In this document: piece by piece, positions 1 to 37,733 of the stretch
How positions within the stretch are numbered: the stretch's first letter is position 1
Layout of the letters: every line of letters begins with the position of its first letter
Assembly (NCBI GenBank): GCA_001512905.1
Contig: LFTB01000075.1
Span: 1-37,733, forward strand
Reading direction: 5' to 3'
Length of the DNA stretch: 37,733 nucleotides
DNA from: Clostridia bacterium DTU084
Lineage (GTDB): Bacteria > Bacillota > DTU084
Position numbers and translations under genes: made by a program
The notes under the pieces: generated by a model
Told to the model about the DNA's origin: nothing
What the model saw: only the letters and a program-made list of their open reading frames with translations
Databases searched by the model: none

Positions 1-284
1 AAGATCAATTAAAAATTGCCTAGAAAAAGTATGACTCTTCCCTTAACCGAACACACATGAACTCACATGCTACTTAGAAAGCCGGTGCATTGTTTTCCAT
101 CCAAGCAATTTCTCTGGTTTAGGACGAAAAAGATTCCGGATAGACAAATTTTAAGACTAGGGAAGGTTCGTTGCTAGCCTATGCTGTTTCCCTTACAGCT
201 TCCACTAAAGACATCTTTTAATCTTTATCCTCTCTTTTTACGCCCATAATTTGGTATACTTTAATTTAGAAAGGACTGACAGCC
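1..284. other. Gene-free left edge
   Basis: This AT-rich stretch holds no convincing reading frame or RNA gene that I can see. Its right end carries the promoter and ribosome binding site of the DUF1848 gene. No hairpin followed by a T-run was noticed, so what lies to the left of the window cannot be inferred. Confidence 0.5.
252..275 (+). promoter_or_regulatory. Extended -10 promoter and RBS of the DUF1848 gene
   Basis: TATACT at 255-260 is preceded by TGG at 252-254, giving an extended -10 element. No good -35 is visible in the T-rich DNA upstream. GAAAGGA at 269-275 sits nine bases before the TTG start at 285 and supports that start codon. Reading by eye only. Confidence 0.5.
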
Positions 285-1172
285 TTGATCATCAGCGCCA
301 GCAGACGAACAGATCTCCCTGCTTTTTATACACCTTGGTTCATCCAGAGGATAGAAGAAGGATTCTGCCGCTGGCAAAATCCCTTCAACCCCAAACAAAC
401 TAAATTTGTTTCCCTTCGGCCAGAGGACGTTACAGCATTTGTCTTCTGGAGCAAGAACCCCAAGCCTCTTCTGCCGTATCTGCCTTTGTTGGACAGATAT
501 GGCTACCGCTACTACTTCCAATACACCTTGAACAGCTATCCCCTCTTCGAACCCCTCCTGCCGGAGCTTTCAGAGCGCCTCGCTGTATTTCGCAAGCTCT
601 CGCAGCAGCTGGGAGCGGAGCGGGTGGTCTGGCGCTACGATCCCATTATCATCTCTAGTGCAACTCCCTTCCAGCACCACCTGAGCACCTTCGACCAACT
701 TGCCTCTTCCTTAGAGGGAGCTGCAGGGCGAGTTGTGATCAGCTTTTTTGACTACTACCCAAAACTAAAACTTCGCTTTGCGGCTCTTGAGCAGACATCT
801 GGCATAAAACTGCAGGACCCATTTTCAACTCCACAGCAGCTCAGGGAGTTCTGTCAAAATCTAGCTGAGATTGCCGTCAAATACGGAATGGAAATTTTCA
901 GCTGCTGCGAAGATCTGCCTGAGGAATGCGGCATCCAGCCAGGTGCATGCATAGACGGAGCCTTATTAGCTGCCATGGGTGTTGATGCGATGCTGCCGAA
1001 AGATAAAGGCCAGAGGGAAAACTGCCTCTGTCGGATTTCCACAGACCTTGGAGCGTACAACACCTGCAGGCACAACTGTCTTTACTGCTATGCAAATGGC
1101 AGCCCCAAAGCAGTAGAGAGAAGAATCTCCTGCCACGACCCAGCTGATCCTTATTTCTGCAGAATAAAATAA
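285..1172 (+). CDS. DUF1848 family protein with C-terminal CX3CX2C motif
   Basis: 295 residues, about the usual length of DUF1848 proteins, starting at TTG with a GAAAGGA ribosome binding site. Family-type motifs are SRRTD at residue 6, FWSKNP at 54 and WRYDPI at 116. The C-terminal third is rich in cysteine (207, 208, 215, 222, 247, 249, 261, 265, 268, 283, 292). C261, C265 and C268 form a CX3CX2C triad like that of radical SAM enzymes, which suggests an iron-sulfur cluster. The biochemical function is unknown to me. It is the only convincing plus-strand gene in the window, is monocistronic here, and converges on trkH. Family assignment is from memory of the motifs. Confidence 0.85.
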   Translation: MIISASRRTDLPAFYTPWFIQRIEEGFCRWQNPFNPKQTKFVSLRPEDVTAFVFWSKNPKPLLPYLPLLDRYGYRYYFQYTLNSYPLFEPLLPELSERLAVFRKLSQQLGAERVVWRYDPIIISSATPFQHHLSTFDQLASSLEGAAGRVVISFFDYYPKLKLRFAALEQTSGIKLQDPFSTPQQLREFCQNLAEIAVKYGMEIFSCCEDLPEECGIQPGACIDGALLAAMGVDAMLPKDKGQRENCLCRISTDLGAYNTCRHNCLYCYANGSPKAVERRISCHDPADPYFCRIK

Positions 1173-1196
1173 ACTGCAGCCCCTTGCAGGCTGCAG
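1162..1196 (-). terminator. Intrinsic terminator of the metG-trkH operon
   Basis: CTGCAGCC at 1174-1181 pairs with GGCTGCAG at 1189-1196 around a seven-base loop. Read on the minus strand, the stem is followed by a T-rich tract (1162-1173), and it lies directly after the trkH stop. It overlaps the end of the convergent DUF1848 gene. Confidence 0.6.
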
Positions 1197-1200
1197 CAGC

Positions 1201-2589
1201 TCACCCGATGCCAACCCTTTCCTCTGGATAGTGAACAGCCTCAGGACCTCTATGCCTAATGCTCAGTGCAGTGGCGAGGGTCAAAGGTCCCAATCTGCCG
1301 GCAAACATGGTACAGGCAAGGATTAGCTTCCCAACACTGGAAAGAGAGGTTGTAATGCCAGTTGTGAGGCCAACTGTGCCAAAGGCAGAGGTCACTTCGA
1401 ACAGCAGCGGCAGAAAGCCTGCGTTTTCTGTGAGGGTGAGGATAAACGTTACCGCTGTGATCAAGATCAGGGCGGCGAAGATGACACAAAAGGCCTTTAT
1501 TGAATCTATAATGGGCAGTGTGCGCTTGAAAACCACTAAACTATCTTTACCTGTGATCAATCCCCAAAGAGAGGTGACGGCAATACCAAAGGTGGTCGTT
1601 TTGATTCCACCACCAGTGGAACCAGGCGATGCACCAATGAACATTAGGATGATCACGAAAAAAAGAGTCGCCTGTCTAAGCTGACCCAAAGCAACAGTAT
1701 TAAACCCTGCAGTTCGGGGGCTCGCAGCCCCAAACCAGGCGTTGAGCAATTTCTCGCCGAAACTTTTAGGGCCCAAAGTATGCGGATTGTTGTGCTCCAG
1801 CAATAAAAAAACACCAGTTCCAACGATTAAAAGGATAGATGTAATAATCAGGACCAGGCGGGAATGAAGTGATAAGTGCCTGTGGCGGCGCAGGTGAAAA
1901 AGATCCATGATCACAGAAAAACCTAAGCCGCCAAAAATTAGGAGCAGGCTTATTGTGATCAGGACCAGGGGAGATGCTGCATAATCCGTTAAATTCTTGA
2001 AGCCGCCGAAGAGATCAAAGCCTGCATTGCAAAAAGCAGAGATGGAGTGAAAAAGCCCATAATACATTCCCTTAGCCAGGCCAAATTCTCTGCTGAAATA
2101 CGTTCCTAGGATTGCGCAGCCAATTCCTTCAAAGAATAAGGTCACTGCCAGGACTGCGAGGATAAGCCGCACCATTCCCTCGAGACTCAGCTGTCCCAAA
2201 GATTCTTGGATCAAAATTCTGCTTCGCAAGCCGATCTTTCTGCCGAAAAAGAGAGCCACCATGGTGGAAAGGGCCATAAAGCCTAAGCCGCCGATTTGGA
2301 TAAGGCTCAGAATCACAAGTTGCCCAAATAAAGACCAATAAGTTCCCGTATCCACCGCAACCAAGCCTGTTACACAGACAGCAGAGGTAGCTGTGAAGAA
2401 AGCATCCACAAAACCTGTAGGCATGGCGCTGCTGCTGGCGACAGGCAGAGATAACAATAAGGTACCAATAAGGATAATTCCTGCAAAGCCAACCACAAGT
2501 ACCTGCGCAGGTGTGATTTGGCGGAAGGGCGTGCCGCTCTTGCTGAGGGCTGTGAGGATCTTTTCCAGCCGAAAAAGTTTCCCAGACAT
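1201..2589 (-). CDS. trkH: TrkH/KtrB-type potassium uptake membrane subunit
   Basis: 462-residue polytopic inner-membrane protein of the Trk/Ktr/HKT superfamily, which takes up K+ with a cytoplasmic regulatory subunit (TrkA or KtrA). The four pore-loop repeats are visible: TSAVCVTGL near residue 88, AFCNAGFDLF near 186, PRTAGFNTVAL near 290 and TSAFGTVGLTTG near 400, each with the selectivity-filter glycine. The N-terminal region before the first membrane helix is short and basic. Nine bases separate it from the HAD gene, and GAGGTGAACGG before ATG is the ribosome binding site. It is the last gene of the metG operon. No trkA/ktrA is present in the window, so its partner must be elsewhere. KtrB versus TrkH cannot be separated by eye. 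Confidence 0.92.
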   Translation of the reverse strand: MSGKLFRLEKILTALSKSGTPFRQITPAQVLVVGFAGIILIGTLLLSLPVASSSAMPTGFVDAFFTATSAVCVTGLVAVDTGTYWSLFGQLVILSLIQIGGLGFMALSTMVALFFGRKIGLRSRILIQESLGQLSLEGMVRLILAVLAVTLFFEGIGCAILGTYFSREFGLAKGMYYGLFHSISAFCNAGFDLFGGFKNLTDYAASPLVLITISLLLIFGGLGFSVIMDLFHLRRHRHLSLHSRLVLIITSILLIVGTGVFLLLEHNNPHTLGPKSFGEKLLNAWFGAASPRTAGFNTVALGQLRQATLFFVIILMFIGASPGSTGGGIKTTTFGIAVTSLWGLITGKDSLVVFKRTLPIIDSIKAFCVIFAALILITAVTFILTLTENAGFLPLLFEVTSAFGTVGLTTGITTSLSSVGKLILACTMFAGRLGPLTLATALSIRHRGPEAVHYPEERVGIG

Positions 2590-2598
2590 CTAGTCCGT

Positions 2599-3249
2599 TC
2601 ACCTCATATTTTGAAAAAGGGCACGGTTTAAATCAGCAAAATTATCGAACGGCCGATAGGCTATGCCTCGGTCTTCGCAAAAGGAAAGGAGGGCATCTTT
2701 GGCGAAAATCACATCCGCCTTTTGCGCAGCACAAAAGTCTGTGATTCCATCGCCGATATAGATCACTTTGTAACCAAACCGTTTAATTTTCTCAAGGTAA
2801 GATCGCTTGCAGTTGCCGCAGCGCCCACAGGCATGATTTGCAAAAGGAAACTCTAAAAATGGTTTGTTCCCCACCCACTGGAGATGATTGGCTCTGAAAT
2901 TCAAATGCAGAAGACCTGCTCTGGCGAAAAGCAGCTTGATGTAGAGATCAAAGCCATCGCTGAGCACAAACAGCGGCCAGTTTCTGCCCTGGCAATTCTC
3001 CACAAACTCTGAAAAATAAGGATCGATCTCAAATTGAGAGAGGATGAAATCAGAAAACTCCTTGGCCGTCATCTCAAGCGGCGCAAGGAGAACCGGCAGG
3101 ATGGTCTGGGAGCCCTTTCCGCACATGTAGGTCTCTTCCTCCAGCTCCCGCCAGTTGGGCCAGGAGAAAGCATCGAAGATCCCTACGCAGACATCGTAAA
3201 TAGAAATTGTGTTGTCGAAATCGCTGATGATAGCAATTTTTTCTGTCAT
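2599..3249 (-). CDS. HAD-family phosphatase, MtnX/phosphoserine-phosphatase-like
   Basis: 216 residues. HAD motif I is DFDNT (D10 nucleophile, D12), motif II is the serine in FVLSDGFD near residue 97, a lysine lies in the KRSYLEKIKR segment, and motif III is IGDGITD near residue 166. The layout fits the subclass IB group that includes MtnX (methionine salvage) and phosphoserine phosphatase. A CxxCxxC-like cluster (CGRCGNC, about residues 141-147) is an unusual addition and could bind metal. The substrate is not established. The gene starts at ATG with GAGGATCAA just after tatD (7-base gap) and precedes trkH in the metG operon. A link to methionine metabolism through metG is only suggestive. 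Confidence 0.75.
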   Translation of the reverse strand: MTEKIAIISDFDNTISIYDVCVGIFDAFSWPNWRELEEETYMCGKGSQTILPVLLAPLEMTAKEFSDFILSQFEIDPYFSEFVENCQGRNWPLFVLSDGFDLYIKLLFARAGLLHLNFRANHLQWVGNKPFLEFPFANHACGRCGNCKRSYLEKIKRFGYKVIYIGDGITDFCAAQKADVIFAKDALLSFCEDRGIAYRPFDNFADLNRALFQNMR

Positions 3250-3256
3250 TTGATCC

Positions 3257-4027
3257 TCATGCCCCCAGAGATATTTGGAAGAAAGACTCTACATTTTCTT
3301 TCAGCAGCCTGGCAAGGTCTGCCTCAGGAATTTCCTTCAACTGTGCAACCCGCCCCAGGGTGTGGACTAGAAAAGCGGGCTCATTTCGCTTTCCCCTGTT
3401 GGGTTCCGGCGCAAGATAGGGCGCATCTGTCTCCAGCATCAGCCTTTCCACTGGCAGTTTGCTCACAACCTCGACAGGCCTTTTGGCATTTTTAAAAGTC
3501 ACAGGCCCGCCAAAGGAAAAATAATAACCCCTCTTCAAACCAAGCTGGGCAGTCTCCCAGCTCCCACCGTAGCAGTGGAGCAAACAGCGAGGGGGAGCGA
3601 ATTCTTCCAGGATCAGCATGGTGTCCCGGTCAGCTTCCCGGGAGTGGATCACAACTGGCATATTCAACTGCCTTGCCACAGCCAGCTGTCTGCGGAAAAC
3701 TTCCTGCTGTACTGGACGGGGCGAGTGGTCGTAGTGGTAGTCTAAACCCACCTCACCGATGGCCACCACTTTAGGGTGCTCTGCAAGCTTAATCAGTTCC
3801 TGTTCCATGCCCCCATCCACATCTTTTGCGTCATGGGGATGGACTCCCACAGCTGCCCAGCAGATATCTATCTTTTCAGCCAGCTCAACTGCCTTGGCAG
3901 ATGAAGGCAAGTCCCACCCCACATTGATAATTCCTCCAACCCCTGCAGCTTCTGCTCTCTCGAGGACGGCTTCCAGATCGCCTGCGAAATCCTCATGATT
4001 CAGGTGACAGTGTACATCGACAATCAT
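3257..4027 (-). CDS. tatD: TatD-family metal-dependent hydrolase
   Basis: 256 residues, the normal length for TatD/YcfH-type enzymes, which are two-metal TIM-barrel hydrolases with reported 3'-5' DNase activity. Metal ligands are visible: DVHCHLNHEDF at the N terminus, GEVGLDYHYD near residue 91, HSREADRDT near 128, HCYGG near 152 and ETDAPYLAP near 200. The start ATG overlaps the metG stop by one base (TGATG), a common metG-tatD pairing in Firmicutes that implies translational coupling. The cellular role is housekeeping and not well defined. Confidence 0.93.
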   Translation of the reverse strand: MIVDVHCHLNHEDFAGDLEAVLERAEAAGVGGIINVGWDLPSSAKAVELAEKIDICWAAVGVHPHDAKDVDGGMEQELIKLAEHPKVVAIGEVGLDYHYDHSPRPVQQEVFRRQLAVARQLNMPVVIHSREADRDTMLILEEFAPPRCLLHCYGGSWETAQLGLKRGYYFSFGGPVTFKNAKRPVEVVSKLPVERLMLETDAPYLAPEPNRGKRNEPAFLVHTLGRVAQLKEIPEADLARLLKENVESFFQISLGA

Positions 4028-5946
4028 CAGCTGATCTTGCTCCCTGCTGGCATGCTGCTGTCAACTGTCAGGAGGGTAAGCTGCTTTTTGTTGTCTGTTG
4101 AAGCTGCAAGGAGCATTCCTTCAGAGACAATGCCCCGTAATTTGGCAGGTTTCAAGTTGGCCACCACAACCACCAGTTTCCCTACAAGCTCTTCAGGTTT
4201 GTAGTATTTTGCGATCCCGGCAACGATCTGCCGCTGGCCTGAACCCAAATCAACTTTCAAACATAAAAGTCTGTCTGCTCCTTCCACTTTCTCAGCTGCC
4301 ACTATTTGGCCAACCCGCAGGTCCACTTTGGCGAAGTCCTCGATGCTGATAAGGTTTTCCGGCAATTTCGCCTCTTCAATTGGTGCTGCATCCACCTCAG
4401 TTTCATCCTCTTCCTCTTCGATCCTCGGAAAGATGGGTTCTCCCCTGTTAATTTTGGTCTCTGCAGGGAAAAGACCCCAAGTGCAGGCATCTTTATATGT
4501 CTGTTCTTCTAAAGGAATAGTCAGCCCAAGCTGTTCCCAGATTTTACCAGGCAGCGTCGGCAGGAACGGTACCAAAAGCACTGCTGCGATCCGAAGGGAT
4601 TCGGCGAGGTTGTATAAAACTGTGGAAAGCTTTCCGCTTCCCTCTTTTGCCAGGGACCAGGGGGCTGTGTTTTCGATATACTTGTTTGCAGCATCTATCC
4701 CCCGCCAGATCTGTTCCAGTGCTTGATGGAAGGCCAATTTGTCCATAGCAGCTTTAACAGCTTTCGCACCTTCAATACATTCAGTCTTCAGGTACTCGTC
4801 GTGCTCAGTTGGCTCTGCAGGCGGAAGCACCATGCCCTTTTGAAATTTGTTGATCATGGCTGTTGCGCGATTTAAAAGGTTGCCCAGATCATTTGCCAGT
4901 TCTGAATTAACCCTGGCGACAAAAGCAGAGTGAGAAAAGTCGCCGTCTGCGCCAAAGGGCACCTCTCGCAGGAGAAAGTACCGCACGGCATCTGCGCTGT
5001 ACTTTGCCGCGATCTCACCGGGATCGATCACATTGCCCCTGGACTTGGACATTTTCTCCCCTTCCACAGTCCACCAGCCGTGGCCGAAGACCTTTTTGGG
5101 AAGGGGCAGCCCAAGGGCCATGAGCACAGCTGGCCAGATGACAGTGTGAAAGCGCACGATCTCCTTGCCCACGAGGTGCACATCACAAGGCCAAAACTTT
5201 TCGTAAAGCTCCTGGTCGGAAGAGAATACACCTAGTGCTGAAATGTAATTTATCAGAGCGTCCAACCAAACGTAGACCACGTGGCCAGGAGCTTTGGGCA
5301 CAGGAACACCCCAAGTGAAGGTTGTCCTGGAAACGCAGAGGTCTTCAAGGCCGCTTTTGATGAAATTAAGCATCTCATGCCGTCTGCTCTCCGGCTGCAG
5401 AAATTCCGGGTTTTCGGCAAAAAAATCCAGGAGGGGCTGCTGATATTTGGAAAGGCGGAAAAAGTAGCTTTCCTCCCGGACCCATTCCACAGGGCGGTTG
5501 CAGTCAGGGCACATTCCTTCATTCAGCTGCCCTTCAGGCCAGAAGGACTCACAAGGTGTGCAGTACCAGCCTTCGTAGTTGCCCAGGTAAATATCGCCCT
5601 GCTCCATCAGGCGCTGAAAAACCTCCTGTACTACTTTTTTGTGCCGCTCTTCTGTTGTGCGGATGAAGTCATCGTAGGAGATTGAGAGCTTCTGCCACAT
5701 CTCCTTAAACGATGAAACGATCCCGTCAACGTATTCTTGAGGAGTTTTGCCCTGGCTTTCCGCCATCCGGGCGATCTTTTGGCCGTGCTCATCTGTGCCG
5801 GTTAGAAAATAGACATCGCAGCCTTCCAAGCGCTTGAAGCGCGCCAGGACATCGGCAGCGATGGTGGTATAAGCATGCCCGATATGAGGTTCACCATTGA
5901 CATAATAGATGGGTGTGGTCACGTAATATGTTGGGCGCCCACTCAT
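4027..5946 (-). CDS. metG: Methionyl-tRNA synthetase with C-terminal tRNA-binding domain
   Basis: 639 residues; charges tRNA-Met with methionine in the cytoplasm. The class I signature HIGH is at residues 21-24 and KMSKS at 298-302. The zinc knuckle has two CxxC pairs (C129/C132 and C146/C149). The anticodon-binding helical domain follows at about 350-510, and an EMAP/Trbp111-type OB-fold starts near residue 535 (SIEDFAKVDLRVGQI). An acidic linker at about 505-530 joins them. The start ATG has AGAGGG upstream and lies about 40 bases downstream of a strong promoter. It is the first gene of metG-tatD-HAD-trkH. Confidence 0.98.
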   Translation of the reverse strand: MSGRPTYYVTTPIYYVNGEPHIGHAYTTIAADVLARFKRLEGCDVYFLTGTDEHGQKIARMAESQGKTPQEYVDGIVSSFKEMWQKLSISYDDFIRTTEERHKKVVQEVFQRLMEQGDIYLGNYEGWYCTPCESFWPEGQLNEGMCPDCNRPVEWVREESYFFRLSKYQQPLLDFFAENPEFLQPESRRHEMLNFIKSGLEDLCVSRTTFTWGVPVPKAPGHVVYVWLDALINYISALGVFSSDQELYEKFWPCDVHLVGKEIVRFHTVIWPAVLMALGLPLPKKVFGHGWWTVEGEKMSKSRGNVIDPGEIAAKYSADAVRYFLLREVPFGADGDFSHSAFVARVNSELANDLGNLLNRATAMINKFQKGMVLPPAEPTEHDEYLKTECIEGAKAVKAAMDKLAFHQALEQIWRGIDAANKYIENTAPWSLAKEGSGKLSTVLYNLAESLRIAAVLLVPFLPTLPGKIWEQLGLTIPLEEQTYKDACTWGLFPAETKINRGEPIFPRIEEEEDETEVDAAPIEEAKLPENLISIEDFAKVDLRVGQIVAAEKVEGADRLLCLKVDLGSGQRQIVAGIAKYYKPEELVGKLVVVVANLKPAKLRGIVSEGMLLAASTDNKKQLTLLTVDSSMPAGSKIS

Positions 5947-5984
5947 TTCTTATCCCTCTTTCCAATACTTTGAACATTACCTTT

Positions 5985-6013
5985 ACTATACTAACCATGG
6001 AAAAGTTTGTCAA
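5985..6013 (-). promoter_or_regulatory. Sigma-A type promoter for metG
   Basis: On the minus strand a perfect -35 TTGACA (6008-6013) is separated by 17 bases from a -10 TATAGT (5985-5990). The -35 overlaps the stop codon of the upstream AI-2E transporter gene (6010-6012), so the two units are packed without spare DNA. The metG start follows about 40 bases later. I see no T-box-like leader in this short space. Confidence 0.85.
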
Positions 6014-7032
6014 GCGACCCAAAGGCGGAACCTCTGCCAGAGAAACTTACCCAGGACTTTGAAAACTGCAGCCATTGGCACTGCCACCACAACACCAAAA
6101 ATCCCGAACAGCTCCCCGCCTGCAAGGAGGCTGAAGATAACCAGGAGCGGATGCAGCCCCACTTTCTCGCTCATGATCCGCGGCGAGATAAATGCGCCCT
6201 CAATTTGATTGATGGCAACCAATAGCAGCAGCACATAAACTCCCTTAAGCGGTGACTGTACCAATCCCAACAGCACCGCTGGCAAGCCTCCAATCACCGG
6301 ACCCAGAAAGGGGATAAAGTCTAGCAAGCCTATTAACAAACCTAACGAGAGGGCAAAAGGAATTTTCAACAGGTACAGACCGAGCCCTGCCAGAGATCCC
6401 ACTGCCAGGCAGACAAGGGCCTCGCCCCTGACAAAGCCCATCAGCACCTCCCCCACTTCACCGCTTAAAATCATCAGTTCCCTCCGCCACGGATAGGGCA
6501 GGTTTGCTAAAAAAACCGCCCTGATGGTGCGCCAGTCGCGCAAAAAATAAAAGGTGAGAATGGGCACCAAAATCAGGCTCGGCAGCTGTAAAAACGTGGT
6601 GAGGATGAAGTTAAGGCCCTTCTCAAGGCCTTGAAGCAAAATCTCTTCAAAGCGAGCCAGGCTCTGATCTAAAGCGCCCTGCATGGAGCTTGGAATCTGC
6701 CAGCGTACTTTGGCCAGAATCTTTCCGAGAAGCTTTTCCGCTGCTTCCAGCTGCCCGGGCAATTCAGCAGCTGCAAGTTCAAGCTCACGGATCAAGGCAG
6801 GCAAGGCGAAGAAGAAAAAAGCTCCTACACCCAGTCCCACCAAAAAGTAGCTCACCAAAATCGCTACAGTCCTGGGCACTTCTTTTTCTTCTTCCAGGAA
6901 ATTTACCAAAGGTTTAAGAAAAAGAGCCAAAAGCAGGGCAAAGAAAAAGGGGGCCAAGGCCCCCTTTATCCGCCAAATTATTATAACGCCGGCAGCAAAA
7001 ACCAGCAACCAAAACCATTTGCCTTTTCTCAT
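6010..7032 (-). CDS. AI-2E family transporter (UPF0118/PerM-like)
   Basis: About 340 residues, a polytopic inner-membrane protein with roughly eight hydrophobic segments. The C-terminal region LLIGLLDFIPFLGPVIGGLPA, followed by INQIEGAFISPRIM, is typical of the AI-2E/PerM/YtvI family. Family members have been linked to AI-2 export or sodium/proton antiport, and the substrate here is unknown. An upstream in-frame start exists at 7074, but ATG at 7032 lies one base after the stop of the YtxH-like gene (TAG G ATG), so I prefer 7032 and infer translational coupling. Confidence 0.88.
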   Translation of the reverse strand: MRKGKWFWLLVFAAGVIIIWRIKGALAPFFFALLLALFLKPLVNFLEEEKEVPRTVAILVSYFLVGLGVGAFFFFALPALIRELELAAAELPGQLEAAEKLLGKILAKVRWQIPSSMQGALDQSLARFEEILLQGLEKGLNFILTTFLQLPSLILVPILTFYFLRDWRTIRAVFLANLPYPWRRELMILSGEVGEVLMGFVRGEALVCLAVGSLAGLGLYLLKIPFALSLGLLIGLLDFIPFLGPVIGGLPAVLLGLVQSPLKGVYVLLLLVAINQIEGAFISPRIMSEKVGLHPLLVIFSLLAGGELFGIFGVVVAVPMAAVFKVLGKFLWQRFRLWVA

Positions 7033-7033
7033 C

Positions 7034-7279
7034 CTAACTGCGGACTCCGCTCCGCCGTGCTGCTCGAATTGCACTTTGGCCGGCCTTTACCACTTTCGAG
7101 CCCATCTTCGCTGCGCTGCGACCGATCACCCTGACTGTATCTTTTGCCAAGCCTGATGTGTTTTCCATGGCCGTATCCATCATTTCTTCCTGCTCCTGGG
7201 TTTTCTTTGTCAGCAGATAAGCTCCCAGTGCACCCCCAAGCAGACCACCAGTCATCAGTCCCTGCCAAAATCTCTTCAA
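7034..7279 (-). CDS. YtxH-like small membrane-anchored protein
   Basis: 81 residues starting at TTG with a very good AAAGGAGG seven bases upstream. The N terminus has a glycine-rich hydrophobic segment (GLMTGGLLGGALGAYLL, residues 7-23) followed by a charged amphipathic tail, the layout of YtxH-domain proteins. It is co-transcribed with the AI-2E transporter. A role in stress or membrane tethering would be a guess. It is a real gene judging by its ribosome binding site and spacing, but functionally unassigned. Confidence 0.7.
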   Translation of the reverse strand: MKRFWQGLMTGGLLGGALGAYLLTKKTQEQEEMMDTAMENTSGLAKDTVRVIGRSAAKMGSKVVKAGQSAIRAARRSGVRS

Positions 7280-7381
7280 AAAAATGCCTCCTTTCCTTAC
7301 AGCTGCTCAATACTATTATGTCCTGCTCTAGAGGCAATTTACGGCTTTGACAGTGAAAGTTTAAGGAAAAAATGTTAATTA

Positions 7382-10360
7382 TTACCGCACCAGCAAAGTG
7401 GCCTTTTTCAGGCCGAAAGGCCAGAGAACGTACTGGTCAGTCCACCCATCCCCTTCTGTCCGGAAAGAGCGAGAATCTGTCCACAGCATTTGCCGTTCTC
7501 TCCGGTGCAGGGGCCCCAGCATATTGCGGGGACTTGCAAAAACCTCAATTTGAATTTGGTTTTCGCCTTCCTGAAGCAGTTCGGTCAGTTCCAGGGGCAC
7601 AGCTTGCCGCCAGGGAATTTTCCCAGCTTCTTTGCCATTGACTTCCACTGATACTGTGATTGCATCAGCCTCGAGGGATAAAAACACCCGCTCCCCTGGC
7701 AAATGGTGATATGTTGTCTGGTAAAGCATACTGCCGGGGTAGAAAGGATACCCCTGTAGACACCAATCGCCGCATCTGAGCGCTTCAGGCTCTGCCTGGA
7801 GTTCACAGCTTTTATCATCAACGCCAAAATCCCCAGCCAAGAAACAATCCTCTACTTCCATCCACTGATAATACTTGCACCGCAGAAGGAGTTGGTTCTC
7901 GCCGATCCTGCAAACTGGCAGCTGGATTCTGCCCATGGATTTGTCCAGGAACCAGCCGTGGGGTTTTTCTGCCTTCTCTTCGTTGAGAAACACCTCGAAT
8001 AGATCCGCACCCTCCAAGATAAGCTCCAAAGTTCTCGGCAGAGCCTGTACCTTGAACTTAAACAAGAGCTCAAGCTGCACACCGTCCTGGGGATGAGGGT
8101 CTTTCACCCAGATGTAGCGCTGTTGGATTCCATTTACATGTACCTGCCTCATGCCCAAGCGCTCCCGAAGCTGATATTGAGCCTGCCAAAGGGGCAGCGG
8201 TCCGGACCACTCCTCCCCTGCCAAGCGCCAGGAGCAATAGTCTAATGGCAAAATGTTGGGAAGTGTGCGCTTGTGCTGCCAGATTGGGCCCAGTTCGTAG
8301 GTTTCAAAGGTGATCTTTTCCGGGGCTGCTGTTTGCGGAGCTGCTGCCAAATCAACAGCGTAGAGTTTGGAGCCTGCTGGCGAAAAATACGCTTCTATTT
8401 CCAGCTCTTCTCCTTTTCCGACTGCCACCTCCCGAATATCGCCAGTTAAAGGATCAAACTCCTCTACTTTCCCCCAGACAGGGAGCTGGATCCGCGCCTT
8501 GTAGCCTTTGTCTCGATCGTTATTGACAAGAAAATAAACAGCTTTTCCCGCTACCTCCCGTTCCATGCAGAGTATAGACCCTATGGGCAGGCCAAGCTCA
8601 TCTGTGATTTTCACCCTGGGCGGTAAAATTTCCTCTAACAATTGGAAGAGCTTGCGGTGGCTCTCCGCATTGAAAACGCCGTCTTTTTCCCATAACTGCC
8701 TTAGATGGGGCTGCGCTTCGGCTTCCACCATCTCTGGTGCCCTGCCCAGGATAATCACCTTTCCTCCCTTGTCGAGAAATTCCTCCACTAAAGCTACTGT
8801 GGAAGAGAGGAGGGTAGAGCATTCAGGGAGCAGCAAGGCCTTGTAGCTGGCCTCCCCTACCACAAATTCCCCGGGGGAAACCTTTCCATGTTCTGCCATG
8901 ATGAGTTCATCACCGAAATCGAAATCAATTTTGCGTGCGAGAAGCTCCCGGGCAAGTTGGTTCAGTTTGTCGCCAAAAGCGTCCACCTCTTCCCGGTTGC
9001 AATCTGAAAGCAGAGCCCAGGCTGTGCCCTGGGGATGAAGCACTAGGAGCTCCCGCACCGGCTTTCCTTGGCTCAGCACAGCAGACAATCTCGCAAAGTA
9101 GTCTTCCACCACCCTGTTTTGGCTCCACCAGGTGGTGTTGTAGTTGTAGCTTGGTGGATAATCACGCTTTCGGCAGCCCCGGAGCGAATACAAAGAAAGG
9201 TGCTGACAGCGCAGGTTTATTCCCATTACATACTGCCAATCTCCAATCCACTTTTGTCCTTCGAAGGAAAATTCCCAGCCAGTACAGCCATATGTCTCTG
9301 AAAGGACTCTTTTTTTCCCCAGCTGATTTGCCACTGATGTGCACTGCTTCACTGTCAGGTATTCGCAGGTCTGTTCTCGCAGGATGTCTATGCCGGGCAA
9401 TTGCATGTGGCAGTAGTGGGGCATAATAGCTCCACCGAGCCAGGTAGCGGTCCCCAACAGATTCTCTGCCAAATAGTGGCCAGTCAGGAGAATCCCGTGT
9501 TCTTCGCACCAATCTCCAAGCTGCTGACTGAAGGCAGAGACAAATCGCTGGGTGATGGTGTACCAATAGTCGTGCCTGATCTTCTCTGATTTCTCCCCGT
9601 CTAAAAACAGATAAGGTGCGCAGCTTAGAAAGTCGTAACCCCGCTTAGCTCGAAAATATTCATTAAAGCCGTCTGTCCACGGCACAGCCCGCCGGCCTGA
9701 TTGCAGGGTGACATGAAAAATGTTTGGCTCATCAGTGAAAACCCCAGGCACGGCTTTGCCAAAATGCTCTCCAATTTCTCTTTTATATGCTTCGTGAGTG
9801 ATCTGTATAAAAGCCTTTACAGCTTCTGGGTTTAAGTTATCTGCAGGCGCCTCGTCATTGTACCATGGAGTTGGGGACGCCAGCTCCCGCCTCAGCAGCA
9901 CATATTTTTCGCCTTCCTGCAAAGGCCCTCTTCCTTCTTGCAGAGAGATGAGCTCGTTTCCCTGCACCTTCACCCTGAAGACCGCCAAAAGCTCCTCGTC
10001 TTCTGGCAGGTCTGAGCTCAGTTCGAAGGTGAGCGCTTTCGCCCGATATGCATCGCCCTTTTTCGATACCAGGCCCCCAGCTGCGCCGCTGGGCCAGCGG
10101 TCTTCATCGTAGAGCCAGGCTGCTATGCCCTCCTTTTGCGCTGCCTCAACAGCCGCTCTTATACACTCCATCCATTCGCTGCCTAAATATTCTGTCTCCA
10201 AACCTTCTCGGGAATGCATGAAAAAACCGCCCATACCCTGCTCTTTCATCTGCCTGACCTGCCAAGCAATTTCCTTCGGGTCTAGTTTGTCATTCCAAGA
10301 CCAAAAGGGTGCACTGCGGTATTCGGCAGGTGGATTGAGAAAAAGTTTTCTTAAATCCAT
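7382..10360 (-). CDS. GH106-like glycoside hydrolase (putative alpha-L-rhamnosidase)
   Basis: 992 residues without a signal peptide, so probably cytoplasmic. The N terminus reads PPAEYRSAPFWSWNDKLDP and is followed by GMGGFFMHSREGLETEYL, the opening I associate with large (beta/alpha)-barrel hydrolases related to GH106. Candidate acidic residues lie in FTDEPNIF (E211) and VLSETYGCTGWEF (E355). The C-terminal third is beta-rich with galactose-binding-like modules. ATG is preceded by AGGGGGGAT. It sits 60 bases downstream of an AraC regulator, a typical sugar-utilisation pair. Substrate is uncertain: alpha-L-rhamnosides are the family precedent, but other deoxy-sugar or uronic glycosides are possible. 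No transporter genes accompany it. Confidence 0.75.
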   Translation of the reverse strand: MDLRKLFLNPPAEYRSAPFWSWNDKLDPKEIAWQVRQMKEQGMGGFFMHSREGLETEYLGSEWMECIRAAVEAAQKEGIAAWLYDEDRWPSGAAGGLVSKKGDAYRAKALTFELSSDLPEDEELLAVFRVKVQGNELISLQEGRGPLQEGEKYVLLRRELASPTPWYNDEAPADNLNPEAVKAFIQITHEAYKREIGEHFGKAVPGVFTDEPNIFHVTLQSGRRAVPWTDGFNEYFRAKRGYDFLSCAPYLFLDGEKSEKIRHDYWYTITQRFVSAFSQQLGDWCEEHGILLTGHYLAENLLGTATWLGGAIMPHYCHMQLPGIDILREQTCEYLTVKQCTSVANQLGKKRVLSETYGCTGWEFSFEGQKWIGDWQYVMGINLRCQHLSLYSLRGCRKRDYPPSYNYNTTWWSQNRVVEDYFARLSAVLSQGKPVRELLVLHPQGTAWALLSDCNREEVDAFGDKLNQLARELLARKIDFDFGDELIMAEHGKVSPGEFVVGEASYKALLLPECSTLLSSTVALVEEFLDKGGKVIILGRAPEMVEAEAQPHLRQLWEKDGVFNAESHRKLFQLLEEILPPRVKITDELGLPIGSILCMEREVAGKAVYFLVNNDRDKGYKARIQLPVWGKVEEFDPLTGDIREVAVGKGEELEIEAYFSPAGSKLYAVDLAAAPQTAAPEKITFETYELGPIWQHKRTLPNILPLDYCSWRLAGEEWSGPLPLWQAQYQLRERLGMRQVHVNGIQQRYIWVKDPHPQDGVQLELLFKFKVQALPRTLELILEGADLFEVFLNEEKAEKPHGWFLDKSMGRIQLPVCRIGENQLLLRCKYYQWMEVEDCFLAGDFGVDDKSCELQAEPEALRCGDWCLQGYPFYPGSMLYQTTYHHLPGERVFLSLEADAITVSVEVNGKEAGKIPWRQAVPLELTELLQEGENQIQIEVFASPRNMLGPLHRRERQMLWTDSRSFRTEGDGWTDQYVLWPFGLKKATLLVR

Positions 10361-10420
10361 TCTTATCCCCCCTCGCCCCTATTTTAACAGAGCCTTTGGC
10401 GAAGGGTTAGCACACAATTG

Positions 10421-11257
10421 TCAGCTTAAGCCTCCTTTTGCACGAAATTCGCTGGGGGACTGTCCGATTATCCTTTTAAAAAGTCTGGCAAAATAATTCT
10501 GGTCCTCAAAGCCTACCAGTGCTGCGATCTCACCCACTCCCATCTCGCTTGTTGCCAACAGCTCCATAGCCTGACTGAGCCTGATGTTCTGCAGGTATTG
10601 ACTCGGCGTAATCCCCACGAGTTGTCTGGTCAGGCGGGAGAATTGCTCTGGTGAAAGGTCGTGAGCGAGGGCAACTTCTTCAAGTTTGATTTTTTCCTGC
10701 GAGTGATCTTCTAAATAAGCCAAAGCCCTCTGAACTTTCCCCAGAGGCACATAGCTGTTTTCTCCTCCCTGAAAACATTCTATTTCTCTTGCCATGGCAA
10801 TTAAAAGCAAGCCCAAAAGCAAGCTGAGGGTTTCCTTGAATCCAGAACGCTTGTGGGCAAGCTCAGCAATCATCTCTTGGAGGATACCTTTGATTTTTTC
10901 CTGTTTGGCCACAGGCAGATGGACGTGCATTTTTTCTTTGCCCATCAAAAGCTGTCTGACCGCAGGCAGCTCCAGGATCTTTTGGGGAACGGCATTAAGA
11001 AAAAAAAGGCAGTTGTACAATTTCGCGTCCTTAGAGCGGGTATACAGATGGACCTCACCAGGTCTGATGCAAAACAGATGGCCCCGGGTGAGGATGCTCT
11101 GTCTGCCTTCCCAGTGGTGGATCAGGAGGCCATATTCAAAAAACACAAGCTCGTAAAAGGGATGGCAGTGGGGCTGGATCTCCTTTTGATGCGGAATCAG
11201 CCCCACATAAACCTGGCAGTCCGAGAAATAAGGGTAAGCAGATAATTTGCGAGGCAT
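10421..11257 (-). CDS. AraC-family transcriptional regulator with cupin sensor domain
   Basis: 278 residues. The N-terminal half is a cupin-like ligand domain (HPFYELVFF near residue 32 and IRPGEVHLY near 68). The C-terminal half, from about residue 180, has the two helix-turn-helix motifs of AraC/XylS proteins, with GFEDQNYFARLFKRIIGQSPSEFR near the end. ATG is preceded by GGAGGAG. It lies directly upstream of the GH106-like gene on the same strand, so it most likely controls that gene in response to a sugar. No clear operator repeat was found in the 60-base gap. Confidence 0.9.
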   Translation of the reverse strand: MPRKLSAYPYFSDCQVYVGLIPHQKEIQPHCHPFYELVFFEYGLLIHHWEGRQSILTRGHLFCIRPGEVHLYTRSKDAKLYNCLFFLNAVPQKILELPAVRQLLMGKEKMHVHLPVAKQEKIKGILQEMIAELAHKRSGFKETLSLLLGLLLIAMAREIECFQGGENSYVPLGKVQRALAYLEDHSQEKIKLEEVALAHDLSPEQFSRLTRQLVGITPSQYLQNIRLSQAMELLATSEMGVGEIAALVGFEDQNYFARLFKRIIGQSPSEFRAKGGLS

Positions 11258-11281
11258 GAAGATCTCCTCCAGGCAGTCTTT

Positions 11282-12478
11282 TCATTTGCTCCCCTCTTGT
11301 GTATGCAGCTGCAGATAATCGCGATCTATTCTGATCACAGTGCGATAGGTCGGGTTGAGCTCACGAATCTTTTCCGAAATGAGCTTAATCAGTTTTTCGT
11401 CGCTGTATTTAAAACCAAATGGCACAGTGGTGTCGAAGATTAAATTAGAGTGAGTCACACCTTTCACTACGCGAAAATCATGGATGCTCAGCTCAGGCGA
11501 GATCTCTGTGACGATTTTCTCCACTTCTTGTTTGAGAGCTTCAGTTTCTTCATCTTTAGTGATGGGATCCAGGTGGATAACTAGATGAATCCCCTCCTCT
11601 TCCAGAAAATCCCGCTCTATGTTGTCGATAACGTCGTGGCCGACCATCACGTCCAGGTCGCTGGACACCTCGCAGTGAACAGAAGCGAAACATTTGCCTG
11701 GACCATAAGTGTGGACTTCCAAATCGTGCAGTCCCTCAATATGTTCGTAGCTGAGGATCTTGTTGTAAATGCGGTCTACCAATTCTTTTGTGGGAACTGT
11801 GCCCAGGAGGGGATCGATCGTTTCCTGCACGAGTTTTACGCCGCTGATGACGATAAACACAGCAACACCTAAACCCATATACCCATCCAAATTAAAGCCA
11901 GTCAGGTGGGTAAGGACGGCAGCTACAAGCACAGCTGTTGTGGACAAAACATCATTGCGGCTGTCAACGGACGTTGCGAGAAGGGTAGGTGAGTCAATGG
12001 CATCACCAAGCCTGCGGAAAAAGAGGCTCTGCCAAAGCTTCATCCCAATGGAGAAGATAAGCACCACCAGGAAAAGCCAGCCGAATTCGATGGCTTGGGG
12101 CTTGAGTATTTTTTCCACGGATCCTTTAATCAGCTGCAGGCCTAAAACGAAGACAACAAAGGAAATGAGAAGGCCTGAAACATACTCCATCCGGGCATGG
12201 CCATAAGGATGCTCTGCATCTGCAGGTTTGCTGGAAAGCTTAAACCCAAAGAGTGCAATCAAGGCCGAGCCGGAGTCTGAGAGGTTATTCACAGCATCTG
12301 CCACAATGGCGATGCTGTTGAATACCAGACCCGCCATGAGCTTGAGGCCGAAAAGGAGTATATTTGAAAAGATCCCAACCCAGCTGGCAAAAGTGCCGTA
12401 TCTTTCCCGTACCTCTGGATCATCAGTGTTCTTGTAGTCTTTCACGAATAGTTTCAGCAGAAAAGTTGTCAAAACCAA
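11282..12478 (-). CDS. Cation diffusion facilitator (CDF) family metal transporter
   Basis: 398 residues, longer than the classical 300-residue CDF because of an extended cytoplasmic C-terminal domain. Six membrane helices are present. Metal-site motifs are ADAVNNLSDSG near residue 60 and HPYGHARMEY near 89. A second set at SVDSRNDVLSTTAV corresponds to the helix 5 site, where D is retained. It probably exports a divalent cation such as Zn, Mn or Fe in exchange for protons. The start is TTG with AAGGAG about six bases upstream. Only 24 bases separate it from the AraC gene, so the three genes to the left may be one transcript, though no functional link is obvious. Confidence 0.9.
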   Translation of the reverse strand: MVLTTFLLKLFVKDYKNTDDPEVRERYGTFASWVGIFSNILLFGLKLMAGLVFNSIAIVADAVNNLSDSGSALIALFGFKLSSKPADAEHPYGHARMEYVSGLLISFVVFVLGLQLIKGSVEKILKPQAIEFGWLFLVVLIFSIGMKLWQSLFFRRLGDAIDSPTLLATSVDSRNDVLSTTAVLVAAVLTHLTGFNLDGYMGLGVAVFIVISGVKLVQETIDPLLGTVPTKELVDRIYNKILSYEHIEGLHDLEVHTYGPGKCFASVHCEVSSDLDVMVGHDVIDNIERDFLEEEGIHLVIHLDPITKDEETEALKQEVEKIVTEISPELSIHDFRVVKGVTHSNLIFDTTVPFGFKYSDEKLIKLISEKIRELNPTYRTVIRIDRDYLQLHTQEGSK

Positions 12479-12584
12479 ACCACTCCTTGAGGTTTTTCGT
12501 ATATGATGACCAAATTCCGCAAAAAGATTGTACCTGAATTATTCTGGCCCGAAGGAAATATTCCTCTTTTACTGTCTGGGCATG

Positions 12585-12614
12585 AAAAAAGGGACTGCTT
12601 GCGCCAGCAGTCCC
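12585..12614 (-). terminator. Strong intrinsic terminator after nagB
   Basis: GGGACTGCT (12591-12599) and AGCAGTCCC (12606-12614) form a nine-base-pair stem with a six-base loop. On the minus strand this is followed by six T residues (12585-12590). It ends the transcript that includes nagB and isolates the CDF gene. The remaining gap (12479-12584) would hold the CDF promoter, but no convincing -35/-10 pair was found. Confidence 0.9.
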
Positions 12615-12637
12615 GGAAAGTGCTCTTTGCAAATGAG

Positions 12638-13378
12638 TTACTTTTTCGGCAAGAGGCTTGCGGAGTCTTCATCCAAATAGACATAACAGCTTGGATGCTG
12701 CTTGAGGATAGATGCTGGGTGAAGATTCGAGATTGTATCATCGCCGAAGCAATCCCGCACTGCCTCTGCTTTGCGCAGATCGGGAACTGTGCAGATAATA
12801 TGCTTGGATTTCATTATCTGCTTCACGCTCATGGAAATAGCTTTTGTGGGAACCTCATCCAAAGATTTGAACCAACCTTCTCCTAACTGCTGCTTGCGGC
12901 ACACTTCGTCTAGCTCCACAACAATAAAAGCTTCCTCTGTGTCAAAATCAGCAGGTGGATCGTTGAAAGCCAAATGACCGTTCTCGCCAACGCCAACAAA
13001 GGCCACATCCACTTCACCTTCAGCAATCAGCTTGCCCAGGCGCTTGCACTCCTCCACAGGATCTGTTTCCCCATTGACCAAAACAACCTCGCCTGGATTA
13101 ACTTTGCTGATAAACCGTTCCTTGAGATATCTGCGGAAGCTGGCAGGGTGGCTTTCAGGCAGCCCGATGTACTCATCCAGGTGGAACATCCTGGTTTTGC
13201 TCCAGTCTATCTCTTTATCTGCAATTAGAGTCTGCAGAAAATCGAATTGGGAGGCTCCTGTGGCTGCAATAAAGGTTGCCTTGCCCTTCTTTGCGATGGC
13301 CTCTTTCAAGATCTCAGCTGCTTTCTTCCCTGCAGCCTGACTGCACTCAAGCTTGTTCTTATAGATTCCGATTTCCAA
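12638..13378 (-). CDS. nagB: Glucosamine-6-phosphate deaminase
   Basis: 246 residues, the usual length of the short Firmicutes-type NagB. It converts glucosamine-6-phosphate to fructose-6-phosphate and ammonia. Family motifs are clear: FHLDEYIGL near residue 65 and GVGENGHLAFNDPP near 128, containing the catalytic acid/base region. The start is TTG, with GGAGGG about eight bases before it. It lies just downstream of the LPS-assembly genes and could set the balance between amino-sugar catabolism and UDP-GlcNAc supply for lipid A. That link is an inference from position only. Confidence 0.97.
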   Translation of the reverse strand: MEIGIYKNKLECSQAAGKKAAEILKEAIAKKGKATFIAATGASQFDFLQTLIADKEIDWSKTRMFHLDEYIGLPESHPASFRRYLKERFISKVNPGEVVLVNGETDPVEECKRLGKLIAEGEVDVAFVGVGENGHLAFNDPPADFDTEEAFIVVELDEVCRKQQLGEGWFKSLDEVPTKAISMSVKQIMKSKHIICTVPDLRKAEAVRDCFGDDTISNLHPASILKQHPSCYVYLDEDSASLLPKK

Positions 13379-13433
13379 CCTAATCCCTCCATATCTTTCA
13401 ATACATTTTTAAACTGAATAAAAAAGTAGCGAC

Positions 13434-13439
13434 ATTATA
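13434..13439 (-). promoter_or_regulatory. Possible -10 element upstream of nagB
   Basis: The minus strand reads TATAAT here, about 55 bases before the nagB start, in the 103-base gap after the LptD-like gene. No recognisable -35 lies 16-18 bases upstream. It could give nagB an independent promoter, but the evidence is limited to this hexamer. Confidence 0.3.
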
Positions 13440-13481
13440 TTACTTCGCCCTGCTTTCCCTTTTTCCTTCTTTTGCTGGCAA

Positions 13482-14753
13482 TTAACGCAAGCCGAGTTCG
13501 AACAACACAGATCCTGTACGCTGTGCGTAGCCTAGCTGCCAATAGAAGCAGTGGCCATCTTTCCGCAATTTGATCTCCCACTGCGCTTTTTCCCGCAAAT
13601 CCTCAAGCTTATCTACTGACAGCTGCCATGGACCTTTTGTCAGCTGGCTGGAGAAGAGAAAATCTGAGCCGCCTGTTATCCTGTCGTGTTTGAAGGGGGA
13701 TGCGCCAGAAACTTTCCTATAGCTGCCGCCAACTGAAGCTGCAAAACTGTACTCTCCAAGCTGCCAGCTGCTGCCTAGAAGGCCTGTAATGGAAAAAGCA
13801 AGCTGCGCATCTTCAGTATACCGGGCGAAAGAGGTGAAGCTAGTGAACTTAAGCAGCCAATTTCCAAGTTCCTTTTGGACAGCTGCATGGGTTTGCCAGC
13901 GCAGCCGCCGATCTGCCACAGCTCCCTCCCTTAAATTGCCCAGTGAGAAATTTTGCCTGACCGAAAAAAGTCGAAAATTCTTCTGGAAGCTGTAGCTCAA
14001 CTCAGGAAGTTTTACCAAAGCCTCATCCAACTCACCAGTCCACAACTCCCGCTCTGCTACCAGCTGCCATGGCCCTGAGCGGAAAGATGTGCCTCCCCAA
14101 AACTCTCCCTCCCAGCGAAGGGAAAAGTCCAAAGAGGCAGCGCCCTTTTCATACGTCACCTTCTGGCCGAGGATTGGCCCCTTTCTTTGCGAGAGAAGGA
14201 CAGTTAAGCTGCCGTGTCTGTTGTCATCATGAAAATTGGGAATGACAAGCCCTCCCCACAGGCCACGAGTGCGAGAACTTCCCAGCTCCGGCCTTGGCAG
14301 GGGGAGCTTCGATCCTGCGGGCAGGCTCAGCGAGGGCAGAGGAATAGCAGGGAAGTTGAACAGATGGAGTCTGTTGCCCTTCAAAAAGATGCGCTCGGGG
14401 GTTATGCTAACCTGTCTGCTGGCAAGGAAGTATTCAGGCTGAGAGAGACTGCAGCCGGTGAGCTGAGAGTCATAAAGCTCTGTTTGCGAGGGTGTGGCTA
14501 AAACTTTCCCGGCTTTCAAGAAAAAGCCAGCTGCCTCTCCCCTCACCTCTCGCAGCCGCGCGCTCTCGTCTGTGAGGAGAAAATCGCCTTCTTCTGCCTG
14601 CAGCTTCAAATCCTCTCTCGTAAAAAGGACTGAGCCCGAAGCCCGGGCCCGATTCTCTTGAGGAATGTACTCCAGCCTGTCAGCACTGAACTGCCAAGGG
14701 GCAGCTATAGCTTGTGCGGCGAACAGCAACCAAAGAATCATTTTGTGCTTCAT
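13482..14753 (-). CDS. lptD: Short LptD/OstA-like LPS assembly outer-membrane protein
   Basis: 423 residues, about half of E. coli LptD. A signal peptide (residues 1-18, AIA-A cleavage) is followed by an OstA-type beta-jellyroll (about 20-85: FSADRLEY and SGSVLFTREDLKLQAEEGDF). Then comes the linker typical of LptD (LTGCSLSQPEYFLASRQVSI, with the lipid-facing C and P) and NRLHLFNFPAIPLPSLSLP. Residues from about 165 to 423 alternate in a beta-barrel pattern (many W/Y/F at every second position). Only two cysteines are in the mature protein, C101 and C402, one in each half. It ends FELGLR. By family it inserts LPS in the outer leaflet with LptA/LptC. A secondary role as another OstA-domain barrel is possible. 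Confidence 0.75.
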   Translation of the reverse strand: MKHKMILWLLFAAQAIAAPWQFSADRLEYIPQENRARASGSVLFTREDLKLQAEEGDFLLTDESARLREVRGEAAGFFLKAGKVLATPSQTELYDSQLTGCSLSQPEYFLASRQVSITPERIFLKGNRLHLFNFPAIPLPSLSLPAGSKLPLPRPELGSSRTRGLWGGLVIPNFHDDNRHGSLTVLLSQRKGPILGQKVTYEKGAASLDFSLRWEGEFWGGTSFRSGPWQLVAERELWTGELDEALVKLPELSYSFQKNFRLFSVRQNFSLGNLREGAVADRRLRWQTHAAVQKELGNWLLKFTSFTSFARYTEDAQLAFSITGLLGSSWQLGEYSFAASVGGSYRKVSGASPFKHDRITGGSDFLFSSQLTKGPWQLSVDKLEDLREKAQWEIKLRKDGHCFYWQLGYAQRTGSVLFELGLR

Positions 14754-14816
14754 GCTTAAAGATCACCCTAGGCAAAAATTCGTGCTTCAAGGCGCAAATC
14801 CTGCCGGCAAGTTTTG

Positions 14817-15734
14817 CTAGTTGTTCAAAACAAGCCCAATCACTTCAACTGGTTCGCTAACTTCCAAAGCAAGCTCTGTGCCTTGAGGAATCAGCAGCTG
14901 ATTGCCCCTGACAGGAATGCCGAAAAGGGCACCGTAGAGTTTGCCGGTGAGCAAAAGGCCGCCCATGGAAAGCCCAACAGCAAGCCGCAGGGGCTGCTCG
15001 TCCTTCTCCTGGAGCTTCGTCCGCGGCACTACCGGCACTGCAGTACCGTCAAGGGCCTTGATGGTGCCGAAATCAATTTCCACAGAGCCTGATTTGCCAA
15101 AATAGCCAGCCATTGAAACACTTACTATCCTACCCTGGCCGTATGTGCCTGCAGGGATCAGGAGCTGACCAGCATATACCACATCCCGGATTACCCGATA
15201 ACGAACAAGCTGTCCTGGACTGACTTTACCGTTGTCGATGGTGGTTAAGAGCTCAACGTCAACAGGCGTCCACTGCCTGAGAACAGCCTTGTTTGTCGAC
15301 AGCTTCTCAGTGCCAAAAGCTGCCCTTAAGAGCTTTTCCACCCGCTGCTTGAGGGAGCCTTCACCAATCTGCGTTTGGCCGAGGAAAGCTGCTTCGATGG
15401 CTGTCAACCGCCGAGACATGGGCAAGCTGCTCTGCTCTTTGAGAACATGCCATTCTAAAGCGTTCAGCTGAAAGGTGAGTGCCTCAGCCCCAGGCCCGAA
15501 GACGAGATCCCGGAGCTCAAAAAGACGAGTTAACGTAGCGCCTTGTTTTTCTGCGCCTGTCAGATCCACCTCAAGGTCTGCGAGCCTTTCCACTAGCGCA
15601 CCGCTTCTCTTCAGGCCGTAAACCTCCTCTTCCAGCTGTTCGAGAAGAGAACCGGAAAGGTCTGCGATAGTCGCTGCACTGGCAAGTCCAAAGGAGAACA
15701 AAATAATGAGTAACAGAAATGCTGCTCTTTTCAT
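14817..15734 (-). CDS. Secreted protein with LxxRLxxLE-type repeats, unknown function
   Basis: 305 residues with a clear signal peptide (residues 1-20, ending ASA-A). The N-terminal half contains imperfect units of about 21 residues with a consensus of L-E-x3-(Y/T/F)-G followed by L-x2-R-L-x2-L: examples are LEEEVYGLKRSGALVERLADLE and LLRAAFGTEK. The C-terminal half is beta-rich (about 155-300) with VSPGQLVRYRVIRDVVYAG and LIPAGTYGQGRIVSV, resembling the surface-exposed beta domains of periplasmic channel or secretion proteins, but I do not recognise a family. The start ATG has AAGGTGATTAG, and the upstream barrel gene ends 11 bases before. Position between two outer-membrane proteins argues for a periplasmic or outer-membrane accessory role. 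Confidence 0.7.
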   Translation of the reverse strand: MKRAAFLLLIILFSFGLASAATIADLSGSLLEQLEEEVYGLKRSGALVERLADLEVDLTGAEKQGATLTRLFELRDLVFGPGAEALTFQLNALEWHVLKEQSSLPMSRRLTAIEAAFLGQTQIGEGSLKQRVEKLLRAAFGTEKLSTNKAVLRQWTPVDVELLTTIDNGKVSPGQLVRYRVIRDVVYAGQLLIPAGTYGQGRIVSVSMAGYFGKSGSVEIDFGTIKALDGTAVPVVPRTKLQEKDEQPLRLAVGLSMGGLLLTGKLYGALFGIPVRGNQLLIPQGTELALEVSEPVEVIGLVLNN

Positions 15735-15745
15735 CTAATCACCTT

Positions 15746-16714
15746 CTAGAAGCGAATTGTAAGCTCTGCTGCAGTTTGCCCGCCTTCAGCAGGAGATTGC
15801 TGCTGTCTGTAGCCTAACTTGAAGAAAGCCTGGGGCTGAAAGTAGTAGCCGAGGCCAAAGCTCCCGACGAGCTTTGATATCCCCAGCCCATCCACTGCAC
15901 AATCTACAACAAGCTTTCCTCCTCCGGGAACTTCAAATTCAACAGCAGCTTTGGCCTGGCTTTTCTCCCAGACAAAATCGTCAGGCTCCTTGCTGCCGCT
16001 GAAAAAGAATCCTGCTGAGATCTGCGTTTTTTCTAAACTGGGGATCCTGGCGTTGAAGCCAATCCGCGCTGCAGTCAGCAATCCTGCCTTGTCATCGAGG
16101 AGTGCGTCCAAATCCACAAACTCCACCCCTGCCTTCAGCAGCGCAGAATTTGCGATCGCGTAGTTCAGGTCAAATTTTGTTGCCAAAAGACTGCGCTCAA
16201 CCTCAGGCCTTTTTTTCAAAGGTTTCTCCAGGCCGGGCAATGCTTCCAGCTTTGCTTTTGGCTCGCCGACCAAATCAATGGAAGTAAGGAGCTCCAGCTG
16301 GTTTGCTTGAATGGATAAATCGTAGCGTTCCAATTTCAGCTCTGGATTGGAAAGAAAATTATGGTTGGCTGAAAATCCTGCTTTGATGGCCACCTGGCCA
16401 AACCGCCAGTTGGTTCCCAGCCTGAGGCCATCCAGCTTATAATATTCCGAACCCAATCTCTCCTCTGAGCTTTCCTGATCAGCAAGCTGCAGCTGGGGAA
16501 AAACTTCAGCGTCCTTGGGGAGGGAAAAACTGGCTACAAGCTCTGCGCTGTCTGACAAACTAGCCCTAGCCTGAAAAGCTTGCTCGTCCAAGAGCCACCG
16601 ATCTACATCTTCAAACTTTAAAATCCCTGCCCTGCCTGCCGCGCTGAAGTGGATGATATGTAGCAGCGCGAGTAAAATAAAAATAACAGGCCTGTATCTA
16701 CTGCAGCGGGCCAT
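15746..16714 (-). CDS. Predicted outer-membrane beta-barrel protein
   Basis: 322 residues from the preferred ATG at 16714. An upstream in-frame ATG at 16732 contains GAGGAGGAG, which is instead the ribosome binding site for 16714, and the 16714 start overlaps the preceding stop as TGATG. A signal peptide covers roughly residues 1-27. The remainder shows alternating hydrophobic strands (LRLGTNWRFGQVAIKAGFSAN, ARIGFNARIPSL, TQISAGFFFSG, LVGSFGLGYYF, AFFKLGYRQQ) and ends in phenylalanine (ELTIRF), the classical C-terminal signal for insertion by BamA. No named family recognised. It may be a small porin or an LPS-assembly partner. Confidence 0.7.
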   Translation of the reverse strand: MARCSRYRPVIFILLALLHIIHFSAAGRAGILKFEDVDRWLLDEQAFQARASLSDSAELVASFSLPKDAEVFPQLQLADQESSEERLGSEYYKLDGLRLGTNWRFGQVAIKAGFSANHNFLSNPELKLERYDLSIQANQLELLTSIDLVGEPKAKLEALPGLEKPLKKRPEVERSLLATKFDLNYAIANSALLKAGVEFVDLDALLDDKAGLLTAARIGFNARIPSLEKTQISAGFFFSGSKEPDDFVWEKSQAKAAVEFEVPGGGKLVVDCAVDGLGISKLVGSFGLGYYFQPQAFFKLGYRQQQSPAEGGQTAAELTIRF

Positions 16715-17157
16715 CAAGGCTCCTCCTCGCATTTTTTCCTTGCTTCAAGGTAGCGTTCAATCAAGATTAAAGCTACATATTCGTCATAAGGTTCCGGAGG
16801 CACCCGCATGGACGTGGGGATAAGCCGCCAAATTCCCCTGGCAGGCTTTTCCTGCCAATAGCGCCTGCGGGCTTCAAGGCTTGAGTTGCGCTCATCTACG
16901 TAATTGATCTCGATTTTAGATGAAAAAAAGTTGTTCAGGCGTTGGAAAATTGCTTTTTTGCCCGTCCCATCGCCTAACACAACTTTCTCAAGAGGCCATT
17001 GCGCAAGAAGCTGCCTCAGCTCTTCCTCCAACTGACTGACTGCAATTACTTTTCCATAAAGCTTTTGGCAGCCCCCAGCTGAATGGTAAACCAGGGCGAG
17101 CCCGCATTTGGCTCGCCCTGGATCAATGCCTAAGATATATTTGCCGTTAGAACGCAT
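16714..17157 (-). CDS. YqgF/RuvX-like RNase H-fold protein
   Basis: 147 residues. GIDPGRAKCGLAL at the N terminus, VVLGDGTGK near residue 60, VDERNSSLEARRRYW near 87 and PYDEYVALILIERYL near the C terminus place candidate acidic active-site residues in the order seen in YqgF/RuvC-type nucleases. It is therefore a possible nuclease related to the pre-16S rRNA maturation factor YqgF, but it is not the standard short RuvX and may be a paralogue. Its ATG lies inside the last codons of the SLH porin gene (11-base overlap) and its stop overlaps the start of the barrel gene. This coupling to two outer-membrane genes is odd for a nuclease. Confidence 0.75.
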   Translation of the reverse strand: MRSNGKYILGIDPGRAKCGLALVYHSAGGCQKLYGKVIAVSQLEEELRQLLAQWPLEKVVLGDGTGKKAIFQRLNNFFSSKIEINYVDERNSSLEARRRYWQEKPARGIWRLIPTSMRVPPEPYDEYVALILIERYLEARKKCEEEP

Positions 17158-19339
17158 AGAACAAGTCTACGCAGAGCCGATCCATAGTTTTCAGCTCACC
17201 AAGCTCGTTTCCAGCTGTGTCTTTGTTAGAGCCGAAGTTGTCGTAGAAGACCCGCAGTTTAGCACCTGCGATCTGGGTGCCCCAACCTAAAGTGAAGTAG
17301 CGGTCTTTGCTGTCATCCAGATCCAGATTGCTGCTGCCTTCGACCAAACGCCAGCTGCCAAAGAAGCCTGATGTCTGAGAAATTGGTCTTTCCACTAAGA
17401 CGGAGCGTTCTGTGCGGTTGCCCACTACCACATCAGCTGTCAGATCCTTGATCTTCTCAAAGGTGAAGCCAGTGGTGACATAATAGTTGGGCAGGGCAAA
17501 GTTGGCCAGATCAAAGGTGTATTTCATGCCAAAACCTACAGTAGCCTCACGTGTGCCGGTTTTGGGATTGTGATCGTATTTCACGCCACCTGTAGCCAGC
17601 ATGTCTGAAATGATCTGGTATCTAGCTGTAGCGCCCACTGCCAGGTGCTGCTCATCTGGATGCCAGAGGCGAGCCAGAGAATCAGCAAGGGCTGGGGAAG
17701 CATCAGCAAGGGCTGGGGAAGCGCTGGGGAAGCTCAGCTCGTCGAAATCCCCTTCCCACTCGCTGCCTCCTGCCAAGGCCTGGAAGAAGAGGTTCAGATC
17801 CAGTTTGTCTGCAGGCCTGATCCCGCCGAGAACAGCGTCAAGTGAGAGTTTGTTTTGGTAGGGATATGCATCGTCCCTGCCAAAGCGCTGGGCAGCACCC
17901 AGGGTAACACCCAGCGGATAGCCTTCCACCACAAAGAGGCGGTTGGCAGTTGCCCTGATGATCCTGTGGGTGTGCTCGTGAGCTGCCCCCTCCTTGGTGG
18001 TTTGCAGCTTGTAGCTTGCTTCAAGGTCCACGGCGTAGGGAAGTGTAGTTCCGCCCACAAGCTCTTGAGTGTGGATTGCAGCTTCCGAATAACGCTGCAC
18101 ACGGGAAATGAAAGTTACTGGTGCGCCACTGATGAGGAGTCCCAGCTCCCGATAATTGCGCAGCGCAGGATCGCCTAATTGCCCTGTGTAGCGATCCCCT
18201 AACAGGATCCTGTTTGCATAAACGCCTATGTCAGAGCCCAAAGAGAGGTAAGAAACGCCAACCTGATACTTATCCAGCTGGGCCAGGCCGTTGAAGCGCA
18301 GAGAGCGCGGCAGGCGGCTCTCGGAGCTGCCCACAAAACCGGCGAGGTTTCCAGCCAGGTTAGCCTTGGATTCAGGCTGAACGTTTACATTCAAGTCAAA
18401 GCCTAAAGCAAGGCTTGGACCTGAGAAGAAGAGATCGTTCTGGCCCAAGGAAAGCCAGTTGTTTGGAGCATCTGGGTAGATCCAGAAATTCTCCTGATCG
18501 TAAGTATTTACGCCTTCGGAAATGAGGCGAGCAGCCAAATTTATGCGGTATTTGTTCAGTTTGTTTTCAATGGCCGTCAGCCGCTCGTCGTGATTTGCCA
18601 CAGTTGCTTCCAGCTGGCCGATCCGGCTTTCGTGATCTGAAACTGTCTCCTGAAGCTTGGCTACATCTTCAGCTTGAGAGGAGAGCCTCTTCAAATATTC
18701 TGCTGCCTCGTCGCTGCCAGAAGCAGTAATGCTCAAGAGATCAACCTGCTTCTTCAGCTCCTCCATCATGTCGCATTTCTCTGAGATCTTCTTTTGGAAA
18801 GAGCGGAAGTCATCCTCCAGGGCAGCAAGCTTGCTTTCCAGATCCGTTACTCTGGTATCCAGCTTTTGGCACAGAGCGAGGAGTTTCGCAGCGTCAACGC
18901 CCAGCTCTCCCAATTCGGGAGAAAGCTCTTCTGTCAGCTTCAAGAAGCCATCTAAAGCCTCCTTGACTTTAGCCTCTGCGATCTCCTCTGCTTCAGCCCG
19001 GGAGATCAGCTCCCCTGCTGCCAGTTTTTCTGCCAGCAGCTTCTGCAGAACATCCTCAACGGAAACTTCGCCGTCAAGTTCGATGTATTTTTCATCCAAT
19101 ACATCGATCATTTTTTGCCAGGCGCGGTGCACAACCGCAGCTAGCTCGTAACGGGTAGCAGGCCGATCGCCCTTGAATTCTCCATCGGGGTATCCCAAAA
19201 TTACCCCCATCTCTGCTAGGCTTTCGACATGGACGTTTGCCCAATGGCCTGTTTTCAAATCAGGGAATGAGCCTGCTACAGCTGGCAGCGTTGTTGCAAA
19301 CATTGAAACAACGAGTAGAACTGCCAATAATTTTCGCAT
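17147..19339 (-). CDS. SLH-domain, coiled-coil, beta-barrel porin (OmpM-like)
   Basis: 730 residues. Signal peptide 1-22; one SLH motif at about 24-75 (FPDLKTGHWANVHVESLAEMG, then GYPDGEFKGDRPATRYELAAV); a long coiled coil at about 120-270 with many heptads; and a beta-barrel from about 275 to the C terminus, ending in DLFYAF with the terminal phenylalanine. This is the architecture of OmpM/Slp proteins in diderm Firmicutes, cyanobacteria and Thermotogae, where the SLH domain binds the cell wall and tethers the outer membrane. ATG has GGGAGG seven bases upstream. A seven-residue tandem repeat lies in a predicted loop (17681-17722). Expression is probably high, given the promoter region and structured leader. 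Confidence 0.92.
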   Translation of the reverse strand: MRKLLAVLLVVSMFATTLPAVAGSFPDLKTGHWANVHVESLAEMGVILGYPDGEFKGDRPATRYELAAVVHRAWQKMIDVLDEKYIELDGEVSVEDVLQKLLAEKLAAGELISRAEAEEIAEAKVKEALDGFLKLTEELSPELGELGVDAAKLLALCQKLDTRVTDLESKLAALEDDFRSFQKKISEKCDMMEELKKQVDLLSITASGSDEAAEYLKRLSSQAEDVAKLQETVSDHESRIGQLEATVANHDERLTAIENKLNKYRINLAARLISEGVNTYDQENFWIYPDAPNNWLSLGQNDLFFSGPSLALGFDLNVNVQPESKANLAGNLAGFVGSSESRLPRSLRFNGLAQLDKYQVGVSYLSLGSDIGVYANRILLGDRYTGQLGDPALRNYRELGLLISGAPVTFISRVQRYSEAAIHTQELVGGTTLPYAVDLEASYKLQTTKEGAAHEHTHRIIRATANRLFVVEGYPLGVTLGAAQRFGRDDAYPYQNKLSLDAVLGGIRPADKLDLNLFFQALAGGSEWEGDFDELSFPSASPALADASPALADSLARLWHPDEQHLAVGATARYQIISDMLATGGVKYDHNPKTGTREATVGFGMKYTFDLANFALPNYYVTTGFTFEKIKDLTADVVVGNRTERSVLVERPISQTSGFFGSWRLVEGSSNLDLDDSKDRYFTLGWGTQIAGAKLRVFYDNFGSNKDTAGNELGELKTMDRLCVDLFYAF
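17681..17722 (-). repeat. Perfect 21-base tandem duplication in the porin gene
   Basis: Positions 17681-17701 and 17702-17722 are identical 21-mers, with a partial third copy directly after. In frame they encode ASPALAD twice in an alanine/serine-rich surface-loop-like part of the porin. Because the unit is a multiple of three, gain or loss of copies would keep the reading frame. Confidence 0.9.
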
Positions 19340-19447
19340 ACATGAACCTCCCTTTAAACTATTATGGCACAGTCAGCCTGTGAGTCGCCGTGTTCCCTCA
19401 CAGAGCGAACTACGCCACGGTTATACTATTCTCTATCTTATCCCAAA
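19340..19447 (-). promoter_or_regulatory. Putative promoter and structured leader of the SLH porin
   Basis: A -10-like TATAAC (19420-19425) has a weak -35 TTTGGG (19442-19447) 16 bases upstream, placed just after the DUF3084 gene. The leader between it and the start carries CTGTGAG (19397-19403 on the minus strand) pairing with CTCACAG (19378-19384). A competing pair is CCGTG/CACGG. There is no T-run, so the hairpin is not a terminator for the upstream gene. Confidence 0.35.
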
Positions 19448-19456
19448 TTCCTTCAT

Positions 19457-20704
19457 TTATTTGGAAATTTTCAAGGTTAAATTCAGGGGAAGGCGGGTGG
19501 TCCAGATGTCTCTGGTGGCGATTGCCTCCACAGTGACCACATCATTTGCCTGGCTGATCTCTTTAAGAGCGTTCTGGAAGGCTTCCAATGTGAGATCACC
19601 CACGTTGCCCTCGCTGTCAGTCACCATGCCGCGGCTGATGGCAAGCTGATTGATGGAGTAGAGGAAGTCCATCAGCTCCAGCTGAATCTGGTGAAAGCCC
19701 CCTCTGCCGTCAATCTGGCAGGCGGCAATTGTCTGGCCAGCTGACCAAATCTTTGTTTTCGGCAGAATTTGAAAGTACGTGAGCACAGGCTCCCCTTGCA
19801 CCACATTGGTCATGGAAATGAGCCTCACTACCACCTCATCAGCAAGTTCCGCAATGATTTGGCTGGCAGTATCGAAGTTGCCCTCCAGGAGCTTCAAGGC
19901 GATTCCCTGCTTGCCTTCAACCTTTGCGCCGCGCATGACAGCAACATTGTTGGCTTGGGTCAAAAAGAAGCTAAGTTCGTTCTGAATCTCAGCAAGTTCG
20001 GCTTTGCCGCTGATCACAGTAGAGAGGACGATTTCATCAGCCTGATAAACCACGGTCCCGAAGATCATGCTCTCGAGGCCTGTCTGCAGCTGCGCCCGCT
20101 CCCGCTCTAAGGTAGAGATCTCACGCTCCAGGTGCCTTTTCAATCTCAGAAGGTTATCTCTTTCCGCTGCGAGCCTTTCCACCTGTTCCGAAAGGGGCGC
20201 TAGCTGCGAGCGGAGGGCGGCAGCTTTTTCCTGCGCTTGAGAAAGCTCTAGGCTGGTCTTTTCGTAGGCAAGCTGAATTTTCCGGTACTCTGCACTTACC
20301 TCGTCCCTTTCCTTCTGCACTACTAGCAATTTCTCGCTCAATTTCCGGTACTCTTCAGTCTTTTGGGTGATGGCACGGCTGAGCTCTCCAACCTCATTGC
20401 TTTTTTGGGTTAGTTCTGTTTTTAACACGCTCAGGCGCTGCCTGCTGTTTGCAAGGGCCTGCTGCAGCTCTTTCATCCCGAAAAGGGCTGTCCGCACGTC
20501 CTGGGATACAACGGCAAGAATGGTGAGGGTGGCAGTGGAAATCAAAATCCCTGTGATGATGGTGATGACAATAGAAGTATGGCGGGGCCGCAAGCCAAAG
20601 AGGGAGAGGCGTTTTTTGCCTATTCTCCTGCCGATTTTATCGCCCCAATAAGCTACAATCCCGCCTGTTGTGATGAGTACCAACACCAAACCTATGCCGT
20701 ACAT
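19457..20704 (-). CDS. DUF3084 domain protein with membrane anchor and coiled coil
   Basis: 415 residues. Two membrane segments lie at about 2-20 and 43-67, separated by a basic loop (DKIGRRIGKKRLSLFGLRPRH). A long coiled coil spans about 75-205, and a C-terminal mixed alpha/beta region of about 210 residues is the DUF3084 domain (AVMRGAKVEGKQGIALKLLEG, TVVYQADEIVLSTVISG). Function is unknown. The gene starts three bases after lptF/G, whose final codons supply its GGGAGG ribosome binding site, so it is translationally linked to LPS export. A structural or bridging role in the envelope is plausible but not shown. Confidence 0.85.
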   Translation of the reverse strand: MYGIGLVLVLITTGGIVAYWGDKIGRRIGKKRLSLFGLRPRHTSIVITIITGILISTATLTILAVVSQDVRTALFGMKELQQALANSRQRLSVLKTELTQKSNEVGELSRAITQKTEEYRKLSEKLLVVQKERDEVSAEYRKIQLAYEKTSLELSQAQEKAAALRSQLAPLSEQVERLAAERDNLLRLKRHLEREISTLERERAQLQTGLESMIFGTVVYQADEIVLSTVISGKAELAEIQNELSFFLTQANNVAVMRGAKVEGKQGIALKLLEGNFDTASQIIAELADEVVVRLISMTNVVQGEPVLTYFQILPKTKIWSAGQTIAACQIDGRGGFHQIQLELMDFLYSINQLAISRGMVTDSEGNVGDLTLEAFQNALKEISQANDVVTVEAIATRDIWTTRLPLNLTLKISK

Positions 20705-20707
20705 GGT

Positions 20708-21808
20708 TTACCTCCCACTTTTCCAGAGCAGATAAATCCCCCAGCCGCCGAGGACGAAGTTCACCAGCCAGACGCTTATGCTTGCAGGAAGCTGGCCTCC
20801 TTCTCCTAAAGAAGAGCCTAAACTGAGAATCAAATAGTAGACGAAAATGATCACTACAGACTGGCCAAAGCCCTTGCTAGACGCTGTACGATGGGATTGA
20901 ATTCCCAAAGGAGCTCCAACCAGCACGAAGACGAGACATGCCAAGGGAATAACCATCTTCTGCTGCCAGAGCACCTCCAGTTTTTTTACATCTTCCCCCT
21001 GTTTGCGGAGAAAGGCAATTTGCGCTTTCAGCTCCCACCAGTTCATTTCCTCAGGCCTTTTTTGCTGCTGAGCGATCTGGCGGGGCTCCACAGACAACGG
21101 CAGGGGCTGGCGGACAGAATGAAAGCTGGCAGAAACCACCCGGCCGTCCTCTAAATATTCATATGCTTCTGCCTTGGAATAATACCAACTGCCCCGATCC
21201 CAAAAAATCTGTCCTGTTTTTATGGTGCGGCGGAGCTCTCCAGCTTCGAACTCCTGCACCACTGCATCTTCCATTACCTGCCGGATGTTGTCGTAAACTT
21301 TGGCATACAGGAGCCTGGTAAGCTGGCCGTCCTTGTAATCCCGGAGGATCACGTTCTGGAGCACCTGAGGTCCTGTTTTCTCCTGGGCCAGGAGCTGAAT
21401 GCGGGCAGAATTGGCCTTGGGGACGATCAGCTCTCCCAAAACAAACCCCAGAATGCTCAAGGCAAGGCCCATCCAAAGCACTGGCTTTACTATCTGCTTC
21501 CTGCTCACCCCGCCTGCTTCCATGGCAACGATCTCGCTGTTTGCAGAGAGCCGGCTCAGGGTAAGGAGCACTGCCATTAAAGTGGCCATTGGCAGGACGT
21601 AGTAAAGGATCTGGGGCAAGTTCAGGAAAAGAAGCTGACCCAGCTGGAAAGTGCTTAACTTCAGCTGGTTGCCAATTTTTGCCAGCTGCAGAAGATCTGT
21701 CCCCACATAGAGGCTAGCAAAGGCTGCCAGAGAAAAAACAAACGGGCCTGCTAGTTCCTGATAAAGATAGCGCGGCAGGATTTGCATCTTTCTGTATCTT
21801 CCAAACAT
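20708..21808 (-). CDS. lptF: LptF/LptG family LPS export permease (single subunit)
   Basis: 366 residues with the YjgP/YjgQ layout: three N-terminal membrane helices (about 15-125, containing LSANSEIVAMEAGGVSRKQI), a periplasmic beta-jellyroll of about 140 residues (about 135-275) and three C-terminal helices (about 285-362). With LptB it extracts LPS from the inner membrane and passes it to LptC. Only one such gene is present, so the permease is probably a homodimer, or the second subunit is elsewhere. Two start options exist, ATG at 21808 and an ATG seven codons later; neither has a strong ribosome binding site. LptB lies 31 bases upstream. Confidence 0.93.
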   Translation of the reverse strand: MFGRYRKMQILPRYLYQELAGPFVFSLAAFASLYVGTDLLQLAKIGNQLKLSTFQLGQLLFLNLPQILYYVLPMATLMAVLLTLSRLSANSEIVAMEAGGVSRKQIVKPVLWMGLALSILGFVLGELIVPKANSARIQLLAQEKTGPQVLQNVILRDYKDGQLTRLLYAKVYDNIRQVMEDAVVQEFEAGELRRTIKTGQIFWDRGSWYYSKAEAYEYLEDGRVVSASFHSVRQPLPLSVEPRQIAQQQKRPEEMNWWELKAQIAFLRKQGEDVKKLEVLWQQKMVIPLACLVFVLVGAPLGIQSHRTASSKGFGQSVVIIFVYYLILSLGSSLGEGGQLPASISVWLVNFVLGGWGIYLLWKSGR

Positions 21809-21839
21809 AATCTACCATCTTTCTCTTTGCCACGTGCTC

Positions 21840-22556
21840 CTAAAAACGAAAGCTGTCTCCCAAATAGTATTTGCGGGCAATGGGATCTTCTGCAAGCTCA
21901 GCTGCAGAGCCTGAGGTGAGGATCTTCCCGTTGTGCATGATGTAAGCCCGATCCACAATGGAGAGGGTTTCCCGGACGTTGTGGTCAGTGATCAAAATGC
22001 CAATTCCCTTTGCTTTCAACTTTACAATGAGCTCCTGGATGGCTGCCACAGCTATTGGATCCACACCGGAGAAGGGCTCATCCAAAAGCAGGTAGCCTGG
22101 CTCCAAAGCCAAGGCTCTTGCAATCTCTGTGCGCCTGCGCTCTCCTCCTGAAAGCTGATAGCCGAACTGCTTTCTAATCTGGGTCAGATCAAACTCGCGA
22201 AGGAGGTTGTTCAGGCGCTGGTCTTGCTCAGCTGGAGAGAGGCTGCTGAGCTGGAGGATGGCCAGGATATTCTCTTCAACTGTGAGCTTGCGGAAAACAG
22301 AAGGCTCCTGGGCCAGGTAGCTGATGCCGAGCTTTGCCCTTTCCCACAAGGGAAGCCCTGTTACATCAGCCTCCTCCAGGAAAACCCTTCCTCCCTCTGC
22401 CCGTTCAAGGCCAACGATTAGGTAGAAGGTAGTGGTCTTGCCTGCTCCATTTGATCCCAACAGGCCAACCACTTCCCCTCTGTTGACCTCAAGATCCACG
22501 CCAGAGACCACCTTGCGGCCGGAAAAACTTTTTTCAAGGCCAACTGCCTGAATCAT
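21840..22556 (-). CDS. lptB: LPS export ABC ATPase
   Basis: 238 residues, standard for LptB. Walker [11 protein letters not shown] near residue 34, Q-loop [16 protein letters not shown], signature [15 protein letters not shown] near 136, Walker [13 protein letters not shown] near 157 and the H-loop [11 protein letters not shown]. The DHNVRETL and FSGVDP combinations are typical of LptB rather than other ATPases. It powers LptF/G. The ATG overlaps the lptA stop as ATGA, so the two are translationally coupled. Confidence 0.97.
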
Positions 22557-23095
22557 CTTTCCCCTGCCTCAACTTCCACAAAAGCGTCTTCCACCAGGAT
22601 CTTCTCCTGGGAAGTCGAGAAGGTAATGCTCTTGCCTGAAATACGCTGGCCCTCCTGCAGAAGCAGGGGTTTTTCAGTGAGGACGATCTCTTTTCCATTT
22701 CCTGTCAAAAGGCCTGCTGTGGCTTTCACCTCTCCCCTTTCCACCACCACAGAGCCTTTGGCTTCAAACCGTTCAGAGCGGGGCCAGAAGCGCAGCTGGC
22801 TGCAGGTGATGACAAGCGGAGTTTCGTCTTTACGAACAACCTTCACTCTTCCCTCAACCACCACAAGGTCTGCCTTCTCATCCCAAAGGACTTGGCTGCC
22901 TGCCAGCTCCCAATCGTTGTAGGTCACAAGCACAGGCTTTTCTGCTGTGCCGTAGCTGCGGGTGATCTGCTCTTTGAGGGAATACTCGATTTTTTCAGCT
23001 TTTATGGTGATTTTGGGTGCTTGTGCCTGCGCACAGGACAAAAAAATCAAAAAACAGGTGAAAAAAATCAGCGTCCAGCGCCTGTAGTTGCCCAT
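22553..23095 (-). CDS. lptA: LptA/OstA-family periplasmic LPS transport protein
   Basis: 180 residues with a signal peptide at about 1-25 (cleavage after AQA). The OstA domain covers most of the rest: [68 protein letters not shown]. By family it forms part of the periplasmic bridge that carries LPS between LptC and LptD. The ATG lies within the last 28 bases of lptC in another frame, and its stop overlaps lptB. Confidence 0.88.
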
Positions 23096-23607
23096 AACTG
23101 TACACCGCCTTCGACAACTAATTTACCCTGGGGTTGTTGCCAGGTGAGCTTTTCCCCTAAAAGCCTCGTTGTCTTTGTTGTAACCTCAACGCCTCCCTGC
23201 CCTACAAGCTCTTGGGCCTGGGCGTGCCAGCTTAAAGAGCCGGCAACAATGGAAAGCTCTCTGCTTCTCACCTTCACAGGGCCTGTGAAGGTGATGTCCT
23301 GCCTCTGCCAATCAATGCTGGCTTTGGGAGCTTCCACTGCAATTTCCTCATCTTCTGCTGCAAGCCTCCCGCGCAGCCCCAGAACTTCAGCAGTTTTGCC
23401 GTCCTCTGCAAACTGGATCTTTTCTGCTGTAAGCTGCCACTTCACATCCCCTGTGGGGCTAACCAGCTGCAGCGAGGGAAGCTCAGCCTGCCAGGACTGA
23501 GGTTCCTCTTTTTGAGGAGGCGTTTGGGGCTGGGGGCGGAGCCAAAGAAGGAATGCGGAAAGCAAGATCAGCCCTCCGCAGATCAAAACTGCTATGCGCT
23601 TGTGCAC
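23068..23607 (-). CDS. lptC: LptC-family LPS export component
   Basis: About 179 residues with one N-terminal membrane anchor (RIAVLICGGLILLSAFLLWL) and an OstA-like periplasmic jellyroll (LVSPTGDVKWQLTAEKIQFAEDGKTAEVLGL), as in LptC. Two starts compete. TTG at 23622 has no ribosome binding site, whereas GTG at 23607 follows GGGGTGG by six bases, so I choose 23607. It lies directly after the lpxB-related gene and overlaps lptA, in the order lptC-lptA-lptB-lptF/G that is standard for LPS export. Confidence 0.85.
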   Translation of the reverse strand: MHKRIAVLICGGLILLSAFLLWLRPQPQTPPQKEEPQSWQAELPSLQLVSPTGDVKWQLTAEKIQFAEDGKTAEVLGLRGRLAAEDEEIAVEAPKASIDWQRQDITFTGPVKVRSRELSIVAGSLSWHAQAQELVGQGGVEVTTKTTRLLGEKLTWQQPQGKLVVEGGVQLWATTGAGR

Positions 23608-23623
23608 CTGAAACCACCCCAAG

Positions 23624-24796
23624 TTAAAAATTCGTCATCGAGGGGCCAGTTCCTGCTCTCGCAATCTGAGCAATAATTTCCACCATCCTCCCTGTGGCGC
23701 CCCGCTCTCCCATCCTCGCCCTGCCTTGGGCTGCCATGAACTCGTACCGCTCTTTATCCTGGAGAATGGCTTTGGCCTCCTCTGCCAGGGCATTGGGATC
23801 CCGTTCAACTGACACCACAGCTCCTCCCAACAGCCTGACCTGGCTGCGGACGAACCGCTCTGTAAACTGAGGTCCTGTGCCAGGGCAGGTGACGATGGGC
23901 TTGCCCAGGCCAGCTGCCTGTTCGTTGGCAGTCCCGGCCATGCCAAACACCAGCTGGCATTGGGTGATGATGTCGGAAAAGTACGTGCTTACGTGGACCT
24001 GGGTCTTACCGGCAGAAAGCTTTGCTTCAACAGGTCCTTCACCTGGCAGAATCTGCCAGGTGGGAGGCAGATCTGCCAAAAGATCTTCCAGCTTTATTCC
24101 AGGAGCGCGGGAAAAAAGGAAGTTTGCCCGCTCTGGGAGGGAGTCGGTCAGGACCCGTGCAGCTTCCAAAAGCAGAGGCGTGTTTGCCCTGGCCTCGCGC
24201 CTGCTGCCAGGGAGAATGGCCACTGTGATCCCTGGGGGAAGCTGGAAATCCACTCCTTTCGGCTGGATTGCATCCATCATGGGGTTGCCCACGTACTGGG
24301 CAGGGACTCCTGCCTGCCGCAGGGCCTCTGCGGTTTTAGCGTCCCTTGCGAGAACTTTGGCAGCATGTTTTTTCATATAGCTGATTTCCCACTTCATGTG
24401 GGGAGAGATGTGATCGGATTTGGCTGTTGGCAGAAAGATTATAGGCCGCACAGGCGCTCTAACTGTAAGATAAAGGGCGTAGATGTCCCCTACTGCAACT
24501 GCTGCATCCTGATCTTGCTGGCGGAGAACCCTTTTCTGCTCACCGATTAAAGACAAAAGCCCGGCTTTAATGTCCTGCCAGAGAAAGCCGGGGCTGCGGC
24601 CGGAAAAGCCGCCGCTGGGAAGCTCGCGGGTTGGTTCTAAGACCTCCACCTCTGGCAGAGAGCGGTAGGGTCTGCCCAGGCCGACTAGGGGAAGGACTGT
24701 GTGCTGGAAAGAAGGTTCCTGCTGCTGAAAGGTTTTCACCAGCATAGCTCCGATGGTATCTTCACCGTGACCGTTGCTCACCCACAAAAGTCGCAA
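23624..24796 (-). CDS. LpxB-related glycosyltransferase-like protein
   Basis: About 390 residues from TTG at 24796; the RBS GAGGAGG is seven bases upstream and the family opening (RLLWVSNGHGEDTIG) begins there, while the longer frame to 24889 would start inside the nucleotidyltransferase. Motifs are FLPTAKSDHI near residue 118, VAILPGSRREAR near 200, and GMAGTANEQAAGLGKPIVTCPGTGPQFTERF in the C-terminal domain, as in the GT-B fold. This resembles the family annotated as lipid-A-disaccharide-synthase-related, distantly homologous to LpxB and reported from cyanobacteria and others. The substrate is unknown; position argues for a lipid A or core sugar transfer. Confidence 0.8.
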   Translation of the reverse strand: MRLLWVSNGHGEDTIGAMLVKTFQQQEPSFQHTVLPLVGLGRPYRSLPEVEVLEPTRELPSGGFSGRSPGFLWQDIKAGLLSLIGEQKRVLRQQDQDAAVAVGDIYALYLTVRAPVRPIIFLPTAKSDHISPHMKWEISYMKKHAAKVLARDAKTAEALRQAGVPAQYVGNPMMDAIQPKGVDFQLPPGITVAILPGSRREARANTPLLLEAARVLTDSLPERANFLFSRAPGIKLEDLLADLPPTWQILPGEGPVEAKLSAGKTQVHVSTYFSDIITQCQLVFGMAGTANEQAAGLGKPIVTCPGTGPQFTERFVRSQVRLLGGAVVSVERDPNALAEEAKAILQDKERYEFMAAQGRARMGERGATGRMVEIIAQIARAGTGPSMTNF

Positions 24797-25938
24797 AGAG
24801 CATCCTCCTCTGCCAAAAGATCGCAGGCAACTTCCTGTCCGGCTCCCAGAACAAGTTCTGGGGCCAGCTTCACATTTTCCCTCACACAAGCTCCCTGGCC
24901 CAGCTGTACGCCCTGGGCGATCACAGCTCCCTTCTCCACCTGGGCGCCCCTGCCTACCTGGACTTTCGAAGCCAAAATAGCATCTTCACAGCGGGCACCG
25001 CTGCCGATTTTCACGCTGTCCCAAAGGACGCACGAAGAGAGCTTTGCGCCTGCTTCCACCACAGAATTCGGTCCGATGGAAATAGGCCCGTACAGCTCTG
25101 CTCCCCTTTCGATCCTCACCCCTGCCCCCAAAAGAGCCGGGCCGTGGATTTTCGCCTCAGGGTGGATCTCCACTTTCCCCTGTACAAGCACTCCGCATCT
25201 TAGCTCTGTAGTGCTCAAGGGGAGGTGGATTTTGCCAGTCACCACATCTAAACAGCTTTCCTTGTAAGCTTCAATGCTGCCGATGTCAAACCAATAGCCT
25301 GTCATTTCAAAGCCGTAGAAGGGAGCGTCCATTTCCACGAGCTTGGGAAACAGCTCCCGGCCGAAGTCGTAGGTGCCTGTCTCTGGAATCAAGGAGAATA
25401 TCTCTGGCTCAAAGAGGTAGATGCCTGTGTTGACCAAATTGCTTTTTGCCTCATGCAGTGGAGGTTTTTCCTGAAAGCCGACGATTTTGCTGTCTTCGTC
25501 CAAGAGAGCAACGCCAAAAGGGGAAGGGTCTGCCACAGGATAAAGAGCGATGCTGGCCAGAGCACCTTTTTCCCTGTGGAACCTGAGGAATGCGTCGAGA
25601 TCGATGTTGGTCAGGCCGTCGCCGCTGGCAACGAGGAAGGTGCCTCCCTCTAGAAAATAGCGGGCCTGCCGGACGCCTCCTGCTGTGCCCTGCAGCTTCT
25701 GCTCAGGGGAATATTCCAGCCTCACCCCGAAGGACCCGCCTGACTCAAAGTGCCCTCTGATCTTCTGCGGGAGATACCAGAGGTTGGCAATCTGCTCTCT
25801 GTAGCCGTAGCGTGCAAGGTGCCGCACCAGGTGTTCCATCACCGGCCGGTTGCCGATTGGCACCATGGGCTTGGGGATTAAGTCAGTCAGCGGCTTCAGC
25901 CTGCTGCCAACGCCTGCTGCCATGATCATTGCTCGCAT
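24778..25938 (-). CDS. Sugar-1-phosphate nucleotidyltransferase with left-handed beta-helix
   Basis: 386 residues. The N-terminal Rossmann domain starts MIMAAGVGSRLKPLTDLIPKPMVPIGNRP, the signature of GDP-mannose/dTDP-glucose-type pyrophosphorylases, with SGDGLTNID near residue 110 and the Mg-binding NTGIYLFEPEI further on. The C-terminal part (about 245-375) is a hexapeptide-repeat beta-helix (IHPEAKIHGPALLG, ERGAELYGPISIG). It makes an activated sugar such as GDP-mannose or a heptose nucleotide; the base and sugar cannot be read off. Start overlaps the msbA stop by one base (TAATG), and its 3' end overlaps the next gene. Confidence 0.88.
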   Translation of the reverse strand: MRAMIMAAGVGSRLKPLTDLIPKPMVPIGNRPVMEHLVRHLARYGYREQIANLWYLPQKIRGHFESGGSFGVRLEYSPEQKLQGTAGGVRQARYFLEGGTFLVASGDGLTNIDLDAFLRFHREKGALASIALYPVADPSPFGVALLDEDSKIVGFQEKPPLHEAKSNLVNTGIYLFEPEIFSLIPETGTYDFGRELFPKLVEMDAPFYGFEMTGYWFDIGSIEAYKESCLDVVTGKIHLPLSTTELRCGVLVQGKVEIHPEAKIHGPALLGAGVRIERGAELYGPISIGPNSVVEAGAKLSSCVLWDSVKIGSGARCEDAILASKVQVGRGAQVEKGAVIAQGVQLGQGACVRENVKLAPELVLGAGQEVACDLLAEEDALCDFCG

Positions 25939-27680
25939 TAAATAACCTCCTCATTATGCTCGCTGCGAAGGCCTGCTTCGTACAGCTTTTTGTAAATGCC
26001 ATTCTTCTTGAGCAGTTCGCTGTGCTTGCCTTCTTCTACGATTTTCCCTTTTTCCAGAACAATTATCCGATCTGCCTGCATGATTGTGGAGAGCCTGTGG
26101 GCAATGATGAAAGTAGTGCGGCCTCGCATGAGCCTTCCGAGGGCCTCCTGCAGGAGAGCTTCCGCTTCGTTATCCAAAGCTGAGGTTGCTTCGTCTAAAA
26201 TCAAGATCTTGGGATCCCGCAAAATAGCCCGGGCAATGGCGATCCTCTGCCTCTGGCCGCCAGAGAGGAAAGCTCCCCGCTCGCCGATTTTCGTCTGATA
26301 GCCTTCAGGCAGCTCCATGATGAACTCGTGGGCATTGGCAAGCTTCGCTGCCTCATATATTTCCTCTTCTAGAGCCTCTGGCCTGCCGAAGGCGATGTTT
26401 TCGTATACTGTGGTTGAGAAAAGCACCACCTCTTGGGGCACGAGGCCCAGCTGTTTTCTCAGGGAATTGAGGTCTACCTGCCTGAGGTCTACGCCGTCCA
26501 CAAGCACCCTGCCTGATGTGGGATCGTAAAAGCGTGGCAGCAGATTAACCAGCGTGGTTTTCCCAGCGCCGCTGTGGCCCACCAAAGCCACGATCTCGCC
26601 AGGCTGGACTGTTAAATTGATTTGGCTGAGGACTTCCTCCCCTTGGGGGTAGGAGAAAGTCACGTTCTCAAAAGTAACCTGACCTCTAACCTTCTCTAAA
26701 ACCACAGCATTTTTGGGCTGGGAGATCTCAACAGGCTCAGCCAGCACATCTTCCACCCTCTCTGCTGCAGCTCGGGCCTGCTGCCATGCGCTTATGGACC
26801 GGGAAAGCCCGTTGACAGGCCCCATGGCCATGGCAAGGTAGATGAGAAAACTGAACAGCTCCCCTGTGGTCAGTCTCCCTGCCAGCACTTCTTTGCCCCC
26901 AAACCACAGAACAATGATCACGGAAACTGTAACAATCAGCTCTACCACAGGTACCAGCGTCGAGTTCAGCTGCACGTTGCGCATGAGAGCTGCAAAATTA
27001 CGCTCGTTCTCTTTACGGAAGCGTTCAAGTTCCGCCTTTTCCATGGTAAAGGCCTTAACCACCCGCACTGCCTCTCCCAGGGTTTCCGAGAGAATAGCTG
27101 TGAGATCAGCAGCTTTCTCCTGGGCAAGGTGGCCCACAGACCTGATCTTTTTGCCGAAAACATTGGTTGCAAAAGCTGCAAGGGGCAGGGTGATCAGGGT
27201 GATCAAGGCCATTTGCGGATGGATGAAAAAGATATAAAGGAGAATGCCTGCAAGCCACAGCCCGTTGCTTACCACTTCAACCAGGTTCACTGCCAGGGTA
27301 TTCTGCAGAATATTCAAATCATTGGTCAGGCGGCTGATCAGATCCCCTGTCCGCACAGATTCGTGGAAAGACAGTGAAAGATCCTGCAGGTGGCTGTAGA
27401 CACGGGTCCTCAGATCTGCGACCGTCCTGTTGGCCACGAAGGCCATGAGGTAATTCTGCCCGTAAAAAACAAGCCCTTTTACAAAATACAAGAGTATGAT
27501 CCCGCCTGCCAAAAGGTTAAGCTTGCTTGTGCCGCCGCCTGCAATGAGGATCTTATCCACTACCTCTTTGCCAAAGATATAGGGCACAGAGGTGTTAATG
27601 GCTGCAACAAGGAGCATGCAGACAAGACCACCTGCAAGCTGCGGCCAGTATGGCCGTACAAACTCTAAAACTCTTTTCAT
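25938..27680 (-). CDS. msbA: MsbA-like lipid A export ABC transporter
   Basis: 580 residues, a fused half-transporter. The transmembrane domain (six helices, about 1-300) opens with MKRVLEFVRPYWPQLAGG. The nucleotide-binding domain has Walker A GHSGAGKTTLVNLLPRFYDP near 373, signature LSGGQRQRIAIARAIL near 476, Walker B ILILDEATSALD and switch histidine IIAHRLST. Length and locus fit MsbA, which flips lipid A-core across the inner membrane. The sequence alone cannot exclude a drug exporter, but its place between lpxB-type and lptC-type genes makes MsbA likely. Start ATGA overlaps the upstream gene. Confidence 0.88.
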   Translation of the reverse strand: MKRVLEFVRPYWPQLAGGLVCMLLVAAINTSVPYIFGKEVVDKILIAGGGTSKLNLLAGGIILLYFVKGLVFYGQNYLMAFVANRTVADLRTRVYSHLQDLSLSFHESVRTGDLISRLTNDLNILQNTLAVNLVEVVSNGLWLAGILLYIFFIHPQMALITLITLPLAAFATNVFGKKIRSVGHLAQEKAADLTAILSETLGEAVRVVKAFTMEKAELERFRKENERNFAALMRNVQLNSTLVPVVELIVTVSVIIVLWFGGKEVLAGRLTTGELFSFLIYLAMAMGPVNGLSRSISAWQQARAAAERVEDVLAEPVEISQPKNAVVLEKVRGQVTFENVTFSYPQGEEVLSQINLTVQPGEIVALVGHSGAGKTTLVNLLPRFYDPTSGRVLVDGVDLRQVDLNSLRKQLGLVPQEVVLFSTTVYENIAFGRPEALEEEIYEAAKLANAHEFIMELPEGYQTKIGERGAFLSGGQRQRIAIARAILRDPKILILDEATSALDNEAEALLQEALGRLMRGRTTFIIAHRLSTIMQADRIIVLEKGKIVEEGKHSELLKKNGIYKKLYEAGLRSEHNEEVI

Positions 27681-28861
27681 CTTTCTTTTCCCACCTTGAG
27701 GATTAACTGTGCCAGGCGCGCGCCTGCCCCTGGGGGACCTGCGATGGCCCTGAGCTTCTCTTCCATCTCTGCTAGAGCTCCTTCGTCGTCGAGCAGTGCA
27801 AGGCCCCTGTGGGCTACCTCCTCCGGCAGAATTTCGCCTGCAAGCTCCGGTACTACCATCTCTTCTGCGTGGCGGTTAGGCAGCGCAATAAAATCTTCCC
27901 TGAGTTTTGCGATTGCCTTTTTGCTGAAGTAGCGGCCTGCAAGAGGCAGGCGGCCGAGCAGTCCCAAAATCCCCTCAAGGGGCAGCTCTTTGAGATCAAA
28001 GGTGGGTGCCACCACAAGCTGCGGCGTGCCTGCTGCAGCCAGCTCCATGGTGTTGGTGCCCGGCAGTGTAAAAGCTAGTTTGGCCCTTAACATATATTCG
28101 TAGCGCAGGGGCAGATCACCTGCCTGCTGCGCTGAATCTAAAAGGAGCAGGCGAGTTTGGCCTGCTTCAATGAAAATTTTCTCGCCTTCCTGTTTGAGGA
28201 AGCCTGCCTTTGCCCCCGGCAGCCTGGGGTTTGCCAAAGCCTCCAGAAGCACTTCCCTCTCCACGAAGGGAGACAGGGGAAGGGCCATTTCATACTCTGG
28301 GGCCGTTTCTGCGATCTTTTGAGCAACAGCCAGCCAGTAGCCGAGGGAAAGCTTTACCTGAAATGGTCTGCTGCCTGCAAAAAACAAAAGCAGGTTTTCT
28401 CGCTCCCTTTCCTTGCCTGCCAAGGCATCTGCCATCAGGTTTCCCACCACAAGGGATCGCCTGGGGTCCAATCCTGAAAGGAGCGCCCGCTTCAGGCTCT
28501 GCTCGTCTGGGAAACAGAAATAGCGATAAGCCCCTGTGGCTTTCCCTTCTGTATAGGCCAAGGCGGGGACCCCCAGTCTCCTGGCCAAAAGAGCCATCAT
28601 CTGCCTGTCCCCGCCCAAAAAAACCAAGACTTGCGGCCTGTCTTTCCCAGGCCAGCCCAAGGCAAAGAGCCTTTTTACAGCTCCAGGTCCTAAAACCCGG
28701 CTTACCTGCGGCAGCTGCTGGACAACAGCCTCCTCTGTACCTGCAGCAAAAGGGCACGGCGGAATGAGGACTGTCAGCTGATGCCCAGAGAGGGCGCGGA
28801 CAGTAGGGGCAAGCCAGCCTGCAACTTCCCCTGGGCTATTTGCTGTGAGGAGAATGTGCAC
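27677..28861 (-). CDS. Second LpxB-like glycosyltransferase paralogue
   Basis: About 394 residues from GTG at 28861, supported by GGAGGGG about six bases upstream and by alignment of VHILLTANSPGEVAGWLAPTV with the start of LpxB. The longer frame to 28948 begins inside lpxB. GT-B features are FLGGD near residue 80, LFFAGSRPFQ near 160 and FTLPGTNTMELAAAGTPQLVVAPTFD in the C-terminal domain, similar to the LpxB substrate region. It follows lpxB in an overlapping arrangement and could add a further sugar to a lipid A intermediate or catalyse a related step. No family name is secure. Confidence 0.8.
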   Translation of the reverse strand: MHILLTANSPGEVAGWLAPTVRALSGHQLTVLIPPCPFAAGTEEAVVQQLPQVSRVLGPGAVKRLFALGWPGKDRPQVLVFLGGDRQMMALLARRLGVPALAYTEGKATGAYRYFCFPDEQSLKRALLSGLDPRRSLVVGNLMADALAGKERERENLLLFFAGSRPFQVKLSLGYWLAVAQKIAETAPEYEMALPLSPFVEREVLLEALANPRLPGAKAGFLKQEGEKIFIEAGQTRLLLLDSAQQAGDLPLRYEYMLRAKLAFTLPGTNTMELAAAGTPQLVVAPTFDLKELPLEGILGLLGRLPLAGRYFSKKAIAKLREDFIALPNRHAEEMVVPELAGEILPEEVAHRGLALLDDEGALAEMEEKLRAIAGPPGAGARLAQLILKVGKER

Positions 28862-29984
28862 CTCTTCCCCTCCCCACTGCAAGCTCCAAAATTGCCTCTG
28901 CTGCGCGCCTTGCCACTCCATCTTCTCCCAATTTCTCCCGCAGGCCAAGGAGGCGCTTGCGGAGCTGGCATTGATCTTCAGAGAGCAATCTTAAAAGTTC
29001 CTGGGCGATTCTCACACCCTTTGCCTCGTCCTGCAAGAGCTCCGGCACCAGCTCCTCCCCTGCCAGAATGTTGGGCAAGCCGACAAAAGGAATTTTCAGA
29101 AGCAGCTTTCCCAAGATCCACGTTAGGCGTGAGGTGCGGTAGACGATCACCATAGGGGTCCCTAAAAGGGCTGCCTCAAGGGTGGCTGTTCCTGATGCGA
29201 TCACTGCAGCATCTGCTGCAGCCAAAAGCTCGTAGGTGCTGCCAGAGAGGATCTGCACAGGAAAAGGCAGCTGGTCTATCTGTTCTGACAAAGCTTCCCT
29301 TGAAATAGAGCTGGCTTGGGAGACAACAAACTGCACAGCAGGGATTTTCTCCCGGACAAGCTGCGCTGCTGCCAGCATTTCCTTCATGAGGCTTTTGATC
29401 TCAGCTGGCCTGCTGCCAGGCAAGAGCGCCACAATAGGTACGTTTGGCTCTATTCCCAAAAGCTCTCTGGGATTATCACGGCTCCTCACCCTCTCTGCCA
29501 GAGGATGGCCGAGGTAGAGGACATTTGCCCCAGCTTCCCTGTAGACTGCTTCTTCCATGGGGAACACAGACAGGACCAGATCCACTGTTTCGGCAACTTT
29601 CTTTGCCCTGCCCCTTCCCCAGGCCCAGGCTGAGGGAGCAAAATAGTAAACCACTGGAATGCCAAGGCCGCGAGCCTGCTCTGCCAGCTTCATGTTAAAG
29701 CCGGGAAAGTCCACCAGCACCAAACAGTCAGGCTTCTCCTCTTGCAGGGCAGCTGTGAGCTTTGCCAAAAGCTTTTTCATTTTCGGCAGAGCCTTGATGG
29801 CTTCTGAAAAGCCCAAGATCCCCTGGCTTGTTGGATCTTCAAGGAGCCGCACGCCCTGCTCTGCCATCTTGGCGCCGCCCATGCCAAAGAGCTCAATGCC
29901 TGGATGGATCTTTTTCAGCTCGGCGGCTAAGAAGCTCGCGTTGAGGTCTCCTGAAGCTTCGCCTGCAGAAAGCATGATCTTCAC
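28836..29984 (-). CDS. lpxB: Lipid-A-disaccharide synthase
   Basis: 382 residues. Standard LpxB motifs: AGEASGDLNASFLAAEL at the N terminus, GMGGAKMAEQG near 34, LVDFPGFNMKLA near 90, APSAWAWGRGRAKKVAE near 116, LLPGSRPAEIK near 186, and SGTATLEAALLGTPMVIVYRT followed by LPNILAGEELVPELLQDEA in the C-terminal half. It joins UDP-diacylglucosamine to lipid X to form the tetraacyl disaccharide-1-phosphate. GTG start overlaps the lpxI stop as GTGA, with AGGAGAGG seven bases upstream. Next gene to be read is the LpxB-like paralogue. Confidence 0.97.
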   Translation of the reverse strand: MKIMLSAGEASGDLNASFLAAELKKIHPGIELFGMGGAKMAEQGVRLLEDPTSQGILGFSEAIKALPKMKKLLAKLTAALQEEKPDCLVLVDFPGFNMKLAEQARGLGIPVVYYFAPSAWAWGRGRAKKVAETVDLVLSVFPMEEAVYREAGANVLYLGHPLAERVRSRDNPRELLGIEPNVPIVALLPGSRPAEIKSLMKEMLAAAQLVREKIPAVQFVVSQASSISREALSEQIDQLPFPVQILSGSTYELLAAADAAVIASGTATLEAALLGTPMVIVYRTSRLTWILGKLLLKIPFVGLPNILAGEELVPELLQDEAKGVRIAQELLRLLSEDQCQLRKRLLGLREKLGEDGVARRAAEAILELAVGRGRGAHSPHSK

Positions 29985-30841
29985 TTTGCTTCCTCTCCTA
30001 ACGCCACCAAAATCACTCCCGCATCATCAGCTTGGGCGATGAGCTCGTCCTTGTCCACCAGCACAGTCAAATCTGCATCGAAAGCCAAAACCCTGCCTTT
30101 AACCTGGGCCACTGTCTTGAGGGTATCTGAGCCGATCACCGGCAGATCGAAGCGGAGATCCTGCTGGGGTTTGCTCACCTTCACCACCACAACCCCATCG
30201 CCGCCAAGCTCTGCTCCGCGCCTGATGGTGCTGTCTGTACCCTCTAAAGACTCTACAGCCAAAATAGTCTTATCCTTCACAACTACAGCTTGGCCTACAT
30301 CTAAGCCTGCAATGGCTTTGGCTATTTTGTGTCCGTACCTGATGTCCTGCCAGAGCTCTTCCGTTGGCTGCTTTTCGGTCAGCACTCCGCACCTCGGCAC
30401 TTGCGTGCTGAGAAAATGCAGTTGAGAGAGGACCTTTATTCCTTCCCGCTGGAATTCGTCGGCAATGGCCTCTAAAAGTGCGTTGTCGTTGTGAAGGGGA
30501 AGGCTTGTGAGGATTCTCATCAGCCTCTCATCTGGATGCACATTATGAAACAAGGCTTCTTTTCGCACCTTGCCGATGCTCACAACCTGCTTTATCCCAT
30601 GTTCATGGAGAAGTTCTATGAGCTTTGAAAGCTCAGCAAAATTCATGGTGAAATATATATCTGCCTGTCTTCTAAGGGCTTCCCGTTCCCCGGCAATCTG
30701 CTCCTGCTCTTCGGGAGGGAGCAAGAAAAGCTGGCTGGGGACCAAATCGAAGATGGCCACCTTGTAACCAGCAGCTTGGGCTTCCCGGGTGCAGAGGGAA
30801 GGCAGCTTGCCGAAGCCTGCAATGATCCCGACAGTTTCCAT
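29981..30841 (-). CDS. lpxI: UDP-2,3-diacylglucosamine pyrophosphatase LpxI
   Basis: 286 residues, the LpxI (DUF1009) family, which cleaves UDP-2,3-diacylglucosamine to lipid X and UMP and replaces LpxH in many bacteria. Typical features are GIIAGFGKLPSLCTREAQAAGY at the N terminus and the C-terminal segments GRVLAFDADLTVLVDKDELI and AELGGDGVVVVKVSKPQQDLRFDLPVIG. Of two adjacent ATGs, the second (30841) has the better six-base spacing from GGAGG. It is the first gene after the hairpin that follows lpxA. Confidence 0.93.
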   Translation of the reverse strand: METVGIIAGFGKLPSLCTREAQAAGYKVAIFDLVPSQLFLLPPEEQEQIAGEREALRRQADIYFTMNFAELSKLIELLHEHGIKQVVSIGKVRKEALFHNVHPDERLMRILTSLPLHNDNALLEAIADEFQREGIKVLSQLHFLSTQVPRCGVLTEKQPTEELWQDIRYGHKIAKAIAGLDVGQAVVVKDKTILAVESLEGTDSTIRRGAELGGDGVVVVKVSKPQQDLRFDLPVIGSDTLKTVAQVKGRVLAFDADLTVLVDKDELIAQADDAGVILVALGEEAK

Positions 30842-30856
30842 CATACCCCTCCAAAT

Positions 30857-30877
30857 AAAAAGAGCGGCCCAGGCCGC
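30857..30877 (-). terminator. Terminator-like hairpin between lpxA and lpxI
   Basis: GCGGC and GCCGC pair around a four-base loop within 30864-30877, extendable by one base pair. On the minus strand the stem is followed by TCTTTTTATTT. It lies in the 57-base space before the lpxI ribosome binding site, within what otherwise looks like one operon, so it may act as a partial terminator or attenuator. Confidence 0.6.
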
Positions 30878-30898
30878 CCAGTGTTTTTGCTCTCGTCT

Positions 30899-31714
30899 TT
30901 AGCGACAAATCCCCCGCTCTGCGCTGCGGATAAAGCGAATCAGGTGTTCGATTTCAGGTCCTGCTTCCAGCTCTTGCTCCATCACCTCGATGGCCTGGGT
31001 GACGTTGAGGTTGCTGCGGTAGAGGATCTTGAAGGCGCGTTTGAGCTGCAAGCGGACCTCCGGTGTAATTCCATTGCGGCGCAGACCAACTATATTAATC
31101 CCATGTACAGTTGCCGGGCTTCCTTCCACGAGCATAAAGGGAGGTACGTCCTTCACCAGCTTGCTGTGGGCACCGACCATGGCCATCCGGCCCACTTTGG
31201 TGAACTGGTGAATGCCAACAAGGCCCCCGAGCACAACCTGATCTTCAATGATCACGTGTCCTGCAATGGCAGTTCCGTGGGAGATCACAACGTTGTTTCC
31301 CACAATGCAGTCGTGGGCAACGTGGCAGCTTGTCATGATCAGATTGTTATTGCCAATCCTCGTTTCGCCCCCGCCACCTTCTGTGCCGGGGCTGATGGTT
31401 GCGTATTCGCGGATCTGGTTGTTATCGCCGATAATGAGGTAAGTTTTCTCTCCCCTGTATTTCAAGTCCTGCGGCCGGCAGCCCACAATAGCACCCGAGT
31501 AGACATGGTTGTTTTTGCCCATCTGCACAAAGCCTTCCACTATCGCATGAGGGCCGATTTTCGTGCCGTCGCCTATCTGCACGTCAGGCCCAACAATTGC
31601 ATAGGGGCCGATCTCCACGCCAACTCCCAATTCAGCTTTGGGATCCACAATTGCTGTAGGATGTATTTTTCGCACCAGGGGAATAACTTTCTGCTCCTGC
31701 GCTCTGGCTTGCAT
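30899..31714 (-). CDS. lpxA: UDP-N-acetylglucosamine acyltransferase LpxA
   Basis: 271 residues, the first acylation enzyme of lipid A synthesis. Left-handed beta-helix hexapeptide repeats run from IHPTAIVDPKAELG to about residue 190, with GGLVGIHQFTKVGRMAMVGA matching the LpxA active-site coil. The C-terminal helical part follows (GLRRNGITPEVRLQLKRAFKILYRS). ATG has AGGAGG about eight bases upstream. It precedes lpxI by 57 bases and is separated from fabZ by 158 bases. Confidence 0.97.
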   Translation of the reverse strand: MQARAQEQKVIPLVRKIHPTAIVDPKAELGVGVEIGPYAIVGPDVQIGDGTKIGPHAIVEGFVQMGKNNHVYSGAIVGCRPQDLKYRGEKTYLIIGDNNQIREYATISPGTEGGGGETRIGNNNLIMTSCHVAHDCIVGNNVVISHGTAIAGHVIIEDQVVLGGLVGIHQFTKVGRMAMVGAHSKLVKDVPPFMLVEGSPATVHGINIVGLRRNGITPEVRLQLKRAFKILYRSNLNVTQAIEVMEQELEAGPEIEHLIRFIRSAERGICR

Positions 31715-31872
31715 GTCAGTTTCCTCCTTAATCTGTCGGGTTCACTATAATATCCGCCAATCAAGCAGGAGAATGGCCAAGCATATCCGGCCCAACTTGG
31801 ACGTTTTGGGGTATTTTAGCTTATTATGCCCATTTAGCTAGCTAAATACTCTTCTATGCTTAAAATTTTTAG
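31715..31872 (-). promoter_or_regulatory. Palindromic, repeat-bearing spacer between fabZ and lpxA
   Basis: The spacer holds a perfect 16-base palindrome at 31832-31847 (ATTTAGCTAGCTAAAT) and two further TTTTAGCT copies at 31814-31821 and 31867-31874, the last overlapping the fabZ stop. A TATAGT hexamer (31744-31749, minus strand) could be a -10 for lpxA but has no good -35. The layout looks like an operator region controlling lpxA and later genes. No known regulator's consensus is recognised with certainty. Confidence 0.45.
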
Positions 31873-32313
31873 CTAATTCTCCTGATTGCCCTGAACCAAG
31901 AAAAACATAAATTCTCCTTCTGCTGCAACCTCGTCCTCCACATATGCCTTGCCAACGCCTTTGCCCATTTTGCCCCGGGCTTTGGTAAGTTCCACCTCCA
32001 AGCGCAGCTGATCTCCTGGCACAACCTGCCTGCGAAAGCGCAGTTTATCTACACCTGCAAAGAGAGGAATCATCCCTTTTTGCTCTTCTTGGGACAACAG
32101 CACGATCCCGCCCAGCTGAGCAATGGCTTCCACAATCAGGACACCAGGCATGATAGGCTGGCCTGGGAAATGGCCTTGAAAATGGGCTTCGCTCATAGTG
32201 ACGTTTTTAATTCCAACAGCCCGCACTCCAGGCTCCAAGTCCAGCACTCTGTCCACCAGCAAAAAGGGATAACGATGAGGTAAGATTTTCTGGATCTCCA
32301 CAACGTCCAACAT
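31873..32313 (-). CDS. fabZ: 3-hydroxyacyl-ACP dehydratase FabZ
   Basis: About 146 residues starting at [27 protein letters not shown] start six codons earlier is less likely because GGTGGGAAG lies before the ATG at 32313. The hot-dog fold active site is [22 protein letters not shown], with catalytic histidine and glutamate. It dehydrates 3-hydroxyacyl-ACP and competes with LpxA/LpxD for hydroxyacyl-ACP, so placement with the lpx genes balances phospholipid and LPS synthesis. Confidence 0.97.
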
Positions 32314-32327
32314 AATCTTCCCACCTT

Positions 32328-33158
32328 TCAAATGATTACGCTCTGCGAGGCGATTTCCTTTACCAGCCGGGCATTGAGGGCATGTCCTGAGCGCAGGCCA
32401 ACCACATGGGCAGCCAAGGGGCCTGCCAGGCTCAGATCGCCCACCAAATCCAGGATTTTATGCCTCACAATCTCGTCGGCAAAGCGCAGCTGACCGAGAT
32501 AGCCTTCCTCTCCCACAACCACAGCCACGTCCATGTTGCCGCCGAGCCCCAGTCCCTGGGCTCTTAAGGCCTCCACTTCCTTCCAAAAAGCCAGGGTTCT
32601 CGAGGGAGCGATTTCCTGTGCAAAGGTGTCTGGCTCGATGGTAAACTGGGCAAACTGGCAGCCTACTGCAGGGTGAGGGTTGGTGAAAGTGTAGGAAACA
32701 GTGAGCTTTTCTGCAGGCAGGGCCACTAAAAGCCGCTCCCCGTCCTCCACCCAAATAGGCTTTACAAGCTTGCGGACTGCCCGCTTCTCTTGAAGTTCCA
32801 CAGTGCCTGCTTTCTGCAGAAGCTGGATCCAGGTTTGGGCGCTGCCGTCTGCCATGGGAACTTCCTCGCCGTAGAGTTCAAGGCAGGCGTTGTCTATTCC
32901 TAAACCTGCCAGGGCTGCCAGCAGGTGTTCTGGGGTCCTGATTTTTACTCCTTCTTTTTCCAAAGTTGTACAGCGGCTAGACTCCCTGACCCACTGCCAG
33001 CTGGCAGGAACCACAGGACGGGTGGGCAGGTCCGTGCGCAGGAAGTAAACCCCCTTGTTTGCCTCAGCAGGCTTGATGGTCAGCTTGACCTCCTTGCCGC
33101 TGTGCAGCGCCACGCCGCTGTAACTGATTTCGTTTTCGATTGTTGTTTGTCCAGCCAC
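32328..33158 (-). CDS. lpxC: UDP-3-O-acyl-GlcNAc deacetylase LpxC
   Basis: 276 residues, shorter than E. coli LpxC (305) but complete. Zinc-site residues are H78 (in TPEHLLAAL), H233 and D237 (in [12 protein letters not shown]), with H259 in the SGHALN motif. E77 is the likely catalytic base. It catalyses the committed step of lipid A synthesis. GTG start with AAGGAGG seven bases upstream. It follows the ABC ATPase by 29 bases and precedes fabZ. Confidence 0.97.
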
Positions 33159-33187
33159 CCCTTTGCCTCCTTTGCAACATGTCTAAA

Positions 33188-33964
33188 TTATGCCATATTT
33201 TTCCAAGTCTGACAATATCCCCCATAGCTTTCCTTGACGAGGAGCTCCCGATAGCGGGCGCCCACCCAGCTTTTGGGCTGGAGGAAAATCTCTTCTCTGG
33301 TTCCCTCCTCCACTATTCTGCCCTGATCCATGAGCACAATCCGGTGGGCAACTTTCATGGCAAAGGGCACCTCGTGGGTGACAATAACCATGGTCGTCTC
33401 GCCGTGGCGCACCAGTTCCTCCATTACAGACAGCACCTCTCCCACGATAATGGGATCCAAAGAAGCTGTAGGCTCGTCCCAAATCATGAGCTTTGGCGAG
33501 TTGGCTAAAGCCCGGGCGATGCCCACCCGCTGCTTCTGTCCGCCGCTGAGTTCGCGAGGAAACCGTTCCAGTTCCTCCACAATTCCCACCTGCTTTAGAA
33601 GGTGAGCTGCCCGCCTTTTGGCAATATCCTCTTCTACACCGCAAAAAAGAAGGGGAAACATCACGTTTTCAAGGACTGTCAAGCGCTCTATGAGGTTGAA
33701 GTGCTGAAAGACAAAACCTATTTGCCTGCGCACCAGCCTCAGCTCATCTGGATCCAGCTTGAGCATGTCCTTTCCTTGAAAGAAGATCTCCCCCTCATCT
33801 GGCTCTGTGAGGCGGTTCAGGCAGCGGACCAAAGTGGATTTGCCGCAGCCTGAAGGCCCCATAATTACCACAACTTCTCCTTCGCGGACAGTCAGGTCTA
33901 CGCCGCCTAAAGCGATCTTTTTTCCGTATTCCTTTCTCAGTCCCCACACCTGTACAAGCTCCAT
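33188..33964 (-). CDS. ABC transporter ATPase, amino-acid-importer/LolD-like
   Basis: About 258 residues. Walker A GPSGCGKSTLVRCLNRL, Q-loop QHFNLIERLTVLENVMFPL, signature LSGGQKQRVGIARAL, Walker B KLMIWDEPTASLDP and switch THEVPFAMKVAHRIVLMDQGRIVEEG. These resemble polar-amino-acid ATPases (GlnQ-type). No periplasmic binding protein or conventional permease is nearby. Instead the gene is coupled to the large membrane protein upstream: the upstream TAG stop is one base before ATG at 33964. The longer GTG start at 33976 is less likely. With its partner it may form an unusual envelope transporter. Confidence 0.85.
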   Translation of the reverse strand: MELVQVWGLRKEYGKKIALGGVDLTVREGEVVVIMGPSGCGKSTLVRCLNRLTEPDEGEIFFQGKDMLKLDPDELRLVRRQIGFVFQHFNLIERLTVLENVMFPLLFCGVEEDIAKRRAAHLLKQVGIVEELERFPRELSGGQKQRVGIARALANSPKLMIWDEPTASLDPIIVGEVLSVMEELVRHGETTMVIVTHEVPFAMKVAHRIVLMDQGRIVEEGTREEIFLQPKSWVGARYRELLVKESYGGYCQTWKNMA

Positions 33965-33965
33965 C

Positions 33966-36380
33966 CTAACTGCCACCCTTCCTGCCGAGGATTACCTTTC
34001 TTTGGTTGAGAATTTGCATGATCCCGGGTCTGGCTGCTGGAATAACGATCTGCTGCAGAACCTCGCCGCCTGTAAGGCCCATGGCCTCGCCTGCCACCAT
34101 CTCATCCCTGTTTATAGGACTGAGCTTTTCTGCAAACAGCGCAGTGAAGAGGCCAAAAGCAGCACCCAAGAAGATGACGCTGCTTCTGGGCACCAGAGGC
34201 AGCTGGGCGCCAGTGAGAAGGGTCATTCCCCAAAGGAGGAGGGCACCTGTACAGCTGCCGTACAAATACGGCAGTGCTGCTTCCAGCCTGCGCCGCTTCT
34301 GCCGCTTGTGCTGGTGGTTCCGGCTCCAGAAGCGGAAGGCAGCGATGAGAGTTGCATGGTCGAAGATCAGGGTCAGGATCGTCACCAGCACCACGAAAAT
34401 GGCAGCGATTGTAAGGCGCACCTCACCTAGAATCCGCATCACTTCAGAGCGCATATTGGGTTTGACAAGCCCTACCTGCATGCCGTATAAAGTGACCAGG
34501 TCGCTGTCCAGCTGCTCCCTGACCAAAGCCTCTGTCTTTTTGAGGTCTATCCCCTTTCCCACCATTAAGCTCACTTTTTCTGAAGGGGCTGCTTCCCCTT
34601 CCAAATACTGATCCAAAAGGTTCAAGGAGCTTGTGATCTGCTCGTCGCTGAGCTGAGGCAGCGCGCGCTGGAGCTTGTCTGCCTCCTGGGCAATTCCTTC
34701 CAGATCTATTTCCTTAAAGGCTTTCGCCCTTTCAGCTACCAGCTCCAAACTGGGCGCAAAGACTGAGGGATCCACAGCGTCCATTGCAGCTGTGAGCTCT
34801 TGTGTTGCTGCAAGGAGCCTGGCTACCTGCTCCCGCCTGCCTTCTCTGTCTGCTCTTAGAAGGGACAAGATTTCTTTTGCGATGCTGGTTCGCCAGCTTT
34901 CAAGCTGCGGCGCTAAAGGGCCTAAGGAGTCGTCTGCACCGCTGATGAGCTTTACCGCAGCCACAAGTCCTTCCAGGTTGGAACGCAGGGGATGGGCTGG
35001 AGGAGTCATGGCCAAGATTTTCTCTAAATTTTCTCCCAGCTGGGAATAAGTCTTTGTGGTTTCCTCTTCTTTGGCAAGCAGCTGGCCTATTTTAGAGCTA
35101 GTTGCGCTGGCAGCTTCCATCAGCTCGTCCAGATCCTCCTGCCTTATCCTTCCCAAAGGGCTTGCCAGAAGCTGATGGAGCTTTGTCAGCAATGCTTCGA
35201 TCTGCTCGATTTGCTCTTTGGTGTTTTGGAATGTTTCGATGGTAGCAAGGCTTGCCCTGGCAGCTGCGTCTGCCTCTCTGCTGGTGCGGGCAAGCTCTGT
35301 CAGGAGCTTCTGGCTTTCGCCTAAAGAATTACTCAAGAGAATTCTGTTGTTTTCTAAGGAAACTTCCCCCACTCTGCCCTCGACTACCCCCCCAGCAAGG
35401 AGGTATGCGTCCAGTTTTTCTCTGCCGTCAGCGCCAAGGAGCTTTTGGGAGTTGCCTTTTTGGATAATTCCGGTGGCTTTTCTGCCGCTGATGCTTTTTA
35501 TCTCAACAACCAAACTTCCTTCCCCAGGCGGCTCCCCTACGACATTATCGCCTCCAAAGACAATGAGGCTGCCTCGCTTGACCTTGCTCTGGGTCGCAAG
35601 AGCCACTTCCACTTTGGTGCCGTAGCTCTCCAGAAAGCCTTTCAGCTGGCTGAGGGTTTCCATTAAGCTGTCCATGTCCTGGTTTCTGCCAGAGGGCGAT
35701 ACATTCCGCACCTGCTCCCCTAACTCCAGAGACAGTGCTTTTGCCAGCTGATCGCCTAAGGCTTTGGGATCAACCTTATAACCCCTGGGAAAGCGCAGCT
35801 CTAGGATTTGGTTTTCTGCCAAGATCTCGTTGATCTCACCGGTTACCTGTTGACTGTATTCTGGTTTGGTCAAAAGAACATAAATTTGTCCCCCTTGCCG
35901 GAAGGCAAAGCGGACGTGATCCAAACGTTCTATTTTTTCAATCAGCTGTCCATAAATGTTTCCCTGTACGCCTTCCACCACTACTGTAGGTTCCAGCAAA
36001 ACTGTATAGCCGCTTTGTCCGGGCAGATCATTGAAATACTTGCCCAGGCTTGAGAACACTTTTTTGGTGATTGCCTTTTGGGGCAGCGCAATGAAAAAGT
36101 TAGCTATGCCGGCAATGGCAATGCCCTCTTTCAGCTTCGCTCCAGGAAACTCTTTCTCCAGCAGCTTCTCAAGCTGTGTCCTGGCAGCGTCTTTTGCCTC
36201 CTGACGCACGTGGAGGAGAAGCTGATACTCCCCATACTCTCCCACCAACCCCGAGAGGGTATCGCCAAAGTAGGTATCCACAGCGTAGGCAACAGCTGAG
36301 GAAAAGCCGGAACCTGCGATGATGGTAACTAAAAGCAAAAGGGCTACATCTTTCAGAAAGCCCTTGCTGAAGTGCTTCAT
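33966..36380 (-). CDS. Large ABC permease-like protein with big extracytoplasmic domain
   Basis: 804 residues from ATG at 36380, which has GGAGG six bases upstream; an in-frame TTG two codons earlier is less likely. Numbering from that TTG: one helix at about 12-35; an extracytoplasmic region from 36 to about 655, comprising a mixed part (about 50-260), a beta-rich part (about 264-355) and a long helical/coiled-coil part (about 360-600). A helix follows at 657-684, a basic loop (HKRQKRRR), helices at 705-726 and 734-752, and a C-terminal segment GEAMGLTGGEVLQQIVIPAARPGI resembling the EAA coupling loop of ABC permeases. The layout recalls FtsX/MacB-type topology. I do not recognise a named family, and no substrate can be given. 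Confidence 0.65.
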   Translation of the reverse strand: MKHFSKGFLKDVALLLLVTIIAGSGFSSAVAYAVDTYFGDTLSGLVGEYGEYQLLLHVRQEAKDAARTQLEKLLEKEFPGAKLKEGIAIAGIANFFIALPQKAITKKVFSSLGKYFNDLPGQSGYTVLLEPTVVVEGVQGNIYGQLIEKIERLDHVRFAFRQGGQIYVLLTKPEYSQQVTGEINEILAENQILELRFPRGYKVDPKALGDQLAKALSLELGEQVRNVSPSGRNQDMDSLMETLSQLKGFLESYGTKVEVALATQSKVKRGSLIVFGGDNVVGEPPGEGSLVVEIKSISGRKATGIIQKGNSQKLLGADGREKLDAYLLAGGVVEGRVGEVSLENNRILLSNSLGESQKLLTELARTSREADAAARASLATIETFQNTKEQIEQIEALLTKLHQLLASPLGRIRQEDLDELMEAASATSSKIGQLLAKEEETTKTYSQLGENLEKILAMTPPAHPLRSNLEGLVAAVKLISGADDSLGPLAPQLESWRTSIAKEILSLLRADREGRREQVARLLAATQELTAAMDAVDPSVFAPSLELVAERAKAFKEIDLEGIAQEADKLQRALPQLSDEQITSSLNLLDQYLEGEAAPSEKVSLMVGKGIDLKKTEALVREQLDSDLVTLYGMQVGLVKPNMRSEVMRILGEVRLTIAAIFVVLVTILTLIFDHATLIAAFRFWSRNHQHKRQKRRRLEAALPYLYGSCTGALLLWGMTLLTGAQLPLVPRSSVIFLGAAFGLFTALFAEKLSPINRDEMVAGEAMGLTGGEVLQQIVIPAARPGIMQILNQRKVILGRKGGS

Positions 36381-36402
36381 TGCCAACCTCCCCCTTGGCT
36401 CG

Positions 36403-36408
36403 ATTATA
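36403..36408 (-). promoter_or_regulatory. -10 element for the ABC system and following lpx genes
   Basis: The minus strand reads TATAAT here, preceded by TGTGT, 22 bases upstream of the start ATG. The best -35 (TTCCAA) is 19 bases away and weak. It is placed just after the trxB terminator, so it most likely begins a transcript that includes the ABC pair, lpxC and fabZ. Confidence 0.6.
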
Positions 36409-36484
36409 ACACAGCTTCCCTAGCTGATTGGAATGTAAATCAAGCCAGAGGAGGCAGATATTCCAAGGTGTGGCAGGAGATTAC

Positions 36485-36513
36485 AAAAGCGGCGCAGCAC
36501 CAAGCTGCGCCGC
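36485..36513 (-). terminator. Strong terminator after trxB
   Basis: GCGGCGCAGC (36489-36498) and GCTGCGCCGC (36504-36513) form a perfect ten-base-pair stem with a five-base loop. On the minus strand it is followed by TTTTG (36484-36488). It lies directly after the trxB stop and separates lpxD-trxB from the ABC/lpxC unit. Confidence 0.88.
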
Positions 36514-36518
36514 GTGTT

Positions 36519-37436
36519 TCAGCTGCCTGCGCCAAGCTCCCTGTCCGCTTCCACAGCAGCGATGGCGCCGTCTGCCACAGCAGTGACGATCTGCCGCAGA
36601 GACTTGGCCCTCACATCGCCTGCAGCGAAAAGCCCGGGCCTGGAAGTGCGCATTCGTTCGTCAGTTGCCAGATACCCTTCGGGGGTGAGTTCCACGAGGC
36701 CAGATAAAAACTCAGTCCTGGGGAGGCTGCCTATGTAAATGAAAACGCCGGATGTGGGAACTTCCTCTATCGTCCCACTTTTCACATCTTTGAGAATTGC
36801 TTTCTCAAGGGAGTCGCCGCCGGCAAGCTCAGTTACCACTTTGTTGTAAAAAAATTTAATCTTGGGATTTGCCTCTGCTTCCTCCTGGACGATTTTAGTG
36901 GCCCGCAGCTCGTCCCTGCGGTGGACAATTCCCACCTGTTTGGCGAAGCGGGTCAGGAAAATGGCCTCCTCCACTGCAGAGTCCCCTCCCCCCACCACCA
37001 AGACCTCTTTATCCCGGAAAAAAGCGCCGTCGCAGGTGGCGCAGTAGGAAACGCCCCCGCCGCGAAACTCGTCTTCCCCAGGGACATTGAGTTTCTTCGG
37101 TGACACACCGCTGGCAACGATCACTTTCTTCGCTGTGTAATTGCCTTTTGAGGTCTCAAGCATAAAGGCTCTGTTCTCTGCAGAGAGGCCAGTCACCTTG
37201 CTGTAGACAACTTCAAGGCCGAGCTTTTTGGCTTGTTCCTCCATTCTGGCTGTCAGCTCGAAGCCGCCGATTTCATCTGGAAAGCCAGGATAGTTTGCCA
37301 CTCTGTCAGTTGTGGCAGCTTGTCCACCTATTCCTTCGCCTTCGAATAAGACAACTTTTCTCCTTGCCCTGGCTGCGTAAAGGCCTGCAGTAAGGCCGGC
37401 CGGGCCGCCTCCGATAATGGCAATTTCAAAGTCCAT
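36519..37436 (-). CDS. trxB: Thioredoxin reductase
   Basis: 305 residues of the low-molecular-weight thioredoxin reductase family, a flavoenzyme that reduces thioredoxin with NADPH. FAD-binding GGGPAGLTAGLYAAR at residues 9-23, redox-active CATC with C132 and C135, NADP-binding VVGGGDSAVEEA near 147, and the C-terminal FAD motif FAAGDVRAKSLRQIVTAVADGAIAA. ATG immediately follows the lpxD stop (TAGATG), with GAGGTG just upstream, so it is coupled to lpxD. Why a cytoplasmic redox enzyme sits in a lipid A operon is not explained. Confidence 0.96.
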   Translation of the reverse strand: MDFEIAIIGGGPAGLTAGLYAARARRKVVLFEGEGIGGQAATTDRVANYPGFPDEIGGFELTARMEEQAKKLGLEVVYSKVTGLSAENRAFMLETSKGNYTAKKVIVASGVSPKKLNVPGEDEFRGGGVSYCATCDGAFFRDKEVLVVGGGDSAVEEAIFLTRFAKQVGIVHRRDELRATKIVQEEAEANPKIKFFYNKVVTELAGGDSLEKAILKDVKSGTIEEVPTSGVFIYIGSLPRTEFLSGLVELTPEGYLATDERMRTSRPGLFAAGDVRAKSLRQIVTAVADGAIAAVEADRELGAGS

Positions 37437-37733
37437 CTACTTCACCTCTCCCAAAGCAGCTTCAAGCTGCTCTACCCTTTTTTCCAGTTCCTTCAGCCTT
37501 TTAAGTTCGTTGGGCAAATTCAAAGCAGCTGCCCGCGCCCTGAGCTCTGCAGTGTGGGGCCTGGCTGGCAGGCCTGAAACTTTGGAACGGGGCGGCAGAT
37601 CGCCTACCACAAGGCCTCTTGCCATCACCACAGAGCCTGCACCAATGACCTGGTGGCCGGCTGCGGCGCTTTGGCCTGCCATGGTGACGTTTCTCTCCAA
37701 GGTGGTGCTGCCTGCGATGCCCACCTGGGCAAC
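37437..37733 (-). CDS. lpxD: LpxD acyltransferase, C-terminal part (truncated by window edge)
   Basis: The reading frame continues past the right edge; 99 codons including the stop are visible. The opening part has hexapeptide beta-helix repeats (VGIAGSTTLERNVTMAGQ, then GHQVIGAGSVVMARGLVVGDLPPRSKVSGLPARPHT) as in LpxD, which adds the second 3-hydroxyacyl chain to UDP-acylglucosamine. It ends in a coiled-coil-like helix (LKRLKELEKRVEQLEAAL), also found at the end of LpxD proteins. The start lies outside. Confirmation needs the missing N-terminal part, but the presence of the other lpx genes makes LpxD the best reading. Confidence 0.85.
   Translation of the reverse strand, partial: VAQVGIAGSTTLERNVTMAGQSAAAGHQVIGAGSVVMARGLVVGDLPPRSKVSGLPARPHTAELRARAAALNLPNELKRLKELEKRVEQLEAALGEVK

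Follow-up and report, generated by a model that had tools for sequence, protein, structure and literature searches.

The window analysed here is a 37,733-nucleotide stretch of DNA from Clostridia bacterium DTU084. The gene of interest, which we call lptD-S, lies at 13482-14753 and is the final gene of an intact lipopolysaccharide (LPS) operon, which runs from lpxC to lptD with gaps of no more than 158 bases and many overlaps. LptD is the outer-membrane protein that places lipopolysaccharide on the cell surface. The operon begins with lpxC, fabZ, lpxA, lpxI, lpxB, an LpxB-like gene, an msbA-like gene, a nucleotidyltransferase gene and a further LpxB-like gene. It then continues with lptC, lptA, lptB, lptF, a DUF3084 gene, an SLH-bearing ompM, yqgF, a barrel gene, the gene of a 305-residue protein (p305) and lptD; several of these names were assigned by sequence reading alone. 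The gene is thus linked both to LPS synthesis (lpxC-fabZ-lpxA-lpxB) and to the Lpt pathway (lptC-lptA-lptB-lptF). Farther on, the contig also carries lpxD, ompH-like genes, bamA and tamB. The features used below are as follows.

13482-14753, minus strand: lptD-S, a small LptD of 423 residues at the end of the LPS/Lpt operon (ORF, profile matches, AlphaFold2, Foldseek)
14703-14753, minus strand: signal peptide, residues 1-17, proposed cleavage between AIA and A (sequence inspection; model N-terminus of low confidence)
14304-14702, minus strand: OstA/beta-taco jellyroll, residues 18-150; most relatives have a longer one (model strands; alignment gap)
14451-14453, minus strand: C101 codon, equivalent to E. 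coli LptD C173 (alignment with PDB LptD chains; conserved in 151 of 154 proteins)
14295-14297, minus strand: P153 codon, invariant proline directly preceding barrel strand 1 (25 of 25 rows; alignment)
13488-14294, minus strand: beta-barrel, residues 154-422, with 18 predicted strands and periplasmic turns of 2-3 residues (AlphaFold2 model)
13548-13550, minus strand: C402 codon, in the strand 16/17 turn, equivalent to E. coli C725, which is the second residue of the CC pair (model, alignment)
14817-15734, minus strand: p305, exported; helical repeats at the N-terminus, then a beta domain like the VirB10 CTD (synteny, AlphaFold2, Foldseek, weak TrbI matches)
15746-16732, minus strand: porin-like outer-membrane barrel without SLH domain, OmpM-group relative in conserved position (synteny, grouping)
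16714-17157, minus strand: RuvX/YqgF-like protein, a syntenic marker (domain match; synteny)
17147-19339, minus strand: OmpM-type SLH outer-membrane tether (SLH match)
20708-21808, minus strand: LptF/G, the sole one found in the genome (domain match; genome search)
21840-22556, minus strand: LptB (TIGR04406, 338 bits)
22553-23095, minus strand: LptA (domain match)
23068-23622, minus strand: LptC (domain match)
33966-37436, minus strand: thioredoxin reductase-like gene, then an 806-residue permease-like gene, the spot of lptF2-lptD-L-ostA in relatives (synteny)
36519-37436: the thioredoxin reductase-like gene itself, between lpxD and the 806-residue gene (synteny)

The lptD-S reading frame runs on the minus strand from 14753 to 13482, and the opposite (plus) strand carries many stops. 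Its product has 423 residues counted from the ATG and 426 from stop to stop. Since the frame is open for just three codons 5' of the ATG, a longer, mis-started form of the protein is excluded. A preliminary description had placed a 423-residue LptD here without giving its strand; the ORF and the homology set out below agree with it, as the sequence does with its statement that C101 and C402 are the sole cysteines. The protein consists of a signal peptide, an OstA jellyroll and a barrel, and inspection of its N-terminus points to a signal peptide, MKHKMILWLLFAAQAIA followed after the cleavage point by A.

Homology to LptD emerged from profiles of aligned relatives. A single-sequence scan of Pfam and NCBIfam returned no useful model match for the small LptD, p305 or the barrel at 15746-16732, and the Pfam LptD model (PF04453) had no match in the window protein or in its genome. 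Direct searches with the window protein found relatives at E values of 1e-9 to 1e-3, with matches in 9 of 61 genomes including its own; a search for related loci with this protein alone found nothing, and a scan with Selenomonas-like sequences led to Selenomonadaceae. When the profiles were used as queries against crystal and cryo-EM chains in the PDB, an 8-row profile matched LptD chains at E 1e-18. A 25-row profile matched LptD 8h1r at E 7e-23 and 4q35 at about 1e-12 with much of the barrel covered, and 5iv9 was also matched across the barrel. Identity between the window LptD and its relatives in the 25-row alignment is just 14-22%. The OstA model PF03968 was matched by six of the eight aligned relatives and not by the window sequence alone, and strands at residues 21-145 of the AlphaFold2 model show that the OstA/beta-taco domain is present. 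Judging by the profile matches, the small LptD is homologous to characterised LptD far beyond chance.

The AlphaFold2 model, built from the 25-row alignment, reached a pLDDT of 86 and a pTM of 0.71. Its barrel part, from about residue 153 to the C-terminus, comprises 271 residues, in keeping with the earlier label of a miniature LptD, and contains 18 strands (154-160, 164-176 and so on to 415-422), not the 14-16 proposed before. All modelled periplasmic turns are of 2-3 residues, and hydrophobicity alternates in the strand residues more than in shuffled ones, with 31 of 2000 shuffles equally high. P153 is invariant in all 25 rows and aligns with the first-strand proline of E. coli LptD. The best 17 Foldseek matches of the model were all LptD, with E values down to 1e-15, and OccK porins, which are 18-stranded, were also among the matches; TM-scores to LptD were low (0.2-0.4), as expected given the big size difference, and are no proof of fold. 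The 26-strand barrel, a feature of solved E. coli-type structures that homology does not require, is absent here, and the entire class to which this protein belongs (below) is smaller. The simplest reading of the model is that strands are missing from the middle of the barrel while both ends are retained. The low identity, together with the long branch of the window LptD in a tree, might instead reflect a decaying or misassembled gene that has lost its middle. This we consider highly improbable, because the frame is unbroken, the ends are correct, both cysteines are kept, the strand-turn pattern is regular, dozens of Selenomonadaceae have barrels of equal size and the window contains no N runs. 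A truncated gene was accordingly dropped as an explanation on frame, ends and size conservation, and lptD-S is a genuine, unusually small LptD.

The cysteines provide a second structural link to E. coli. In the alignment of the 25-row profile with the PDB chains, C101 falls on C173 and C402 on C725, H401 falls on the first cysteine of the E. coli CC pair, and C31 has no counterpart in the small LptD; thus the cysteine pair of one of the two native E. coli disulfides is kept. The single interdomain pair of the preliminary description can therefore be identified, by alignment, as the C173-C725 pair of E. coli's two jellyroll-barrel pairs (C173-C725 and C31-C724). In the model, C402 sits in the turn that joins strand 16 to strand 17. 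The corresponding turn of E. coli-type LptD, T12, joins strand 24 to strand 25 of 26 and holds both cysteines of the CC pair (there numbered 726 and 727; PMC4353691), and in E. coli at least one disulfide between non-consecutive cysteines is required (PMC10567701). Both cysteines are found in 146 of 154 distinct LptD-like proteins, a set weighted to Selenomonadaceae, so that this fraction is not a count of events. Two of the 154 have lost both, and the six with a single cysteine include contig-cut, frame-split and otherwise odd sequences. In the two cysteine-less LptD-S proteins, L079 (G367) and L169 (G107), TTK and LHS stand instead, so the disulfide is not universal. In the window protein, C101 and C402 presumably form it.

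LptD-like matches occurred in 101 of 399 genomes of the phylum, and diderm Bacillota have two LptD classes, labelled LptD-L and LptD-S in this work. LptD-L is E. coli-sized, with a barrel of 505-637 residues, and is encoded behind a second LptF or fused with LptF; in several genomes its gene lies after this second LptF, between lpxD and an 806-residue permease-like gene adjoining lpxC. LptD-S has a barrel of 232-442 residues and mostly comes after or beside p305, and in family f39 the S-like members beside p305 reach a barrel of 505. The distance between the two cysteines is 301 residues in the window protein, 285-307 in Selenomonadaceae, 259-270 in family f21 and more than 510 in the long class. 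Dozens of S-type barrels from Selenomonadaceae measure 256-276 residues against 271 in the window. A quick tree separated most long forms from the short ones; the window sequence stands on a long branch, and with such long branches its own place in the tree is unsure. Small size and a single cysteine pair are therefore normal for a whole class of LptD in diderm Bacillota including Selenomonadaceae, and the window protein is a compact variant, not a one-off.

Several relatives deserve separate mention. Family f21 (L005, L032, L033, L039, L042, L054, L055 and L056) has LptD-S barrels of 232-239 residues, below that of the window, and the same genomes keep LptD-L. LptF fusions occur in at least three genomes: single ORFs of 1062-1084 residues (L009:16-3267 in G036, L177:1747-4932 in G039 and L178:1887-5075 in G256) encode a complete LptF/LptG permease followed by an LptD-like protein, that is, both ends of the Lpt bridge in one chain, which is perhaps cleaved after export. 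G036 has no LpxC match and keeps only this LptF-LptD-L fusion, which suggests that LptD-L may transport some lipid that is not LPS. In L081, N runs at 735-748 and 5480-5556 break lpxD and bamA in the assembly. The other analysed genome of the window's own class, G001 (72% complete), showed no LptD, p305, LpxC or convincing LptF, which reflects either an assembly gap or loss of the outer membrane.

The genome search for a full-size LptD, proposed in the preliminary description, recovered only the window gene, LptA and LptC, and hence no second full-length LptD in the 86.5%-complete assembly. Nor is the lptF2-lptD-L-ostA module at its usual site between lpxD and the 806-residue gene or lpxC, and the window has no N runs; the module is likewise missing between lpxD and the 806-residue gene in G013. 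The window genome contains one LptF and one LpxC. The S-only genomes (the window, G013, Selenomonas G187, G367 and G399) have one LptF each and LpxC in all, and those checked with both S and L have two LptF, or three in G039. One LptF, no LptD-L at the usual site or elsewhere, and no detectable LptE together make the small protein probably the sole LptD, with a second one possible in the part missing from the 86.5%-complete assembly.

Because many relatives carry both classes, most of them with two LptF, LptD-S might be a paralogue for another envelope lipid or glycolipid, with LPS left to an LptD-L that is lost or hidden in the unassembled 13%. The separation of most S forms from L in the tree, and genomes such as G345 in which LpxC and LptD-L are present and LptD-S was not detected, agree with that division of labour. 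However, the window LptD-S closes the LPS operon downstream of the sole LptF, Selenomonas and the other S-only genomes combine LpxC with a single LptF, and the usual site of the lptF2-lptD-L-ostA module does not contain it. If either class is tied to non-LPS cargo, G036 points to L and not S. We therefore regard this paralogue reading as unlikely. On the computed homology, strand number, cysteine equivalence, operon and absence of LptD-L at the usual site, we estimate a probability of roughly 0.78 that lptD-S encodes a true LptD belonging to a compact class that occurs across diderm Bacillota, most likely the only LptD of this organism.

We then considered possible partners. In the preliminary description, the small barrel was suggested to be incomplete and to form a composite translocon with the neighbouring barrel, whose gene is in the same operon and keeps its place between yqgF and p305. 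The even strand number and the position of C402 in the expected turn suggest, in the model, a self-contained barrel. Moreover, the neighbour groups with OmpM-like or porin-like barrels, including one at the same position with an SLH domain, and its homologues also adjoin LptD-S proteins of about 490-560 residues, so that it is not specific to small LptDs. These two properties make it a poor candidate to complete the small LptD, and beside a still smaller f21 LptD-S (L071) no match to it occurred in the stretch fetched. We dropped the neighbour as a completing subunit on synteny, and we give such a composite very little credence. As judged from homology and context, the small LptD would probably be sufficient alone for LPS insertion in this organism.

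No PF04390 match for LptE was found in the genome, a weak test as the genome is incomplete; LptE was not found in Negativicutes either, according to two earlier studies (PMC5007114, PMC5491611). Many families conserve p305 as the neighbour of LptD-S, and Selenomonas has it nearby; in family f21 no p305 adjoined LptD-S within the stretch fetched. The protein, to which no Pfam family corresponds, combines short helical repeats and a glycine-rich stretch with a C-terminal domain like that of VirB10. Its AlphaFold2 model shows the helical repeats and the C-terminal domain, and Foldseek related it to VirB10, CagY and ComB10. TrbI scores were weak, in 7 of 20 p305 members, and a p305 profile had no credible match in the PDB, so the VirB10 likeness rests on Foldseek and these scores. 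Poppleton et al. suggested, as a possible stand-in for LptE, an uncharacterised protein that Negativicutes conserve upstream of LptD (PMC5491611), and p305 may be its homologue. We infer that p305 is the likeliest accessory protein and a better partner candidate than the barrel at 15746-16732. It is conceivable, and we propose it tentatively, that LptD-S and p305 together make up an LPS translocon that works without LptE and is the usual one in several lineages of diderm Bacillota, with 18 strands, one disulfide and the p305 beta-domain taking the plug or assembly role of LptE.

From these results we infer LPS as the exported cargo, the barrel seam as exit gate, the disulfide, the p305 partnership and, with 13% of the genome unassembled, the sole-LptD status. 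LptB-LptF(G) would extract LPS from the inner membrane, and LptC and LptA would carry it across the periplasm. The short LptD-S jellyroll would dock on LptA and deliver lipid A to the seam of strands 1 and 18, where it would enter the outer leaflet. The C101-C402 disulfide would anchor the jellyroll to the strand 16/17 turn, the role of C173-C725 in E. coli, and the 18-strand barrel is probably too small for an LptE plug. In Veillonella parvula, a proteome study found a homologue of LptD in the outer-membrane fraction (PMC5491611).

In Negativicutes and Halanaerobiales, Antunes et al. (2016, PMC5007114) were unable to identify the outer-membrane part of the Lpt pathway; the 2017 proteome then added one LptD, in Veillonella (PMC5491611). 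Our results suggest that detection is difficult because many such lineages rely on an LptD of half the usual size, which standard models fail to recognise. They also raise the possibility that a barrel of only about 18 strands with a single disulfide suffices to insert LPS without LptE; such a simpler system would allow the functions of the large barrel, of the second disulfide and of LptE to be examined.

Compared with known systems, Borrelia burgdorferi BB0838 is also LptD-like in an organism without detected LptE, but lacks cysteines and has a barrel of greater size, with 31 strands predicted (PMC10353723). LptD-L of diderm Bacillota is homologous and has the same conserved cysteine pair, whereas its barrel is of 505-637 residues, it is linked to a second LptF and in several genomes to the lpxD-lpxC interval, and it was not found in the window genome. 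E. coli LptD, of the LptDE translocon, shares the OstA jellyroll and barrel, the first-strand proline, the C173-C725 pair and a cysteine turn two strands before the end, but has 26 strands, 784 residues, two nested disulfides and an LptE plug, against 18 predicted strands, one pair and no LptE found for the window protein. Negativicutes LptD (Veillonella parvula Vpar_0647 and its Selenomonas homologues, compared through the Selenomonas sequences) differs in its longer N-terminal extension, and in Selenomonas G187 the gene lies far from the LPS cluster. It is nevertheless S-type, with the same cysteine pair and a p305 homologue nearby. In the Negativicutes genome that was checked, LptF occurs once and LptD-L is absent, as in the window genome, and the Selenomonadaceae barrels of 256-276 residues match the 271 residues found here.

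Follow-up and report, generated by a model that had tools for sequence, protein, structure and literature searches.

The window analysed here is the whole 37,733-nucleotide stretch of contig LFTB01000075.1 from Clostridia bacterium DTU084. It carries, in this order, the putative C-terminus of an LpxD-type acyltransferase, trxB, a gene for an 804-residue ABC membrane subunit that we call BIG, its ATPase partner, lpxC, fabZ, lpxA, lpxI and lpxB. The series continues past lpxB with a divergent LpxB-type protein (27677-28948), an MsbA-type exporter, a nucleotidyltransferase, an LpxB-related protein and lptC, and then with lptA, lptB, lptF/G, a DUF3084 coiled-coil protein and an SLH-domain porin-like protein (Table 1). 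A sequence-only reading of the window had described BIG and the ATPase as translationally coupled partners lying between trxB and lpxC. Both open reading frames are found at the claimed places, the larger one encodes the claimed product, and the two flanking genes are confirmed by annotation. The likelier start of BIG is the ATG at 36380, six bases behind GGGGGAGG, which yields the 804 residues. With its GTG start (33976) the ATPase gene overlaps BIG by 11 nucleotides, and with an alternative ATG at 33964 it begins 1 nucleotide past the BIG stop codon, so that the two genes are tightly coupled under either start. The pair had also been placed behind its own promoter. Because trxB is followed by a strong terminator-like hairpin (10-pair stem; three overlapping matches where 0.4 were expected) and a TATAAT lies closer to BIG, a separate transcript probably starts with the pair; a promoter scan, however, found no sigma-70-type match on the minus strand, and a promoter of its own is a likely candidate.

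Table 1. Features of the BIG/ATPase locus and of the BIG protein, in window coordinates (residue numbers refer to BIG; AF2, AlphaFold2; TM, transmembrane helix)
Feature	Position	Strand	Basis or remark
BIG (804-aa ABC membrane subunit)	33966..36380	-	ORF check; TTG-started ORF extends to 36386
ATPase partner of BIG, GlnQ/ArtP type, catalytic motifs all intact	33188..33976	-	ORF and motif check
Terminator-like hairpin 3' of trxB, between trxB and the BIG/ATPase pair	36489..36513	-	Motif scan
TATAAT, possible -10 of the BIG/ATPase transcript	36403..36408	-	Read by eye; no good -35
LpxC, directly 3' of the ATPase	32328..33158	-	Adjacency kept in LpxC-bearing relatives
LptC, LptA, LptB, LptF/G, same cluster as BIG/ATPase	20708..23622	-	Annotation
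C-terminus of LpxD-type acyltransferase at upstream window end (putative)	37437-37733		Our own reading of the sequence
TM1	36279..36359	-	About residues 8-34, AF2 helix 8-46; hydropathy and AF2
Alpha/beta extracytoplasmic part	35616..36242	-	Residues 47-255 (AF2 54-253); near-constant length among relatives
Beta domain	35352..35615	-	Residues 256-343; AF2
Long-helix/coiled-coil region	34581..35351	-	Residues 344-600 (AF2 345-595); 121-289 residues among relatives
TM2-TM4	34131..34454	-	Residues 643-750 (AF2 643-748)
EAA-like C-terminal coupling loop	33987..34130	-	Residues 751-798; profile match to polar amino acid permeases

In BIG a single N-terminal TM helix precedes an extracytoplasmic stretch of about 600 residues, after which three C-terminal TM helices lead to an EAA-like C-terminus. 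This 1+3 arrangement, for which a likeness to FtsX and MacB had been proposed, is borne out by the hydropathy of almost all of the 48 relatives, and the strongly basic loop between TM2 and TM3 falls, together with the C-terminal loop, on the cytoplasmic side. An AlphaFold2 model built from a 48-row alignment (mean pLDDT 88.6, pTM 0.56) agrees with this topology and with the external beta and coiled-coil parts read from the sequence. In particular, the model predicts a first long helix of 62 residues, a short beta-alpha-beta element between the long helices and TM2, and three short cytoplasmic helices after TM4. Conservation is highest in the EAA-like loop, with a mean pairwise identity of 48% and five residues invariant among relatives (A763, G768, P781, P785 and G786); identity is about 30% in the TM and alpha/beta parts and 22-24% in the beta and helical parts. 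In some natural members the helical region has only about half this length, and in three sampled relatives of 616-624 residues (family f8) it holds short helices only. A long span is, therefore, not a fixed property of BIG.

The ATPase contains Walker A, Q-loop, LSGGQ, Walker B and H-loop motifs that are invariant or nearly so across 31 relatives. Its top-scoring models are of the GlnQ, ProV, TcyN and ArtP type, in line with the amino-acid-importer character assigned to it earlier, and it stays below the cut-off of every importer equivalog listed (243 against 379 bits for GlnQ). A search of viral contigs with the ATPase gave no match. BIG itself is claimed by no Pfam, NCBIfam or PDB sequence family, and a PDB sequence search with BIG alone returned no match; the PDB matches of its profile were limited to coiled-coil and low-complexity segments and were discarded. 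The sole recurrent Pfam match is BPD_transp_1, observed in 11 of 48 members (best E 0.0003), which in the window protein is partial (profile positions 43-111 of 184) and under the cut-off. BIG does not amount to a complete permease of this family, in which TM helices flank the EAA loop on both sides, as it has no TM helix after the loop. When the BIG profile was aligned with five polar amino acid permeases, the alignment comprised exactly the EAA loop, over 35 columns and with an hhalign probability of 92%. Since the best models of the ATPase and the loop of BIG lead to the same source, both subunits bear marks of a polar amino acid importer, combined with a layout of the FtsX/MacB/LolC type that may be convergent or stem from rearrangement.

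Searches directed at other families were negative. None of the 48 BIG members matches FtsX (PF02687) or MacB_PCD (PF12704) at E 0.01; no MCE domain or MlaE permease was found in BIG, the closest being a TIGR00996 coiled-coil match at E 0.26, and neither was the LptF/LptG permease domain (PF03739) or an OstA-type domain. Structure prediction, which had been proposed as a check, supports the topology but gives no reliable Foldseek match: the full model of the window BIG retrieves helical bundles only, none at E <= 0.001, and the solved FtsX, MacB and LolC members are absent from the best 50 matches listed for two BIG models. A 616-residue member yields fragmentary matches to RND pumps, aspartokinase/ACT and EF-G with TM-scores of about 0.1, those to RND pumps concerning the alpha/beta part; they are a weak hint of porter-like (ferredoxin-like) pieces rather than of homology. 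As claimed from the start, no periplasmic binding protein or standard permease occurs among the genes annotated around the pair. The pair matches no described family.

Comparison of loci indicates that the two proteins form one system. The ATPase gene directly follows BIG in 68 of 72 named loci, the remaining four having no readable downstream neighbour, and in 60 of the 68 LpxC comes next; almost all of 40 loci taken from the genome sample described below likewise show the order BIG-ATPase-LpxC. A natural fusion of 967 residues is encoded in a single-contig genome (G190, locus L063), its residues 14-689 matching the BIG profile and 725-966 that of the ATPase. The fusion thereby places the BIG C-terminus in the cytoplasm beside the ATPase, in line with the predicted topology. 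Upstream of BIG, the neighbours often belong to lipopolysaccharide transport. Specifically, among the 49 ORFs just upstream that had not yet been assigned to other genes, matches to the LptC family number 36 and those to the LptA/LptD-N family 28. Many lineages show the order LptF/G - LptD-like - LptC - LptA - BIG - ATPase - LpxC, and others LpxD - (LptA-type protein) - BIG - ATPase - LpxC. In lineages of f62/f73 that lack LpxC, an LptF-LptD fusion, LptC and LptA precede BIG and the ATPase, and an LpxB-type protein, LptB, DUF3084 and a porin follow. Each genome examined holds a single copy of BIG.

The distribution of the pair was assessed in 300 genomes drawn evenly across the phylum Bacillota. 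BIG is present in 59 of them, mostly as full-length open frames with about 25-39% identity, and is therefore not a chance ORF. In the same sample Omp85 occurs in 78 genomes, including one marginal match (G246), LptF/G above cut-off in 74, LpxC in 63 and MlaE in 19. All 59 BIG carriers are Omp85-positive and none of the 222 Omp85-negative genomes has BIG (Fisher p 3e-46, a value that ignores shared descent); 57 of the 59 also possess LptF/G. The survey that had been set beforehand as a test of the link with diderm Firmicutes and envelope genes has thus produced a stronger association than was claimed, with the pair confined to Omp85-positive genomes, near Lpt and Lpx genes, and matching no described family. 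The assignment of the source of the window to the diderm Firmicutes is supported. The designation "lipid A operon" is too narrow, because LpxC is present in 46 of the 59 carriers but absent from 13, in families f55, f62 and f73, as judged by whole-genome search; the absence of other lipid A pathway genes was read from local neighbourhoods. A contig scan over all phyla, which depends on short peptide patterns, recovered BIG matches in Bacillota only. TamB, present in 60 of 76 outer-membrane genomes, shows no clear contrast with BIG, and LolA (PF03548), found in none of the 76, offers none either; the latter search may lack sensitivity here, since Antunes et al. (PMC5007114) report LolA in Halanaerobiales. 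Three genomes of the sample are LpxC-positive and Omp85-negative, and may represent instances of the separate lpxC2 region that has been reported for some Bacillota (PMC11448272).

Leaving out the marginal genome G246, 18 Omp85-positive genomes lack BIG. Three of these (G001, G157 and G254) are incomplete or fragmented, and about 14 are reasonably complete outer-membrane genomes, many of them with Mla. In those tested, a profile search for a divergent, hidden BIG returned coiled coils and ordinary amino acid permeases only. In three non-carriers (G227, G080 and G251) lpxD directly adjoins lpxC with nothing between them, hence a cell can have LPS genes without having the pair, and the pair is not universally needed in cells with an outer membrane. 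The Mla permease is absent from 50 of the 59 BIG carriers and present in 10 of the 18 non-carriers (Fisher p 0.001, shared descent again being ignored), a contrast that suggests overlapping roles of Mla and the pair and that seems to be carried mainly by one clade. A strict either/or is ruled out by the coexistence of both systems in nine sampled carriers, and in two Sporomusa, Lucifera and a Pelosinus MAG; neither system is found in G036, G297 (77% complete), G080, G227 and G251.

In the BIG tree, ten Negativicutes-type sequences form one clade and six Halanaerobiales sequences another, each with an SH-aLRT of 100; four of the ten are "Bacillota"/"Firmicutes" MAGs or similar, grouped by similarity and gene order. 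The tree shows no sign of recent exchange between the two groups and is consistent with ancient vertical descent. The sequences of f62 and f73 make up one cluster and those of f55 lie elsewhere, among LpxC-bearing relatives, so that, on two occasions or more, LpxC was lost or had never been there while the pair was retained. Pairwise distances of BIG correlate more strongly with those of the ATPase (Spearman 0.69) than with those of LpxA (0.33). The simplest reading is that the pair goes back to a diderm ancestor that these lineages share and was lost in places.

The features of the pair can be set against those of known ABC systems. With the polar amino acid importers of type I fold (GlnPQ, HisQMP, ArtMP) it has in common the ATPase group and the EAA-like coupling loop; it differs from them by the lack of a binding protein nearby and by the large extracytoplasmic stretch after TM1, and whereas their permeases continue with more TM helices beyond the EAA loop, BIG ends there. 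FtsEX, MacB and LolCDE (type VII) are mechanotransmission ABC systems. Like BIG, they have an extracytoplasmic domain between TM1 and TM2 of a 1+3 arrangement and an envelope context, and FtsEX and LolCDE employ a separate ATPase. In BIG, however, the coupling loop follows TM4 instead of lying between TM2 and TM3, and homology is undetected. MlaFEDB and the MlaEFD of V. parvula resemble the pair as diderm ABC systems with a large periplasmic part encoded in an outer-membrane gene cluster, but BIG has neither their MCE domain nor their MlaE permease, and Sporomusa and relatives possess both systems together. LptB2FGC, a gene neighbour of the pair, is likewise an ABC system, of the outer-membrane lipid route; BIG, for its part, lacks a PF03739 match, and the genomes carry their own LptB and LptF/G.

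From this comparison, a mechanotransmitter would best explain the combination of four TM helices, a terminal coupling loop and a huge domain after TM1. The reading that we tentatively favour, at somewhat less than even confidence, is that BIG and the ATPase are a mechanotransmission-type ABC machine for the assembly or maintenance of outer-membrane lipid, not specific for lipid A. The two proteins would form one inner-membrane complex, probably BIG2-ATPase2, in Bacillota that bear an outer membrane, with the cytoplasmic EAA-like loop of BIG docking on the ATPase. ATP binding and hydrolysis would shift the TM helices of BIG and in this way move its large extracytoplasmic domain. Because BIG lacks what comes after the EAA loop in an importer permease and has the 1+3 layout, the work would most likely be done on the periplasmic side, in the manner of LolCDE, MacB or FtsEX, rather than consist in moving a solute across the inner membrane. 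Such work would most likely concern the building or upkeep of outer-membrane lipid, by handing over or retrieving lipid, or by driving or gating the Lpt or a phospholipid pathway. The restriction to outer-membrane genomes, the position between Lpt and Lpx genes and the retention without LpxC together speak for a lipid role that goes beyond lipid A. No lipid-binding fold was identified in BIG, the operon neighbourhood is no proof of a lipid role, and a non-lipid role in envelope growth could yield a similar outer-membrane restriction. A bolder version, which we regard as rather unlikely, is that the pair is an ancestral Bacillota lipid machine in which an importer ATPase and coupling loop were put on an FtsX-like layout, fulfilling a Mla-like job in most diderms and being kept when lipid A was lost.

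A different use of the same motion is that of FtsEX, namely that the ATP-driven domain activates a peptidoglycan enzyme or coordinates the growth of wall and outer membrane, with no lipid moved. FtsX has the same 1+3 topology, and the external long-helix part of BIG varies in length, as is often the case for partner-binding arms; the consistent neighbours of the pair are, however, Lpt and Lpx genes and not wall enzymes, and a strict outer-membrane restriction would be unexpected for a plain wall regulator, so that we judge this alternative unlikely, if a serious one. The periplasm-spanning lipid conduit put forward in the sequence-only reading has fared less well. In this scenario phospholipid or glycolipid would cross the periplasm on the external domain of BIG, which would stand in for Mla in most diderm Bacillota, in keeping with the inverse occurrence of the Mla permease. 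The MlaD of V. parvula is itself a proposed bridge, and Mla is reported absent in Halanaerobiales (PMC10665443). The genomes with both systems argue against it, clade history could largely account for the Mla pattern, no tunnel or MCE fold and no FtsX, MacB or Lpt domain was found, no reliable fold match was obtained, and a helical region about halved in some members does not favour a bridge; taken together, a conduit is improbable.

Two further alternatives bring the pair closer to its neighbour or to its apparent origin. A sensor of the outer-membrane lipid state that controls LpxC, encoded by the next gene, would agree with the conserved adjacency to lpxC; as the pair is kept in the 13 genomes without LpxC and some LpxC-bearing genomes lack the pair, this role is very improbable. 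The kinship of the ATPase with GlnQ, ProV, TcyN and ArtP and the type I-like EAA loop could also be compatible with an atypical importer that arose from a polar amino acid transporter and takes up an amino acid or another solute. Given the importer cut-offs that the ATPase does not reach, the truncated, sub-threshold BPD_transp_1 match, the lack of a nearby binding protein and a distribution strictly limited to outer-membrane genomes, there is very little to recommend this last possibility. Whatever its mechanism, the pair is probably an ancient, uncharacterised part of the building or maintenance of the diderm Bacillota outer membrane.

How diderm Bacillota make and keep their outer membrane bears on the origin of monoderm from diderm cells, and BIG/ATPase is an apparently ancient component without a described family that, in the sample, never occurs without Omp85. 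Its role can be tested, since its carriers include cultured organisms (Sporomusa malonica, S. acidovorans, Lucifera butyrica, Orenia metallireducens and Fuchsiella alkaliacetigena). A literature search found no paper describing the pair. The authors of the V. parvula Mla study propose that this organism has additional lipid-trafficking systems still to be discovered (PMC10665443); as the pair is missing from the genomes sampled in family f30, a gap of this kind is one that it could fill only in other diderm Bacillota. In Antunes et al. (PMC5007114), the conserved outer-membrane locus of Negativicutes and Halanaerobiales has members labelled "hypothetical" and others "not known to be related" to the outer membrane, and BIG and the ATPase may be among them. 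Mavromatis et al. (PMC2626281) place one uncharacterised protein within the lpx gene order, and this protein is probably LpxI.

In one relative locus carrying the large ABC membrane subunit (L059), LptF and an LptD-like part, the latter made of LptD_N plus DUF3769, are joined in a single protein, and LptF ORFs of similar size occur in L049, L050, L051, L060, L061, L067 and L070. The fusion, of 1034-1115 aa, with domain content examined in L059 and the other loci listed by ORF size, is one polypeptide that holds both the inner- and the outer-membrane ends of the Lpt bridge, as judged from the L059 domains.

A number of genomes of the Bacillota sample have an outer membrane and lack LpxC (G062, G077, G100, G114, G135, G148, G165, G175, G200, G225, G240, G249 and G273). 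In the loci read, from families f55, f62 and f73, these genomes retain LptB, LptC/LptA-type proteins, a porin and an LpxB-type protein, and they may export a glycolipid other than lipid A to the outer membrane. Counterparts of the divergent LpxB-like protein of the window are also found in LpxC-less lineages; in the window it lies beside LpxB and an LpxB-related protein, as a third relative of this fold in the same cluster.

Coordinates of the features discussed
Feature	Sequence	Positions	Strand
DUF3084 coiled-coil protein	window	19457-20704	-
Divergent LpxB-like protein	window	27677-28948	-
LptF/LptD-like fusion	L059	2258-5536	+
Apparently interrupted LpxC	G150:C1	2530119-2530926	

In G150, a single-contig genome, LpxC appears to be interrupted by a frameshift or stop, and this apparently split gene adjoins an intact-looking membrane subunit and ATPase pair. 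The DUF3084 protein and its relatives adjoin, at many loci, LptB/LptF genes and an SLH porin-like protein.

In family f8 (L064, L065, L066), the membrane subunit is just 616-624 aa long, with a strongly shortened helical region, and is immediately preceded upstream by an ORF of 458-459 aa, which in L064 is a class-III aminotransferase.
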